Source of the DNA: Spirochaetaceae bacterium
Lineage (GTDB): Bacteria > Spirochaetota > Spirochaetia > Treponematales > Rectinemataceae
Reading direction: 5' to 3'
Assembly: GCA_026418115.1 (NCBI GenBank)
Contig: JAOABY010000008.1
Coordinates: 1 to 57,432 of the forward strand
Length of the DNA: 57,432 bases
The notes below the pieces were generated by a model, which was given only the letters and a program-made list of their open reading frames with translations, was not told the DNA's origin and ran no database searches. Positions 1-57,432 of this stretch are shown one piece after another (positions within the stretch are counted from its first letter, which is position 1; each line of letters starts with the position of its first letter). A program made the position numbers and the translations under genes.

Positions 1-2
1 GT

Positions 3-938
3 TTCAGAGACTCGGCTGACAGTATCTGGTATGGTCTGGGCCCCCGGCTCAAGGTGCGTCTCGAGGGGGGAGTGGAATTTGATCCGTCCTTGCATGTCGC
101 AGCGTTCAGCAGGGATGGCAGATGGCTCTACTGTACTTCTCCACAGCCCATCCGTGCGGTGTTTGAAGGGGGAGCCATAGAGCTGGAGGCACAGGCTCCA
201 CTGGTGACCTATTGGGGGGTTGCGGCCGATCCGGAGCACGCCATGGGGTTATGGCATGCAACCTTTGGTGCCAAGGCCTTCGATGCAGCGGATCAGCAGA
301 ATATCTGTGAGGTATCTCTTCCCGAAGCGGCTCGAGCCAGACCGCACATGGTCATCAACATGCTGCTTTCGCTGGGCTGGTCGGGAGCATCACCTCAGCT
401 TTTCCAGAATTTTCATGCCAGGCTTGCTGCCCTGATGAATACAAAGGAAGCTTCCGGATTTCTCATGGATCTGCTGCTGTGCCAGCCTGACTGCGTAGTA
501 CCGCCTGAGTACCGGAGAATGGCACCGACTACCTCGCAGGAGCCTGCTGCATCGAGACTCCAGCAGCGCTATGCGCGATTCCGTGCCGCGATGCAGGCAT
601 ACTGGGAACACTGCGAACGCGAATGGCGCGAGCATGGCATGTCGGCGATTACGCATCCTGCAGTGCTCCATGGCATGGATCCCGTGCTTTCTTCAAGAAA
701 TGAAGCATTCATGGCGGGGCCTGAGCTGCTGGTAGCTCCCTGCATCGAGCCTGGTACTGAGCTCGTCTCGATCGTGCTGCCGGAAGGGCCATGGGTCCAT
801 CTCTGGACATCGAGGCAATACCCGGGAGGCAAAACGACGGTACATGCGCCACACGGCATGCCTGCCGTCTTTTATAGGCCCGATGCTTCGTTTGCCTGGC
901 TGTTTGATTCAGTCAGGCAGGTAGCGAGCCGCCTATGA
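3..938 (+). CDS. C-terminal part of a family 31 glycoside hydrolase (alpha-glucosidase type), 5' end outside window
   Basis: The reading frame is open from the left edge, so the gene begins upstream; the GTG at 54 is probably internal. The last 80 residues match the GH31 C-terminal beta-sandwich: a DxFMLG-like segment (NEAFMAGPELLVAPCIEPG), then LPEGPWVHLWT, then a glycine/proline turn ending in PAVFYRP. GH31 enzymes hydrolyse alpha-glucosidic or alpha-xylosidic bonds. The catalytic aspartates lie in the barrel, which is not in the window, so activity and substrate cannot be judged. The visible part is divergent from well-studied alpha-glucosidases. The stop codon overlaps the next start as ATGA, so the two genes are translationally coupled. 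No signal peptide can be assessed. Confidence 0.7.
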   Translation, partial: FRDSADSIWYGLGPRLKVRLEGGVEFDPSLHVAAFSRDGRWLYCTSPQPIRAVFEGGAIELEAQAPLVTYWGVAADPEHAMGLWHATFGAKAFDAADQQNICEVSLPEAARARPHMVINMLLSLGWSGASPQLFQNFHARLAALMNTKEASGFLMDLLLCQPDCVVPPEYRRMAPTTSQEPAASRLQQRYARFRAAMQAYWEHCEREWREHGMSAITHPAVLHGMDPVLSSRNEAFMAGPELLVAPCIEPGTELVSIVLPEGPWVHLWTSRQYPGGKTTVHAPHGMPAVFYRPDASFAWLFDSVRQVASRL

Positions 939-1735
939 CGCCCCTGGGAGCCTATGCTGCTGCACTGGCCGGCAATTTTCTGCTTTCGCTTGGCTTTACG
1001 CTGCAGAAACGACATGTGCGATGGCTGTCTGCCCGCAAGCGTGGCGAAAAGACTCGAAGGGCGGATGTCGTCGGATGGCTGGCAGGTTTTACGCTCATGA
1101 ACATCCAGCCTATTTTCAATTATCTCGCCCTTGCAGCACTGGCTCCCAATGTAGTGGCAGCCGTAGGGGGCTCCAATATTGTCTTTACCATCCTGCTTTC
1201 CCGATTCATGCTGCATGAGCATCTGAAGACATCGCGCATCCCCTGGGTGGTGATGATGACCGCGGGGCTTGCCTGGGCAGGTTTTCTCCAGCAGGAAACG
1301 ACCGGTCTGTTCAACATCCAGGCATTCTGGACCTCATTTTTCATACCTACTTCAGTTGCCTTGCTCGCCTTGCTGCTGGTGTCGAGAATGGGACCGAACA
1401 TGACAGGGGTTGCCCTGGGCAGCGTTGCCGGATCGCTCGGTGGATTCATGGTGCTGGTGATCGAAGCCTTGCGCAGGACAGAGGGAACCGCCTCACTGGG
1501 ATGGTTTCTGTCTCCTTACCTGTATGTCTACCTTTTCTGCGGCATTGCTTCGTTCATGATCAAGCAGGTTGCCTTCGAGCGGGGCAATATGAATGCGGTG
1601 GCGCCTTCCTTTTATGGCTTTCTGGTGATATATCCCTCAATTGCTGCCTATTTCGTCTCAGGTCTTGCGTTCAGCCTGGAGCAGGCAGGTGCCTTCATAC
1701 TGATCGCCGTTTCGATCGCCATGCTGGCATTGTAG
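935..1735 (+). CDS. DMT-superfamily membrane permease (EamA/NIPA-like)
   Basis: This 266-residue protein is almost entirely hydrophobic, with about nine predicted membrane spans starting at the N-terminus (GAYAAALAGNFLLSLGF). The GNFLLSLGFTLQKRHV opening and the following short basic loop resemble NIPA/EamA-type members of the drug/metabolite transporter superfamily, which carry small metabolites or Mg2+. No substrate can be read from the sequence. It overlaps the GH31 gene by 4 nt, suggesting co-expression and perhaps export or uptake of a related compound. The gene is convergent with ispDF, with about 30 nt between stops and no convincing terminator; a weak inverted repeat at 1740-1765 lacks a T tract. 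Confidence 0.65.
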   Translation: MTPLGAYAAALAGNFLLSLGFTLQKRHVRWLSARKRGEKTRRADVVGWLAGFTLMNIQPIFNYLALAALAPNVVAAVGGSNIVFTILLSRFMLHEHLKTSRIPWVVMMTAGLAWAGFLQQETTGLFNIQAFWTSFFIPTSVALLALLLVSRMGPNMTGVALGSVAGSLGGFMVLVIEALRRTEGTASLGWFLSPYLYVYLFCGIASFMIKQVAFERGNMNAVAPSFYGFLVIYPSIAAYFVSGLAFSLEQAGAFILIAVSIAMLAL

Positions 1736-1766
1736 GTGCCTGACCTTTCTGCCAGGCTTCATTCTG

Positions 1767-2948
1767 TCATGAGCGTCTGACGAGCAGCACTGCTGCCTGA
1801 GCAGCGATGGCATCGCCTGCTCCGACTGCATCAAACCGCTCGTTGGTTTTCGCCTTGCATGAAACGCATTCCAGAGGAATGCCCATTACCTTTGCAAGAG
1901 AGGCACGTATCTGCTCCCTGTATGGTGCCAGTTTCGGCCTCTCAAGAATGATGGTCGTATCCAGATTGCCGATTGTCCATCCCTGTTCCGAAAGCATTGC
2001 TACCACCTGGGCAGCCAGCATGCCTGAATCCGCATCTTTCCATCGAGGATCCGAGGGTGGGAAATGGCTCCCGATGTCGCCCATTGCAGCAGCGCCCAGA
2101 AGGGCATCGATGACGGCATGCCAGAGGACATCGCCATCAGAGTGCCCTGCTTCTCCGCGATCATGGGGAATGACAACACCTCCTATGATCAGCTTCCTGC
2201 CTTCCACAAGCGGATGGATGTCATATCCCTGGCCAATTCTCGGCACGTGCACCATTGTCTGCTCCGATCCGGGCAAATCTTCCCTGAATGTGATCTTTCT
2301 GTTGCCGGGTTCACCCTGTACCCAGGAAACTGGGCCGCTGTACTGCGCATGGAGCATGGCGTCGTCAGTTGCTGCATACCCCTCGGCAACGGCACGGGCA
2401 TGCGCAAGGCGTATAGCACCGAAGAGAAATCCCTGAGGTGTCTGGGCTGTCATCACACTGTCGCGGACAGGGTGTCCGACAATGAATCTGCCTTCGATAA
2501 TCTTGGGAGTCTCGGTAAGCGGAGACAGCGGGATACAGGCACCATGTGCTCGAGTCCCTTCGATGACGGAACGAATCAGATCTTCGCTGACCCAGGGGCG
2601 TGCGCCGTCATGAATCAGCACAATGTCAGCATCACCGCAATGCAGGGATGCCAGTACCTCGAGGCCGAGGCGTACCGAGTCCTGCCGTGTCGCGCCCCCT
2701 TCCGCAACGCGCCATCCCCGAGAGAGTCCCTGCAGTTGAGGAGCCAGCATCGAGTGCGTCAACAGTGCTTCAAACGTACTGCGCAGGTCTGCAGGGCAGG
2801 TAATGACCATGCCCTCAACAAGGGGGAGAAATGGCCGAATTGCGGTCTCGAGTACGGTAAGAGTGCCGAGCCGCTCGAGTTCCTTTTTTCGGGCTCCAAA
2901 CCTCGTGCTGGCACCGGCGGCTGTGATCAGGGCAAACACCCGTTTCAT
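1767..2948 (-). CDS. ispDF: Bifunctional IspD/IspF: MEP cytidylyltransferase and MEcPP synthase
   Basis: The 393-residue protein carries out two steps of the methylerythritol-phosphate pathway to isoprenoid precursors. Residues 1 to about 225 are the IspD nucleotidyltransferase (ITAAGASTRFG at the N-terminus with basic residues following, then DIVLIHDGARPWV). Residues from about 232 are IspF (GQGYDIHPL metal site, GHSDGDVLWHAVIDALLG, GDIGSHFPPSD). The intervening pathway step (IspE) is not encoded here. IspDF fusions are known in several bacterial groups. The start codon overlaps the stop of the CarD-family gene as ATGA, so both are probably made from one mRNA from the promoter at 3455-3483. 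Confidence 0.95.
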   Translation of the reverse strand: MKRVFALITAAGASTRFGARKKELERLGTLTVLETAIRPFLPLVEGMVITCPADLRSTFEALLTHSMLAPQLQGLSRGWRVAEGGATRQDSVRLGLEVLASLHCGDADIVLIHDGARPWVSEDLIRSVIEGTRAHGACIPLSPLTETPKIIEGRFIVGHPVRDSVMTAQTPQGFLFGAIRLAHARAVAEGYAATDDAMLHAQYSGPVSWVQGEPGNRKITFREDLPGSEQTMVHVPRIGQGYDIHPLVEGRKLIIGGVVIPHDRGEAGHSDGDVLWHAVIDALLGAAAMGDIGSHFPPSDPRWKDADSGMLAAQVVAMLSEQGWTIGNLDTTIILERPKLAPYREQIRASLAKVMGIPLECVSCKAKTNERFDAVGAGDAIAAQAAVLLVRRS

Positions 2949-3445
2949 TTGTCCAGATTCGCCTTGATGATCTTCGCGATCTCTTCTTTGGGACGTTCGA
3001 GCGCATAGGCGATTTCGTCCTGAAGAAGGTTCAGGGCGGATTCATAGAGTTTGCGCTCGAGTATCGGCAACTCCTTTACCTTGGAGCGCGTATAGAGGGA
3101 ACGGACCACTGCGGCTATATCCATAATGGATCCCTTTTTGAGAAGATCGAGATTCATCTGGTATCGCAGTTTCCAGTCTGAGGGAATGGTGGATGCTGCT
3201 TCTGAAATATAGTCGAGTGCCTTGGCTGCTTCTTCTCGGGACACGAGAGGCCGTATGCCAAGGGCATCGACCTTGTCGACCGGTACCATCACGGTCATGT
3301 CGGAGAACTCAAGATAGATGATGTAGTAGAGCGTCTTCTGATTGTTGAACATTTTTTCGCGGATCTCCATGATCCTGCCGACGCCCTGGCTGGGATAGAC
3401 AACACGCTGATCCAACTGAAACATGGTGGTCTGGCCGTTTTCCAT
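2945..3445 (-). CDS. carD: CarD/CdnL-family RNA polymerase-binding transcription factor
   Basis: The protein (about 166 residues) begins with a Tudor-like RNA polymerase-interaction domain (DQRVVYPSQGVGRIMEI, then YYIIYLEFSDMTVMVPVDK) and ends with a helical DNA-binding domain. CarD/CdnL proteins bind the RNA polymerase beta subunit and stabilise open complexes. The frame is open to 3475, but a consensus promoter at 3455-3483 makes that start impossible. The ATG at 3445 lies 9 nt after the -10 box; the ATG at 3424, which starts at MFQLDQRVV like many relatives, is the alternative and would leave a leader of about 23 nt. Neither has a strong Shine-Dalgarno. It is the first gene of a two-gene unit with ispDF. 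Confidence 0.9.
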   Translation of the reverse strand: MENGQTTMFQLDQRVVYPSQGVGRIMEIREKMFNNQKTLYYIIYLEFSDMTVMVPVDKVDALGIRPLVSREEAAKALDYISEAASTIPSDWKLRYQMNLDLLKKGSIMDIAAVVRSLYTRSKVKELPILERKLYESALNLLQDEIAYALERPKEEIAKIIKANLDK

Positions 3446-3454
3446 AGGTGCCTT

Positions 3455-3483
3455 AGTATAGCAGAAATGCGGCATCCAGTCAA
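3455..3483 (-). promoter_or_regulatory. Sigma-70-type promoter of carD-ispDF
   Basis: On the minus strand TTGACT (3478-3483) and TATACT (3455-3460) are separated by exactly 17 bp. The predicted transcription start near 3448 lies 2-4 nt before the ATG at 3445. Confidence 0.8.
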
Positions 3484-3512
3484 AAGCCTTGGCAGAGCAA
3501 GGCGTTTCGGGC

Positions 3513-3542
3513 TTGCAAAGAGGCTTGCGGCCAAAGTATGTT
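3513..3542 (+). promoter_or_regulatory. Promoter of the DedA-tonB unit, leaderless arrangement
   Basis: TTGCAA (3513-3518), an 18-bp spacer and TATGTT (3537-3542) are followed after 7 nt by ATG at 3550. The -10 box overlaps the other in-frame ATG at 3538, so it decides the start. It is divergent from the carD promoter. Confidence 0.5.
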
Positions 3543-3549
3543 CAATGCC

Positions 3550-4278
3550 ATGGATCAGCATGAGCTTGATGGGCCTGGCTCGCAGCTGAAATTTTCCGAT
3601 TTTCTTTTTCCACTTTTTCTGATCGCCATGGTGGCTGTTGGGATTGCCTTTCGTGGCAGTCTGATGCCATTGCTCTCGAAGCGAGAGGCTCTGCGCGAGT
3701 GGATCAGGGGGTGGGGAGCGTGGGGTTGGGCTGCCTTTTTGATCTTGCAGGTGCTGCAGGTTGTGATCTTTGTCATACCTGGAGAAGTCGTGCAGATTTC
3801 CGGAGGGTTCATTTTCGGCTTCTGGGGAGGCCTTGTGCTGACTACGACAGGCATCGCGCTTGGTTCAGCATGCAATTTCATGATTGGAAAAACCCTGGGA
3901 AAGCGTTTCCTGAAGTCCGTACTATCGATGCAGTCATACCAGAAACTCCAGGACTACGTAGCCGATGCGCGGGGGCTGGCTGCGCTCATGGTGCTGTTTT
4001 TTATCCCTGGCATTCCCAAGGATCTGCTCTGCTATGCGGCGGGAGCGAGTGGGCGTTCGCTTGCCGTGTTCCTGGCGGCATCCATGGTGGCGAGAATGCC
4101 AGGCATTCTGGGATCTACTCTTGCCGGCAGCGCAACGTACCGGGGTCAGTATGGCCTCGTCATGCTTCTAGCAGTGCTCGCGGCGCTATTTGCAGCGCTG
4201 CTGATTGTATATCGTTCCAGAATTGAGCAATGGTTTCTCAGCCATCGATCCGGGCGCAGAGAGGGCGGTAAAGGATGA
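3550..4278 (+). CDS. DedA/VTT-domain (TVP38/TMEM64-like) membrane protein
   Basis: This inner-membrane protein has about six hydrophobic segments. The VTT signature is clear: GEVVQISGGFIFGFWGG followed by a GSACNFMIGKTLGKRF segment, and later FFIPGIPKDLLCYAAG, the Pro-Gly-x-Pro-Lys/Asp motif typical of the family. Members are linked to phospholipid scrambling or flipping and envelope homeostasis, but the substrate here is unknown. An ATG at 3538 is in frame, but it overlaps a -10 box, so ATG 3550 is preferred. The stop codon overlaps the tonB start as ATGA, so the two are co-translated. Confidence 0.8.
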   Translation: MDQHELDGPGSQLKFSDFLFPLFLIAMVAVGIAFRGSLMPLLSKREALREWIRGWGAWGWAAFLILQVLQVVIFVIPGEVVQISGGFIFGFWGGLVLTTTGIALGSACNFMIGKTLGKRFLKSVLSMQSYQKLQDYVADARGLAALMVLFFIPGIPKDLLCYAAGASGRSLAVFLAASMVARMPGILGSTLAGSATYRGQYGLVMLLAVLAALFAALLIVYRSRIEQWFLSHRSGRREGGKG

Positions 4279-5876
4279 AGAGTGATTCCATCCAGTCCGC
4301 TGCGAACTTCCTTCTCATGGCAGGGCAGAGCAAGGAAGCAAGAGGCCAGCCACTGCTACGGTACAGGCTTGCCGGAGTACTGGTTTCTCTCTGTCTGCAT
4401 GGCGCGCTGCTGCTGATGCCATGGCATGCAGTGCGGGATGCCGAAAAGGAAGAGTTGCTGCGCGTGGTCATGGTGGCGCTAGAGGTGCAGGCTGCACGGC
4501 ATATGCGGCAGGATGCTGCCAGCATGGCTGCCAAGGTGACCTCTCCGGCATATCCGCAGAAGCCTGCTCCAATAGAGCCAGTACAGGCTTCTGCAGACGA
4601 GAGCCCGCAAGGCCAGATGCAGGAAGTGCCGATTCAGAGGCTGTCCGCAGCTCCTGCGGAGTCTTCTCCGTCGACTATGGAAGAGGGTGCGGGGGAGTTG
4701 TCAAAAGAAGCAGAAATGGCCAGCCCGGCCCAGTCAGGGCGACCAAACGTGTTTCGTGGTCCCGGATCACCTCTGGTGAGCGGGGGAGGCATGGATCCAC
4801 TCAGGTCCCGCGCACTCGGTATGAAATACACTCTCCAGCAGCAGGCTGGACGCCAGCCGGAGGCCATACCGCAACCTGCATCACCAGTTACGGCCACGGT
4901 GCAGGAAGCGGACGTGGCAGCGGCAATGGAAAAGAACCTGACTGTTGTGGAGAGTAATGCGCAGACTGTGCTGAGAGATACGCAGTCAGCGGCGATGGCT
5001 TCCGGGCTGCCGTCGGGGCAAGGAGCCTTGCAGCCGCTGCTTCGGGGTGAGACAGTGCTGCCGATCACAGCAAGGTCGGTCGCGCGGACCGCTATGCCTC
5101 AGGTACCCAGTCAGGAGAGCCGTGCTCCAGAAGCCACTGTGCAAGCAATGGTTGCTGGTGCTCCAATTTCCGTTGGGGCACCAGCGGTTGCACCAGCAGG
5201 GTTGGCTCAGACAGCATCTGCGCCCGCTGACACAGGAACTGGTATTGCTGCTGCAGATATGCAGGATGCAAGTGTGGCGCGGCATCTGTCTGCAGGTGAT
5301 GCCGCCGTCTCCAGTCATGCGCTGCAATCACCTGAAGGTGCCGCGACGGTCGAAGCACAGCAGACACCCGCGGAGCAAGGCGAAGTGTCACCCGGTCTTG
5401 CAGGTAATCCGCCACGAACGGAACCCAGGGAAAGGCCTGCAGATGGCACTGTCATTCCGCAGGAAGCACATGCCCCGGAAACTTCATTGTCTCAGCTCAT
5501 CCCACTGCCTGAGCAGCCCTCGCAGAACCCTGAAGTCCCAACGCTCTCTGCTTCTTCTCCGCCGCTGCCTGCCTATGATGATCCACCTGCCTATGATGAT
5601 CCAGCTGAGATTGTGACCCGTATTGCCGAGCTTCTGCGCCAGCACCGCACCTATCCTGACGCGGCACTTCGCCGCAAGGTCGAAGGCATTGTGCAGGTGG
5701 CGCTTGCAATTGCGCCCGATGGCAGTCTTGCTTCTGCCCAGCTTCATAAGAAATCGGGCAGCGCAGTCCTCGACAACGCTGCCCTCGCACTGGTTCGTGC
5801 AATTTTCCCGCTTCGCGTGCGTCTCGCGAAACCGCTTGCCATCATCGTGCCGGTAGAATATCGCCTGCCTCGATGA
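4275..5876 (+). CDS. tonB: TonB-family energy transducer with a long Ala/Pro/Gln-rich periplasmic region
   Basis: TonB transmits energy from the proton motive force at the inner membrane to outer-membrane receptors. A single N-terminal membrane segment (about residues 32-50) contains SLCLHG, matching the conserved SxxxH motif of genuine TonB proteins. Residues 60 to about 440 are low-complexity and rich in Ala, Pro, Gln, Ser and Glu, with a tandem PAYDD repeat near 428-440. The C-terminal 90 residues are a TonB fold (YPDAALRRKVEGIVQVALAIAPDGSL, ending VPVEYRLPR). At 533 residues it is about twice the length of E. coli TonB. No exbB or exbD is in the window. The receptor gene at 7186-9150 is a likely partner. 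Confidence 0.85.
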   Translation: MKSDSIQSAANFLLMAGQSKEARGQPLLRYRLAGVLVSLCLHGALLLMPWHAVRDAEKEELLRVVMVALEVQAARHMRQDAASMAAKVTSPAYPQKPAPIEPVQASADESPQGQMQEVPIQRLSAAPAESSPSTMEEGAGELSKEAEMASPAQSGRPNVFRGPGSPLVSGGGMDPLRSRALGMKYTLQQQAGRQPEAIPQPASPVTATVQEADVAAAMEKNLTVVESNAQTVLRDTQSAAMASGLPSGQGALQPLLRGETVLPITARSVARTAMPQVPSQESRAPEATVQAMVAGAPISVGAPAVAPAGLAQTASAPADTGTGIAAADMQDASVARHLSAGDAAVSSHALQSPEGAATVEAQQTPAEQGEVSPGLAGNPPRTEPRERPADGTVIPQEAHAPETSLSQLIPLPEQPSQNPEVPTLSASSPPLPAYDDPPAYDDPAEIVTRIAELLRQHRTYPDAALRRKVEGIVQVALAIAPDGSLASAQLHKKSGSAVLDNAALALVRAIFPLRVRLAKPLAIIVPVEYRLPR

Positions 5877-5939
5877 GGCAACACCGGTCTGCGTGCTCTT
5901 TCAGCAAGAGCGCCTGTATATCCGTATGCGAGTCTCGCC

Positions 5940-7070
5940 TCACTCTCTGATGGCTACGTTCGTGATCATTGCGCCTGTCGTTCCGACCGGTATTCTATGC
6001 ACTTCTCCATTGAGACCAAAGGCATAGACTGCGGTTGCCCCATCAGGGACATAGGCAATGCCATCCCTGACATTCACATCAGAAGCCCCAAAGCTGTGTC
6101 CTTCGTATGTTACGGTGGTAATACGCGCGGGATCGCCCTGTGGCAGGGAAAGGTTGATGATACTCGTGACACCATACGACACGGCAATCAGATGCTGGGC
6201 ATCGAAGGCTGCCAGGCGGCTTGCAGAGAATCCGGGCTCCACGGCAATTGCAGGCATTCCATCCGTATGGCTGCATGGGATGAAATCGATAGACCCGGGC
6301 AGGGGATTCCATGCAGCATCCCAACCACCGCTGTTTGCGACAAAAACCCCGGGTTCAGCAATACCATCGCCATCACTGTCGTAGCTTCCAGGAAGCAATC
6401 CTGTAGTGCCGCCTGCAGTGGTGGAGAAGGATGCTTCGACTGCCGTTCCTAGTGCATTGAGACGATAGACCTTTCCGTTGCCATTATCAGCGATGAACAC
6501 GCGTGCTTCACTGCCAGTACCTGCGGAAACAACATCCTGGGGGAAGAAGTATTCAGCAAAACCGCTGACTGCCTCGCCGAGTCCGGAGCCAGGATGCTGC
6601 GGATCAAAGGTGTAGACGGCGTTTGCATAAACGCCCGCGTAATCGGCAGAAGTGACAAATCCTTTTCCCGCTGCGGTAATCCAGACATACTGAGCGCTGA
6701 TGCCTTCTCCTATCCGCCTGGCCGCTGGTGCCGGTGCACTCAGATCGACCCAGTAGAGACCAGGCTTGTCGTTTGCCCAGCTTCCTACAGCAATGAAGGC
6801 ACGTGCCCCACGAATGATCATATCTCCCGTTGCATTCTGCATGGTGCTGACCAGTGGCACGGCTGCGGCAGTCATCGTCATTGTATCGATCTCATAAATG
6901 TTGCCATTCTTGCTATCGATCGCGAAAACTGACGCGCGCTGTCCCATTCCGCCGAACAGGTTGCCCAGCAGATCGCATCCCGTGAGCATCAGGGACGCTG
7001 CCACTAAAAACATCATCGCCAGAGCCGGCAGCAGGGCCAGGCGTTTCCGAGGTGATGCACGGTGCATCAT
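5940..7070 (-). CDS. Propeller-like lipoprotein downstream of the BtuB-like receptor (possible BtuG-type B12-capture protein)
   Basis: A lipoprotein signal (basic start, hydrophobic stretch, lipobox LTGC with Cys32) precedes about 340 residues of repeating beta-rich motifs such as FAIDSKNGNIYEID, GLYWVDLS, AVYTFDPQ, GKVYRLNALG and AVYAFGLNGEVHRI. These look like blades of a beta-propeller (YVTN/NHL type). A calcium-like DSDGDG loop is present near residue 235. A strong Shine-Dalgarno (AAGGAGG) precedes the ATG. The gene follows the riboswitch-controlled TonB-dependent receptor on the same strand with a gap of about 115 nt and no terminator. By analogy with Bacteroides BtuG, a propeller lipoprotein that captures cobalamin for BtuB, it may present corrinoids to the receptor. 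That role is inference. Confidence 0.6.
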   Translation of the reverse strand: MMHRASPRKRLALLPALAMMFLVAASLMLTGCDLLGNLFGGMGQRASVFAIDSKNGNIYEIDTMTMTAAAVPLVSTMQNATGDMIIRGARAFIAVGSWANDKPGLYWVDLSAPAPAARRIGEGISAQYVWITAAGKGFVTSADYAGVYANAVYTFDPQHPGSGLGEAVSGFAEYFFPQDVVSAGTGSEARVFIADNGNGKVYRLNALGTAVEASFSTTAGGTTGLLPGSYDSDGDGIAEPGVFVANSGGWDAAWNPLPGSIDFIPCSHTDGMPAIAVEPGFSASRLAAFDAQHLIAVSYGVTSIINLSLPQGDPARITTVTYEGHSFGASDVNVRDGIAYVPDGATAVYAFGLNGEVHRIPVGTTGAMITNVAIRE

Positions 7071-7185
7071 GGCAAACCTCCTTGCAGATAACCCGATGGC
7101 TCAAAGCCTCGGGTGATGCCGGTATTCAAGGGCTTCCGGCTGCCCATGTTCGCAATGACATGCATGGAACCGATCCGCACTATCT

Positions 7186-9150
7186 TCATTTGCCTGCAGT
7201 ACCTGAAGACTTGATCGTGAGCGTGGTTGCGAGGGAAAACCCTGGCTGGGGATAGCCCCGCACGGTCTCCCGGCGCTCATTCAGCAGATTACTGGCGAGG
7301 ATCCGCAGCTCGGCCCTTTCAGAAAGCTTCCACCTGAGGTCGAGGTCGATGATGAGCGTGCCGGGCAGATAATTCCTGTTGTCGATGGTGGTATAACGCA
7401 AACCCTGGTAGGAACTGCTGATCTGTATGCGACAATTCCCCAGCGAGCGGGCAGCTCGCAGAGATCCGGCGTGTACCGGCACATAGGGAATGCGCCGGTC
7501 ATCCTTGAGTGTGAGCGAACCGCTCAGCACAAAGCTGTAGAGGAGGGTATAGCCGCCCTGGAACTGCCAGGGACCAGCGATCCCTGCAAACTCGGCTTCC
7601 AGACCTGGATAGAACGCAACTCCAAAGTTTGTCGGTCGCCAGATGCCGTCAGCACCAGGCTGCCAGAGAATCACATCACGGGAATATCGCGCAAAGAGCC
7701 CGGCTGACCATGAACCTTCCTGCGCGCTGCTCTTCAGCGCCACATCAGCACACAATGCTGTTTCCGGTTTGAGATGGGGATTGCCTTCTGCTCCTCCCAT
7801 GGCAGGCCAGTACAGGTCGTCGAAGGAAGGAGCGCGATAGGCTGTAGAAAGGGAAGCAGTCAACATGGTGTGGAGGTTCAGCCCCTGCAGCACGCCAAGC
7901 CCTGCAGACAGGCCGGTTCCACTGTCGCTGGAAGCGTCAAGACGCACCGCAGGTACCAGCTGCATGCTGCCGACCTTGAATGAAGGCTCAAGGTAGATGG
8001 ACGCTTCCAGCCTCCTGGGAGCAGATCCATCTTCCAGTTGCACCAAAGTCGACTTCAATGTGGTGGAGCGCAGTGAGAAACCGCCGCGCGCCTCTGCGGC
8101 TGCGCTTGCAAGCCAGGAGAATCTGCCTTCAACACCGGTTCGCAGGGTCTGGTGTTCATCATTGGCAATGTCAGCAGTATCAGCATAAGCAAGATGCGCC
8201 AGCTGAGCATAGGGAGTGAGACTCACCTCAAGATTGCCACCGGCAAGAGCGTCTGTCTGATACTTTGCCCGCGCATCGAAATACCAGTCTTCCTGATGAG
8301 CTTCTGGAGTAGGAATATCCAGACTGCCAGGCACGCCAAGAGAACGCCAGCTGCTTCTGAAGGATGCTCCCATCTGCCCCGAGGCAAGTGGCACACGCAT
8401 ATTTGCGCCACCGCTCGCGGAGAGCAGATTGGCATTGGCACGCCGTCGGCGTTCTCCATTTGCATCATAATAGGGGAAACCATTGAAGGCTTGTTCGAGG
8501 TCTGCCCACAGGGTGATCCACTCATTCGAGAAAGACACCACCATATTCTGGCCATCCACCAGTGCGAGCGGGACCCAGGGGATTCTGACGGCACCAAGCC
8601 CCTGGCCTATCGTGATACTCGAAGGAGCATAGGAGAGATTGGTTACCGAAACATGCCAGGAAGGCTGGGTCGCACCGGCTTTGGTAAGTATATGAATGAC
8701 ACCGCCCACAGCCTCGGAACCATACTGCGCAGACAGCCCTCCCCGCTGGATGCTGATTGTGGCAATCGCTTCTGGAGGGATGTTCAGGCGTGAAAAATCC
8801 GTAATGCCGGTTGCGGGATCGGTAACCGGTACCCCATCAACCAGCACAAGAACCTGGTTCGACGTGGATCCACGCAGAGAAATCGTAGCCTGCCCACCCC
8901 TCGTACCCGTTGGCGAAACCTGCACTCCTGGCAGCCCCGTGAGCAGTTCGGCAAGGGAGGCAGCACCCAGCGCTTCTATGTATGCTGCATCCAGCACAGT
9001 TGTCCCCGCAGCGGGAGCAGCCAGCTCTATTGGCAGTAAAGCTTCTATGACGACTGGAGCAAGGGTAAAATCCTGGGCACACAGGCTTGCAGACGGGATC
9101 AGGATGGCAGCGATCGCAGCCACACAGAGCAGTTTCCTGAAATGGCACAT
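7186..9150 (-). CDS. btuB: TonB-dependent outer-membrane receptor, BtuB-like (probable cobalamin/corrinoid uptake)
   Basis: The 654-residue precursor has a signal peptide (LCVAAIAAILIPSASLCAQ) and a TonB-box-like stretch near FTLAPVVIEA. The plug domain follows (LAELLTGLPGVQVS, ISLRGSTSNQVLVLVDGVP, IQRGGLSAQYGSEAVGGVIHI), then a barrel of about 22 strands ending in an aromatic-rich C-terminus (LNERRETVRGYPQPGFSLATT). Length and plug match the BtuB subfamily. The mRNA leader contains a cobalamin riboswitch, which supports corrinoid as the substrate and repression when B12 is plentiful. The Shine-Dalgarno is GGGGAGGAAG. Energy would come from a TonB such as the product of 4275-5876. The substrate is assigned from the riboswitch rather than from the receptor sequence. 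Confidence 0.85.
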   Translation of the reverse strand: MCHFRKLLCVAAIAAILIPSASLCAQDFTLAPVVIEALLPIELAAPAAGTTVLDAAYIEALGAASLAELLTGLPGVQVSPTGTRGGQATISLRGSTSNQVLVLVDGVPVTDPATGITDFSRLNIPPEAIATISIQRGGLSAQYGSEAVGGVIHILTKAGATQPSWHVSVTNLSYAPSSITIGQGLGAVRIPWVPLALVDGQNMVVSFSNEWITLWADLEQAFNGFPYYDANGERRRRANANLLSASGGANMRVPLASGQMGASFRSSWRSLGVPGSLDIPTPEAHQEDWYFDARAKYQTDALAGGNLEVSLTPYAQLAHLAYADTADIANDEHQTLRTGVEGRFSWLASAAAEARGGFSLRSTTLKSTLVQLEDGSAPRRLEASIYLEPSFKVGSMQLVPAVRLDASSDSGTGLSAGLGVLQGLNLHTMLTASLSTAYRAPSFDDLYWPAMGGAEGNPHLKPETALCADVALKSSAQEGSWSAGLFARYSRDVILWQPGADGIWRPTNFGVAFYPGLEAEFAGIAGPWQFQGGYTLLYSFVLSGSLTLKDDRRIPYVPVHAGSLRAARSLGNCRIQISSSYQGLRYTTIDNRNYLPGTLIIDLDLRWKLSERAELRILASNLLNERRETVRGYPQPGFSLATTLTIKSSGTAGK

Positions 9151-9289
9151 TGGCTCTTCCTCCCCGGGTCCATGGGCGTGAGGAGAAAGTTATCTCTGTG
9201 CTGCCGTCTGTGCTTTGAGAATAGGGAAATGTGATGGATACCGGCGCTGGCGGATGCAGGAAAGCACATGATTGGTTCCTCAGCCCACG

Positions 9290-9495
9290 AAGTTTCACCG
9301 GTACCCAGCGGTACCGGATTGCCCCGGAGCGGTATCCTGGCTTCCGGATCTTCTGCGTGGGACGACACCTTCTCACGGCTTGCGCCGTAATGGCTGCCGG
9401 TCAATTCTGCCGGCCAGTCGTCTGCATCCCCGGTTACAGTGGCGGGACCGCTGCGGACTTGCACCGCATTCCTCAGGCCCCCGGAGCGTGTATCA
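9290..9495 (-). ncRNA. Cobalamin (AdoCbl-class) riboswitch upstream of the BtuB-like receptor
   Basis: On the minus strand the leader has the conserved core: GGTGCAAGTCC, then GCGGTCCCGCCACTGT, which contains the B12-box element GCCACTG (9437-9443), then AAGCCAGGATACCG near 9330-9345. A perfect 8-bp hairpin with a 4-nt loop (9298-9317) follows and could supply the kissing loop. No T-rich terminator lies between it and the start codon at 9150, so control is probably at translation. The ends are approximate. This also accounts for most of the 460-bp gap between the receptor and the next gene upstream. Confidence 0.9.
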
Positions 9496-9524
9496 CAGTA
9501 GCGTATGTTCAAAAAAACAGTCAA
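9495..9524 (-). promoter_or_regulatory. Candidate promoter for the riboswitch-receptor mRNA
   Basis: TTGACT on the minus strand (9519-9524) is followed after 18 bp by TACTGT (9495-9500). The -35 is good and the -10 weak. It lies just before the riboswitch, as expected. Confidence 0.4.
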
Positions 9525-9610
9525 GCGCCTTGCCTGTTTGGGGCAGGGCGCCTGACCTTCAGAAATGCATCAGGGATGTGGCTACCTGTGTCCAGCGCTG
9601 TTCGGCGGGT

Positions 9611-11722
9611 CTACAGGCCAAACCATCCGGCAACCATTGTCCGGAGTGCCGGCACAAGCAGTACAAGCAGTTTGATGATGAGCAGGACAAGCAGTACATA
9701 GGGCCAGCGCTTCTTCTTCTGTTCGTAGGGGTCGTTGAACGTCCTGATTGACCCAGCAGGCAGGGTTGCGAAGTGGCTGAGCGCGGCACCGAACACCATG
9801 TTGATCTTGAGTTTCCCATTGGTTGCCCAGCCTTCGGCATTCAGAATAGGTGCAAGATCGCGTCGGCGGAGTTTCATGGCAGCCAGCAGCATGGAGGGAC
9901 CGGAGATCAAGAGCAGGATTCCCACAATGGCGACGGGAATCCATGGGCCGAGATTGAAGAAGAGACCGAGTATGGTGGTGACCATGGCCCCTATGCTGCC
10001 CAGCGCGACACCGATGGCTGCTACCGTACCGACATCAATAGGTTTCGCTGCCGTTACCGGGGCAGCCTGCGCTGCCTTGCCTGGCTGTTCGACGGCTGCC
10101 TGCGCGGCTCCCTTCATGGCATTCATGCGGGCTGCTTCTGCATTTGCTGCCCGCTTCATGGCGAGTTCTTCTATGGTTCTGACCAGGAGTTTGTAGGGGC
10201 TGAAGAATGCTTCCCGTATACTGATGGGTTGTACCACCAGCCTGGTGACTACTGCATCCCAGGAATTGCCCATACGATCAATATAGATGCCGTTGCGGCC
10301 CACATAGATGTTGTCGGCGTCTCTGCCTCCCGTGAGTGCTGCCACAATGGAGCCTTTCTCGCCTGATGCTCTGCTGATGTTGCAGTAGATGAGGTAGGTG
10401 GAGGCGAGCTGAATGCCGGTTGCATGGGCGCCCGGCCTGTGCACTTCGAGACAGAGCTCAAGCTCCTTGCCATCGATGAAGAGCCGGCCGCTCTGGAAAA
10501 TCGCATCCTTCTTTGCGTAGAAATCATACATGTTGACAAAATTCCGCAGAATGCGCAGGAAGTCTCGTTTGAGCAGAGAGAGGCGGCGTAAAGAGTTCAG
10601 ATTTGCGGCCTTGGGAGCCTCTTCCTGGTCCCGGGCAATCAGGGCTTCGATCTGTGTCAGAGCATTGCTTTCGAGGATCGCACGCGCCTTTGGTTCGCCA
10701 AGCGAGATTGCGCGGACTGCTGGCTGAGCAGCGAGCCATGACCCATAGACGTTCATATCGTCACAGATGCGGCTCCATGCGGCCTTGTCCAATCTGGTTT
10801 GAATGCCATAGGCAGGACCTGCCAGGGAGAAAAATTCTGCACAGCGGCTCTGCCACTGTGGATGAAGGCCTCTGGACAGATCAAGCACGCCTTCGGGATT
10901 TGGCATGGCAAGTGGAAGCTTCTCGAGCGCCTGGGAACCAGCAGCAGGAGGGCTGGCCAGAGATTCTGCTATTTCCTTTTCGAGCGACGCAGTAACTGCA
11001 CTTGATCCCGCCAGGCTCAGAATAGCACATCTGCTGAAGTAATCTTCAATGATCGGTCTGAGTTCTGAAAAGAGCCCGTGCGCAGCTGCAACGGTTTCAG
11101 CTGGCGCCTGGAGAGCAAGATTTTTGCCGGCTTCCAGCCAGGTAAACCATGCGGCACACTCATTTCTGAAACTGGTAAGGCTGTCCTGGCTCACACCAGG
11201 CTTGCCACAACGGTCGGGAACGCCATAACCCGCATCCACCAATGAGCTGATGCAGGAAGCTACTTCAGAATCTTCCGCACTCTCCGGTACCACCACGCCA
11301 TCTCCGTTGAACGGATGATCATTGAATGCCTTGATGGCCGTATCGATTGCTTCCAGACTGAGTTCCTTCGCGCCGCCTGCAAGCTTCTGCGCCAGCCTGA
11401 AAGCATCTAAGAGTGCAGAATCCTTGATGCTGCCCTCATCGAGTGTGGCCGTTTCCTGGAAGAGCAATCCGGGGTCGGCAAGCGACAGCTCAAACCATGC
11501 AACAGCCTGAGTGATGTCGTGCAGATGCACTTTGCCGTCGCCATCCTGATCAAGAGCCGTGAGTGATTCACCACAGACTGGCTGCGTGACAGGAAGCGAC
11601 AAGGCGGTCCACAGCTTGGGATCGAGGTCCCTGAGCGCCATGAGATCCTGCACGTCCTTCAGCATGGCCTGATCGGTGCCTCCCAACCGGCGGAAGGTCC
11701 ACTGGTGCGCCTGGACTGTCAT
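9611..11722 (-). CDS. Large EF-hand-like membrane protein of unknown function
   Basis: The 703-residue protein has no recognised enzymatic domain. Near residue 58 there is a canonical EF-hand loop (DQDGDGKVHLHD) and near 135 a second, looser Asn/Asp-Gly loop (NDHPFNGDGVVVPE), suggesting Ca2+ binding. The middle is soluble and mixed alpha/beta, with a distinctive NFVNMYDFYAKKDAIFQSG stretch and GRNGIYIDRMGNSWDAVV further on. An Ala-rich linker leads to a membrane hairpin (about 590-645) and a final membrane helix at the C-terminus (WPYVLLVLLIIKLLVLL). No signal peptide is visible, so the N-terminal 560 residues are probably cytoplasmic. The Shine-Dalgarno AAGGGGG is 6 nt before ATG. It appears to be transcribed alone. 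Confidence 0.6.
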   Translation of the reverse strand: MTVQAHQWTFRRLGGTDQAMLKDVQDLMALRDLDPKLWTALSLPVTQPVCGESLTALDQDGDGKVHLHDITQAVAWFELSLADPGLLFQETATLDEGSIKDSALLDAFRLAQKLAGGAKELSLEAIDTAIKAFNDHPFNGDGVVVPESAEDSEVASCISSLVDAGYGVPDRCGKPGVSQDSLTSFRNECAAWFTWLEAGKNLALQAPAETVAAAHGLFSELRPIIEDYFSRCAILSLAGSSAVTASLEKEIAESLASPPAAGSQALEKLPLAMPNPEGVLDLSRGLHPQWQSRCAEFFSLAGPAYGIQTRLDKAAWSRICDDMNVYGSWLAAQPAVRAISLGEPKARAILESNALTQIEALIARDQEEAPKAANLNSLRRLSLLKRDFLRILRNFVNMYDFYAKKDAIFQSGRLFIDGKELELCLEVHRPGAHATGIQLASTYLIYCNISRASGEKGSIVAALTGGRDADNIYVGRNGIYIDRMGNSWDAVVTRLVVQPISIREAFFSPYKLLVRTIEELAMKRAANAEAARMNAMKGAAQAAVEQPGKAAQAAPVTAAKPIDVGTVAAIGVALGSIGAMVTTILGLFFNLGPWIPVAIVGILLLISGPSMLLAAMKLRRRDLAPILNAEGWATNGKLKINMVFGAALSHFATLPAGSIRTFNDPYEQKKKRWPYVLLVLLIIKLLVLLVPALRTMVAGWFGL

Positions 11723-11764
11723 GGTAGCCCCCTTTCTTTTTGAGGACGTTATTTGAATACTTCA

Positions 11765-11793
11765 AGTATCATCTATGCAGCATGAATATGCAA
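11765..11793 (-). promoter_or_regulatory. Promoter of the EF-hand-like membrane protein gene
   Basis: TTGCAT (11788-11793), 17 bp, GATACT (11765-11770) on the minus strand. A 13-bp inverted repeat (ATACTT-C-AAGTAT, 11757-11769) overlaps the -10 and may be an operator. Confidence 0.5.
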
Positions 11794-11891
11794 GGATTTA
11801 TTTTTTGACAGGACAGAGGATACGCGTGCCGGGACTGGCACTGCCGCGGACCCTGGATTGTGTCATGTTCGCGGGCGAGTGCTGCATGCAG

Positions 11892-11925
11892 AAAAAAGAA
11901 AAGCCGGCCTGTTGCAGCCGGCTTC
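11892..11925 (-). terminator. Rho-independent terminator of the tRNA Gln-Glu unit
   Basis: Read on the minus strand: an 8-bp GC-rich stem AAGCCGGC/GCCGGCTT with an 8-nt loop, followed by TTCTTTTTT. It begins one base after the 3' end of tRNA-Glu. Confidence 0.85.
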
Positions 11926-11997
11926 TAGCCCCTAGGGGAATCGAACCCCTCTTTAAAGATTGAGAATCTTTTGTCCTAACCGATAGACGAAGGGGCC
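11926..11997 (-). tRNA. tRNA-Glu (anticodon CTC)
   Basis: This 72-nt cloverleaf has a 7-bp acceptor stem (GGCCCCT/AGGGGCT), D-arm GTCTATCGGTTAGGAC, anticodon stem AAAGA/TCTTT with loop TTCTCAA (anticodon CTC), and T-arm AGGGG-TTCGATT-CCCCT. CCA is not encoded. It lies 9 nt after tRNA-Gln in a shared transcript. Confidence 0.95.
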
Positions 11998-12006
11998 ATC
12001 AGGATA

Positions 12007-12077
12007 TTCCCCAGGGAGGATTCGAACCCCCACAAGCAGATCCAGAGTCTGCCGTGCTACCCTTACACAACCGGGGA
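12007..12077 (-). tRNA. tRNA-Gln (anticodon CTG)
   Basis: This 71-nt cloverleaf has acceptor TCCCCGG/CTGGGGA (one G-T pair), anticodon stem GCAGA/TCTGC with loop CTCTGGA (anticodon CTG), and a T-arm with TTCGAAT loop. CCA is not encoded. It is the first tRNA of the pair. Confidence 0.95.
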
Positions 12078-12090
12078 AAGAACGGGACGT

Positions 12091-12119
12091 ACCTTATCGA
12101 ACTATTCGTTTTTCGTCAA
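12091..12119 (-). promoter_or_regulatory. Promoter of the tRNA Gln-Glu unit
   Basis: TTGACG (12114-12119), 17 bp, TAAGGT (12091-12096) on the minus strand. The -35 overlaps the end of recJ, so the tRNAs are transcribed separately from the upstream genes. Confidence 0.55.
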
Positions 12120-14296
12120 GTACCCTCTGCGCATTCTCCGTCGGCATGAGCACGCCTGATGTCGTAGATCTCAAGCTGCGGGCGCTCTTCGCCGTTCCAG
12201 TAGTTCATGGTGACTTTGTAGAGCACATCGACCTTGTCTTTCCGGAGGAATGAAAAATCGCGTTCCAGCCGCTCGGCTCCTCCCCACATGATGGCAGGCC
12301 ATTTGCAGCTGCCGAAGTCGAGCGTCAGCTTCAGATGCGTGCGTTCCGTTCTGCCGATGATCTGGGCATCCAGCAGTGGCACATCCCTGGAACAGAACAC
12401 GAGAGGTTCATGCTCTTCCCCATAAGGCTCGAAGCGGCGGCAGATCTCGATGAGCTGTGGAGTGACATAGGGATGCGGTAGTTCGGCGTCAATCGAAAAT
12501 GCCTGAACCTGTTCGGAGATCGTGATGGTGCGCATGTAGGCATTAACCCGTGTTGCAAACTCTTCCCATCGATTGGCAGGCATGGTAAAGCCAGCTGCAG
12601 CATCATGCCCGCCGTAATCAAGGAAAAGGTCGGAGCAGGCTGCAAGAAGCCCGGTAACCTGAAAGCCACTGCCCGCGCGAATGGAGCCAACGATCGTGCC
12701 ATCCTCGCGTATGGCTGCGATGATCGCTGGAGCCTTGATGCTGTTTGCTGCCCGTGATGCAAGCAATCCAGTGATGCCGGACTTGATGAGTGGAGAGGCG
12801 ACAATGGCATACTTGCTGCCGCTTTTTTCAAAGCTCTCGAACACCTCCTGCTGTATGGCAGTCCATGCTTCGCTCCCAAGGGTGCGGCGTTCCTGGTTGG
12901 TCTGAATGAGCATGCGGGCAGCGTTCTGGGCCGTCGACGCATCCTGTTCGAGCAGAAGATTGAGCGCAAGCGAGGCTTTGCCGAGTCTCCCCGCTGCATT
13001 CAGGAGAGGCGTGATCTGCCAGGCCAGGTCCTGGGCTCCAAGGGGCCGTATGAGGTTGGCTTCGACCTTGAGCGCCCAGAGGCCCATCGAAGGCTTGTCG
13101 GAGATGCTCTGCACGCCCTGTCGTACGATGATGCGGTTTTCGTCCCTGAGCGGCATGAGGTCGGCGATGGTGCCCAGTGCCGCAAACTGCAGCATCTGGC
13201 TGGTCAGCAGGTTCTGATCCAGCATGGTGTGCAGCACGTAGGCGCTGAAGAGGGCATGCATGGCGGCCGCCGGCGTAATCATCGTCTGCGAGTACCGCTG
13301 GAGCTTCGATGCAGAAGCAAGAGATTCCAGCGTTGCCTGGGCATGCTGCGGCCAGCGGGTGGCAATCATTTCGGACAGATCGAGTGCAGTCAGATCGGCG
13401 CGCGAGCCGAACAGCGAGCGGAAGCTGGCCATGAAGGGGCGCTGCTTCCATACGATCACAATGCAGTTGCGGAGAAAACGCTCCAGTCGTTCCAGGCTGT
13501 CAGGGGGCATGAGGCCGTCTCTGTCTGAGTTGATGACAAGCCTTCCCTGCTCCAGAAGATTCTCGATTCTGAGTGCTTCGAGTACCGTGACTGAGGACGT
13601 CCCATTCCCCTCTGCCTCTGACTGGTAGATATGGAGCAGGGCGTAAGGCTGGCGGAACAGGTTCAGTCTCGCAAAGGCCAGAGCATGCGCCACTTTCAAG
13701 GCGACGCCGCATCCGGCAAGGTCACGGAAGGGATACCCGCATTCCGGCAGTTTGGGGTCGATGACCGCGAGCGCAGCAGGTGGCTCTGGGGCCTGGAGAT
13801 GATGATGATCGGTGATGATTACATCTATGCCTGCCGAACGGGCATACTCAACCTCTCTGTGATTGGAGATGCCGCAGTCGACGGTGATGATCAGGCTGAT
13901 GCCCTGACGTGCAGCCTCATCGATGGCTGCCATGCTGAGACCATAGGATTCTTCACCTTCCGGTACGCGGCAGCTCACATCGAGGCCGAAGTCCCGAAGC
14001 GCTGTCAGCAGGAGGGCGGAGCTGGTCACGCCATCTGCGTCTGAATCGCCAAATACCAGTACTTTTTCTTCTTCTTCCCTCGCCATGATGAGTCGGTCAA
14101 GGGCATCCTCCATGGCATGGAAGAGGAACGGGTTGTGCAGAAATTGCAGGTCATCCTCAAGAAAGAACTTGACGTCATTGGCTTCCACAATGCCTCTGCG
14201 TGCGAGGATGGTCGCGGTGAGCATGTCAATCCCGAACCGTTGGGCTATCTGGCGGACCAGAGCCGGGTCGAGTTCTTTTTTAATCCATTGAATCAT
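12116..14296 (-). CDS. recJ: Single-stranded-DNA-specific exonuclease RecJ
   Basis: The 726-residue protein shows the DHH-family motifs in order: motif I DSDADGVTSSALLL (near residue 84), VDCGISNH, ITDHHHLQAP (the DHH signature, about 155), then GCGVALKVAHAL. The DHHA1 nucleotide-binding region contains GSIRAGSGFQVTGLLAACSDLFLDYGGHDAAAGFTM. A C-terminal OB-like domain follows. RecJ degrades 5'-ended single strands in recombination, mismatch and base-excision repair. The length is greater than E. coli RecJ (577), owing to an insert between the DHH core and DHHA1 (roughly 230-400), as in some longer RecJ proteins. The start overlaps the phosphorylase stop as ATGA. Confidence 0.93.
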   Translation of the reverse strand: MIQWIKKELDPALVRQIAQRFGIDMLTATILARRGIVEANDVKFFLEDDLQFLHNPFLFHAMEDALDRLIMAREEEEKVLVFGDSDADGVTSSALLLTALRDFGLDVSCRVPEGEESYGLSMAAIDEAARQGISLIITVDCGISNHREVEYARSAGIDVIITDHHHLQAPEPPAALAVIDPKLPECGYPFRDLAGCGVALKVAHALAFARLNLFRQPYALLHIYQSEAEGNGTSSVTVLEALRIENLLEQGRLVINSDRDGLMPPDSLERLERFLRNCIVIVWKQRPFMASFRSLFGSRADLTALDLSEMIATRWPQHAQATLESLASASKLQRYSQTMITPAAAMHALFSAYVLHTMLDQNLLTSQMLQFAALGTIADLMPLRDENRIIVRQGVQSISDKPSMGLWALKVEANLIRPLGAQDLAWQITPLLNAAGRLGKASLALNLLLEQDASTAQNAARMLIQTNQERRTLGSEAWTAIQQEVFESFEKSGSKYAIVASPLIKSGITGLLASRAANSIKAPAIIAAIREDGTIVGSIRAGSGFQVTGLLAACSDLFLDYGGHDAAAGFTMPANRWEEFATRVNAYMRTITISEQVQAFSIDAELPHPYVTPQLIEICRRFEPYGEEHEPLVFCSRDVPLLDAQIIGRTERTHLKLTLDFGSCKWPAIMWGGAERLERDFSFLRKDKVDVLYKVTMNYWNGEERPQLEIYDIRRAHADGECAEGT

Positions 14297-15600
14297 GCGG
14301 TGATTTCCTCAAGCACGAGCGGAGTGGGCTGCGGCCTGGATCTGCCAAGCTCTATGGCCTTGCGTGCAAGCTGTGCAGCCTGTTCCAGACATTCGGCATC
14401 CTTGCCATAGCCAATGGCGATACGTTCACCTCTGCGCACTGCATCCCCACGTTTTTTCTCGAAAATGAAGCCGGCCACCGGGCTGACGCTGTCCTCCGTA
14501 CGATTGCGTCCCACCCCGAGGTACACGCCGGCCAAGCCAATCGAGAGCGCATCAATCGAGGTTATGAAACCATCCTCTTCTGCACGGAGTTCAAAACTGT
14601 AGGGCGAACGCCAGGTGCCAAGTCTGGCACGGAGCGCATCGACATCACCTCCCTGGCGTACCACATTCCGGTAGAAAAGCTCCAATGCTGCGCCTGAGGC
14701 AACAGCCTCTTCGCATCGTGCTCTGCCTTCTGCGAGGTCGTGTGCCTTGCCGCCAAGCACCAGCATCCATGCTCCCAGCCTGAAGGTCAGATCCATGATG
14801 TCCGATGGCCCCTTCCCCTGGAGACAGTCGATGGTTTCCTCTATTTCCAGGAAGTTGCCCACTTTCAGTCCAAGGGGCTGCGACATGTCCGTCAGCACCG
14901 CAACGATGCGCTTGCCCATTGCGGTACCTGTGGATACAAGGCTCTGAGCCAGGGCGCGCGCATCCTCGATGGTTTTCATGAAAGCGCCGGAGCCACATTT
15001 GACATCGAAGACGAGAGACTCCGCCCCTTCGGCGACTTTCTTGGAAAGAATCGATGCCGTAATCAGCGGGATTGATTCCACGGTAGCAGTGACATCCCGC
15101 AGCGCGTAGAGCTTCTTGTCGGCGGGGACCACTCGCACAGTCTGGCCAGTCATGGCAAAGCCATCTTCCTGCAGCCCCTTTCTGAATGCTTCGGCGGTGA
15201 GGGCCGTTCGATAGCCTGGTATTGATTCCAGCTTGTCGAGTGTGCCGCCCGTATGGCCGAGCGCTCGTCCTGACATCATCGGCACCTTGACGCCGCATGC
15301 CGCGACTATGGGAGCAAGCGGAAGCGATATCTTGTCGCCAACTCCGCCCGTAGAGTGCTTGTCCACAAAGGGGCCTGGAATACCCGACAGATCGAAGCGG
15401 TCTCCCGATTCCAGCATGACGCGGGTGAGCACTGCTGTCTCGGCAGGTGTCATGCCGCGGAAGAAGATTGCCATCAGCAGTGCCGACATCTGATAGGCTG
15501 GGATATCGCCACGAACATAGCCTTCCACCATGAATCGTATTTCTTCCGGTGACAGTTCCTCACCCGATCGTTTTCTAAGGAGAATGTCAACTGCCCGCAT
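14293..15600 (-). CDS. deoA: Thymidine/pyrimidine-nucleoside phosphorylase
   Basis: This enzyme splits thymidine or other pyrimidine nucleosides with phosphate into base and (deoxy)ribose-1-phosphate. The 435 residues match the class-II phosphorylase family: N-terminal helical domain (MSALLMAIFFRGM), the signature region KHSTGGVGDKISLPLAPIVAACG, then SGRALGHTGGTLDKLESIPG, and a C-terminal domain with the VGRNRTEDSVSPVAGF segment. A Shine-Dalgarno-like GAGAGGTAGGA precedes ATG. It is the first gene of a two-gene unit with recJ. It fits functionally with the BMP-type importer and UPRT elsewhere in the window in nucleoside salvage. Confidence 0.92.
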   Translation of the reverse strand: MRAVDILLRKRSGEELSPEEIRFMVEGYVRGDIPAYQMSALLMAIFFRGMTPAETAVLTRVMLESGDRFDLSGIPGPFVDKHSTGGVGDKISLPLAPIVAACGVKVPMMSGRALGHTGGTLDKLESIPGYRTALTAEAFRKGLQEDGFAMTGQTVRVVPADKKLYALRDVTATVESIPLITASILSKKVAEGAESLVFDVKCGSGAFMKTIEDARALAQSLVSTGTAMGKRIVAVLTDMSQPLGLKVGNFLEIEETIDCLQGKGPSDIMDLTFRLGAWMLVLGGKAHDLAEGRARCEEAVASGAALELFYRNVVRQGGDVDALRARLGTWRSPYSFELRAEEDGFITSIDALSIGLAGVYLGVGRNRTEDSVSPVAGFIFEKKRGDAVRRGERIAIGYGKDAECLEQAAQLARKAIELGRSRPQPTPLVLEEITA

Positions 15601-15709
15601 ATCCTACCTCTCGCGGTTGTCTTCAGGAGTGAAGTTCCCTTTCATGAACGCATAAACACTTCATACTACTTCAAAATTGCCCGATGCAACAGTAGCAGCG
15701 GCCTGCACT

Positions 15710-16483
15710 TCATAACGAAAACAGATGCAGACTTGCAAGCTTGCCTTCCGCTGCCCGTTCTGCGAGTGCAGCAATTACCCGTGACGCTGCTGCAGATGAT
15801 GCAGCATGGGCGCTCTCGGCTGCCGAGATACGCGGAGCGTGTGCAAGTGCTTCCAGCACGGACAGGTCCTGCCCGGAGAGAACCAGCATTGCCTGGCGTG
15901 GGAAGCCGGTATCCAGACGGTGCTGGGCACAGGCCGGGCAGAGAAAACCTGCATCCCCCCTGGCATACCAGGCTGCAGTTCCGGTAGTGTGCATGAGAGG
16001 CTTGCCGCAGGATTCACATGCATCGGTATCGGGTAGCAGACCCAGAGGAATCAGGGCCTTCCAGAGGAACGCAAGCCCAAGCCCTATCGCTCTGCCAGCA
16101 TCGCAGCTGCACAGCTCGTGCAGCAGATCTGTCAGCATCGAGAGCGCAGTTGCATACTCGCCGCCAAATGCTGAAGTCTTGAGTATGAATTCGGCTGCCA
16201 TGGATGCAGCCTGGAGATGTTCAATACTCTGCCGCAGGCTGTCGTACGTCTCGAGAATCGTGACACCAGTAAGTTTGCGGAACTCCGATCGAGCATCGGC
16301 ATAGATTTCCAGGTCAGCAAGCATGAAGGGAGAGGCCGCCGAACGGAGTGAACTCCGTGCGCCCCCAAACATGAAAAGTGTCTGTATCCCTTCCTGTGTG
16401 AGAACCGTGACGAGGCGATCCCCTCTTGCCGTATCACGTGCATGGAGGATGATGCCTGTGCACCGTGTTGTACGTTCTGCCAT
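15710..16483 (-). CDS. recO: DNA repair protein RecO
   Basis: RecO anneals strands and, with RecR and RecF, loads RecA onto SSB-coated DNA. The 257-residue product starts with an OB-fold (TGIILHARDTARGDRLVTVLTQEG, then LFMFGGARS) and has the helical middle plus a four-cysteine zinc site (CESCGKPL near 160 and CPAC near 190). The frame extends upstream to 16525, but the ATG at 16483 places the start 14 nt after the rhomboid stop and gives the usual RecO N-terminus. It is co-directional with, and probably co-transcribed from, the rhomboid gene. Confidence 0.9.
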   Translation of the reverse strand: MAERTTRCTGIILHARDTARGDRLVTVLTQEGIQTLFMFGGARSSLRSAASPFMLADLEIYADARSEFRKLTGVTILETYDSLRQSIEHLQAASMAAEFILKTSAFGGEYATALSMLTDLLHELCSCDAGRAIGLGLAFLWKALIPLGLLPDTDACESCGKPLMHTTGTAAWYARGDAGFLCPACAQHRLDTGFPRQAMLVLSGQDLSVLEALAHAPRISAAESAHAASSAAASRVIAALAERAAEGKLASLHLFSL

Positions 16484-16497
16484 GCAGGACCCTGTTC

Positions 16498-17232
16498 CTA
16501 CAGATCTTCGTCGTCGACAACCCACCAGTACAGACCATCATTTCTGGTGCCAGATCGAGAGCGGCGCCATCGCAGGAGCCTTTCTGCTTCTTTCCGCTTG
16601 TAGCGCCTCGACCACCACCAGGAGCTTATGAAACCGCCAAGGTGTGCAAAATAGGCAACTCCTCCACTGCCAAGATTGGTAAGCCCCGAAAGCCCCCCGA
16701 TCACCTGGAGCACGAACCAGAAACCGATGACGATCCATGCCGACATGGCGGTAGGAATGAAGGAAAAGAGCAGCACGATAACCTTGTTTCCCGGGAAGAG
16801 CACCAGGTAGGAAGCGAGCACGCCCGAAATGGCTGCTGAGGCTCCCACCATGGGTATCTGGAGCGCAGCCGGCCCGGCAAAGAGGGCGAGCAGTATCTGC
16901 AGCATCATTCCCATGGTCCCAGAGATGAGATAGAGGAGCAGATATTTCAATTTGCCAATGCGGCACTCCACGTTGTCGCCAAAAATGCCGAGAAAGAGCA
17001 TGTTGCCGGCAATATGCGCAAAACCAGCATGCGCAAACTGGCTCGTAATGATGGTGAGAAGTTTCCGGCCTGCAAGGATCTCTTCCGGAATGGCTGCCAG
17101 CGCGAGGGTCGCATCCTCGTCGAGCGCAAAACGCTGGATGAGTACGAATACCGCGATATTAAGTCCGATGAGGATCCAGTTGACCACAGGAACCCCACGA
17201 CGGGTCGAATTATCATCGCCAATGGGAATCAT
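16498..17232 (-). CDS. Rhomboid-family intramembrane serine protease
   Basis: The 244-residue protein has about six membrane helices and cleaves transmembrane substrates in the bilayer. Visible motifs are the N-terminal NWILIGLNIAVFVLI helix, the HAGFAHIAGNMLFLGIFGDNVE segment (family HxxxN and L1 loop), the catalytic Ser132 in GASAAISG and His197 in AYFAHLGG. The residue after the catalytic serine is Ala, where most rhomboids have Gly (GxSG). A basic, tryptophan-rich tail follows. The Shine-Dalgarno AAGGAG is 7 nt before ATG. recO follows after 14 nt. Confidence 0.9.
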   Translation of the reverse strand: MIPIGDDNSTRRGVPVVNWILIGLNIAVFVLIQRFALDEDATLALAAIPEEILAGRKLLTIITSQFAHAGFAHIAGNMLFLGIFGDNVECRIGKLKYLLLYLISGTMGMMLQILLALFAGPAALQIPMVGASAAISGVLASYLVLFPGNKVIVLLFSFIPTAMSAWIVIGFWFVLQVIGGLSGLTNLGSGGVAYFAHLGGFISSWWWSRRYKRKEAERLLRWRRSRSGTRNDGLYWWVVDDEDL

Positions 17233-17357
17233 GCAAGGCTCCTTTTTCCCTTATGCTGCTGCAAGAGAGCTGTATACCTGATTATATGAAAAGAATAGCG
17301 AAAAAACTCTCCCCAGACCAGAAGGCGGACAGGTACGGCAGGGCAATGGTCCTGTCC

Positions 17358-17387
17358 TTGTGCCGGAAGGCTTTGGCATGGTATGAA
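17358..17387 (+). promoter_or_regulatory. Candidate promoter of the HAD hydrolase gene, near-leaderless
   Basis: TTGTGC (17358-17363), 18 bp, TATGAA (17382-17387), then only 5 nt to the ATG at 17393. No Shine-Dalgarno is present. Confidence 0.4.
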
Positions 17388-17392
17388 ACTGT

Positions 17393-18031
17393 ATGATCCG
17401 GGCTCTGCTGTTCGACCTCGATAATACCCTGTACTCCGAGTCTACAGGCCTGGAGCTTCTCGTGGTGCATCGAATGAACCGGTTTGTTGCCGACATGTTC
17501 GGTGTTTCCATGGAAGAAGCTGCCCGCATGCGTCGTGAACTTGCACGTCCCTATGGCACTACCCTCGAATGGCTCATGAAGGCACAAGGCTTGTCGGATC
17601 CTGAACGGTATTTCAGATTCATTCATCCTGAGGGCGAAGAAGACTGTCTGGATGAAGACAGAGAACTCGCCCGCATGCTGGAGTCCATTCCTCTGCCCAA
17701 GGCTATCCTCACCAATGCACCGATCGAGCATGCCGAGCGAATTCTGGCAAAACTGGGTGTGGCCCATTGTTTTCAAGCGGTCTTCGATATCAAGAGCAAT
17801 GGTCTGACCGGCAAGCCTCACCGGGAATCCTATGAGAGGGCTCTGGGGGCCTGCGGTTTTCAGATAGATACCACGCTTTTTATTGATGATTATCCCAGGT
17901 ATGTGCAGGGATATGTGGATCTTGGCGGCCCGGCCGTGCTCAAGGATGAGATGGATCGTTTCGTCAGTCTGCCCTACAGGCGCATCAAGACGATTCATGA
18001 GCTGCCCGACCTGCTTGCGACACTCATGTGA
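17393..18031 (+). CDS. HAD-superfamily hydrolase, pyrimidine 5'-nucleotidase (SDT1)-like
   Basis: The four HAD motifs are visible in 212 residues: motif I FDLDNTLY (Asp8 nucleophile and Asp10), motif II LTNA (about 103), motif III lysine in GLTGKPH (about 139) and motif IV FIDDYPRYVQG (about 162). The N-terminal cap, YxE-containing motif I and the DYPRYV ending match the SDT1-like pyrimidine nucleotidase branch, which dephosphorylates UMP or CMP-type substrates; substrate assignment is tentative. It stands alone between the rhomboid unit and the ABC importer. Confidence 0.8.
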   Translation: MIRALLFDLDNTLYSESTGLELLVVHRMNRFVADMFGVSMEEAARMRRELARPYGTTLEWLMKAQGLSDPERYFRFIHPEGEEDCLDEDRELARMLESIPLPKAILTNAPIEHAERILAKLGVAHCFQAVFDIKSNGLTGKPHRESYERALGACGFQIDTTLFIDDYPRYVQGYVDLGGPAVLKDEMDRFVSLPYRRIKTIHELPDLLATLM

Positions 18032-18064
18032 AGCGCAGCAGATCACGGTCCTTTTGGCTGAAGT

Positions 18065-18919
18065 TCAGTGCCTCTGCCTTGCACCCGTGCCCACTACAAG
18101 GGAAATGAGGGTTACCAGATAGGGAAGTGCGAGCATGATGAGTGGTGACATGCCTCCTACACCCTGCAGATAGTTGGATGCGCTCTCCGCGAGGGCAAAC
18201 AGCAGACAGGATGCTGCCACCGCCAGCGGCCGCCGTTTGCCGAGATAGATGGCAACCAGCGCGATCCAGCCTCTTCCCGAAACGATGTTGGGGACATAGG
18301 CGCTGACGGACAATGCCAGAATATATCCTCCCGCAGCGCTTGCCATGCCGGAGATCAGCAATGCAGCAAGCCTGTACCGGTCGGGATCATGGCCGAGTGC
18401 GGTCATGGCTGTAGGGTTCATGCCCGTTGCCCGAAGCCGTATGCCGAAGGTGGTGCCATGCAGCACCAATGCTGAGCAGCAGATCCATGCCGCCGCAGCG
18501 GCAAGAATCACAGCAGTAAAAGCCTGCTTCGACAGTGGCGGCAGCGGTACATTCACGACTGCCTTGGTACCAAACCACAGTTGCGAGAGAAAGGTTGTCA
18601 GACCCGAGACTGCCAGGTTCAGCGCCAGCCCCGTAATGAAAATATTGGCTCGCACGCGGAGCGTCACCGTCCCCATGATCCACGCAGCCAACCCTGCGGC
18701 AGCGAGTGCGCCTGCAAGTCCTGCCAGCCTGCTGCCCGTAACCAGTGCTGCTGCCATGCCGAAGAATGCTCCCGCCCCCATGAGCCCCTCGAGCGCAATG
18801 TTCAGCATTCCTGAAAGTTCTGAGAACAGCCCTCCCAGTGCAGCAAAGAGCAGGGGCACGGAAGCAGGGAATGCAGCCTTGAGTATGGCAAGCAGGATGG
18901 TCCCGGACTGGTCGTTCAT
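18065..18919 (-). CDS. ABC importer inner-membrane permease (nucleoside/BMP type, NupQ-like)
   Basis: The 284 residues form about eight membrane segments. The opening region (FPASVPLLFAALGGLFSELSGMLNIALEGLMGAGAFFGM) is the signature of the BPD_transp_2 family found in BMP-associated nucleoside importers, including the conserved G-NI-EG-M motif. A later MNPTAMTALGHDPDRYRLAALLISG loop is the likely contact to the ATPase. It is the last gene of the four-gene importer operon and overlaps the preceding permease by 4 nt. Confidence 0.88.
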   Translation of the reverse strand: MNDQSGTILLAILKAAFPASVPLLFAALGGLFSELSGMLNIALEGLMGAGAFFGMAAALVTGSRLAGLAGALAAAGLAAWIMGTVTLRVRANIFITGLALNLAVSGLTTFLSQLWFGTKAVVNVPLPPLSKQAFTAVILAAAAAWICCSALVLHGTTFGIRLRATGMNPTAMTALGHDPDRYRLAALLISGMASAAGGYILALSVSAYVPNIVSGRGWIALVAIYLGKRRPLAVAASCLLFALAESASNYLQGVGGMSPLIMLALPYLVTLISLVVGTGARQRH

Positions 18920-20034
18920 GGTGTGACCCCCGGCTCGGAAGATGCCTGACCGGTGCTGTCCGGCTCCTGAGGTGCTGCAGGGGTTTCAACGCCGGAGGCG
19001 GGGATCTTGCGATGCCTGCGCATGATCGGGAGACTGGATGCTGTGACCAGGAACATCGCCGCTGCCTGCAGTATGGCGATGAACTCTGAAGGGATGCCTG
19101 AACCGATCATGACCTGATCCGAACCTGCCTTGAGCCAGGCAAAGAACAGAGCTGCAGGCAGAATGCCCGCTTCGGAACCCTGGGCAAGCAGCGCTACGGA
19201 AATTGCGCTCCAGCCAGTGCCTGCAGAAAATCCGCGCATGACTCTGCCATATGGCCCCAGCACCAGCAGTGCACCGGCGAGCCCATGCAGTGCTCCTGAC
19301 ACAGCCATGGTGCCAACCATGTACGCTTCGACAGGAATGCCGCAGTACCGTGCGAATGCCTCATTGGTACCGCAGATGGCGAGTTCAAAGCCGATCCTGG
19401 AGGTGCGCGCAAGATACCTCGTCGCACCGATGAGCAGCAGTGCGACAGGAAAGGCCAGATCAAGCCGGGATGGTGGCAGCAGGCGGGGCAGCAACAGCGC
19501 ACGGCTCAGCATGCGGGTGGTCTGGAAATTGCTCGCGGGATCCTGCAGGGGGCCGGTGAGGAGAGCATCGGCAAGCAGCACCACTGCCGCAGAGAGCAGG
19601 AAGGATGAAATCATCTCGCTGACTCCCCGCATCGCCTTGAGCAGCCCGGAAATCGATGCGAGGAGCGCTCCTGTGAGCATACCTGCGGCGATGGAAGCCA
19701 GGACTGCAACCAGCGGAGCGGTCGCATCCTGCAGGGCAAGACCTGTCACGCAGGCTGCAAGCGCACCTGCATAGATCTGGCCTTCTCCGCCGAGATTGAA
19801 ATTGCTGGATTTGAAGGCAAGCAGTACACCGATGCCTGCGATCATGAGAGGAACGGCACCCTGCAGCATGGAGCCGAAGGCAAGTCTGCTCGAGAATGGT
19901 TTCAGAAAGAACTGTACGAGGGCGGGAACAGGTTGGGGTGCCGCCACGATGAGCACAGTAGAAGCCAACAGCATTGCAGTACCGGCTGCCAGAGCTACCC
20001 GCTGACCAGGAGTCAGATCGACCGATCGTCTCAT
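18916..20034 (-). CDS. ABC importer inner-membrane permease (nucleoside/BMP type, NupP-like)
   Basis: The 372-residue membrane protein belongs to the same permease family: MLQGAVPLMIAGIGVLLAFKSSNFNLGGEGQIYAGALAA is the diagnostic N-terminal stretch. The coupling loop is RYLARTSRIGFELAICGTNEAFARYCGIP. The C-terminal 35 residues are polar and Pro/Ser/Glu-rich, probably a cytoplasmic tail. It pairs with the 18065-18919 product to form the transmembrane channel. Start and stop overlap both neighbours by 4 nt, giving tight translational coupling. Confidence 0.88.
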   Translation of the reverse strand: MRRSVDLTPGQRVALAAGTAMLLASTVLIVAAPQPVPALVQFFLKPFSSRLAFGSMLQGAVPLMIAGIGVLLAFKSSNFNLGGEGQIYAGALAACVTGLALQDATAPLVAVLASIAAGMLTGALLASISGLLKAMRGVSEMISSFLLSAAVVLLADALLTGPLQDPASNFQTTRMLSRALLLPRLLPPSRLDLAFPVALLLIGATRYLARTSRIGFELAICGTNEAFARYCGIPVEAYMVGTMAVSGALHGLAGALLVLGPYGRVMRGFSAGTGWSAISVALLAQGSEAGILPAALFFAWLKAGSDQVMIGSGIPSEFIAILQAAAMFLVTASSLPIMRRHRKIPASGVETPAAPQEPDSTGQASSEPGVTP

Positions 20035-21608
20035 GCTGAGTCCGCCCTCTCAATTCCCAGAAGATACCTTCCCAGTCGGTCGCGTGTCAGCGTACCGTCA
20101 TTCCTGCCTTCGAAGACGATACAGCCACGATGGAGTACCATGATGCTGTCGGAAAGCTCCAGGATCTCATCGACGTCCGTAGAAAGCAGGAGTACGGCAC
20201 GTCCTCTGTCTCTTGCTTCCACAATGCGCTCGTGGATTGCATCAGTGGCGCGGATATCAAGCCCCCAGGTGGGTTCACAGAGAAGGAGTATGGCACCATT
20301 TTCCTCCAGAAAGAGACGCGCGAGCGCCAGTTTCTGCATATTGCCGCCGGAAAGCTCGGCAAGTTTCTGATGGGGGTGAGCTTTGATGGCAAAGCTCTGC
20401 AGCGCCTGAAAGGTGCTCTGCTCTGCAGCAGCCTTCTGAAAACGCCCATTCTTGAAGTAACGCTCTCTCAGAGGAGCGATGAAATTGTGCAGCACCGGAA
20501 GATCAGGAGCTGCACCACGCTTGATCCTGTCCGACGGAAGATAGGAGAGCTGGTGACGAGACCGCAAAGCATGCAGCAGCGCATGGAAGTTGGTACTTCC
20601 CTCAACCACGCCATCCGGGAATCCTTCAATCCCCTGCAGCGCTGCTGTCGCGGTTTCCGCTGTCCTGAAGCCCGCAAGCACGTCTTCGAGTTCAGCAAGG
20701 CCATTGCCTCCCATGGCGCACACGCCGAGAATCTCGCCGCGACTCAGGGAGAATGAAATTCCACTGAGTGCACGCTTGTCCCCCTTGCCGCGCACGCCGA
20801 GATTGCGAATGGACAGCACAGACTCGCTGGCTCCTGCCCCATGTGGCTGGCGGTCGCGCATCACGCAGGAACTGGTTCCCATTATCAGACAAGCCAGTTC
20901 CTCGGCCTGTACGGAGGAGACGGGAAGTGAGGCAACGACCTTTCCCTGCCGCATCACGGTCACTGCGTCCGCTATCTTCAGGACATCATCAATCTTGTGG
21001 GTGACCAGAAGAATGGTAGTCCTGCCTTTCAACAAGGTGAGCGTTGCAAACAGCGCCGCACTTTCCTGCTCGGTCAGCAGTGAGGTGGGCTCATCCAGAA
21101 TGAGAATGCGCGCCTTGCCTGCCAGCAGGCGCAGCAGTTCAAGCTGCTGTTTGCCGCTTACGCCGAGTTCTTCAGCGGGCATGGCAGGATCCAGTGCAAA
21201 ACCATAGGCCTGAATCATATCCGCTGCTTCACGCATCAGCCGTTTCCTGTCGATGATGCCAAAGGCATGGCGAGGCAGCTGTCCGAACAGAATGTTCTCC
21301 GCGACGCTCAGTTCCTCAAAGACCAGGAAGTGCTGGTGCATCATGCCTATGCCGCAGCGGGCGGCATCTGCCGCGCTGGTGAATGACACAGGCCTTCCTT
21401 CTACCTCAATAGAACCCTCGTCAGGCAGGTCCAGCCCGGCCAGTATGCGCATGAGAGTTGACTTGCCGGCGCCATTCTCGCCGACAATGGCATGAATGCA
21501 GCCCTGTGCAACCGAAAGGTTGACATGGTCGTTGGCACGCACTCCAGCAGGCAGGAAGAGACGTGTGATGTTGGACATGCGGACTGCATCCATGCGGTTT
21601 CCTTCCAA
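20031..21608 (-). CDS. ABC importer ATPase with two nucleotide-binding domains (nucleoside/BMP type, NupO-like)
   Basis: The 525-residue protein has tandem ABC domains. The first is intact: Walker A GENGAGKST (near 43), signature LGVSGKQQLELLRLLAG and Walker B ILILDEPTS. In the second (from about 260) the Walker A position reads GVCAMGGNGLAELE, without the GKS/T residues, and the signature is LSGGNMQKLALARLF, with ILLLCEPTWGLD as Walker B. An asymmetric second site is common in sugar and nucleoside importers of this class. It energises the two permeases encoded downstream. Confidence 0.9.
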   Translation of the reverse strand: MEGNRMDAVRMSNITRLFLPAGVRANDHVNLSVAQGCIHAIVGENGAGKSTLMRILAGLDLPDEGSIEVEGRPVSFTSAADAARCGIGMMHQHFLVFEELSVAENILFGQLPRHAFGIIDRKRLMREAADMIQAYGFALDPAMPAEELGVSGKQQLELLRLLAGKARILILDEPTSLLTEQESAALFATLTLLKGRTTILLVTHKIDDVLKIADAVTVMRQGKVVASLPVSSVQAEELACLIMGTSSCVMRDRQPHGAGASESVLSIRNLGVRGKGDKRALSGISFSLSRGEILGVCAMGGNGLAELEDVLAGFRTAETATAALQGIEGFPDGVVEGSTNFHALLHALRSRHQLSYLPSDRIKRGAAPDLPVLHNFIAPLRERYFKNGRFQKAAAEQSTFQALQSFAIKAHPHQKLAELSGGNMQKLALARLFLEENGAILLLCEPTWGLDIRATDAIHERIVEARDRGRAVLLLSTDVDEILELSDSIMVLHRGCIVFEGRNDGTLTRDRLGRYLLGIERADSA

Positions 21609-21640
21609 AGAGTCTTAAAAACCAGGCGCCAGGCTGAACT

Positions 21641-22645
21641 TTACAATGTCGGTACCTTGAATGCCAGTGCTCCAGACTTGATTGCCCGCACCGCTTCATC
21701 GACCTTGTCGCGAATGGCCTTTGGGACGTACTTGCTATAGTCGGGATGCTGCTGGAGAAGCTCTATGTAACCTTCCTTCATGCCCACGATATCCGCTTTT
21801 CCGAACTTCAGGGTGCCTTCAAGCGCGGCCTTGAGCGTTCCATAGCTCAGCATGTCCTGATGCAGCACCACGCAGCCCAGTATTACGCCAGGCGCACGGG
21901 CAAACTCGTCGTTATCAAAGAATACGAGCCATCTGCCTGCATCCTGGGCGGCCTTGATGACTCCCTGGCTTGCCGAACCGCAGATGGGAAGAATGACATC
22001 CACACCTGCTGCAAAGAGGCTCCTGGCCAGGTCCGCCGCCTTGGCAGCATCATACCAGTTGCCCAGCACACGGACATCGAGCTGGAAGGCCGGATCGGCA
22101 GCCTTGAGCCCCTGCTCGAAGCCCGGAATGATCATTCTGTCCATCACAGGGTAGTTCTGGCCAATGATCATGCCAACCTTTTTCTCGCTATTGGTGCCTT
22201 TCATGCCTGATATGGATGCGAGACCTGCAAGATAGCCGGCAATGTAGCCCTGCTCGAGCTGGTTGTAGAGCGCGGAGTAGACATTGGGATTGCCCGTAAG
22301 GTAGCCATCAAGAATGATGAATTTCTGCCTGGGGAAGCTTCTCGAGACATTGGCGACCAGTTCCGGCATGGAGGGATTCGAGGTGAGGACGATGTCGAAA
22401 TTTCCCGTCGCTACGAATGATGTAAGCTTGTCCTCCCACTCTGCCTGGTTGAATCCTGCTTCATATATTCTCACTGTGGTCCCGGGGCGTTCGGCGGCAA
22501 GCCTTTCGGCACCTGCAGCAAGCATGTCATAGATCGGACTTCCCTGGCGGACTCCAGGAATAAAGACGCCGATGCTGGAACCGGCAGCCCAGGCGAAGGA
22601 TGCAGCAAGTACAATCCATGCTATAATCAGGAACGAACGGCGCAT
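21641..22645 (-). CDS. BMP/PnrA-family substrate-binding protein of the ABC importer
   Basis: The protein (about 334 residues) starts with a signal sequence (MRRSFLIIAWIVLAASFAWAAG). No cysteine follows it directly, so it is probably secreted to the periplasm rather than lipidated. The mature part is a periplasmic-binding-protein fold of the BMP family (SSIGVFIPGVRQGSPIYDMLAAGAERLA; IVLTSNPSMPELV; VGMIIGQNYPVMDRMIIPGFEQGL). Relatives such as TmpC/PnrA bind purine nucleosides, while others bind different ligands. The frame continues upstream to 22792, but AGGAGG 6 nt before the ATG at 22645 and the signal peptide fix the start. It is the first gene of the importer operon. Confidence 0.9.
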   Translation of the reverse strand: MRRSFLIIAWIVLAASFAWAAGSSIGVFIPGVRQGSPIYDMLAAGAERLAAERPGTTVRIYEAGFNQAEWEDKLTSFVATGNFDIVLTSNPSMPELVANVSRSFPRQKFIILDGYLTGNPNVYSALYNQLEQGYIAGYLAGLASISGMKGTNSEKKVGMIIGQNYPVMDRMIIPGFEQGLKAADPAFQLDVRVLGNWYDAAKAADLARSLFAAGVDVILPICGSASQGVIKAAQDAGRWLVFFDNDEFARAPGVILGCVVLHQDMLSYGTLKAALEGTLKFGKADIVGMKEGYIELLQQHPDYSKYVPKAIRDKVDEAVRAIKSGALAFKVPTL

Positions 22646-22658
22646 AGGTCCTCCTGTA

Positions 22659-22684
22659 ATTTGACGTGCGCTAAAATTTGACGT
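22659..22684. repeat. Direct repeat ATTTGACGT x2, candidate operator between divergent promoters
   Basis: ATTTGACGT occurs at 22659-22667 and 22676-22684, 17 bp apart. The first copy contains the MerR-side -35. The pair lies just downstream of the predicted start of the importer mRNA, well placed for control of both directions. Confidence 0.45.
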
Positions 22685-22689
22685 AAGAT
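22661..22689 (+). promoter_or_regulatory. Promoter of the merR-dehydrogenase-kinase-aldolase operon
   Basis: TTGACG (22661-22666), 17 bp, TAAGAT (22684-22689). It is divergent from, and close to, the importer promoter, so one bound regulator could affect both. Confidence 0.5.
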
Positions 22690-22691
22690 TC

Positions 22692-22719
22692 AGTATACTG
22701 TTTTTCTGAAATTGCGCAA
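22692..22719 (-). promoter_or_regulatory. Promoter of the BMP importer operon
   Basis: Minus strand TTGCGC (22714-22719), 16 bp, TATACT (22692-22697). The -10 sits inside the palindrome CAGTATACTG (22691-22700). Confidence 0.6.
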
Positions 22720-22727
22720 GAGGCATC

Positions 22728-23177
22728 ATGGAAGAGCGATTGCTGAAGATAGGCGAGCTGGCCGCAGCTTTTGGGGTGACTCCGAGAACCATCAGGTACT
22801 ACGAAGAGCTCGGTCTGATTGAGGCAGCCAACAGAACCGAAGGCCTGCATCGCCGCTATCCGCCCGTCACATTCATCCAGCTGAAGCGGATAGCCGAGCT
22901 TAAGGATCTCGGATTGAGTCTGGGACAGATACGGGATTTCTTTGCGCTTGCCCGTGAGGATGCCTCAGGCGAATCCTGCAGGCAACTCATGCTGGCGCTC
23001 TATGCCCGCCAGATTGAGGAGGAGCGTGCGGCAATCCGCGCTGCGGAAGCCCGCATAGCAGACATCGAGTCAAGGATGTCTGCATTGGCCGCAAAACCGC
23101 ACTTTTTTTCCTGTCCAGGTGAAGAGTGTGCCCAGTGTACCTTCGATGGCATCTGTACCGAAAGGAGCAGCTCATGA
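22728..23177 (+). CDS. MerR-family transcriptional regulator with a C-terminal cysteine cluster
   Basis: Residues 5-73 are a MerR winged helix-turn-helix (LLKIGELAAAFGVTPRTIRYYEELGLI, then an RRYPP wing). A long helix for dimerisation follows (about 80-120). The last 20 residues hold four cysteines, C129, C134, C137 and C143, spaced CX4CX2CX5C. This resembles the SoxR Fe-S motif (CX2CXCX5C) but is not identical, so a metal or iron-sulfur sensor is possible. The Shine-Dalgarno AAGAGG lies 5 nt before ATG. Its stop overlaps the dehydrogenase start as ATGA, and it is divergent from the importer, so it probably controls both units. Confidence 0.85.
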   Translation: MEERLLKIGELAAAFGVTPRTIRYYEELGLIEAANRTEGLHRRYPPVTFIQLKRIAELKDLGLSLGQIRDFFALAREDASGESCRQLMLALYARQIEEERAAIRAAEARIADIESRMSALAAKPHFFSCPGEECAQCTFDGICTERSSS

Positions 23178-24199
23178 GGCGAGCCGTGCTTGTCGCCCCG
23201 AGCGACCTGCGCATCGAGGAGGCTCCGGTTCCCGAACCCGGACCGGGCGAGATTCTGGTCAAGGTAGAAGCCTGTGGCATCTGCACCCTCGAGCAGCGGC
23301 TCTACGCCGGCTCCCTGCGCCTTCCTCTGCCGCTCGTGCCCGGGCATGAGGCAGCCGGCAGCATCGTGAAAGTCGGTACCGGGGTAGTAGAGGATCTTGC
23401 AGAAGGGCAGAAAGTAGCGCTCGATCTGGTCTATCGCTGTGGAGAGTGCTACTACTGCCGCATCGGAAAATCCAACCTGTGTCTCAATCGCTACAAGAAT
23501 CCTGCCAGGATGCTGGGCGGCTTCTCCGACTATCTGATCGTACGGCCTTCTCAGGTATTTCCGGTGGGAGGGAAGGTGGGCTTTGTCGAGGCGAGTTTCG
23601 CCGAGCCGCTCGCATGCTGCATCCATTCGCTCAAGAGGCTCAAGGTGGCGATGACCGAGGATCTGCTGGTTGTAGGAGCGGGCGTCATGGGCCTGCTGCA
23701 TGTTCTTGCTGCCCGTTGCATGGGGCTCAGGGTAACGGTCAGCGAACCCGACCCGCTGAGGCGGGCAAAGGCAATGGAAATGGGAGCCGATTTCGCGGTG
23801 GATCCTGCATCGGTCGATCTGGAAGCCTTTGCCAGAGATCTTACGGGCGGCACCGGTTTCTCAAGCTGTGTGATCACGAGTCCTGCGCCGGGCGCACTGG
23901 AACCGGCCTTCCGGGCAATGGCAAAGGCTTCACGCATCAACATCTATACCGCCTACGAGGATGAGCACCATGTGCCGCTCGATCTCAATACCATTCACCG
24001 GAACGAGCTGCTGGTGACAGGAACCGAAGGGCGCCTGCAGGAGGATTTTCTCCAGGCGGTGCGACTGCTGTCCTTCGGCAAGGTTGATGTGAAGCCTCTT
24101 GTGAGCGGACTTACGAGCTTTTCGACGTTGGATGAGGGCTTCCGGCTGGCGCTCTCGGGCAAGGCGTACCGAGTGGTACTCGTACATGGTGCTGCATGA
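23174..24199 (+). CDS. Zinc-dependent medium-chain alcohol/polyol dehydrogenase
   Basis: The 341-residue protein fits the MDR dehydrogenase family. Catalytic zinc ligands are in CGICTLEQR (Cys near 37) and PGHEAAG (His-Glu near 58). The structural zinc loop is CGECYYCRIGKSNLC (near 91-105). The nucleotide-binding GxGxxG appears as VVGAGVMGLLHVLAAR, and the acidic residue in VSEPDPLRRAKAMEMGAD suggests NAD(H). Relatives oxidise sorbitol, threonine and similar polyols. Start at 23174 (ATGA overlap, AAAGGAG upstream); the longer frame from 23126 is not used. It probably oxidises a polyol or sugar acid to the ketose taken by the next-gene kinase. Confidence 0.85.
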   Translation: MRRAVLVAPSDLRIEEAPVPEPGPGEILVKVEACGICTLEQRLYAGSLRLPLPLVPGHEAAGSIVKVGTGVVEDLAEGQKVALDLVYRCGECYYCRIGKSNLCLNRYKNPARMLGGFSDYLIVRPSQVFPVGGKVGFVEASFAEPLACCIHSLKRLKVAMTEDLLVVGAGVMGLLHVLAARCMGLRVTVSEPDPLRRAKAMEMGADFAVDPASVDLEAFARDLTGGTGFSSCVITSPAPGALEPAFRAMAKASRINIYTAYEDEHHVPLDLNTIHRNELLVTGTEGRLQEDFLQAVRLLSFGKVDVKPLVSGLTSFSTLDEGFRLALSGKAYRVVLVHGAA

Positions 24200-24211
24200 G
24201 AGGGGCTGTCC

Positions 24212-25705
24212 TTGATTCTCACGCTTGATTTTGGAACAACCCATACAAAGGCAGCAGTCTTTGAGGCTTCCGGACTGTGCAGGGGTCTGGCGTTCGGCAG
24301 AAGTGCCAAGGTGCTTACCAATGAGCCGCCCCGGCATGAAGTCGATGCACGATCCTGGCTGGCTGCACTCGCTGACCTCCTGGTGAAGCTCGGCATTCAT
24401 GAAGGCACACAGCTGGAAGCCATCGTAGTCAGCGGCAATGGCCCGACAATCCTGCCCGTGGATACCGATGGCCAGCCGCTTGCTGCAGCCCTGACGTGGC
24501 TCGATCGGCGCGCTGTACGGGAAGCTGCAGAAGCAGGCAATGCAATCGGGAACGAGCTCGATCCTGCCTATAACCTGCCCAAGATCCTCTGGATACAGCG
24601 CCACGAGCCCGCACTCTACGAACGTACCGCGCATTTTGTCTCCTGCCCCGAATATGTTGCCGGAGTGCTCACCGGCGAGTGGCATACCTGCCTGCCCAAC
24701 GAAGGGTACACAAGGATCATCTGGAACAGCGATGCCATCAAAGCCCTGGGCCTCGATGCCGGCAAGCTGCCGCCCTTTCTCGGAATCGGACAGAGAGCGG
24801 GCACTGTCACACAGAAAGCGGCACGTCAATTCGGATTGCCGGCAGGAGTGCCTGTCGTGATGGGAGGGCCTGATTTCATCGCATCGCTGCTCGGCACGGC
24901 AACGGTCGCACCGGGAAGATGCTGTGACAAGGGTGGCACCTCGGAAGGCATCAATCTCTGTACCAGCCCCGGTTTCCCTGATGACCGACGCCTGCTGGTC
25001 ATGCCGCATGTCGTTGCGCCGCTGCTCAACGTGTCGGGAGTGCTCTCGACTACCGGCAGGGCAATCGAATGGTGCAGGGATGTGCTCACTCGCGACGATG
25101 ATTTTGAAGGCTTTTTCAAGCGCGTGAAAGAGGTGCCGCCTGGGGCGCGCGGCCTGATCTTTCTTCCTTATCTGGCAGGAGAGCGGTCACCTCACTGGGA
25201 TCCTCTTGCTTCGGGTGTTTTTGCAGGCCTGCGGCTCGATCACACAGTGTCCGACATGGCACGGGCTGTCGTTGAGAGCACGGCGTTCGCGATACGCGAT
25301 ATACTCGAGGTGATGAAGGCCGATGGTGCGTTCATTACGGATCTCCGTGCCACAGGCATGCCCTCCCGGGTGCCGCTCTGGAATCAGATCAAGGCAGATG
25401 TTACCGGCGTCCCGGTGATTGCGGGCTCTTTCCCTGAACCGGAGCTTGCGGGCTGTCTGGCAATCGGCCAGGTGGCGCTTGGGTATGCTGCCTCTCTGGC
25501 CGAGGCCGCAGAAGCTGTCTTCAGGCCGGCTGCTGTCTTTGAACCTGACCCGGCACATCACCAGCTCTATGATGAGATGTTCAGCATCTATCGGGAGCTC
25601 TATTCCCGTTGTGCAGACCTTTTCCCACGCATCAGACAGGCAGCGGACCCTGAAGGGTACGGTTGCCGTGACGCCACACTCCACAAGGAGGCATCCGATG
25701 CTTGA
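24212..25705 (+). CDS. FGGY-family carbohydrate kinase
   Basis: This 497-residue kinase of the FGGY/ASKHA fold starts at a TTG codon with AGGGG upstream. N-terminal phosphate loop LTLDFGTTHTKAAVFEASG, the substrate-side region VVSGNGPTILPVDTDGQPLAAALTWLDRRA, MGGPDFIASLLG, and the C-terminal ATP region ATGMPSRVPLWNQIKADVTGVPV are visible. Family members phosphorylate xylulose, ribulose, glycerol, AI-2 and other sugars, and the exact substrate cannot be told. It lies between the dehydrogenase and aldolase; together they suggest oxidation, phosphorylation and retro-aldol cleavage of a polyol. Confidence 0.85.
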   Translation: MILTLDFGTTHTKAAVFEASGLCRGLAFGRSAKVLTNEPPRHEVDARSWLAALADLLVKLGIHEGTQLEAIVVSGNGPTILPVDTDGQPLAAALTWLDRRAVREAAEAGNAIGNELDPAYNLPKILWIQRHEPALYERTAHFVSCPEYVAGVLTGEWHTCLPNEGYTRIIWNSDAIKALGLDAGKLPPFLGIGQRAGTVTQKAARQFGLPAGVPVVMGGPDFIASLLGTATVAPGRCCDKGGTSEGINLCTSPGFPDDRRLLVMPHVVAPLLNVSGVLSTTGRAIEWCRDVLTRDDDFEGFFKRVKEVPPGARGLIFLPYLAGERSPHWDPLASGVFAGLRLDHTVSDMARAVVESTAFAIRDILEVMKADGAFITDLRATGMPSRVPLWNQIKADVTGVPVIAGSFPEPELAGCLAIGQVALGYAASLAEAAEAVFRPAAVFEPDPAHHQLYDEMFSIYRELYSRCADLFPRIRQAADPEGYGCRDATLHKEASDA

Positions 25706-26513
25706 TGGAGCAGTACTGCGCATGAAGAGGCTTTTCAGAACTGCAGATCATCGAAGCGTCATCATCGCTGCAGACCATGGAGCAATCGCAGGGCCGATGA
25801 AGGGCATAGAATCACCTGCAGCCCTCACTGCACTCTGCGCTGCAAGCGGTGTTGATGGCATGCTGGTACACAGGGGGTTTCTGCATGCCGCGCTTGATGC
25901 ATGGCCCGGCAGTCTTGGGCTGGTGCTCAGACTGACAGGCGGTTTCACGGTGCTGGGAGGCCGCTTTGAAGAAGAATATCTGGGGAGCGCAGAAGATGCG
26001 CTTGCGCTGGATGCGGCGGCAGCCGGCTGTACGGTAAAATTTGGCCATCCCAGAGAGGGATCCTTCATGCGGGAGGCCGCCCGGCTGGTGGCAGACTGCG
26101 AGCGCCATGGGCTTCCTGTGATGATGGAAACCATGGCATGGAAAGACGGCAAACAGGTGCATGACGCCGAGTCGCTCGCACTGGCGCTGAGGGCTGCGGA
26201 AGAGCTGGGAGCCACATTCCTGAAATCTCCTCTTCCCGATGCTCCGCTTGAGGATCTTGCACGACAGTGTCGTGCCATGCTTCGTGGTGTGCAGGTGCCG
26301 GTGCTCGTCCTGGGAGGGGAAGGAGCGGGAAGCTTTGAAGATCTCCTCCGGAGGGTTGCGATTGCGCTTGATGCAGGAGCTGCAGGCATTGCTATAGGCA
26401 GACAGCTCTGGGGCCATCCAAGACCACGGGGCGCCATCGAAGCAATGGTAGGACTGGTCCATGAGGGATGGTCCTGGGAGCAGGCTGCACGACATGCAGG
26501 TAGCGGACTCTAG
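25698..26513 (+). CDS. DeoC/FbaB/LacD-superfamily class I aldolase
   Basis: The 271-residue TIM-barrel protein has AADHGAIAGPMKGIE at the N-terminal strand, VDGMLVHRG, TVKFGHPREG and the probable Schiff-base lysine K176 in ATFLKSPLPD, then VPVLVLGGEGAG and a final phosphate-binding AGIAIGRQLWG. This resembles LsrF, archaeal-type fructose-bisphosphate aldolase and related class I enzymes; the exact substrate is unknown. ATG at 25698 has AAGGAGG upstream and overlaps the kinase by 8 nt. A longer open frame upstream runs inside the kinase gene and is not used. It is the last gene of the MerR-controlled operon. Confidence 0.82.
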   Translation: MLDGAVLRMKRLFRTADHRSVIIAADHGAIAGPMKGIESPAALTALCAASGVDGMLVHRGFLHAALDAWPGSLGLVLRLTGGFTVLGGRFEEEYLGSAEDALALDAAAAGCTVKFGHPREGSFMREAARLVADCERHGLPVMMETMAWKDGKQVHDAESLALALRAAEELGATFLKSPLPDAPLEDLARQCRAMLRGVQVPVLVLGGEGAGSFEDLLRRVAIALDAGAAGIAIGRQLWGHPRPRGAIEAMVGLVHEGWSWEQAARHAGSGL

Positions 26514-26555
26514 ATTCATTTTATACGCTTGGTGTCGCCTCTCCTCTCCGCAATG

Positions 26556-26569
26556 GTGATAAAAATCAC
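26556..26569. promoter_or_regulatory. CRP/FNR-like palindrome upstream of pduL
   Basis: GTGAT-AAAA-ATCAC is a perfect inverted repeat with the half-site spacing of FNR/CRP operators. Its centre is about 62 bp before the predicted pduL transcription start, the classic class I activator position. A Crp/Fnr regulator is encoded 2.7 kb away. Confidence 0.5.
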
Positions 26570-26589
26570 GAATCAAAGGCGCTGTCGTC

Positions 26590-26618
26590 TTGTCCGATTT
26601 GCACTCGCACGGTATCAT
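26590..26618 (+). promoter_or_regulatory. Promoter of pduL-UPRT-nudC
   Basis: TTGTCC (26590-26595), 17 bp, TATCAT (26613-26618). It leaves a leader of about 70 nt before the ATG at 26698. Confidence 0.55.
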
Positions 26619-26697
26619 ACTGGCGCATGCAAGCATCGCTGCCGAAGAAATTGTAAACACTGCAAATCATGCACCATATCCCCCGAGGAGGAATCCC

Positions 26698-27279
26698 ATG
26701 CCCGAAACCAGAATGATCGTCAACCTCTCCAACAGGCACATCCATCTGTCCCGCGAGGATGTCGAGGCTCTGTTCGGCAAAGGTTACCAGCTCACCAAGA
26801 CGAAGGATCTCATGCAGCCCGGCCAGTTTGCCTGTGCTGAGACAGTGACGATAAAAGGCCCCAAGGGCCAGTTCGAGAATGTGCGCATTCTGGGGCCCGA
26901 GCGCAAGGAAACCCAGTGCGAGATTCTGGCGAGTGACGTGTTCAAACTTGGCGTTCCCGACTGCCCGGTACGCGAATCCGGCCAGCTTGAGGGCAGCTCC
27001 GGCTTCGAGATCATCGGCCCTGCAGGTTCAGTAAAGAAGGACAAAGGGCTCATCATCGCCAAGCGCCATATTCACTTCGACCCCGAGTCGGCAGCCCGCT
27101 TTGGTGTGGTGGACAAACAGCTCGTCGCGCTCAAGGTTGGCGGCGAGCGTGGAGCCATTTTCCTCAATGTGGTCTGCCGTGTGCATCCGACCTATGCACT
27201 CGAATGCCACCTCGATTTCGATGAGGGGAATGCAGTTGGTATCGCAAGTGGTACCATGGGCGAAATAGTCCAGCTCTGA
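26698..27279 (+). CDS. pduL: PduL-type phosphate acyltransferase (phosphotransacetylase/propanoyltransferase)
   Basis: PduL transfers acyl groups between CoA and phosphate, giving acetyl- or propionyl-phosphate for ATP formation. The 193-residue protein has the family's paired histidine motifs NRHIHLS (near residue 13) and KRHIHF (near 122), duplicated beta-barrel domains, and the ending DEGNAVGIASGTMGEI. The ATG at 26698 is set by GAGGAGGAA; an earlier in-frame start at 26590 lies in the promoter. No N-terminal encapsulation peptide is present and no microcompartment shell genes are nearby, so it is probably a cytosolic metabolic phosphotransacylase. Confidence 0.92.
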   Translation: MPETRMIVNLSNRHIHLSREDVEALFGKGYQLTKTKDLMQPGQFACAETVTIKGPKGQFENVRILGPERKETQCEILASDVFKLGVPDCPVRESGQLEGSSGFEIIGPAGSVKKDKGLIIAKRHIHFDPESAARFGVVDKQLVALKVGGERGAIFLNVVCRVHPTYALECHLDFDEGNAVGIASGTMGEIVQL

Positions 27280-27297
27280 GACGGGAGGCGCCTCGCC

Positions 27298-28365
27298 GTG
27301 AGCAAGATCATTCTCAAGGCTGAAGATCTCGATGGCTATCTGACTGAGCGCGACAACGAATACCTCGATCGGATGGACGGCCTCTATCGTCAGGCGATTG
27401 CCAGTTGCAACCTGCTCTCTACCAGCATTTCCGAGAGCCAGCGTGTGCGTGAGGAAGGCCGGCTCATCGATCTCTACAACCAGATGGGTACCCTGATGCG
27501 GGAAATCTGTCTGTCGGATCCACGCATTCAGGTGTATTCCTTCGTGTCTCCCCAGGAGACCCACGGCGAGGTGTCCCGCCTCATCGCCAAGCTCAGAGAT
27601 GTGACGACGGGCAGGCAGGAGTTTGTTTACTACATTCAGCGTGCGTTCGAGCTGCTGTTTAATCTGGCATTCGGCCAGGCCGGCCGCACGAACAAGAATT
27701 ATCTGATCGTAAAGACGCCGGTCACCATTCCCGTCCAGAATTTTGCGGTGCACAAGATTCCGAATGTGGATGATCTGGTGCACGACACGGTGATGTGCGT
27801 CATGCTCAGAGGCGCGCTCCTGCCATCGATGATACTTTCCAAGGAAATACAGGAGTACTCCTCCACTGGTTACCTTACACCCTTCGCGCTCTTCAAAATC
27901 AAGCGAGACGATTCCAGGAACGAGAATACGATGGAATACGTGCTCGATCTCGATCATTCCTATTTTGATCTGGCACAGCTGGACGGCAAGACGCTGCTCT
28001 TTGCCGATCCCATGAATGCTACTGGCGGCTCGCTTGTGACGGTTGTGAAATACCTGCTGGATCAGGGAGTCAGGCCTCGGTCGGTCAAGTTCTTCAACGT
28101 CATCTCGGCCCTCAAGGGAAGCCTGCGTGTGGTCCGCGCCATCGACAACATTACCATGTACACCCTGTGGATGGATCCAAGCCTCAATGAGCGAGCGTAC
28201 ATCATGCCGGGCCTTGGCGATGCGGGCGACCGTATCAACGGCAATGACGAGGATGAACATCCTCGCGACATGCTCCGCCTGGTTGCTGATTATGGCACCA
28301 ATATTACCGGCCTCTACAGAGACCAGCTTCGAGTGATTGAGGAAACGGTGCTGAGGCGACGTTGA
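27298..28365 (+). CDS. upp: Uracil phosphoribosyltransferase-like protein with a long N-terminal extension
   Basis: The last 190 residues contain UPRT signatures: the PRPP loop [23 protein letters not shown] (usual form DPMLATGGS) and the uracil-binding [12 protein letters not shown] (usual form PGLGDAGDR). UPRT makes UMP from uracil and PRPP. At 355 residues it is about 150 longer than typical UPRT (about 208). The extra N-terminal part is mostly helical ([19 protein letters not shown]) and unrecognised. GTG start with GGGAGG about 8 nt before it. It follows pduL by 18 nt and abuts nudC, so all three are probably co-transcribed. Confidence 0.82.
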
Positions 28366-29277
28366 GTGCAGACAATGGGGACTCTCCAGCAAGGTATCAG
28401 GGCAGCGATTGATCCGTTGAGCCTGCCCCTCATGCTCTTCACCGATCAGGATTGCCTGTTGCCCGCTTCGGCACTGGCAAGGCTGGAAAACGGCAATCCC
28501 GTCCTCCCCCTCGATCTCTGCTGGAGAGGCCTGCCATTGCCGGAGCTGCGCGCAGACCGTATTGCCCGTTTCGGTTTCGAAGGCAGTGAATATGGAGCAA
28601 TGCTTCTGGGCGGGGAGGAGCCTGATCTGGCCCGGCGTGCGCTTGCTGATTCGGCTGCATTGGTCCCAGCGCGAAGGATTGGGTTGGAATTTGATAGGAC
28701 AGTGGGCAGGTTTGCTTTTCAGGCCAAGGCGCATGCGCACTGGGCTGCAGTCTCGCGCTTCTGCAGCGCCTGCGGCACGCTACTTCGTGATGCAGGCGAA
28801 GCGCCTCCCGACCATCCGGTTCCTCTCGATGATCATGCCTATGGAGCCCGCTATTGCCCTTCCTGTGGCAGCATGCACTTTCCCCGCATGTCGCCTGCGG
28901 TGATCGTGCTGGTGCAGAAGGGTGATTCGATTCTGCTTGCGCACAATGTGCGCTTTCCTGGCAATCGGCACAGTCTGGTTGCAGGATTTGTAGAGATCGG
29001 AGAATCACTGGAAGACGCCGTACATCGGGAGGTTCGGGAGGAGGCGAGCATAGAAATCAAAAACCTCCGCTATGTGCGGTCTCAGCCATGGCCTTTTCCA
29101 GACTCTCTGATGCTGGGCTTCATGGCGGAGTGGGCGGAAGGAGAGGCGCGCCCTGACGGCGCCGAGATAGACAGGCTGGGATGGTATGACCGCGATCACT
29201 TTCCGGAGCTGCCCATGAAGGGATCCATAGCCAGAAGCATAATCGAGGCCTGGGCTGCAGGCAGCCTCTCAGTCTGA
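28366..29277 (+). CDS. nudC: NudC-type NAD(H) pyrophosphatase / NAD-RNA decapping Nudix hydrolase
   Basis: The 303-residue protein has the zinc ribbon CSACGTLLRDAG...YCPSCGSMHFPR (near 128-172), the Nudix box GFVEIGESLEDAVHREVREEASI (near 207) and, directly after it, the diagnostic SQPWPFPDSLMLGF motif of NADH pyrophosphatases. NudC hydrolyses NADH to NMNH and AMP and removes NAD caps from RNA. The start is GTG at 28366 immediately after the UPRT stop, or ATG at 28375. Its 3' end overlaps the convergent crp/fnr-type gene by 9 nt. Confidence 0.92.
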   Translation: MQTMGTLQQGIRAAIDPLSLPLMLFTDQDCLLPASALARLENGNPVLPLDLCWRGLPLPELRADRIARFGFEGSEYGAMLLGGEEPDLARRALADSAALVPARRIGLEFDRTVGRFAFQAKAHAHWAAVSRFCSACGTLLRDAGEAPPDHPVPLDDHAYGARYCPSCGSMHFPRMSPAVIVLVQKGDSILLAHNVRFPGNRHSLVAGFVEIGESLEDAVHREVREEASIEIKNLRYVRSQPWPFPDSLMLGFMAEWAEGEARPDGAEIDRLGWYDRDHFPELPMKGSIARSIIEAWAAGSLSV

Positions 29278-30003
29278 AGGCTTTTCCTCACCGCGGCGTA
29301 GCGCGCGAAGCTGCTCCAGATTCAGTATGACAATGGTACGCCCCCGCGTTGCAAGAATCCCTTCTGCACGCATGCGAGCGAGTTCTCTCGACAGGCTCGG
29401 GCGCGCGACACCCATCAGATCGGCAAGTTTTTCATACGAGGGGACAACCCTGACTGCATGCTGAAGAGTTTGTCCCTCTGCAGCAGGAGACAGTGACCTC
29501 TGTTCACTCAAGGTTCTCAGCAGCCAGTGTGCGATGCGCTGGCGAAGACTCGCGAAGCGTGAGAGCCGCAACCGCTCGGTGAGGAAGGCCAGCCGGTTGC
29601 CTGCATCTGCCAGCAATGCTTCCATCATGGAGGCCTCTGTCATGGCGAGCCTGATTATTTCCTTTTTGGGGAATGCAAAAATCCGGCAATCAGTCTGGGC
29701 TCCTACGCTGACGGGCAGCATCGGTCTGTCGCTGAAGAGTATGGCAGTGGCGAGCGCTTCCACCGGCGAGAAACTTTCTACCCTGAGCGTTTTGCCTTCA
29801 TCATCCGACATCTCGGCAAAGGCTGTACCTGCAGCAAGAATATACAGATTAGTGTAGATACATCCCTGCATCAGAATGAGGGAGCCCCGGGGGAAACTAT
29901 GTTCCTGCCACCTGGCGGTACGCAGCAGGTCGGCAAGCCTGCCCAGTTCCGTTCGTGAGAAAATGCTGCATGTGGCAAGCAGGGCAATATCCCGCGTTTC
30001 CAT
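29269..30003 (-). CDS. Crp/Fnr-family transcriptional regulator
   Basis: The 244-residue protein has an N-terminal cyclic-nucleotide-binding-like beta roll (LILMQGCIYTNLYILAAGTAFAEM, about 40-68), a dimerisation helix (about 130-160) and a C-terminal winged helix (VPSYEKLADLMGVARPSLSRELARMRAEGIL). No N-terminal cluster of cysteines typical of FNR is seen; cysteines are scattered (residues near 12, 47 and 105), so oxygen sensing by Fe-S is not supported. The ATG at 30003 is preferred over the TTG at 30006; GGGGG lies upstream. It could act at the palindrome 26556-26569. Confidence 0.85.
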   Translation of the reverse strand: METRDIALLATCSIFSRTELGRLADLLRTARWQEHSFPRGSLILMQGCIYTNLYILAAGTAFAEMSDDEGKTLRVESFSPVEALATAILFSDRPMLPVSVGAQTDCRIFAFPKKEIIRLAMTEASMMEALLADAGNRLAFLTERLRLSRFASLRQRIAHWLLRTLSEQRSLSPAAEGQTLQHAVRVVPSYEKLADLMGVARPSLSRELARMRAEGILATRGRTIVILNLEQLRALRRGEEKPSD

Positions 30004-30013
30004 CAAGCCCCCG

Positions 30014-30042
30014 TTGCACCAAGTCTGGCCTCATTCTACACT
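30014..30042 (+). promoter_or_regulatory. Promoter of the GltS-like transporter gene
   Basis: TTGCAC (30014-30019), 17 bp, TACACT (30037-30042), followed by the Shine-Dalgarno GAGGAGGG before ATG 30070. Confidence 0.55.
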
Positions 30043-30069
30043 CTCAGGGAGAGAGGAGGGTAGACCACC

Positions 30070-31485
30070 ATGGATTTCAGCTGGAAAATAGTGCTCGATG
30101 CCGGTTTGATCTCGGTAGCGCTCGTCGTCGCAACCGCGCTTCGCTCCCGTGTGAAATTTCTCCAGAAATACCTGATTCCGAATGCCCTGACTGCGGGCTT
30201 TCTTTTGCTGCCGGTCTACAACTACCTGCTGCAGCCCATAGGCTACGGGGCAAACCGGCTTGGCGACCTGGTGTACCATCTTCTCAACATTTCTTTCATC
30301 AGCATGTCGCTCCGCTCATCGCCGCCTCGCATCAAGGGATCCCGTGCGGGAGGAGCTGTGCTTGGCATGTCGGCAGTCGTGCTCTTTGGCTATGCTTCCC
30401 AGGCTCTGTTGGGACTCGTCCTTACGCTCTTCTTTCTTCCCGGCATCCATCATGCCTTCGGATTGCATCTGCCGCTGGGCTTCGCCCTGGGGCCGGGGCA
30501 GGCGTATGCCATCGGCAAGGGATGGGAAGCCATGGGGTTCGAGGGAGGTTCCAGTGTTGGCCTGACCTTTGCGGCCATTGGATACCTCTGGGCATGTTTT
30601 GGCGGCATGGTGCTTATCAACAAGGGCATACGGAAAGGTTGGATGACGAGAGAGCAGGTCAGCATTCTTGAAGACAAGGGACTACTTACCGGTATCATCG
30701 ATCGCAGTGCAGAACGACCTGTAGGTGCCAGGCTGACAACAGATTCGGAAGCGGTGGACTCCTTCAGCTTCCATGCGGCCTTCGTGGTGATGGTGTATTT
30801 TCTGAGTTACCTCTTTCTGAAAGGCCTCACCATGCTGCTGGCGCTTGCCGGCAAGGCCGGCATGGAGCTCGCCACCAATCTCTGGGGCATCAACTTCATC
30901 TTTTCAGCAATCATTGCAATTGTGGTGCGCAGGATCATCGATGCTCTCAAGCTTGGATATTTCTTTGACGATGACAGCCTGACAAGAATTTCCGGCATGG
31001 CGGTCGACTACATGGTAACCGGCGCGCTTGCTGCCATATCGCTTGTGTTTGTTGGACGATACTGGTTCCCCATCCTGCTCATGTCCACCCTCTGCGGACT
31101 GATGACCTACTTCACCATTCCATGGATCAGCTCGCGCATCTTCCGCGATTTCAGATTTGAGAGAATGCTGATGCTGTACGGGGTGTCTACGGGCACTCTT
31201 TCCACAGGCTTGGCCCTTCTGAGAGTCATGGATCCCGAGTTCAAGACCAAGGTTTCATCGGATTACATGCTGTCGGCAGGGCTCACCTTTGTGCTGGCAA
31301 TTCCGTTCATACTGTCCATCAACCTTCCCGCACGTGCATACGTGAGCGGTTCCATGTTCAGCTACTGGTTTTTCATGATCATCGCTGCCCTCTATCTGCT
31401 GGCTACCATTGTCATCTACTGGATACTTGCTAGGAAACGGAGATTTGCAAGGCCTGGTTCCTGGTGGTATCGGCCTCATGCATGA
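30070..31485 (+). CDS. Sodium:glutamate symporter family (GltS-like) transporter
   Basis: This is a 471-residue inner-membrane protein with about 11-12 membrane segments. The N-terminal repeat (LQKYLIPNALTAGFLLLPVYN) and the central reentrant segment LGPGQAYAIGKGWEAMGFEGGSSVGLTFAAIGYLWA fit the GltS fold, where a glycine-rich loop lines the Na+ and substrate site. The second half repeats the pattern. GltS proteins take up glutamate with Na+, but related paralogues have unknown substrates; this one is longer than E. coli GltS (401) and the substrate is unproven. A strong Shine-Dalgarno precedes ATG. Confidence 0.78.
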   Translation: MDFSWKIVLDAGLISVALVVATALRSRVKFLQKYLIPNALTAGFLLLPVYNYLLQPIGYGANRLGDLVYHLLNISFISMSLRSSPPRIKGSRAGGAVLGMSAVVLFGYASQALLGLVLTLFFLPGIHHAFGLHLPLGFALGPGQAYAIGKGWEAMGFEGGSSVGLTFAAIGYLWACFGGMVLINKGIRKGWMTREQVSILEDKGLLTGIIDRSAERPVGARLTTDSEAVDSFSFHAAFVVMVYFLSYLFLKGLTMLLALAGKAGMELATNLWGINFIFSAIIAIVVRRIIDALKLGYFFDDDSLTRISGMAVDYMVTGALAAISLVFVGRYWFPILLMSTLCGLMTYFTIPWISSRIFRDFRFERMLMLYGVSTGTLSTGLALLRVMDPEFKTKVSSDYMLSAGLTFVLAIPFILSINLPARAYVSGSMFSYWFFMIIAALYLLATIVIYWILARKRRFARPGSWWYRPHA

Positions 31486-31495
31486 GCATGCATGA
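31476..31495. repeat. 20-bp inverted repeat across the GltS-like gene stop codon
   Basis: TCATGCATG-AG-CATGCATGA has perfect 9-bp arms with a 2-nt centre and overlaps the TGA stop. No T tract follows, so it is not a standard terminator. Confidence 0.5.
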
Positions 31496-31501
31496 ATGGG
31501 C

Positions 31502-31531
31502 TTGCCATGTACTGAGGTTTCATGCTATAAG
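31502..31531 (+). promoter_or_regulatory. Promoter of the NSS-family transporter gene
   Basis: TTGCCA (31502-31507), 18 bp, extended -10 TGC-TATAAG (31526-31531). It gives a leader of about 80 nt. Confidence 0.6.
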
Positions 31532-31548
31532 TTTCTATCAATAGAAAC
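31531..31548. promoter_or_regulatory. Palindromic operator candidate at the NSS transporter start site
   Basis: GTTTCTAT-CA-ATAGAAAC is a perfect 8-bp inverted repeat with a 2-nt centre, covering the predicted transcription start. The position suits a repressor. Confidence 0.5.
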
Positions 31549-31618
31549 GCCTCGGTTCGCAGGCTCAGCCATGTCGGCCACGGCGATCTAGCTACTCGCA
31601 CATCGGAAAGGATTTCTC

Positions 31619-32974
31619 ATGAGCCACACCACCTCGCGCGATATGTTTCGCTCTGGCATTGGCGCTTTTGCCGCTACCCTGGGATCGGCCATCGGCCTTG
31701 GCAATATCTGGAAATTCCCCTTTCTTACTGGGATGAATGGCGGATCGGCGTTTGTATTCGCGTATCTCCTGAGCGTGCTTCTGGTCGGACTGCCCATTCT
31801 TGTCACCGAGCATGTGATAGGCAGACGCATGCGTATGAATGCGGTTCCTGCCTATGCCGCTGCCGGCAGGGCCAGGATCTGGAGCACCATCGGGTATGCG
31901 GGCCTGATCGCGGCTGTGCTCATCATGGCGTTCTATACCGATATCGCAGGATGGGTTTTTGCCTATGTTTTCAAATCGCTGAATGCCGCGGCCTCAGGCA
32001 GGGTGCTGGGCCCTGAAGACTTTCAGGCACTCGCTGGCGGGACGCTCGAGCCTCTCGCCTGGCAGACCATGGTGCTGGTGCTGGTTGTCATCATTGTGGG
32101 TGCGGGCGTATCCAGAGGGATTGAGAGAGCGACCAAGACTCTCATGCCGCTCCTGCTCGTGCTGCTGCTTGTGTGCGACATCCGTGCGCTCACGCTGCCA
32201 AACTCGTATGCCGGCGTGCAGTTTCTCTTTGCACCCAACCCAGGCAGGCTGAGCCCTGCGGTCCTGCTGTCCGCACTGGGACTTGCGTTCTTCAAGCTCT
32301 CGCTGGGCATGGGCACCATGACTACCTACGGCTCCTACCTGCCAGACAGTACGAAAATCCTGCCGAATGCCACGAGAGTAGCGCTGGCCGATACCCTTGT
32401 CTCTCTGCTCGCCGGTCTGGCTATTTTCCCCGCCGTGTTCTCTTTTGGTGTGGAGCCCAACGCAGGCCCCGGCCTGCTTTTCATCACCATTCCGCTCATC
32501 TTCTCCAGGCTGCCTCTGGGGTGGCTCTTCACTGCAATGTTTTTCATTCTTGCGGCCATTGCGACCATTGGAGCCATGGTATCGCTCATCGAGGTGCCTA
32601 CCGCCTTCCTGGCGGAAAAGGGAGGGATGTCGAGGTTCAAGGCAGCAGTGCTGAGTGCTGCCGCCATGCTTGTGCTGGGTGTCTTCGCTACTCTTTCCAT
32701 GAGCCCGCGTTATCCGGGCTTGAAGCTCTTCGGGCTGAGCATGTTCGATCTTTTTGATTTCATCTCCTCGAATATTCTGCTGCCGCTGGGCGGCATCGCA
32801 ATTGCAGTAGTCGGAGGCTGGATACTCTCCCGAGACCAGTACCTTGGAGAGTTGGGGAAGAACTACCTGCGGCAGCCCGGTACGCATGCTGCGCTGCATG
32901 CAATGGTGCGATGGGTCGCACCTGTCCTTATCACGCTGATTCTTCTGAATGGCCTCGGTGTGATTCGGCTCTGA
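31619..32974 (+). CDS. Sodium-dependent amino-acid transporter, NSS/SNF family
   Basis: The 451-residue protein shows the NSS opening SGIGAFAATLGSAIGLGNIWKFPFLTGMNGGSAFVFAYLL, which contains the unwound helix 1 that binds Na+ and substrate (LeuT numbering GNxWRFP). About 11-12 membrane helices follow. Family members (LeuT, TnaT, MhsT) carry hydrophobic or aromatic amino acids with Na+. The Lys in place of Arg in WKFP is a common bacterial variation. The Shine-Dalgarno AAAGGA precedes ATG. It is preceded by a promoter with a palindromic site and converges with the PlsC-like gene, 3 nt apart. Confidence 0.9.
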   Translation: MSHTTSRDMFRSGIGAFAATLGSAIGLGNIWKFPFLTGMNGGSAFVFAYLLSVLLVGLPILVTEHVIGRRMRMNAVPAYAAAGRARIWSTIGYAGLIAAVLIMAFYTDIAGWVFAYVFKSLNAAASGRVLGPEDFQALAGGTLEPLAWQTMVLVLVVIIVGAGVSRGIERATKTLMPLLLVLLLVCDIRALTLPNSYAGVQFLFAPNPGRLSPAVLLSALGLAFFKLSLGMGTMTTYGSYLPDSTKILPNATRVALADTLVSLLAGLAIFPAVFSFGVEPNAGPGLLFITIPLIFSRLPLGWLFTAMFFILAAIATIGAMVSLIEVPTAFLAEKGGMSRFKAAVLSAAAMLVLGVFATLSMSPRYPGLKLFGLSMFDLFDFISSNILLPLGGIAIAVVGGWILSRDQYLGELGKNYLRQPGTHAALHAMVRWVAPVLITLILLNGLGVIRL

Positions 32975-32977
32975 GCC

Positions 32978-34237
32978 TCAGTTGGCAGCCTGGTGGATTG
33001 TTCTGAGAAGGCTGATACCCTCAGCATACTTCCTGCCAGATGTACGGGGGCTGGCGAACTCGACCCTGTAGGCTGTCATGCCTTTGTAGAATTCGAATAG
33101 ATTCCATTTGAGCACTCCTTCTCCCTCGATATCATCGATGGTGAAGACAATGCTCGATCCATCTCTGCCTGTAAATTCGAGGCGGTCGAGGTACAGTGCC
33201 ATAGTCCCCTGCAGCAGATGGCGCATGGTGGCAATCCTCTTGCCTTGCTTGAGCACTACCTGATCATCCGAGAAGAGAGGAGCTTGCGATCCTTCCTGCT
33301 GCAGCCTGCTGAAAAGGCTCATGCAGTAGTCTCTCTGGCACTGATCCCATTGTGCGATGTTGTCAAGAAAGTTGTTGCTGTCAAAAGGTGCAACCAGTGC
33401 GCCGGTACCTGACTTCTCGATCAGAAAGGATGCTCTAGGGGTAAAGCTGACGGCAAAACCACAGGAGGTACACGAGAGATGGACGCCTTCGCTGGTAAGG
33501 GTAGCCAGACCTCCACAGGAAGGGCAGACATGCAGGGCAAGCTCGAGATATTCGGCAGCCTGAGGGTGTGTGAAGTCTATGCCTTCCTTCCTGCACCACG
33601 CTGTATCATCATGGTCAAGCGCATGGCGGATTCTGTCCTCGATAGCCTCAACCCTGAGTGTTCTGAGCTCTTCCGGCGTAAACAGCAGGGAAAACTCAAC
33701 TTCCAGCACCCCTTTTCGACGGACATGGGACCATCGCGGGAGGGTCAGAAAACCACCCTTTATTTTTGCGAGTACCACAGGCGCCTTCAGAAGGCGAAGC
33801 AGCTTGGGGCCTCCTGTAAACAGAGGCAGGGACCGTCCAGTCCAAGAGCTCTGCCCTTCGGGGTAGAATGCAACGATGCCCTTTCTATGCCGGATGATAT
33901 CGACAATCCAGTTCACGGTCTCGATGTCAGGTATTGCTTTGGACTTGGGAATGCATCCTGCGAGCTTGATCAGAAGAAAGCGCATGAGTTGCGTGCGCAT
34001 GTTACCATCTGCTGCAACCCAGTGGATGGGGTAGGGTACGAGCGCGGTGGTGATAAAAGGATCCATGATCGATACATGATTGCCGATGAGCACGAAGGGT
34101 GGCTGCAGAGAGCGCAGCAGCTCGCTGCCGACTGCTCTCACGTTATAGGCCTGCCTGAGCCAGAGGCCATAGGTATATCGGTAGAGAGCATTTCCCCATC
34201 CGAAATTGGTAGGCACATAGCGGCGAGCTGCGATCAT
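32978..34237 (-). CDS. PlsC-family 1-acyl-glycerol-3-phosphate acyltransferase with C-terminal zinc-ribbon-like insert
   Basis: Residues 40-215 form a lysophosphatidate acyltransferase domain: IGNHVSIMDPF (HX4D catalytic motif), then FYPEGQSSWTGRSLPL (EGxxS motif) and APVVLAKIKG. The protein is about 419 residues, much longer than PlsC (about 245). After the acyltransferase part there is CPSCGGLA...LSCTSCGF, a four-cysteine knuckle near 255-280, and a C-terminal domain of about 140 residues. The function of the extension is unknown. The start at 34237 is chosen by AGGGGG 8 nt upstream; the frame reaches 34267. Confidence 0.82.
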   Translation of the reverse strand: MIAARRYVPTNFGWGNALYRYTYGLWLRQAYNVRAVGSELLRSLQPPFVLIGNHVSIMDPFITTALVPYPIHWVAADGNMRTQLMRFLLIKLAGCIPKSKAIPDIETVNWIVDIIRHRKGIVAFYPEGQSSWTGRSLPLFTGGPKLLRLLKAPVVLAKIKGGFLTLPRWSHVRRKGVLEVEFSLLFTPEELRTLRVEAIEDRIRHALDHDDTAWCRKEGIDFTHPQAAEYLELALHVCPSCGGLATLTSEGVHLSCTSCGFAVSFTPRASFLIEKSGTGALVAPFDSNNFLDNIAQWDQCQRDYCMSLFSRLQQEGSQAPLFSDDQVVLKQGKRIATMRHLLQGTMALYLDRLEFTGRDGSSIVFTIDDIEGEGVLKWNLFEFYKGMTAYRVEFASPRTSGRKYAEGISLLRTIHQAAN

Positions 34238-34353
34238 GGAAGACCCCCTGTATGCAGGCTGGTACACAAAGCATAGCCATAGCCGGTATATGGCGACAAG
34301 AAGGGTCAGGTACCCGCGGACACAGAGGTCTGTTTCATGCTAGGATCACGCTG

Positions 34354-34761
34354 ATGGATGTCGGCAAGTACTTCGAATCATGGCTCAGAACCCATGCCGT
34401 TCCTGACAAGGATGATGATCCATCCGGGGATGAGCAGCAAAGCGAGCGCGGCCAGTCGTATGCGCGATTCAAATCGCTGGAGCCTCAGGCCATTCTCGAT
34501 CTGCATGGTATGGGAGCACAGGATGCCAGAATGGCTGTGCGCGCCTTTCTCGCCCGCAGTGCTGCAGCAGGGCTTGAGAAAGTGCTCATCATCCACGGCA
34601 AGGGTAATCACTCACAGCAGGAAGCAAAGCTTGTCGGTGTCGTCAGAGAAGAACTTGAACACAGCGTACATGCCGGAGCCTTCGGTTTTGCCGACAGCAG
34701 ACATGGCGGCAGGGGCGCCACCTGGGCACGGATCCGTGCCACACCTTATTTTTCGCGATAG
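34354..34761 (+). CDS. Smr-domain protein
   Basis: This is a small (135-residue) protein with a C-terminal Smr domain: [20 protein letters not shown] (LDLHG signature near residue 50) and [11 protein letters not shown] (HGKG motif near 87). Smr domains are nucleases or nucleic-acid-binding modules; stand-alone ones can act on branched DNA or on ribosome-associated mRNA. No MutS part is present. ATG 34354 is the likely start; the frame extends to 34252 but that reaches into the divergent PlsC-like region. The 3' end overlaps the end of infA by 16 nt on the opposite strand. Confidence 0.8.
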
Positions 34762-34964
34762 ATAATGCGTCCGCGATTGAGGTCGTAGGGGGAGAGACCC
34801 ACTTTCACTTTATCGCCCGGAACAATTCTGATGTAATGCTTGCGCATCTTTCCGGAGAGATGTGCGAGGATGATGTGGCCATTCGCCAGTTCCACCCGGA
34901 ACATGGTGTTGGGAAGGGCTTCTCTCACAATGCCTTCCACTTCGATGGCTTCTTCTTTTGCCAC
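34746..34964 (-). CDS. infA: Translation initiation factor IF-1
   Basis: The GTG at 34964 gives exactly 72 residues, the normal IF-1 length, starting [20 protein letters not shown] and continuing [26 protein letters not shown]. The S1/OB fold ends in [23 protein letters not shown]-1 occupies the ribosomal A-site during initiation. AAGGAG is placed 6 nt before GTG, and the promoter at 35076-35104 gives a leader of about 105 nt. The frame stays open further upstream, but that part has no support. The gene is separate from any ribosomal-protein operon here. Confidence 0.95.
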
Positions 34965-35075
34965 AGCGGCTCCTTGCTGCGAAAATTCCGGCCATTGCAC
35001 TGCGGCCGGCATCGTCCGGCTGGTGGATGCAGCGTGCTGCAGCAGGCATGCTCTTGCGCGCCGTACGATGCTGCA

Positions 35076-35104
35076 ATAGTATGGAGCGTCACGGGAAATG
35101 TCAA
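35076..35104 (-). promoter_or_regulatory. Consensus promoter of infA
   Basis: Minus strand TTGACA (35099-35104), 17 bp, TACTAT (35076-35081). The leader to the GTG start is about 105 nt. Confidence 0.75.
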
Positions 35105-35153
35105 CATGAGAGCCAGGCGCGAGGCTCGTTCCAGAAGGCGCCGGCTGGACAAC

Positions 35154-35182
35154 TTGACAAATTCCGCTGTTCGGTGCATTGT
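35154..35182 (+). promoter_or_regulatory. Candidate promoter of the DksA/TraR gene with an overlapping inverted repeat
   Basis: TTGACA (35154-35159) followed after 17 bp by a weak CATTGT. TTCGG and CCGAA arms (35170-35188) bracket the -10 region and may form an operator. Confidence 0.4.
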
Positions 35183-35242
35183 GCCGAACCACTGCAAGCC
35201 GGCTCCAGAGAAGGTGACGGCGCTTGATGAGGGGGAAACAGG

Positions 35243-35599
35243 ATGGACAATGCCTTCATCGAAAAAATGAAAAATCTCCTGCTCGAGCAGAAGCGGGAAA
35301 TCATGAATACGATCTCGGATTCAAATGAGCAGCTCAAAACGGTGCTGTCCGAGATGGATCCCAAGGATTCTGCGGATATCGCTTCCGACGATATCGACCG
35401 GATCATGATTGAAGCCCTTTCCAGCCAGGATCTGAAGCGATTCAGGGCAATCGAGGCGGCCCTTGTGCGGATCAGCCAGGGGCGGTATGGCATCTGTGCC
35501 AAGTGTGGCAAGAGAATTCCACCGGAAAGACTCGAAGCTATTCCCTATGCGGTCCTCTGCGTAGAGTGCCAGAAGACCGACGAACGCAAGAATCGCTGA
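35243..35599 (+). CDS. DksA/TraR-family C4 zinc-finger regulator
   Basis: The 118-residue protein has an N-terminal coiled-coil helix pair ([21 protein letters not shown]) and a C-terminal zinc finger [25 protein letters not shown] with four cysteines (near 87, 90, 108, 111). DksA-type proteins bind the RNA polymerase secondary channel and act with ppGpp. The tip region reads [15 protein letters not shown], with acidic residues typical of functional DksA. The Shine-Dalgarno is GAGGGGG about 10 nt upstream. It converges with the PHP gene. Confidence 0.85.
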
Positions 35600-35641
35600 T
35601 TTCCCAGCGCACTCTTTCCTGCGCCGGCATGGCATGTGCTC

Positions 35642-36517
35642 TCACTCACATCGTCTGTGCCGGCGTTCCATTTCTTCCAGCGAAACTTCTTTCCATACAC
35701 CCGGTTTCTCAAGATACCAGAACGAGCGGTAGCCTGCGGCTCTTGCTGCCTCGCGCGCTGCATGCTGGTGTAATCCTATATGGGACGGTGCATGAGCGTC
35801 ATCGCCGATGGTGAGGGGAATGTCCTTTTCCTGCATGGCGCGGAGCAGCTGCGGTCCAGGATACACCTCGTGATGCTTGCCTCGTGCGATGCCGCCAGTA
35901 TTGATTTCCACTACACAGCCATGTTGCGCTGCAAGATCAATCGCTTCCTGTGCGGCTGCCAGATAGGCGGGCGATGAGGTATCGAACCAGCGGCCATCGG
36001 CATTGTTTTTCTTGACGATGTCAAAGTGCGCGATGATATCAAAACCTCCGCGTGCAATCATGGCACACATGAACTCCCAGTAGCGCCGCGATATTCTGTC
36101 ATGATCAGTACCAGCCCAGCGCCGGACATTCTTCGTGAACTGCTCCTGAGGCTCATCGACGGTGAAAGGCTCTTCGCCCGCGGTAGTGAGGTAGTGTACT
36201 GAGGCAATTGTGTAATCAAGACCAAGGGTTGTATAGGCTGGATTGTCGGGCATGGTGATGCCCGGCGCGTAGTCAGTCTCGAGACCTGCGAGTATGCGCA
36301 TGCCCTTTGGCTCGTACTCGGCCGCAAGTTGCCGAATCGTGGCCAGATATGCTGCTGTCTGTTCCCAGACGAGATTCCACCTTGTGCGCATGGGGACAGG
36401 TGCATGTGCAGAGAAACCGAGATGAGTGTATCCATGGCAATAGGCAGCATGAGCCATGGCAGCCGGCTCTGCCTTGCCGTCGCAGAACGTTGTGTGGGTA
36501 TGGTAGCTGAAGCGCAT
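35642..36517 (-). CDS. PHP-domain phosphatase (histidinol-phosphatase-like)
   Basis: The 291-residue protein begins FSYHTHTTFCDGKAEPAAMAHAAYCHGYTHLGFSAHAP, the HxH and acidic metal-binding motif of PHP proteins. Further metal ligands are in AGLETDYAPG, SVHY, IIAHFDIVKKNN and IGDDAHAPSHIGLH. The arrangement fits the HisK-type histidinol-phosphatases that dephosphorylate histidinol phosphate, but no other his genes are in the window, so another phosphoester is possible. The ATG at 36517 has a -10-like TAGTAT only 5 nt before it and no Shine-Dalgarno. Confidence 0.85.
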   Translation of the reverse strand: MRFSYHTHTTFCDGKAEPAAMAHAAYCHGYTHLGFSAHAPVPMRTRWNLVWEQTAAYLATIRQLAAEYEPKGMRILAGLETDYAPGITMPDNPAYTTLGLDYTIASVHYLTTAGEEPFTVDEPQEQFTKNVRRWAGTDHDRISRRYWEFMCAMIARGGFDIIAHFDIVKKNNADGRWFDTSSPAYLAAAQEAIDLAAQHGCVVEINTGGIARGKHHEVYPGPQLLRAMQEKDIPLTIGDDAHAPSHIGLHQHAAREAARAAGYRSFWYLEKPGVWKEVSLEEMERRHRRCE

Positions 36518-36566
36518 GCGTCATACTACCATTGCAGCCAGAGTTGAGGCTACCGGCAGACCACGG

Positions 36567-36595
36567 TTGACGCGGAAGGAGCGCTCTTCTACTAT
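36567..36595 (+). promoter_or_regulatory. Leaderless-type promoter of the PAS histidine-kinase-like gene
   Basis: TTGACG (36567-36572), 17 bp, TACTAT (36590-36595), 6 nt, ATG 36602. Transcription is expected to start at the A of the ATG. Confidence 0.65.
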
Positions 36596-36601
36596 CGAAG
36601 C

Positions 36602-38062
36602 ATGAAGGCCAGCGCCGAAGGCTCCGTCATCCTGGTGCTCTCCGGAGAAGATCGCCACGTAGCGCTCTTCAGTCAGTTGCATGAGCGTTTTGGCTGGATC
36701 ATCAAGGCAGGTTCCGCTGGGGACCTGGGAGTGCTGCTCGATACTGACCTGCTTCCGTCTCCAGCCTATGGTTGCTCACCATCCCAGGATGGGAGATATC
36801 CCTGTCTGCTTGCACTCAGTGCAAGCCAGGCGGAGCAGCCTGTCATACGTGCGATTGCGGAGCGGGGATTCCCTGTGCTGGTGCTCGGCTTCAGACATCA
36901 TCTGAAAGGACCTTTTGTCCGGACCGTATCACAGACCATTTCAGCTGCCGCGCTGCATCGCCAGATCCTTGAGCAGCTGTCAGCCGCAGAGGCTGCAACA
37001 GAAGCAGCATCCTCCGCCGGGCAGGTACGGGAACAGTTCCGCACGCTACTCTCATCGCTTCCCGACATTGTCTATGTGCTCGATGTGGAAGGCAATTTTC
37101 TCTACCTCAACAAGGCGATCAATTCTCTGGGATATGAGCCTGAGGAGCTCATTGGCAGGCATTTCAGCGTGATCATTCATCCTGATGATCGTCCCTTGAT
37201 CTCACGAGATGCTGTGCTGGAAAGAATCAGGAAAGGAGAAGGCGCACCGGCCTCGGCTCCCAAGCTCTTCGATGAACGCCGTTCGGGCGATCGCATGACG
37301 AGAGAGCTTGAAGTGCGCCTGCTCGATCGGCAAGGCAGGGTTGTCCACGCCATGGTGAACGCATATGGAGAGAGGAACCCCAATCTTCCCGTTTTTGAAG
37401 GTCCAAGCCCTGCCCAGACAGTGGGAGTCATTCACGATGTCACGGCGATGTATCTGTATCAGCAGAGCCTTGAGGAATCCCTCCATGCCAAGGATGCCCT
37501 CATGCGGGAAATGTACCGCCGTGTCAGGAAAAACCTGCAGGTCATCGCGAGTCTTGCCCACTTGCGTGAACGTGCTTCACTTTCCGCAGACGTGAAGGAT
37601 GCCCTGATGGACATTGAGGCTCAGATCCAGAGCATCGCAATCGTACATGAAGCGCTGTACCAGTCTGAGCGCGTGGGGAATCTTGGGGTCCGTGACTTCT
37701 TCAGCCGGTTTGCTCATGCGGCAGAGGAATCGCTCGGCAGGATTGGCGCGTCGGTGCATCTTGCGGTGCAGAGCGACGATGCGCCGCTGGATCCGGATCG
37801 TGCGATGGCGCTCTCCCTCCTTCTGCTGGAAATGCTTTCGGCTTCATGCCGATGCTGCAGAGAGACCAGACGTGCTGCTGAATTCCGCCTGCAAGTCAGC
37901 AATGAAGATGGCAGACTCGTCTTTATGCTGGAAGGGCCCTGTCTCTGCAGGAGCAAGAGTGGAGAGGTAGAACAGTCGCTCGCCGAGCAGGCTGGCGTGG
38001 TGGTCGACATGCAGCACGAAGATGGGGAAACCATGGATAGGATTATCCTCCATACCCGGTAG
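36602..38062 (+). CDS. PAS-domain histidine-kinase-like protein (HisKA_2 family) lacking catalytic residues
   Basis: The first 125 residues resemble a degenerate receiver fold. A PAS domain occupies about 140-280 (LLSSLPDIVYVLDVEGNFLYLNKAI, then IGRHFSVIIHPDDRPLI). Residues 300-350 align with the HisKA_2 dimerisation domain, but the usual HHRVKNN reads YRRVRKN: Tyr305 and Arg306 replace both histidines, including the phospho-acceptor. The C-terminal ATPase region lacks the N-box asparagines (LLLEMLSASC where NELVxNA is expected) and the glycine-rich boxes. It is therefore probably a pseudokinase acting as a sensor or scaffold. No response regulator is adjacent. It appears to be transcribed as a leaderless mRNA from the promoter ending at 36595. 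Confidence 0.8.
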   Translation: MKASAEGSVILVLSGEDRHVALFSQLHERFGWIIKAGSAGDLGVLLDTDLLPSPAYGCSPSQDGRYPCLLALSASQAEQPVIRAIAERGFPVLVLGFRHHLKGPFVRTVSQTISAAALHRQILEQLSAAEAATEAASSAGQVREQFRTLLSSLPDIVYVLDVEGNFLYLNKAINSLGYEPEELIGRHFSVIIHPDDRPLISRDAVLERIRKGEGAPASAPKLFDERRSGDRMTRELEVRLLDRQGRVVHAMVNAYGERNPNLPVFEGPSPAQTVGVIHDVTAMYLYQQSLEESLHAKDALMREMYRRVRKNLQVIASLAHLRERASLSADVKDALMDIEAQIQSIAIVHEALYQSERVGNLGVRDFFSRFAHAAEESLGRIGASVHLAVQSDDAPLDPDRAMALSLLLLEMLSASCRCCRETRRAAEFRLQVSNEDGRLVFMLEGPCLCRSKSGEVEQSLAEQAGVVVDMQHEDGETMDRIILHTR

Positions 38063-38071
38063 GCGCGGGTA

Positions 38072-38101
38072 TTGAACTTTATAATAATTGTTATATATAA
38101 T
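38072..38101 (+). promoter_or_regulatory. Promoter of trxB
   Basis: TTGAAC (38072-38077), 18 bp, TATAAT (38096-38101). A PerR/Fur-like TTATAATAATTGTTA (38079-38093) lies between the boxes. Confidence 0.6.
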
Positions 38102-38115
38102 ATATTATATATAAC
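38090..38115. promoter_or_regulatory. Perfect 26-bp AT-only-core palindrome over the trxB -10 box
   Basis: Each half is 13 bp, GTTATATATAATA and its complement, with no spacer. It covers the -10 and the start of the mRNA and ends 8 nt before the Shine-Dalgarno region, so it may be a repressor operator or an RNA hairpin. Confidence 0.7.
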
Positions 38116-38129
38116 ATGAGGAGAAGACC

Positions 38130-39071
38130 ATGGCTGAACGATATGATCTGGCAATCATAGGTGCAGGAGCGGCAGGCCTCGCCGCAGCACAGTATGGAGC
38201 CCGTGCAAATCTGAAGACGCTCGTGATTGAAGAGATGGCGCATGGCGGACAGGCATTGCTCATCGATACACTTGAGAACTATCCGGGGATTGTTGAGCCC
38301 ATTTCGGGTTATGATCTTGCAGAACGCATGCGTGCGCAGGCAGAGAATTTTGGTGCACAGTTTCTCGCGGCGAGTGTACATGCGGTAAAAAAAGCGGAAG
38401 GCTACTTTGTTCTCGAAACGAGCGAAGGAGCTGTCGAAAGCCTGACTGTCGTTGTAGCGACAGGCGCGCAGCACCGACATCTCGAAATTCCCGGCGAGGA
38501 CGCCTTCATCGGCAAGGGCGTTTCGTATTGCGCAACCTGTGACGGTCCCTTCTTCAAAGGCAGGAAGATGCTGGTGGTAGGAGGTGGCGATGCAGCATGT
38601 GACGAGGCGATGTATCTCTCCAAGCTCACCAGCCAGATTGTGATGATCCATCGAAGGGACCGGTTCAGGGCACAAAAAGCACTCGCCGCCCGTGTCCTCG
38701 CCAATCCATCGATCGAAGTGCGTTTCAACACTGTTGCAAGGGAAATCCGGGGAGACAGCAAGGTCCGCTCGGTAGTGCTCGAAAATCTGCAAACCCACGA
38801 AATATACGAAGAGCCTTTTGATGCAGTATTTGTGTTCATAGGCTCCAATCCCCGCATAGATTTTCTGAAGGACACCGGCATCGCCCTTGATGAGGCGGGC
38901 TATATCATCACGGACTGCACCATGCAGTCGAGTATCCCCGGGCTTTTTGCAGTTGGTGATGTGAGGGCAACTCCCTTCCGTCAGATCGTAACCGCTGCGG
39001 CAGATGGAGCGATTGCAGCACACGCAGCATCGATGTATATCGATGAACTGAAGGGTCAGGCCTACCACTGA
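38130..39071 (+). CDS. trxB: Thioredoxin reductase
   Basis: The 313-residue flavoprotein reduces thioredoxin with NADPH. It has the FAD-binding IIGAGAAGLAAAQYGARA at the N-terminus, the redox pair Cys134 and Cys137 in SYCATCDG, the NADPH-binding VVGGGDAACDEAMYL with HRRDRFRA basic residues, and the C-terminal FAD motif GLFAVGDVRATPFRQIVTAAADGAIAA. All essential residues are present. ATGAGGAGAAGACC precedes the ATG with a good Shine-Dalgarno. The promoter has an overlapping AT-rich palindrome, suggesting redox or metal-responsive control. It is followed by a GNAT gene and rnhB in the same direction. Confidence 0.94.
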   Translation: MAERYDLAIIGAGAAGLAAAQYGARANLKTLVIEEMAHGGQALLIDTLENYPGIVEPISGYDLAERMRAQAENFGAQFLAASVHAVKKAEGYFVLETSEGAVESLTVVVATGAQHRHLEIPGEDAFIGKGVSYCATCDGPFFKGRKMLVVGGGDAACDEAMYLSKLTSQIVMIHRRDRFRAQKALAARVLANPSIEVRFNTVAREIRGDSKVRSVVLENLQTHEIYEEPFDAVFVFIGSNPRIDFLKDTGIALDEAGYIITDCTMQSSIPGLFAVGDVRATPFRQIVTAAADGAIAAHAASMYIDELKGQAYH

Positions 39072-39090
39072 GCCCTGGAAATGGCGGATC

Positions 39091-39999
39091 ATGTGGCTGC
39101 GCCAGGACTGCGTGACTGAGGCATGCAGAACATTTCTCCTGTCTCACGAGGAAAGCTGCATTGCAGTGGCCGAAGCTGCGCGGGCCTGTGCAACAGGCAC
39201 GGGGACCAGATACAGGCTCATGGTGCATCTGCCGCCTGGCAGCGATGGCAGGCATGAAGCCTCGATATCCATGCTTGCCGGGTCTGCGAAGATAGACGGG
39301 GTGGCAGTCTACACGCCAGCTGCTTCCTCACTCAGAATCATTCTCCCACCGGAACATCCGGAGTGCGACCAGCTGCTCAATCTCCTGGGGCCGGGGGTCA
39401 CGCCACGTCTGGTCTCCGGCAAGCTGCAGGATGTTCGCTCATTCGTGCCGCTGCTTGAACCGACGAGTGATCCAGGATGGGGATGGGAGCTCCAGATCTT
39501 CCGATTCATGCTCAGATTGCAACCTGTGGAGCCACCTGTCATGGCGCTGCTTCCTGATGGAGTGAATCTTCGGCGTGCGCAATGGTCCGACAGAAAGTCA
39601 CTGCTCAGCCTTGAGGCTGCCTATGAACGTGAGGAAATGGGCTTCGATGTCTCCAGTCGTCAGGTCGCGGACCATGTCATGCACATGATGGAGCAGCAGA
39701 TTGTCCTCGTGGCGGAACGCAGGGGTGTCTGCATTGGAAAGATCAATACCAATGCCCGAGGCTATCTGCATGATCAGATTGGCGGGTTCTATGTGCAGCC
39801 TGCACATCGGGGCGCAGGTATTGGCCAGGCACTTCTTGAAGCTCTGACAGGCATGATAGAGCGGAGCGGTCGCATACCTGCGCTGTTCGTTCGACAGGAT
39901 AATGTGCCGGCCCTTGCGCTCTACAGAAAGACGGGCTTTTCAGATTCAGGGCTGTATGCTGTCTTTCGCAGCGTGATGACTGGAGCGCGGAGAGGATAA
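39091..39999 (+). CDS. GNAT-family N-acetyltransferase with an unrecognised N-terminal domain
   Basis: Residues 150 to 295 are a GNAT domain: VNLRRAQWSDRKSLLSLEAAYEREEMGF, then GGFYVQPAHRGAGIGQALLEAL, which contains the acetyl-CoA loop RGAGIG, and VRQDNVPALALYRKTGF at the end. The N-terminal 150 residues are a distinct, mixed alpha/beta region of unknown function. The two-part design is seen in other GNAT proteins. The substrate is unknown. It starts 19 nt after trxB and its stop overlaps the rnhB start by one base (TAATG). Confidence 0.78.
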   Translation: MWLRQDCVTEACRTFLLSHEESCIAVAEAARACATGTGTRYRLMVHLPPGSDGRHEASISMLAGSAKIDGVAVYTPAASSLRIILPPEHPECDQLLNLLGPGVTPRLVSGKLQDVRSFVPLLEPTSDPGWGWELQIFRFMLRLQPVEPPVMALLPDGVNLRRAQWSDRKSLLSLEAAYEREEMGFDVSSRQVADHVMHMMEQQIVLVAERRGVCIGKINTNARGYLHDQIGGFYVQPAHRGAGIGQALLEALTGMIERSGRIPALFVRQDNVPALALYRKTGFSDSGLYAVFRSVMTGARRG

Positions 40000-40634
40000 T
40001 GAAACAGGCTGCAATCCTCTACACAGCCATGGAACTGCGAGCCATGCCTCTCTCGATGCTGTGCGGCGTTGATGAAGCCGGGCGGGGGCCTGTCGCAGGC
40101 CCGGTGACTGCCGCAGCAGTGATATTGCCAGATGATTTTCCCTGTGCTGAGCTGGACGACTCCAAAGCGCTCAGCGCAGGACGCCGCAATCAGCTCTATG
40201 ATCTCATTACGGCCAGGGCTCTCGACTGGGCAATTGGATGGGGAACGGTTGAAGAGATCGGCACACTGAACATCCTGGGAGCAACCATGCTTGCCATGCA
40301 GCGTGCCGTGCTGGGCCTGCAGCTCGTACCACACCTGGTCATGATCGATGGCGTGCATGCCCCCGAGCTTGCGTGTGCGTGCACGGTACTTCCCAAGGCT
40401 GATGCACTGCTGCCGTCAGTGATGGCAGCATCAATTCTTGCAAAGGTTGCCCGTGACAGATGCATGGACAGACTCGATGGTTACAGGCCCGAATATGGAT
40501 TCTCCAGGCATAGAGGATATCCGACAGCACAGCACCTGGCAGCGATCCGAAATTATGGACCGTCACCATGGCAGCGGCAGGGATTCCGCTGTGGAGAGCC
40601 TGATCAGTTGTTGCCGGGGTTGCTGTCGGACTGA
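39999..40634 (+). CDS. rnhB: Ribonuclease HII
   Basis: RNase HII removes ribonucleotides and RNA primers from RNA-DNA hybrids. The catalytic residues appear in CGVDEAGRGPVAGPV (Asp-Glu near 24-25), LDDSKALSAGRR, LVMIDGVHAPEL (Asp near 113) and SVMAASILAKVARDRCM. The later GYPTAQHLAAIRNYGPSPWQR is the family's substrate loop. Length (211) is normal. It overlaps the GNAT gene by one nucleotide and its 3' end overlaps the convergent PUR-domain gene by 31 nt. Confidence 0.93.
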   Translation: MKQAAILYTAMELRAMPLSMLCGVDEAGRGPVAGPVTAAAVILPDDFPCAELDDSKALSAGRRNQLYDLITARALDWAIGWGTVEEIGTLNILGATMLAMQRAVLGLQLVPHLVMIDGVHAPELACACTVLPKADALLPSVMAASILAKVARDRCMDRLDGYRPEYGFSRHRGYPTAQHLAAIRNYGPSPWQRQGFRCGEPDQLLPGLLSD

Positions 40635-41071
40635 GATTTCCTGCGCACGATAATGCGTTTGCCGGTTGTAGAGGCGGGTTGGCGAGGCGTGCGTGCTCCA
40701 TCGGCATCATGTCTGCGGGTGGAGAACCGGCGTGGCTCATGCTGCTGCTCCTGCATGCTTTCGGCATGCTTCGCCTCAGCATGTCTGCCACCGCGGTGCT
40801 GATATTCCTGACGACTGCCTTCCTGAGCCTGTTCCCCATGCTGCCCTGCTTTTTCCATGTAGCCGGCAGCCGTTCGCAGCGCCCTCATGAATCCTTCGAG
40901 ATTTTCATTGAAGACCACAATCGAGCGCCGGTCGAAGGTCTCCGTTTCGGTAGGCTTGCTCTCTACTACCGTGAGAAAAAGGTCGCCGTTTCGATTCTGC
41001 TTGACATTGAAAAAGTAGGTGCGACCTTCACAATTGAACTTGGTCGAAAAAAGCTCACCGCGGATACCCAT
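40604..41071 (-). CDS. PUR-domain nucleic-acid-binding protein (BpuR-like) with a basic, disordered tail
   Basis: The first 80 residues fit a PUR-alpha repeat (GELFSTKFNCEGRTYFFNVKQNRNGDLFLTVVESKP, then RRSIVVFNENLEGFMRALRTA), a fold that binds single-stranded DNA or RNA. Borrelia BpuR is a relative. Residues 85-155 are rich in His, Gln, Arg and Glu and look disordered (HRGGRHAEAKHAESMQEQQH), ending in GKRIIVRRKSQ. The ATG at 41071 has AGAGGAG upstream; the frame reaches 41158 inside the mutase gene. It lies 20 nt after the phosphohexomutase stop and is probably co-transcribed with it. Confidence 0.75.
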   Translation of the reverse strand: MGIRGELFSTKFNCEGRTYFFNVKQNRNGDLFLTVVESKPTETETFDRRSIVVFNENLEGFMRALRTAAGYMEKAGQHGEQAQEGSRQEYQHRGGRHAEAKHAESMQEQQHEPRRFSTRRHDADGARTPRQPASTTGKRIIVRRKSQSDSNPGNN

Positions 41072-41091
41072 CAATACTCCTCTGGAATGCC

Positions 41092-43068
41092 TCATCCTAC
41101 CGCAGAATTCCCTTGCGCGGCAAGACGATCGGCCTCCCTCACCATGGTGCTGTGCCATTCACGAAGCAATCGTTCATCATCAGGGCTGCCATCGCGGATG
41201 TCAACCATGATCCGGAACACCGGCTCGGTACCGGATCCGCGCATCCACAGAAATGCCTTAGCCCGTCCCGTGCTGTCCTTCAGAAGAATTTTAAGGCCTC
41301 CAGGGCCTACAGCGCCAAAGTCAGTGCCGATTGGCCGCTCCTCGGTGCCAATGCTCGCAAGGGCTGTCCATGCTGTGATGCCATAGCGCTCCTGCAGCAG
41401 AGGTGCCATCCGGGGCCATTCCTGGATAAACAATCTGCCATAGGTCTGTTTGAGCGCTGCCTTGTCAGCAGTCCTCACCTTGAGTGCTGCATAGGGTTCA
41501 AAGACGCTCGTGGTTGCCCAGCCTGGCAGGGATGCAATGACATCATCAATCGTGTAGTCCGGCCGGTAGCAATCCCCTCTGCCACACGCCTCCAGCCAGA
41601 GATGGAAGAGCGAATTCGCTTCTGCCGCATTGCCAAGCCTCAGCAGCTTGAGCATGGAACCAATCGTCGAAAGAGGATCCCGCACTTTCGAAGGATGAAT
41701 AATGGTGCCGCCATTGGAACCCTCACCGAGGATGCGCACGATCCAGCCCTGGCTGCGGAGTTCCTCAGCGCGCGCCACCACGTTCGCCTCGCCGGTCTCG
41801 GTGCGGAACACTGTTGCGCCCAATGCTTCGGCAAGTGCCTCAATCCTCATGCTCGTTGCGTCATTGACGACGACTGCAAGTTTTTCATGCATGCCGCGCC
41901 ATCTGAGGGTGGCGAGTTCCGACAGGCAGGCGAGCGCGAACACCTGTTGGGCTTCCAGAACCTCGGCGCGCCCCAGGCGTTCGCTCCAGTAGACCAGGTT
42001 GCCGCGATCCCCATCGCAGTCGGGTACATAACCGAGCTGATAGCGTGGGTCTTCTGCATGGGCCTGTTCCAGTGCCTGGCGACAGATTTCGAGCGAGGAT
42101 CCCTCTGGTACTATGCGATGTACGAAGTCCCGCGGTCTGTCGTGCAGAGTGCGCACGGAGATGCCCAGCCCTTCGAGCCACTCCCTGTCGATACCTGCTG
42201 CACGAGCGGAACCATTCAGCTCGGCTACAATTCCCAGAGGGCGGCGAGTAAGCTCGGCAGCAAGCATGTCAAGGAGAGGTGTCTGCGCCTCCATGGCGTG
42301 CTCACCAGTGAGTACTTCGTGAGAGAAAAGGAAATAGGTTGAAGCGGAATGTCGCTTGTGCTGGAGTGCGGATCGATAGCATGCAGCCATCTGCTCGGCA
42401 GGCGCGGCGAGCAGCGCAAGAGCCTGTGCAGCGGCATCGGGCGCCTCGATTCTTGTACGGAACTCCTGAATCAGCGGTGCGATTTCCACTGCAGAGAGCA
42501 CGCCTCCCCCGGTGCCGAACTTTACGCCATTGTGGCCGGGTGGATTATGGCTTGCAGAAATATAGGCAAAACCGTCGAGATGGTCTGGATCATGCTCGGG
42601 CAGGGCTGCACAGGCACCAGCCCAGGCCATGATCTCCGGCGCAGATACAATGAAAAGGTAGCGAACTTCACAGCCTTTTGTCGCAAGCACGCGGGCAAAA
42701 CAGTCAGCAATCGCAGGGCCTGTTGGACGCGCATCGATGCCCAGCGCAATGACGGGGGTCCGTGCGCTGCGGCTTCGTGCGAGTATGGCATCTGCAAAAA
42801 CGGCTGCCATATGAGCGCAGAGAACAGTATCGGCTGGAGAAAGCATGGGTGAGAGGGAATCCTCATCAGTTCTGTCGGTACTCCATGGAGCATGCTGGTC
42901 TTCCGGTCTGTGGCTGGCGAACACCTTGCGCCATCCGGAAGCCGAAAGAATGAGAGAAGATACAGTCTTGCGAATTTCTTCCGCAGAAGGCAGAGCAGCA
43001 GGATCCAGGGGGCGGTGCTGGGGATCCCCGATGGGGAAACCGAGCTGTGGATGCATGATCATAGACAT
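41092..43068 (-). CDS. Alpha-D-phosphohexomutase (phosphoglucomutase/phosphomannomutase family), enlarged
   Basis: The protein has all four conserved loops: the phosphoserine loop YISASHNPPGHNGVKF (Ser173), metal loop PDCDGDRGNLV, sugar-binding GEGSNGGTIIHPSKVRDP and the phosphate-binding RGSGTEPVFRIMVD near the C-terminus. At 658 residues it is longer than usual (450-580), with additional sequence before the first loop (residues 1-100) and between domains. It interconverts hexose 1- and 6-phosphates; glucose versus mannose specificity cannot be told. ATG 43068 has GAGG 8 nt before it; the longer frame to 43104 uses TTG. Confidence 0.88.
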   Translation of the reverse strand: MSMIMHPQLGFPIGDPQHRPLDPAALPSAEEIRKTVSSLILSASGWRKVFASHRPEDQHAPWSTDRTDEDSLSPMLSPADTVLCAHMAAVFADAILARSRSARTPVIALGIDARPTGPAIADCFARVLATKGCEVRYLFIVSAPEIMAWAGACAALPEHDPDHLDGFAYISASHNPPGHNGVKFGTGGGVLSAVEIAPLIQEFRTRIEAPDAAAQALALLAAPAEQMAACYRSALQHKRHSASTYFLFSHEVLTGEHAMEAQTPLLDMLAAELTRRPLGIVAELNGSARAAGIDREWLEGLGISVRTLHDRPRDFVHRIVPEGSSLEICRQALEQAHAEDPRYQLGYVPDCDGDRGNLVYWSERLGRAEVLEAQQVFALACLSELATLRWRGMHEKLAVVVNDATSMRIEALAEALGATVFRTETGEANVVARAEELRSQGWIVRILGEGSNGGTIIHPSKVRDPLSTIGSMLKLLRLGNAAEANSLFHLWLEACGRGDCYRPDYTIDDVIASLPGWATTSVFEPYAALKVRTADKAALKQTYGRLFIQEWPRMAPLLQERYGITAWTALASIGTEERPIGTDFGAVGPGGLKILLKDSTGRAKAFLWMRGSGTEPVFRIMVDIRDGSPDDERLLREWHSTMVREADRLAAQGNSAVG

Positions 43069-43222
43069 CACAGATACCTCAGAAGGCCATTGTATGAGCT
43101 TCAAGGCTTTTGCTCAATCGAGCCCTGCCGTGGCAACGTCCGACCTCTGACAAAGCTGGGTGTGCCGAATCAGGCAGAACCTGCCTGTACACGTTGCCGC
43201 CGGCAAGGCATACTCTCCAGTA

Positions 43223-44236
43223 ATGTGGAAGTATCTCTTCAGGGCGCTGGGCCCGGGGCTGGTGCCCATACTCATCTACATCGTGGTGGAGCTTGCATGG
43301 GGGGAGTTAGCCGGCATTGCCGTAGCACTGTGCTTTGGCGTAGGAGAATTCCTCTATGGGCTTATCCGGCACAGGCACGCCGACTGGTTCGTCGCGGCAG
43401 ATATGCTCCTTCTGGTCCTGCTCGGAAGTATCGGCATGCTTTCGGGTGATGCGCTGTTCTTCAAGATGAAACCGGCACTGCTGGATATCGGCCTGGCAGT
43501 TGCCTTTGGCATCCTCGGCGCATTGCCGGAAACTTCTCTGCAACGGTGGTTGGGAAGGATGCTTCGAGGGATGGAAACCCTGCCCGTTGACCCCCGTTTC
43601 ATGCGCGCGGCGATTCGCATGAGTGCTGTAGCACTTGTTGCACATGCAATGCTGGTAGCGGCTTCTGCTCTATGGGGTTCGACCGCGCTCTGGGGATTCG
43701 TTTCAGGCATCCTGATCTATCCCATGCTGGGAGCATCCATGTATCTTGCCATTGTCCGGGAGAGGCGTGAGAAGCGCTCCTCTTCCGTCAATGCTTCTGC
43801 GCAGAGCGAGGAGCCGGTAGACTATGCACTGCTTGTGGTGACAGACAAGGGCAGGATGCTCGCAGCAAGAGGGGAGGGCGCGTCAGGAACATGGGATACC
43901 ATCTGTCGTGGCAAGGCGCCATCTGCCTCTGCAGCAGCAGGTTTCATGCTGCAGTATCTCGGCAGGGCAGGCTTCAGGGTGCTCTCCTCTTCGAATGGCG
44001 AGACGGGGCATGGTATCAGTCTTGTGCCGATTGGCGGGAATGCACGCCGCCTGGTTGCCCTGGTTCACATTATGGAAGAAGGCGCCATGCGCGGACTTGA
44101 TCCTCTCCGGGTGAGGCTCTGGCACCCTTCCGAACTTCAGGCTGCAGCAGGAGCAGGCATGCTGGCTAGCGAATTCATACGCGAACTGGAAGCCTTTACC
44201 ATCCTTGCTCCCGGCAGTATAGTCAAAATGCAATGA
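43223..44236 (+). CDS. YciB-like membrane protein with a C-terminal soluble domain
   Basis: About six membrane segments occupy the first 190 residues. The opening ALGPGLVPILIYIVVELAWGELAGIAVALCFGVGEFLYGLI resembles YciB/IspZ inner-membrane proteins involved in envelope and division. From about 205 a soluble domain begins with DYALLVVTDKGRMLAARGEGASGTWDTICRGKAPSAS, faintly like a Nudix fold but without a REUxEE box. Function unknown. The ATG at 43223 has no strong Shine-Dalgarno. Its stop overlaps the next start as ATGA, so the two proteins are co-translated and may work together. Confidence 0.6.
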   Translation: MWKYLFRALGPGLVPILIYIVVELAWGELAGIAVALCFGVGEFLYGLIRHRHADWFVAADMLLLVLLGSIGMLSGDALFFKMKPALLDIGLAVAFGILGALPETSLQRWLGRMLRGMETLPVDPRFMRAAIRMSAVALVAHAMLVAASALWGSTALWGFVSGILIYPMLGASMYLAIVRERREKRSSSVNASAQSEEPVDYALLVVTDKGRMLAARGEGASGTWDTICRGKAPSASAAAGFMLQYLGRAGFRVLSSSNGETGHGISLVPIGGNARRLVALVHIMEEGAMRGLDPLRVRLWHPSELQAAAGAGMLASEFIRELEAFTILAPGSIVKMQ

Positions 44237-45153
44237 TTGGGTTTCTGAAGCATACGCTCTTTCTGTTGCGCGGCGTCATGACCTATGCCCTGGTGGGTCC
44301 ATCGGGCACGGGGAAGAGTTTCCGCGCAAAGCTCGTTGCCCAGAAATTCGGCATCGATCTGATCATCGATGATGGTCTGCTCATTCGCGGCGACCAGATT
44401 CTGGCCGGTCGTTCAGCAAAGAAGGATGCCACCTACCTCGGTGCGGTCAAGACGGCCCTGTTTGATGACCGCGAACACCGCGAGCAGGTTTCCAGAGCCC
44501 TCCAGCACGAAAAGTTCCGCAAGATACTGATCATTGGTACCAGCGAGAGAATGGTCCAGAAAATATGTGATCGCCTGCAGCTGCCCCAGCCTGTGAAGAT
44601 CATCAAAATCGAAGATATAGCCACCAAGGCCGAAATAGAGAAAGCTGTACAGTCCCGCAAAATCGAAGGGAAGCATGTCATCCCCGTACCTGCGCTGGAG
44701 GTCAAGCGCAATTATCCCTCAATCTTCTATGACAGCGTCAGGGTGTTTCTCAGACGCAGCTTTGGAGTGGGAGCAAGCCTTCCCAAGATTTACGAAAAAT
44801 CCGTCGTACGGCCGGAATATGCCAAGCGGGGCTCTGTATCCATCTCCGAGGCTGCACTCTCCCAGATGGTGGTGCACTGTGTGGAGGAATTCGACCCGAC
44901 CGTGCATATCATGCGGCTCGCCATCCGCAATGATACGCAGGGTTACCGAATTACCGTCGTACTCGAGGTCCCTTACGGAACGAAGCTTGCTTCTCGAGTC
45001 TACTCGCTCCAGGAATATATTGTAGACAGCATTGAACGCTTTACAGGCATTCTGGTGGCCGAAGTCAATATAGTGATCGACAGGCTGTCGATTGCTCCGA
45101 GCAAGGGAAAGAAAGCAAGACGGGCTATTGACGCTGGGCCGCAGTCCGTGTAG
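44233..45153 (+). CDS. P-loop protein with an Asp23/Gls24-like C-terminal domain
   Basis: The N-terminal part has a Walker A, YALVGPSGTGKSFRAKLVAQKFG (P-loop near 22-29), followed by a small NTPase-like domain (KILIIGTSERMVQKICDRLQL). Residues 200-290 (GSVSISEAALSQMVVHCVEEF...RITVVLEVPYGTKLASRVYSLQEYIVDSIERFTGILVAEVNIVIDRL) resemble the Asp23/Gls24 envelope-stress fold. The combination is unusual. A start at 44278 (MTYALVG) is possible, but the ATGA overlap with the upstream membrane-protein gene favours 44233. The function is unknown; a membrane-associated regulatory NTPase is a guess. Confidence 0.6.
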   Translation: MIGFLKHTLFLLRGVMTYALVGPSGTGKSFRAKLVAQKFGIDLIIDDGLLIRGDQILAGRSAKKDATYLGAVKTALFDDREHREQVSRALQHEKFRKILIIGTSERMVQKICDRLQLPQPVKIIKIEDIATKAEIEKAVQSRKIEGKHVIPVPALEVKRNYPSIFYDSVRVFLRRSFGVGASLPKIYEKSVVRPEYAKRGSVSISEAALSQMVVHCVEEFDPTVHIMRLAIRNDTQGYRITVVLEVPYGTKLASRVYSLQEYIVDSIERFTGILVAEVNIVIDRLSIAPSKGKKARRAIDAGPQSV

Positions 45154-45218
45154 TATTGCGCGCATACGCGGCAGTATCGGCATGTGATCCGCATCATACG
45201 TTTCCAAGGAGAACCAAG

Positions 45219-45311
45219 GTGCCCTGTGGTAGAAAGCGCAAGCTCAAGAAAATAGCGACGCACAAAAGAAAGAAGAAGAGAAGACTGAACCGGCACAAGA
45301 CCCGCAAGTGA
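45219..45311 (+). CDS. Very small basic protein, AURKAIP1/COX24-like (bS22-type ribosomal protein)
   Basis: The 30-residue product starts at GTG (MPCGRKRKLKK) and continues IATHKRKKKRRLNRHKTRK. It is highly basic and has the cysteine and ATHKRKKR core seen in short AURKAIP1/COX24-domain proteins, which are bacterial small-subunit proteins of the bS22 type. AAGGAG lies 8 nt before GTG. A terminator follows at 45339. Genes this short are easily missed. The ribosomal role is inferred from family resemblance. Confidence 0.75.
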   Translation: MPCGRKRKLKKIATHKRKKKRRLNRHKTRK

Positions 45312-45338
45312 TCGCGCCGCTGCAATAAGCAAGGAAAG

Positions 45339-45386
45339 GCTGTCCCCATCTTCGGCCCTCGGGTCGCGGGTGGGGGCAGCTTTTTT
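45339..45386 (+). terminator. Rho-independent terminator after the bS22-like gene
   Basis: GCTGTCCCCATC and GGTGGGGGCAGC arms pair (with two G-U), flanking an 18-bp loop region, followed by TTTTTTATTT. Confidence 0.75.
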
Positions 45387-45517
45387 ATTTCTGGTCCGCT
45401 GGTCGCTCTTGATGCCTGCACTCAACCTGTGCGCTGGCAGGATGTGTGAAAAAAAATATCTAGACACTGTATAGTTTCAATATTCAAAATAGCTTTTCAA
45501 AAAATGCAATTTTCCTC

Positions 45518-45545
45518 TTGCGTTTCTTCTGATCAGTGCTATACT
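45518..45545 (+). promoter_or_regulatory. Promoter of the buk-ptb-vor operon
   Basis: TTGCGT (45518-45523), 16 bp, TATACT (45540-45545). The 170 bp between the terminator and the start codon are AT-rich and hold no other gene. Confidence 0.65.
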
Positions 45546-45577
45546 GTTTCCAACACCCCAAAGAGCCGGAGCCCTTT

Positions 45578-46651
45578 ATGTCCACGACTGTATTGGTGAT
45601 CAATCCAGGATCCACAAGCACGAAGATTGCTGTCTTCGAAGATGGTGTCAGACTCTTCGACGCGAATGTCAGCCACTCGACAGAAGAAATTGCTGCATTT
45701 CCTTCAATCGCCTCGCAGTACGAATTCAGGGAGAAAGCGATTGAGGATGCGCTTGCGGCACAGCACTTCGATACAGGCCGCCTGAATGCGGTGGTAGGGC
45801 GTGGCGGGCTGCTCAAGCCCATTCCAGGTGGCGTCTACCGGATCAATGAAGCCATGAAGGCAGATCTGCTTGCTGCCAAATACGGAGAACACGCATCCAA
45901 TCTGGGAGCTCTCATTGCGGACAGTTTTGCAAAGCGTCTTGGCATCCCTGCCTTCATCGCAGATCCGGTGGTGGTAGATGAACTGCAGGATGTGGCCCGG
46001 GTTTCCGGTCACAGGCTTTTTCAGCGCCGCAGCATTTTCCATGCTCTGAACCAGAAAGCTGTCGCCCGGCGTTTTGCAAAGGAAAAGGGCCTGAAATACG
46101 AAGATATTACCGTCATCGTTGCGCATATGGGAGGTGGTGTGTCGGTAGGGCTGCATCAGGGAGGCCGAGTGGTTGATGTCAACCAGGCTCTGAACGGAGA
46201 AGGCCCTTTCTCGCCTGAGCGTTCCGGTACGCTGCCAGCCGGTGATCTGGTGAAACTCTGTTTCTCGGGCCAGTACACACAGCAGGAAGTGCTCAAGATG
46301 ATTACCGGCAAGGGCGGCTTTGTGAGCTTCCTTGGTACCAATGACATGCGCGATGTGGAGAAGCTCCGCAACGAAGGCAATAAGGAGGCCGATCTCTACT
46401 ACCGGGCTTTCATCTATCAGGTAGGCAAGTATATCGGCTCACTTGCTGCTGCAGCCCACGGCAGGGTTGACGGCATCATTCTGACGGGCGGCATTGCCTA
46501 TGGCAAGGATGTGGTTGCAGGTATTAAGGAAATGGTGTCGTTCATCGCACCGGTGGTGGTCTATCCGGGCGAGGGCGAACTCGAAGCCCTCGATCTTGCG
46601 GGCAGAATGGCGCTGTCCGGTGAGGCCGAGATTCAGGAGTACCAGCCATGA
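45578..46651 (+). CDS. buk: Butyrate kinase / branched-chain fatty-acid kinase
   Basis: This kinase makes ATP from acyl-phosphate, or the reverse. The 357-residue ASKHA-fold protein has LVINPGSTSTKIAVFED at the N-terminus, VGRGGLLKPIPGGVYRIN, HALNQKAVARRFA, VIVAHMGGGVSVGLHQGGRVVDVNQALNGEGPFSPERSG, and GRVDGIILTGGIAYGKDV. These are characteristic of Buk rather than acetate kinase. ATG 45578 is preceded by GGAG; the earlier frame start at 45536 is within the -35/-10 region. It is followed by ptb with an ATGA overlap, so the pair converts acyl-CoA to free acid with ATP gain. Confidence 0.94.
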   Translation: MSTTVLVINPGSTSTKIAVFEDGVRLFDANVSHSTEEIAAFPSIASQYEFREKAIEDALAAQHFDTGRLNAVVGRGGLLKPIPGGVYRINEAMKADLLAAKYGEHASNLGALIADSFAKRLGIPAFIADPVVVDELQDVARVSGHRLFQRRSIFHALNQKAVARRFAKEKGLKYEDITVIVAHMGGGVSVGLHQGGRVVDVNQALNGEGPFSPERSGTLPAGDLVKLCFSGQYTQQEVLKMITGKGGFVSFLGTNDMRDVEKLRNEGNKEADLYYRAFIYQVGKYIGSLAAAAHGRVDGIILTGGIAYGKDVVAGIKEMVSFIAPVVVYPGEGELEALDLAGRMALSGEAEIQEYQP

Positions 46652-47574
46652 AACAGATGCAGGAAATCATCGCCAAAGCTCAGCAGCTTGGCATGAAGAA
46701 GCTTGCGGTAGCCTCGGCGCAGGAAGCCTCGGTGCTCGAGGCGGTGGCGGATGCCTTTGCGCATGGCATCGCTGAGCCAATCCTTGTCGGGGATCCGGAT
46801 CTCATCACGGCGGCTGCGCGAGAAGCCTTCGAGGGGAAGGGTGTGGACATCAGTCCGTTTACCATCATTCCCGAGAAGGATCTCTATCGATCGGCAGTCA
46901 AGGCTGTAGAACTGGTGCGCAATAGGGAAGCTGCCTTCCTCATGAAGGGCATCATTGATACGAGTCTTCTGCTCAAGGCGGCCCTCAACAAGGAAACAGG
47001 CATCAATGCAGGCCGTCTGGCAAGCCATGTTGCGGTGATGGAGGTTCCCACCTACCACAAGCTGCTCCTGGTGACTGATGCTGCCATCAACATCGCACCG
47101 GATCTGCCCGCCTTCATCGACATTATCAACTCGGCGGTGCAGGTTGCCCGTGCGCTCGATGTCGGCACGCCCAAGGTTGCAATGCTCGCTGCCGTAGAAA
47201 AGGTGAACCCGGACAAGATGCCCTGTACCGTGACCGCCTCCATACTCACCCAGATGAATCGCAGGGGCCAGATTAAAGGCTGCATTATCGACGGGCCTCT
47301 CGCGCTCGACAACGCGATTTCCAGAGAGAGCGCGCGCATCAAGAAAATCGTGTCCGATGTTGCCGGTGATGCCGACATTCTTGTCGCGCCGGACATCGAG
47401 GCAGGAAATATTCTCTACAAGTGCCTGCTCGACCTGGCCCAGGCCAGAGGCGCAGGCATTGTCATGGGCGCGGCTGCCCCAATTGTGCTGACCAGCCGTG
47501 CTGATACCGCAGAAACCAAATTGGCATCGATCGCTCTCGCTTCCCTCACGGGAAACGCCGGCGTACGGGCCTGA
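46648..47574 (+). CDS. ptb: Phosphate butyryltransferase (branched-chain acyl phosphotransferase)
   Basis: The 308-residue protein transfers the acyl group of butyryl- or branched-chain acyl-CoA to phosphate. It matches the PTA/PTB family: LAVASAQEASVLEAVADAFAHGIAEPILVGD at the N-terminus, FLMKGIIDTSLLLKAALNKETGI, TDAAINIAPDL, and the C-terminal DGPLALDNAIS, DILVAPDIEAGNILYK and GAAAPIVLTSRADTAETKLASIA motifs. It couples directly to Buk. The order acyl-CoA -> acyl-P (Ptb) -> acid + ATP (Buk), with the oxidoreductase downstream supplying acyl-CoA, fits a branched-chain amino-acid fermentation. Confidence 0.93.
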   Translation: MKQMQEIIAKAQQLGMKKLAVASAQEASVLEAVADAFAHGIAEPILVGDPDLITAAAREAFEGKGVDISPFTIIPEKDLYRSAVKAVELVRNREAAFLMKGIIDTSLLLKAALNKETGINAGRLASHVAVMEVPTYHKLLLVTDAAINIAPDLPAFIDIINSAVQVARALDVGTPKVAMLAAVEKVNPDKMPCTVTASILTQMNRRGQIKGCIIDGPLALDNAISRESARIKKIVSDVAGDADILVAPDIEAGNILYKCLLDLAQARGAGIVMGAAAPIVLTSRADTAETKLASIALASLTGNAGVRA

Positions 47575-47589
47575 ACAAAGGAGTGCCGA

Positions 47590-47805
47590 ATGGCAAACAA
47601 AGGATCCATTGTCATCGACAGAGAGCGGTGCAAGGGTTGCCTGCTCTGTAATCGCGCATGCCCCACCAAAGTGTTGGGCGTCGACAGCGATCCGAATTCA
47701 TGGGGATATTTTCCGGCAAAAGCGATAGCGCCCGAAAAATGCATCGCCTGCGGCAACTGTTTTGCCGTGTGCCCCGATGTCGCGATCACCGTCTACAAAC
47801 TCTGA
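47590..47805 (+). CDS. 2-oxoacid:ferredoxin oxidoreductase delta (4Fe-4S ferredoxin) subunit
   Basis: The 71-residue protein holds two CX2CX2CX3C-type clusters, CKGCLLCNRACP and CIACGNCFAVCP, for two [4Fe-4S] centres that pass electrons to external ferredoxin. It fits the small subunit of Vor/Kor-type enzymes. The longer frame overlapping it (from 47762) is the upstream part of the next gene and is not used. The Shine-Dalgarno AAAGGAG lies 7 nt before the ATG. Confidence 0.9.
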   Translation: MANKGSIVIDRERCKGCLLCNRACPTKVLGVDSDPNSWGYFPAKAIAPEKCIACGNCFAVCPDVAITVYKL

Positions 47806-47818
47806 GGGGGGAACTGCA

Positions 47819-48886
47819 ATGGCTGAAGAAATTCGATTGATGAAAGGCAACGAGGCAATCGGCGAGGCTGCAATTCGCGCTGGCTGCAGGGCCTATTTCG
47901 GCTATCCGATTACGCCCCAGAACGAACTCACCGCGTACATGGCGCGGCATATGATCGCAAAAGGCCGGACCTTCATCCAGGCCGAGAGCGAAGTGGCTGC
48001 AATCAATATGGTCTATGGCGCAGCGGCCACTGGTGCACGGGCAATGACCAGCTCTTCGAGTCCCGGAATTTCTCTCAAGCAGGAAGGCATTTCCTACCTC
48101 TGTGGTGCAGATTTGCCGGCAGTGGTTGTCAACGTAGCCAGGTCGGGACCGGGACTTGGTGGCATATCTCCCAGCCAGGGCGATTATTTCCAGTCCACGC
48201 GCGGTGGCGGCCATGGCGACTACTACACCATCGTGCTCGCCCCTAAAAGCGTGCAGGAAGCAGCAGACCTCACCTATGAGGCGTTCTCTCTTTCCGAAAA
48301 GTACCGGGTGCCGGTGCTCGTGCTTGCAGACGGTCTTATCGGCCAGATGATGGAAGGTGTAGTGCTTCCTGAACCGATCGATCCCGCCACACTGCCCCGC
48401 AAGCCCTATGCCGTTGGCCATGCACAGGAGATGGGCAGGGACTACAACCATGTTTCGAGCATCAACCTTGTGCCCGATGAGCTGGAGGCCAAGAACCGCG
48501 AGCGCTTCCAGCGCTACGAGGTAATCAAGAAGGAGCTCTGCCGCTATGAGGAAATCGAGGTAGAAGACGCCGATATCGTCTTCGTCGCATATGGTACCTC
48601 TGCCCGTGTATCCCATGGCGCCCTGATGATGGCCCGAGAGCGCGGTCTCAAGGTCGGACTCTTCAGGCCCATTACGCTCTGGCCCTTCCCCTATGCCCGC
48701 ATTGCCGAGCTCGCTGCCCAGGGCAAGCGCTTCCTCAGCGTCGAGATGAGCATGGGCCAGATGGTCGAAGATGTACGCCTCGCGGTCAACGGCAAGTCCG
48801 AGGTGTACTTCTATGGCCGCTGCGGTGGCAATATCCCCAGCCAGGAAGAGGTGTTTGCCGAAGTGGCACGCCTTCTGGGCAAGTGA
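47819..48886 (+). CDS. vorB: 2-ketoisovalerate-type ferredoxin oxidoreductase subunit VorB (alpha)
   Basis: The 355-residue alpha-type subunit supplies the pyrimidine-binding side of the TPP site. It starts EEIRLMKGNEAIGEAAIRAGCRAYFGYPITPQNELTAYM, characteristic of VorB, with the TSSSSPGISLKQEGI loop and PLGGLSPxxGDxxxxTRGGGHGD-like SPSQGDYFQSTRGGGHGDY. The ATG is preceded by GAGGGGG. It decarboxylates branched-chain 2-oxoacids to acyl-CoA and reduced ferredoxin. Assignment to branched chains rests on VorB similarity and on the buk-ptb neighbours; pyruvate or 2-oxoglutarate activity is not excluded. Confidence 0.9.
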   Translation: MAEEIRLMKGNEAIGEAAIRAGCRAYFGYPITPQNELTAYMARHMIAKGRTFIQAESEVAAINMVYGAAATGARAMTSSSSPGISLKQEGISYLCGADLPAVVVNVARSGPGLGGISPSQGDYFQSTRGGGHGDYYTIVLAPKSVQEAADLTYEAFSLSEKYRVPVLVLADGLIGQMMEGVVLPEPIDPATLPRKPYAVGHAQEMGRDYNHVSSINLVPDELEAKNRERFQRYEVIKKELCRYEEIEVEDADIVFVAYGTSARVSHGALMMARERGLKVGLFRPITLWPFPYARIAELAAQGKRFLSVEMSMGQMVEDVRLAVNGKSEVYFYGRCGGNIPSQEEVFAEVARLLGK

Positions 48887-48901
48887 GAAAAGGAGCTGAT
48901 C

Positions 48902-49678
48902 ATGGAACTTGCATACGGGCATCCCAAGAGCCTGAAATCGATACAGACCAAGTATTGTCCCGGTTGCGGGCATGGAGTGATCCACCGGCTCATTGCCGAG
49001 GTCATCGACGAGATGGGCCTGCAGACAAAATCGATCATCACCAATCCGGTCGGCTGCTCGATCTGGGCTGATCTCTACTTCGACTTTGACTCGGTCCAGC
49101 CCGCTCACGGAAGAACTCCCGCTGCTGCTACCGGTGTCAAGCGCATGCTGCCGGATCATCTTGTCATCTGCTACCAGGGTGACGGCGATCTCGCTGCGAT
49201 CGGTACTGCAGAGATTATCCATGCCGCCAACAGAGGCGAAAAATTTACCGTCATCTTTGTGAACAATGCGATTTACGGCATGACAGGCGGTCAGATGGCA
49301 CCGACTACCCTGATCGGCCAGCATGCAACGACTGCTCCGGAAGGCCGCGACCCCATCAATGCCGGCATGGGCTATCCCATCCGTGTGTCCGAAATGCTCG
49401 CCACGCTGGAAGGTACCCGCTACCTGGCACGCGGTGCAGTCAACAACCCGGTCAATGTACGCAAGACCAAGCAGTACATTCGCAAGGCATTCGAAGCCCA
49501 GATGCGGGGAGAGGGATTCACCATGGTGGAGATTCTTTCCCAATGCCCCACCAACTGGCAGATGAAGCCTCTCGAATCGGTATCATGGCTTGAGCAGAAT
49601 ATGATTACCTTCTACCAGCTTGGCGAGATCAAGAATACCCTGTCGGACGCGCCTGCCTCGCAGGCTCCGAAGGCATGA
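48902..49678 (+). CDS. 2-oxoacid:ferredoxin oxidoreductase beta subunit (TPP-binding)
   Basis: The 258-residue subunit has an N-terminal CPGCGHGVIHRLIAE, the TPP/Mg2+ motif CYQGDGDLAAIGTAEIIHAANR, and FVNNAIYGMTGGQMAPTTLIGQ. It forms the diphosphate-binding half of the active site with VorB. It lies 15 nt after vorB with GAAAAGGAGCTGATC upstream. The last 20 residues are Ala- and Ser-rich and probably disordered. Confidence 0.92.
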   Translation: MELAYGHPKSLKSIQTKYCPGCGHGVIHRLIAEVIDEMGLQTKSIITNPVGCSIWADLYFDFDSVQPAHGRTPAAATGVKRMLPDHLVICYQGDGDLAAIGTAEIIHAANRGEKFTVIFVNNAIYGMTGGQMAPTTLIGQHATTAPEGRDPINAGMGYPIRVSEMLATLEGTRYLARGAVNNPVNVRKTKQYIRKAFEAQMRGEGFTMVEILSQCPTNWQMKPLESVSWLEQNMITFYQLGEIKNTLSDAPASQAPKA

Positions 49679-49694
49679 GGAAAGGAGCAAACCC

Positions 49695-50228
49695 ATGACT
49701 GAAAAAACCTTTATGGCCGGCTTCGGCGGACAGGGCATCATTTCTCTGGGACAGCTCTGGGTGTACTGTGCCATAAAAGAAGGCAAGCAGGTTACCTTCT
49801 TCCCCTTCTATGGAGCAGAAAAGCGCGGTGGCATCGCGCGGGCCTCGGTCATTGTGTCCGATGATGAAATCACGAGTCCCCTTGTCACGAGCGCCGATTC
49901 CGTCGTAGTGATGAATCAGGACTCGGTTGAAATTGCCGAGAAACTCTGCAAGGAAGGCGGGGTCATTCTGGTCAACTCGAGTCTGGTCAAACAAGATCCT
50001 GCCCGCCCCGATGCGCGGATCATTCATGTGCCATGCAACGACATTGCAATTCAGCTTGGCGATGTTCGTATCGCCAACATGGTGATGATGGGAGCGCTCA
50101 GCAAGGTAACGGGCGCCGTCAAACTCGACAAGCTCGAAGCCATTCTCAAGACCTTCTTCCCGGCGTCCAAACATAACCTGATCGCACTCAACATTGCAGC
50201 GGTAGAAGGCGGCAAGAACGCAGTCTGA
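49695..50228 (+). CDS. 2-oxoacid:ferredoxin oxidoreductase gamma subunit
   Basis: This 177-residue subunit begins MTEKTFMAGFGGQGIISLGQL and has FFPFYGAEKRGGIARASVIVSDDEI, matching the gamma domain that binds the CoA-side of 2-oxoacid oxidoreductases. ATG 49695 is set by AAAGGAG. It is the last gene of the buk-ptb-vor operon and is followed by a strong terminator. Confidence 0.92.
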   Translation: MTEKTFMAGFGGQGIISLGQLWVYCAIKEGKQVTFFPFYGAEKRGGIARASVIVSDDEITSPLVTSADSVVVMNQDSVEIAEKLCKEGGVILVNSSLVKQDPARPDARIIHVPCNDIAIQLGDVRIANMVMMGALSKVTGAVKLDKLEAILKTFFPASKHNLIALNIAAVEGGKNAV

Positions 50229-50251
50229 GCAGGAAGTGCAGACATGCATGA

Positions 50252-50284
50252 GGCGGCACCTGAGGGTGCCGCCTTTTTCTTTCC
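50252..50284 (+). terminator. Rho-independent terminator of the buk-ptb-vor operon
   Basis: A 9-bp stem GGCGGCACC/GGTGCCGCC with a 4-nt loop is followed by TTTTTCTTTCC. Confidence 0.92.
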
Positions 50285-50324
50285 TCTGTGATTGCATATA
50301 CTGCTGTTCCACAGACCCGTGACC

Positions 50325-51266
50325 ATGAAGCAGCGTTTGTTCGGCCCGGCCGAGGTACGGAACAATGGCTCATCCCGCGCCAGGGCATCTCTTCCGCTCC
50401 GCATCCTCCGAGCCATCCTTCTGGCCCTGGCAGGGCTGCATCTGGCATATATCCTGCTTACCTCGCTCTTGATACTGGTCTATCGTTTCGCGAATCCTCC
50501 AGGGACCGTGCTCATGGCATATCGTGCCATAGGCTCTGGATGGAAGATTCAGAAACCTATCCCCGTCAGGCTGAAGGAAGTGCCGCTCACCGTCCGTCGC
50601 ATGCTCATTGCTGTGGAAGACGGCAAATTCTACGAACATAACGGCATCGACAGGGAAGCCATCGAACGTGCCCGCAAGCTCAATGCAAAGCTCGGCTATC
50701 CGATGTATGGTGGAAGCACCCTGACGATGCAGCTCGCCAGGACGCTCTTCCTGGTCCCCGAAAAAACCTACCTTCGCAAGTATCTGGAAGTGATTGCAAC
50801 CTTCGAGCTGGAAGCGATTCTCAGCAAGGACAGGATTCTTGAGCTCTATTTCGGCTATGCGGAGTGGGGCAGGGGGATTTTCGGCATCGAGCGTGCGGCC
50901 CGTGTCTATTACGGGAAACCGCTCCGTGAGCTGAACCCCGATGCCTGGGCCAGGCTCATCGCACTTCTGTCTTCGCCGATCAAGTACACACCCGAAACAT
51001 TGCACCGATCCCTGATTCTGAGAGAACGGTACAGCTATCTGGTTCGGCGCTATGTGCAGCCTCTTGCCGAGCTCAAGACCGAGTCCGAGAGCCAGCCTCT
51101 CGGCGACATCGATCCGGCCCGGGAACAGCCTGAGGAAGCATCGATCACTGATGCTGAAACACCTGCGAAGACACAGCAGGAAGCTCCTGCCGAACCTGTG
51201 CAGGAGTCCCAGGAGGCTGCACCACAGGGCAGGCCTTCAGCGGATCGGACAGGTGATGGCGGCTGA
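50325..51266 (+). CDS. mtgA: Monofunctional GT51 peptidoglycan transglycosylase (MtgA-like)
   Basis: After a cytoplasmic basic stretch and one membrane helix (about 30-55), the GT51 domain has AVEDGKFYEHNGIDREAIERA (catalytic Glu in EDxxFxxHxG, near 100), GGSTLTMQLARTLFL, and LELYFGYAEWGRGIFGIERAARVYYGK. It polymerises lipid II glycans. No penicillin-binding domain follows, so it is monofunctional. The last 60 residues are Gln/Glu/Pro/Ala-rich. ATG 50325 is chosen; the in-frame GTG at 50292 lies upstream of a -10-like TATACT (50297-50302). It ends 5 nt from the convergent manA-yaiI gene. Confidence 0.9.
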   Translation: MKQRLFGPAEVRNNGSSRARASLPLRILRAILLALAGLHLAYILLTSLLILVYRFANPPGTVLMAYRAIGSGWKIQKPIPVRLKEVPLTVRRMLIAVEDGKFYEHNGIDREAIERARKLNAKLGYPMYGGSTLTMQLARTLFLVPEKTYLRKYLEVIATFELEAILSKDRILELYFGYAEWGRGIFGIERAARVYYGKPLRELNPDAWARLIALLSSPIKYTPETLHRSLILRERYSYLVRRYVQPLAELKTESESQPLGDIDPAREQPEEASITDAETPAKTQQEAPAEPVQESQEAAPQGRPSADRTGDGG

Positions 51267-51271
51267 CGGCC

Positions 51272-53059
51272 TCACGAACCAGAGGGTCTGGAAGATTTTC
51301 TTGCAGCCATTGTTGCCTGCTGTTTTCCGCGCGCTGCCTTCAGGAGAAGCCGGTCGAGGGCATCGGCGAATCGCTTGGTGTCGGCAGGCGTTCGCATGTT
51401 ACCTCGTGGTGAGGGGCTGGCGATGCCGAGCGCTCTGAGCTCCGCCATGGCATCCCGGATGGAGCGGCGTTCTGCAACGGTTGTCTCATCGAATACATCT
51501 CCCCTGTCGTTCAGCACCAGAAGGCCTTGAGACACGAGTTGTTCCGCGAGCGGAAGGTCGCGCGTCATGCAGAGATCGCCCTGTTGTGCATGCATGATGA
51601 TATAGCGGTCTGTAGAGCCTTCTCCCTGCGGTACCACAATCATGGCGTCTGCTGGAAGATCTGCATGTGGCCGTGTGCCTACGAAGCGCACCGCGAGTTC
51701 CGTGCCATGGACCGGTTTGCGGGAGGTCGCACGTCGCACCAGGAGCGGGCGCAGATCGCGTGGCAGTGAATCTGCATCTATCCAGAGGGTGATGGTCGGC
51801 GAGGCTGGTGCAGGCGCAGGCGCAGGATGGGCTATCCATACTCTGCCTCGTCCATTCAGTTCGATCCATGGTGCTGCACCAGGCACAAACACGCTTGCCC
51901 TTGCCGGCAGTGGCATACTGGAGGGGAGTGAAGGGCACTGCAGCGAGACAGCGCCTTCGGTGCAGAGGAGCACACTGGGCCCTTCCAGCACAATCCGATG
52001 AGTCCCCTCAGAGAGGAGCTCCCGGGCTTCGAGCTGGAACTCGCGCGCGGGGGTGTTCCATTTCCAGATGATGCAGCCATCCTGTTCCTCCCTTTGAGGA
52101 ACCACACGAATCGGGGATGCAGCAGGGTCCAGCACTGCGCAAAGCAGGTCTACATCGACGAACTTGGCAGTGAGCCCGCCACGCACCACATTGTCGGAGC
52201 AGGCCATGATTTCGAGGATGCTACCCTCGAGATATGCATGCATGACGCCTGCCGGTACAAAGAGCCCCTCTCCCGGCTGAAGAAAGAGCTGTTCGAGAAA
52301 AAAGGCTGCAAACTGGCCGGGGTCGCCAGGGTAGTGATGATGAAGTTCCAGCGCAAGTCTGCCTGCCCCAGCATATGCCTCGTTCGAGCTGGAGATCAGC
52401 TCCTCAGCTCTGGCAAGCAGCAGCGCTTCAATCCTGGAAAACGAAGCGCGAGGCCAGTTGAGCAGGGTACGCACCAGTGCGGGTAGATCATCTCGTGACA
52501 TGCCGGCATGCAGCTCCAACCTTTCAGCCAGAGGCGCTCCAAAGAGCGCACTGATTTCCTCAGGTGACCTGAAACCGGCCAATGCTCTGAACGGTGTCAG
52601 TGCCACGGCAAGTTCTGGCTTGTGGTGAGGATCCTTGAACGTGCGGCGGGGATCCAGAAGGGGAATGGTAGCGGCATTCTCCCGTGCAAAGCCACGCTGT
52701 GCAGCCTCGAGCCCTGGATGAACCTGCAGCGAGAGTGGCGCACCGGCAGCCAGTACCTTGAACAGGAAGGGAAGTTCCCGCCACTGCAGCGCAGTCTGCT
52801 CGCCAAGCCAGTACGCCGGCTCCCTGGCTATCAGTGCATCGAGCGGCTCGGTCTGTTGCTCGAGCACCACGGATGATGGAGCCTTGGGATGCGCTCCCAT
52901 CCATACCTCACCTACAGGGATGTTCCCCTCAGTCTCAATTGCAATATAAGGCTCAATGCCTTCTGTCCTGCCCCATGCGTACCGCATGGCTGGATTCACC
53001 AGTCTGTAGGCACATGGTCTCTGAAGCGATGTCTGATGTGACTCTTCATGGTCATGCAT
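51272..53059 (-). CDS. manA: Class I mannose-6-phosphate isomerase fused to a YaiI/YqxD (DUF188) domain
   Basis: Residues 1-412 are a type I phosphomannose isomerase: FLFKVLAAGAPLSLQVHPGLEAA (metal-binding QVHP), DPHHKPELAVALTPF (HKPE) and GLFVPAGVMHAYLEGSILEIMACSDNVVRGGLTAKFVDVDLL. It converts fructose-6-P to mannose-6-P. An Ala-Pro linker (413-421) is followed by about 174 residues of the YaiI/YqxD family: LWIDADSLPRDLRPLLVRRA (family WVDADACP), GDLCMTRDLPLAEQLVSQG and NDRGDVFDE, then RRSIRDAMAELRALG and a basic tail. Both domains are in one uninterrupted frame. ATG 53059 has AAGGA upstream and overlaps dinG by 8 nt. YaiI proteins have a PIN-like fold but no proven activity. Confidence 0.9.
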   Translation of the reverse strand: MHDHEESHQTSLQRPCAYRLVNPAMRYAWGRTEGIEPYIAIETEGNIPVGEVWMGAHPKAPSSVVLEQQTEPLDALIAREPAYWLGEQTALQWRELPFLFKVLAAGAPLSLQVHPGLEAAQRGFARENAATIPLLDPRRTFKDPHHKPELAVALTPFRALAGFRSPEEISALFGAPLAERLELHAGMSRDDLPALVRTLLNWPRASFSRIEALLLARAEELISSSNEAYAGAGRLALELHHHYPGDPGQFAAFFLEQLFLQPGEGLFVPAGVMHAYLEGSILEIMACSDNVVRGGLTAKFVDVDLLCAVLDPAASPIRVVPQREEQDGCIIWKWNTPAREFQLEARELLSEGTHRIVLEGPSVLLCTEGAVSLQCPSLPSSMPLPARASVFVPGAAPWIELNGRGRVWIAHPAPAPAPASPTITLWIDADSLPRDLRPLLVRRATSRKPVHGTELAVRFVGTRPHADLPADAMIVVPQGEGSTDRYIIMHAQQGDLCMTRDLPLAEQLVSQGLLVLNDRGDVFDETTVAERRSIRDAMAELRALGIASPSPRGNMRTPADTKRFADALDRLLLKAARGKQQATMAARKSSRPSGS

Positions 53060-55544
53060 GCTGGTATCCTTGTTCAAGAAATTCCTGGATGCTCCTGCAC
53101 AGATCCTGTACGGGACCCTGTGCAATGCTGCATTCGGGAAGACTTCCGAGGAAAAGCCTGCCGTAGCTTTTCTGTACGATGCGAACATCGAGTATCGTCA
53201 CTACACCTCTGTCTTTCGAATGGCGAATGAGTCTGCCAAAACCCTGCTTGAATCTGATGACGGCTTCCGGTATGGACATTTCGGCAAACGAACTGCCGCC
53301 CCGTGCCTCGACTGCAGCCGCTCTCGAGGCCTGGACAGGTTCGGTTGGGACCTTGAAGGGCAGCTTGGTAATGATGACCTGGGACAGGGTCTCACCTGGC
53401 GCATCGATGCCTTCCCAGAAGGAATCCGTCGCAAAGAGGACGCTGTGAATGTCCTGCCTGAAAGCCTGCAGGAGCTTGAGGCGATCTTCCCTTCCCTGTT
53501 TCATGCAGACAATACCCTGGCGTTCCATGAGCGGCGCGGCATGCTCGAACACGGTGTTCAGCATTTCGTAGCTGGTGAAGAGCACCAGGCTGCGGCCCTC
53601 AGAGGCTGTCAGGAGCTCCGGTATCGCATCCTTGAGGAATGCCGAGTAGGCAGAGCCCGAGTCGGGCGAGGGAGCGGAGTCGGCTATTGCCACAAGGGCA
53701 TTGGTACGGTAGGGAAAGGGAGAAGGATAGCGTTTGGTGCGCGTCCGGCTCGAAGGGTTCTCGAGTCCCACTCTTCCTCGCCACCATGAGAAGGAATCTC
53801 CTATCGCAAGCGTGGCACTGGTGCAGATGCAGGCACGGAGCTGCCCAAACAGACGTTCCTTCAGCATAGGTGCAACCTCGAGAGGTGTTGCGTTGAAAGC
53901 CGTGACAGGTTCCTGGCGAGGCGTGATTTCTTTCTCAATCCAGAAAATGGTGTCGGTTTCACGGCTGGGGTCGAGGCAGCGTTCTGCAAGGGCTGCCTGT
54001 TCGTTCAGCACACGCAGAACGAGGGCCAGTTCCAGCATGTGGTCATCGTTTGCATGATCTTCGGCCACTGTCTCAGCCAGATCCTGGATAGCCTGGATGA
54101 GCGCGGCAAGAGCTCGATGGAAGGAGCGCATGAGGCGGGGCAGCTCGCCATTAAGGGTATAAGCTTGCGTCAACAGCATGCTGCGGGAGGGACTTCCAGC
54201 CTTGGATTGCAGTACTGCAGTCGCCGCCGCATCAAGGGCCTCCATGGCCCGCTCGACAGCCGCAACGCAGGATTCTGCCTTCGTGCGACATTCCTGTGAG
54301 GCACCAGGCAGACTGCCGACGCTGATCAGCAGGCCTGCCTGTCTCCTGCCCTTGCGGCGAAGCAGTCGCTGGAGGATTCTTTTCGTTGAGAGGCGCGACA
54401 TGTACTGGGTAAAGAGGCTGGTCGCACTCTGTTCCAGAGCGTGTGCTTCGTCCAGCACCAGTGTCTTGTAGTCGGGAAGCACGCTGCCGGTAGCTCCTTC
54501 CGCTCTTCGTCGGGTTTCCAGATCAGCCAGAAGCACATGATGGTTGGTGATGACAATCGAGGCTGCCGAAGCTTCCATGCGCACTCTCATGAGGTGGCAT
54601 CGGTTATGCCATGCACATCTCGCTGCGAGACAGGACTCGCTCTCCGAACAGACCCTTCCCCATACCGTATCATCAACCGCTTCCGGCAGATCCGCTCTGT
54701 CTCCCGAGCCTCCATGTTCATCCCATGCAACCAGCATCTTGAGCTGGCGAGAGGATTCCGAGAAAAGGGAGTCTTCCATGAGCGCCTCATCCAGTCGGCG
54801 CTTGCAGAGGTAATTGTTGCGCCCTTTCACCAGCGCTACCGACGGCGCATCCTTGAACAGCCGTACTACAACGGGACAGTCTTTCTTGAAGAGCTGATCC
54901 TGGAGAGGCTTGGTCGCAGTCGAGACAATCACTCTCTCCCTGTTACCGAGAGCCCAGGCGAGCGCGGGTACCAGATAGGCAAAGGATTTGCCAACGCCGG
55001 TGCCGGCCTCTGCGATCAGAATCCCGCCAGTCGAGAGCGTGTCGGCAATATCCCGGGCCAGATCCACCTGTGCTGCGCGTGGTTCGAAATCAGGCATGAG
55101 ACTGGACAGCCTGCCGCCCCTGTCCAGCACGCCTGCTATGTCTTCGCTGTCCAGTTTTTTGAGTTTTTTGGCCTGATGTGGCTCCTGCACCACAAAAATG
55201 GACGTAACGTCATTATTTATTATGTAGCTGCCGATACCTTCTGCTGCCGCACGGGCAGCAACCTCGACATCCGCATCACTGGGGAAGAGGACACCGGAAG
55301 GATGATTATGAATGAGAACCTTGGGTCCCGGTCTGTTCTCGTAGCCGGCTGGTACAGCGCCAAAGCTTCCTCTTGCCAATATATCCACCCTGGTGACCAG
55401 CCCTGATGCGGCATCGAGGAAACCCATCGCGAACAGTTCGCGCCCTTCGATTGCTGCTATAGCTTCGGCAAGTGTTTCTGCTGCTTCAGGAGCAATTTTT
55501 CGGTCTGCAGGAAACGTAGCGCTTGTTTTCGGCTCTTGTGCCAT
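53052..55544 (-). CDS. dinG: DinG-type DNA helicase with an N-terminal RadC/JAMM domain
   Basis: Residues 20-125 form a JAMM/RadC-like domain with the complete metal motif HNHPSGVLFPSDAD (H79, H81, S89, D92: HxH-x7-S-x2-D) and a candidate Glu near 33. The remaining 700 residues are an XPD/DinG superfamily-2 helicase: Walker A AEAGTGVGKSFAYLVPALAW, four cysteines for an Fe-S cluster (YLCKRR, then CSESESCLAARCAWHNRC), the DEAH box VLDEAHALEQ, and motif VI near GFGRLIRHSKDRG. DinG unwinds R-loops, G-quadruplexes and forks. Bacterial DinG proteins sometimes carry a DnaQ-like exonuclease at this end; here a JAMM domain replaces it. The ATG has a -10 box 7 nt upstream. Confidence 0.9.
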   Translation of the reverse strand: MAQEPKTSATFPADRKIAPEAAETLAEAIAAIEGRELFAMGFLDAASGLVTRVDILARGSFGAVPAGYENRPGPKVLIHNHPSGVLFPSDADVEVAARAAAEGIGSYIINNDVTSIFVVQEPHQAKKLKKLDSEDIAGVLDRGGRLSSLMPDFEPRAAQVDLARDIADTLSTGGILIAEAGTGVGKSFAYLVPALAWALGNRERVIVSTATKPLQDQLFKKDCPVVVRLFKDAPSVALVKGRNNYLCKRRLDEALMEDSLFSESSRQLKMLVAWDEHGGSGDRADLPEAVDDTVWGRVCSESESCLAARCAWHNRCHLMRVRMEASAASIVITNHHVLLADLETRRRAEGATGSVLPDYKTLVLDEAHALEQSATSLFTQYMSRLSTKRILQRLLRRKGRRQAGLLISVGSLPGASQECRTKAESCVAAVERAMEALDAAATAVLQSKAGSPSRSMLLTQAYTLNGELPRLMRSFHRALAALIQAIQDLAETVAEDHANDDHMLELALVLRVLNEQAALAERCLDPSRETDTIFWIEKEITPRQEPVTAFNATPLEVAPMLKERLFGQLRACICTSATLAIGDSFSWWRGRVGLENPSSRTRTKRYPSPFPYRTNALVAIADSAPSPDSGSAYSAFLKDAIPELLTASEGRSLVLFTSYEMLNTVFEHAAPLMERQGIVCMKQGREDRLKLLQAFRQDIHSVLFATDSFWEGIDAPGETLSQVIITKLPFKVPTEPVQASRAAAVEARGGSSFAEMSIPEAVIRFKQGFGRLIRHSKDRGVVTILDVRIVQKSYGRLFLGSLPECSIAQGPVQDLCRSIQEFLEQGYQHA

Positions 55545-55551
55545 GAGAGGC

Positions 55552-55557
55552 AGTATA
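55552..55557 (-). promoter_or_regulatory. -10 box immediately before dinG
   Basis: Minus strand TATACT, 7 nt before the ATG at 55544. No clear -35 at 17 bp and no Shine-Dalgarno. Confidence 0.45.
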
Positions 55558-55568
55558 CCGGAAAAACC

Positions 55569-55597
55569 TTGCGCAAATCCATGCAGCGCGTTATGCT
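55569..55597 (+). promoter_or_regulatory. Promoter of the small unknown gene
   Basis: TTGCGC (55569-55574), 17 bp, TATGCT (55592-55597), 10 nt, ATG 55608. TTGCGCAA is palindromic, so the same element may serve the dinG side. Confidence 0.5.
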
Positions 55598-55607
55598 GAA
55601 TGCTCCG

Positions 55608-55931
55608 ATGAGCGCAGACGAACGCAATGAGAGTGGAGTGATACGCGGTGCTCGCCGGTACTGCCAGAAGGCCTGGCGGGCCTGGCGGGCAACCCAGACG
55701 TTCCGGCGTCCGGAAACCTACGCAGATGCCTATGTGGGTGCCATCCGCTCCATTCAGGAAGAAGATGAGGAAATTCCCTTGCCGGTCGAGCGTGGACCTG
55801 TCGTGTTCAGGGATGGCATTTTCCAGATCGACATGAATCTTGTTACCGGCCAGACGGCACTCGATCCGGAACTCAAGAAACTCATCGATTCCATACTGGG
55901 CTCTACCTCCGATGAGAAGCCGGAGGGCTGA
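55608..55931 (+). CDS. Small conserved-looking protein of unknown function
   Basis: The 107-residue product has a basic, Trp-rich N-terminal part (YCQKAWRAWRATQTFRR) and an acidic C-terminal half (SIQEEDEEIPLPVERGPVVFRDGIFQIDMNLVTGQTALDPELKKLIDSILG). No signal peptide, membrane segment or known motif is seen. A start at 55536 or 55593 is in frame, but the promoter at 55569-55597 favours 55608 or a later start. It is divergent from dinG. Coding potential is supported by the promoter and clean codon usage. Confidence 0.5.
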   Translation: MSADERNESGVIRGARRYCQKAWRAWRATQTFRRPETYADAYVGAIRSIQEEDEEIPLPVERGPVVFRDGIFQIDMNLVTGQTALDPELKKLIDSILGSTSDEKPEG

Positions 55932-56082
55932 AACCAGCCTTCACCCTTCCGCTCCGTCCTCCCCGTGCATATGCATGCTTCTCCAAAATTTCGGATTTCC
56001 AGAAGCGGACCGCTGAATTCCTTTATTTTTCGCCACAGAATCAGGCGATATGCATTACAATAATTGTTGAAAATCAAAGTAA

Positions 56083-56098
56083 GGTTTGGAGGCAAACC
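56083..56098 (+). promoter_or_regulatory. Hairpin presenting the Shine-Dalgarno of the 3' lipoprotein
   Basis: GGTTTG-GAGG-CAAACC: a 6-bp stem whose 4-nt loop is the Shine-Dalgarno core, ending directly at the ATG at 56099. It could expose or regulate the ribosome-binding site. The 150 bp before it also hold a -10-like TACAAT (56056-56061). Confidence 0.5.
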
Positions 56099-57349
56099 AT
56101 GAAAAAGAAAGTCCTGTTGTACCTGGCGCTGTGCTCTGCCCTGTTACTCCTTGCAGGCGGCTGTCAGTTTCATCCAGTTGAGCAGGCGGAAGACGCTGCT
56201 GTTGATGATGAAGTCGCCGATTTTCTGCCCAGGGCAGTGCCTGCGGTAGTGCAGCTCCCCGGCGGCCTGACACCTACGGATGTTGCGAACGCGACCCATG
56301 TCGTACTTGGCATGAGCTATCTTGATATCGACAGCTCGAATCCTTTCACGATAGGCATTCAGGTGGACCGGGGCATCAGAGACATTCATGATCCCGGCAT
56401 GTGGTATGATGAGAGAGTCCCGCCAGACTATATTCCCACCTCTCCTGCGCAGCTTGTTCCCTACATGGAAGGTCTAAGGGCCGCGGAACTCTGGAGATGG
56501 ACTGGTTCGCCGGTCATCCCTCTCGGACCCTGCAAGGCTCAACAGAGGGAGCCTGGATACTGGGGAGGTCTCGGCTGGTTCGGAAGTGATGGACAGGGCA
56601 ATTATCCTTTCTACATTCTCGATGACAAGATCGACAATTACTGGACGACAACCATTGCCACTGAGGGCGGTGTCAAATATGCGACGATTGTCGATACGCA
56701 CGGATTCAATGCAATTGCCCAGGCTGCCTACACCAGGAAGGTAGTTGAAGGAAAGAAACTCGATCTGGCGATTGCCTGCATGGATTTCCCCACCAAGGCT
56801 GATGCAGCCTACTATCTCGCCCAGCATGGCATAGTCTGCTATGCACCCTGCGACCGATTCACCTATACCCTGCTGGCAAGGATGAGGGATGCTCCGCCTG
56901 CTGCCAAAATCTTCGGATCGGCTCCTGTCGTGCAGACGACAACCGGTGCCAGAATTGGCGGACAGCCTGTTGCCATCGGACTTTCCGAGACGGTCATAGC
57001 CCAATATTCGACATCCGCATATCCCAACCAGTACTATGACACAGCATCGCGGTACTTCGATGAATTCAAGGCGGTATTCGTTCGGAGCCCCAAAGTCGTC
57101 AAAATCGACGCTGTCGAAGGGCAGAGTAGCAAGCTGGTCAAGGCTGCCCAGAAATACAAGTCGAACGTCATAGCAGCCCGCGTCTATGTAAAGAGCGACT
57201 ATACTCCTCTCTACAACTGGCTCAAGGGATCAACCAGCCGAAGACTCATTCTGTTCCATTCCGCCGCCTATGACTATGGCATTCTCCTCATGCGCCAGTT
57301 CCCGAACAGGGTCAGTTTTGGCGATCTCCAGCCGGTCTTTGCACGGTAG
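56099..57349 (+). CDS. Lipoprotein of unknown function
   Basis: The first 22 residues are a lipoprotein signal with lipobox LAGGC (Cys22), so the protein is lipidated. The mature part (about 394 residues) starts with an acidic stretch and has no motif I recognise. It contains a conserved-looking DVANATHVVLGMSYLDIDSSNPFTIGI, a Tyr/Trp-rich middle and several cysteines (GPCKAQQ, CMDFP, CYAPC), and a Leu-Ile-rich end (RLILFHSAAYDYGILLMRQFPNRVSF). It might be a secreted carbohydrate-associated or uncharacterised surface protein; this is open. A GC-rich hairpin follows the gene. Confidence 0.75.
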   Translation: MKKKVLLYLALCSALLLLAGGCQFHPVEQAEDAAVDDEVADFLPRAVPAVVQLPGGLTPTDVANATHVVLGMSYLDIDSSNPFTIGIQVDRGIRDIHDPGMWYDERVPPDYIPTSPAQLVPYMEGLRAAELWRWTGSPVIPLGPCKAQQREPGYWGGLGWFGSDGQGNYPFYILDDKIDNYWTTTIATEGGVKYATIVDTHGFNAIAQAAYTRKVVEGKKLDLAIACMDFPTKADAAYYLAQHGIVCYAPCDRFTYTLLARMRDAPPAAKIFGSAPVVQTTTGARIGGQPVAIGLSETVIAQYSTSAYPNQYYDTASRYFDEFKAVFVRSPKVVKIDAVEGQSSKLVKAAQKYKSNVIAARVYVKSDYTPLYNWLKGSTSRRLILFHSAAYDYGILLMRQFPNRVSFGDLQPVFAR

Positions 57350-57375
57350 GATTGCAGGATGATTGCGTGATCAGC

Positions 57376-57404
57376 GCGCGCCACCGCCCGGTGGCGCGCT
57401 TTCC
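57376..57404 (+). terminator. GC-rich terminator-like hairpin after the lipoprotein gene
   Basis: A perfect 11-bp stem GCGCGCCACCG/CGGTGGCGCGC with a 2-nt loop is followed by TTTCC only, so intrinsic termination may be weak. Confidence 0.55.
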
Positions 57405-57432
57405 GATTGCCAAGTGCGCAGATGGCGTATAT

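Follow-up and report, generated by a model that had tools for sequence, protein, structure and literature searches.

A ManA-YaiI fusion gene in a Rectinemataceae spirochaete and its probable origin from an overlapping dinG-manA-yaiI operon

The window analyzed here, a stretch of 57,432 nt from a Spirochaetaceae bacterium (contig JAOABY010000008.1), carries a gene in which a type I phosphomannose isomerase (PMI, ManA) and a YaiI/YqxD (DUF188) domain are joined in one frame (Table 1). It is probable that this is a real, lineage-specific fusion that arose from an overlapping dinG-manA-yaiI operon and that gives one chain with two independently working domains. No published account of a ManA-YaiI architecture was found in the literature searched. 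The architecture is uncommon; both parts are known families, and their union is explained by the operon.

Table 1. Coordinates of the fusion gene, its parts and neighbors in the window, and of the ZapA-ManA fusions in other genomes
Feature	Position	Strand	Remark
ManA-YaiI fusion gene	51272..53059	-	595 aa + stop; single copy in genome
ManA (type I phosphomannose isomerase) part	51830..53059	-	residues 1-410
Pro/Ala linker HPAPAPAPASP	51797..51829	-	residues 411-421; no in-frame start, no ATGA relic
YaiI/YqxD (DUF188) domain	51320..51796	-	residues 422-580
DinG/YoaA-like helicase gene	53052..55544	-	directly upstream; 8-nt overlap with start of fusion gene
Monofunctional peptidoglycan transglycosylase-like gene	50292..51266	+	convergent neighbor; end 5 nt from fusion stop
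ZapA-ManA fusion, genome G055	L129:3826-5382		
ZapA-ManA fusion, genome G097	L148:3978-5609		
ZapA-ManA fusion, genome G061	L132:4607-6256	-	single-contig genome

The fusion gene and its two halves

The ORF check revealed an unbroken frame of 595 codons from position 53,059 to 51,272 of the minus strand, which encodes a complete ManA, a short Pro/Ala linker, and a complete YaiI/YqxD domain. The initial annotation had described a single gene with class I ManA and YaiI motifs and had suggested a search of both halves against protein families. Both Pfam domains scored above their cut-offs, PMI_typeI_cat (PF20511) at residues 19-164 (85.2 bits, cut-off 22) and DUF188 (PF02639) at residues 454-572 (84.9 bits, cut-off 24.3), and the reading as one gene with a genuine fusion was confirmed. 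The motifs were also located where they had been described: QVHP starts at residue 112, HKPE at 146, GLFVPAGVMHAY at 265, TRDLPLA at 499, and NDRGDVF at 517, while WIDAD starts at 426 (given before as near 427). The conserved active sites were intact in both parts when aligned with relatives. The predicted fold of the fusion protein was confident throughout (mean pLDDT 95.4, pTM 0.80), and identity to the relatives from the genus was similar in both halves (ManA 48%-52%, DUF188 46%-54%).

Profile searches of the window genome, which is 96% complete, gave a single match for DUF188 and a single match for type I PMI, and no match for type II PMI (PF01050). The fused gene is, therefore, probably the only PMI and the only YaiI of this genome.

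The manA models span residues 19-407 of the fusion protein, and TIGR00218 scored 196.2 compared to a cut-off of 116.2. For the active site we selected the positions of Salmonella PMI that were mutated in PDB entries according to the entry titles, namely H99, E134, H255, K86, K132, E264, and R274, which the titles of the mutant entries and background on the enzyme mark as metal ligands or catalytic residues. Their equivalents H114, E149, H274, K101, K147, E283, and R293 are all kept in the window ManA, as is Q112, and they are conserved in 58-59 of 59 relatives. The match to Salmonella PMI (3h1m/2wfp) was full-length (residues 18-406) with a fold TM of 0.90-0.91 by target length; in contrast to the Salmonella enzyme, the window protein adds a C-terminal linker and the DUF188 domain.

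YaiI is an orphan family. The window domain matches the family model (PF02639, DUF188, COG1671, UPF0178) well above the Pfam cut-off and keeps every family acid (D428, D430, D484, D495, D501, and D518, all in columns that are invariant in the alignment), but it is part of a fusion and not free-standing. The NCBIfam equivalog cut-off of PRK00124 was missed by the domain (75.6 versus 139 bits, run with the window protein). The model of the DUF188 domain was confident (pLDDT 95.8). A fold search of the PDB with the domain gave no match at E ≤ 0.001, and we dropped the fold search as a proof of a PIN fold. Of the first fold hits, only one, the weak match to Rae1/YacP (E 4e-3, TM 0.36-0.39), was of ribonuclease type; Rae1/YacP is a PIN/NYN ribonuclease (5mq9). 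With the low TM and no significant sequence match, it serves as an analogy only. A weak match to PIN_9 (E 3e-5, below the cut-off) was seen in two relatives, and a sequence search of the PDB for a solved DUF188 structure found none. As the PIN assignment draws on these weak fold and profile matches, we counted this against our main explanation. In PMC12456014, YqxD of B. subtilis is counted with the RNA-binding proteins in sporulation and called PIN-like. The literature on YaiI function held nothing beyond notes on RNA binding and operons; several matches for "DUF188" were set aside, as they actually concerned DUF1887.

The DinG/YoaA-like helicase encoded upstream carries an N-terminal RadC/JAB-like HNHPSG...PSDAD motif, with PF04002 just below the cut-off. 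The N-terminus of the DinG homolog of genome G057 is similar to this segment.

The manA-yaiI pair and its neighbors in spirochaetes

Across the class Spirochaetia, manA and yaiI are normally separate, adjoining genes. In 59 loci of the same order, both genes are neighbors on one strand, and a 4-nt stop/start overlap was present in 43 of these pairs (25 ATGA, 17 GTGA, and 1 TTGA); the remainder comprised 3 apparent fusions and 13 other spacings. By our own count, which covers genomes with a complete type I PMI together with DUF188, the genes adjoin in 63 of the 66 such genomes in families f1, f2, f4, and f5; they also adjoin in 8 of 8 genomes examined in five further families of Spirochaetia. 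Judged from this distribution, manA-yaiI is an old overlapping operon of the class. Genes, order, and neighbors are the same as for the window fusion, but the pair encodes two proteins with an ATGA/GTGA stop-start overlap and the window gene only one. Outside Spirochaetota, we checked for fusions around 22 manA loci, and none of them had a DUF188 gene within 5 kb.

The pair is found behind two different upstream operons: dinG, present upstream in 32 of the 59 loci, and infC-rpmI-rplT-zapB-zapA, as in family f5 with the order infC-rpmI-rplT-zapB-zapA-manA-yaiI. The two contexts could mean that selection keeps manA and yaiI together, and we counted this against our main explanation. Together with the class-wide adjacency and the genuine fusion in two species, they speak for a partnership of ManA and YaiI in one process, for example by sugar-phosphate gating of YaiI or by YaiI control of transcripts of mannose metabolism. 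Several observations argue against such a partnership. All sampled Treponemataceae, as well as members of other families, retain YaiI with no type I PMI linked to it, and Borrelia-like genomes have both genes about 0.4 Mb apart. In loci that lack manA, yaiI lies against dinG or zapA, sometimes with the same kind of overlap: dinG directly joins yaiI with an ATGA overlap in genomes G051 and G045, and in Treponemataceae all 16 loci tested have zapA immediately ahead of yaiI, with an ATGA overlap in G031. Since yaiI stays beside dinG or zapA even where manA is missing, we concluded that it is independent of manA. The 22 non-spirochaete manA genes lacking a nearby DUF188 gene and the fusion of ManA to ZapA likewise stand against the partnership, which we regard as unlikely. 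A more specific version holds that YaiI is a PIN-like nuclease under the control of the isomerase or of its sugar phosphates, and that the overlapping pair, kept over the whole class, hardened into one protein in Rectinema; it is slightly less likely still.

The position of yaiI directly after zapA was seen in the Treponemataceae loci L003-L012, L014, L016, L018, L019, L029, L031, and L174-L176, which include that of a 1.1 Mb genome (G039). When L174-L176 were read further upstream, yaiI lay within an infC-rplT-zapB-zapA cluster.

In three f5 genomes (G055, G061, and G097), at loci without N, the N-terminus of ManA is fused in frame to ZapA. In these rplT-zapA-manA-yaiI operons, ManA is joined to an operon neighbor as in the window, and the linkers of G061 and G097 are rich in Pro, Ala, or Glu; they differ from the window in that a cell-division protein is attached to the N-terminus of ManA and yaiI stays separate. 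The same operon thus yields ManA-YaiI and ZapA-ManA fusions, and fusion, therefore, follows adjacency, so that manA appears to fuse with whichever neighbor overlaps it. The initial annotation had seen in the fusion a hint that the YaiI domain may act on sugar phosphates or nucleotide sugars or be regulated by them. This proposal was not supported; the chief point against it is that yaiI is independent of manA and manA fuses with an overlapping neighbor.

The junction in the window and in related genomes

Codon-level inspection showed no start codon in the reading frame of the linker, as had been noted before. The closest in-frame ATG or GTG codons ahead of the YaiI domain are 382, 390, and 392, all within the cupin part of ManA. 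A weak purine-rich stretch lies upstream of GTG 390 and GTG 392, and Pro/Ala linkers may be exposed, so separate polypeptides could in principle be released from the fused frame by an internal start (GTG390, GTG392, or ATG382) or by linker cleavage. Besides the lack of a start in the linker itself, starts within the cupin part would leave YaiI with a tail of 30-40 ManA residues, and in the second species with a fusion, none of the 40 codons ahead of the domain is ATG. We consider separate products improbable.

This second species is Rectinema subterraneum SURF-ANA1, an isolate (genome G002, locus L032), which has a full-length ManA-YaiI fusion at a locus without N; stop and start are both lost at its junction. 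Relatives mostly have two genes in different frames, which a single indel could join by a sequencing or assembly error, and one such case was found. In the metagenome-assembled genome G006 (locus L033), the apparent fused frame crosses a single N and retains ...ATCATGAGTACCGGTATGGACAAA, while its sister G001 is nearly identical at the junction (...ATCATGAGCGCCGGCATGGACAAA), where ATGA is the overlap of manA stop and yaiI start. Because the frame crosses N and the ATGA junction matches that of G001, G006 probably has two genes that were falsely joined, and we rejected it as a third fusion. Besides the N at position 6224, through which the two genes are probably falsely joined, the contig of L033 has seven other isolated Ns. 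An automatic annotation could take this frame for a fusion. The window junction, by contrast, is free of N, retains no ATGA relic, and offers no in-frame start for a separate yaiI, and in neither of the shifted frames is a stop of ManA followed there by a start of yaiI. Since the junction lacks a stop or usable start and the same architecture is present in the isolate R. subterraneum, the window fusion is genuine, and we dismiss a frameshift or assembly artefact as extremely improbable.

Among the genomes compared, genuine ManA-YaiI fusions were found in two species of one genus only, which gives no support to the initial description of the fusion as stable. Of the two observations that this description had set against itself, separate genes divided by a stop were indeed found in most close relatives, but no frameshift artefact was found in the window. 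The two-gene arrangement is present in 6 of 8 other members of the genus that carry the pair (G001, G003, G004, G005, G008, and G009), with an ATGA or GTGA overlap. A further member, G007 (93% complete), has neither manA nor yaiI; this would fit a joint loss and was counted against our main explanation.

In a tree of ManA plus DUF188, the window genome (G000) and R. subterraneum (G002) were the two genomes that branched deepest within the genus, and a clade of both was not rejected (p-AU 0.129). The tree of dinG plus mtgA placed the window genome, there on a long branch, outside the other eight and rejected this clade (p 0.0006). Two fusion events, or one ancient fusion followed by re-splitting, would both fit these trees.

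The separate yaiI genes of the genus (L091, L093, L094, L095, L097, and L098) encode an N-terminal leader, which is variable, about 17-26 residues long, and absent in other families. This leader may be what remains of an earlier linker, or it may be a linker precursor.

Proposed origin and meaning of the fusion

A lineage-specific bifunctional protein with independent domains is the most likely reading of the window gene. In the proposed course, manA and yaiI, whose usual link is a stop/start overlap of 4 nt, would have come into one frame with loss of the junction. The product would be one protein with a mass of about 64 kDa, and the fixed 1:1 ratio of its halves would replace the translational coupling of the separate genes. 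On this reading, the fusion does not imply any handling or sensing of sugar phosphates by YaiI. The ManA half is expected to interconvert mannose-6-phosphate and fructose-6-phosphate with a bound metal, as a zinc PMI. The YaiI half would act independently, as a PIN-like and probably metal-dependent protein that has an acidic site and is probably directed at RNA. From the kept residues, the confident folds, and the report of RNA binding by YqxD, we suggest that one chain bears two active domains that work independently.

A fusion is easily taken as a proof of shared function, and the comparison of spirochaetes urges caution. The fusion seems to follow operon crowding, and since neighbors merged repeatedly in this crowded operon, the merger of ManA with YaiI says little about the role of YaiI. 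A side result is that YaiI accompanies dinG and rplT-zapA, and not sugar metabolism. For the role of YaiI, a better lead than the fusion is the set of DNA and RNA functions that recur around it (dinG; infC-rpmI-rplT-zapB-zapA; and, for yqxD in Bacillus, dnaG-sigA, PMC2824700) together with the RNA binding of YqxD.
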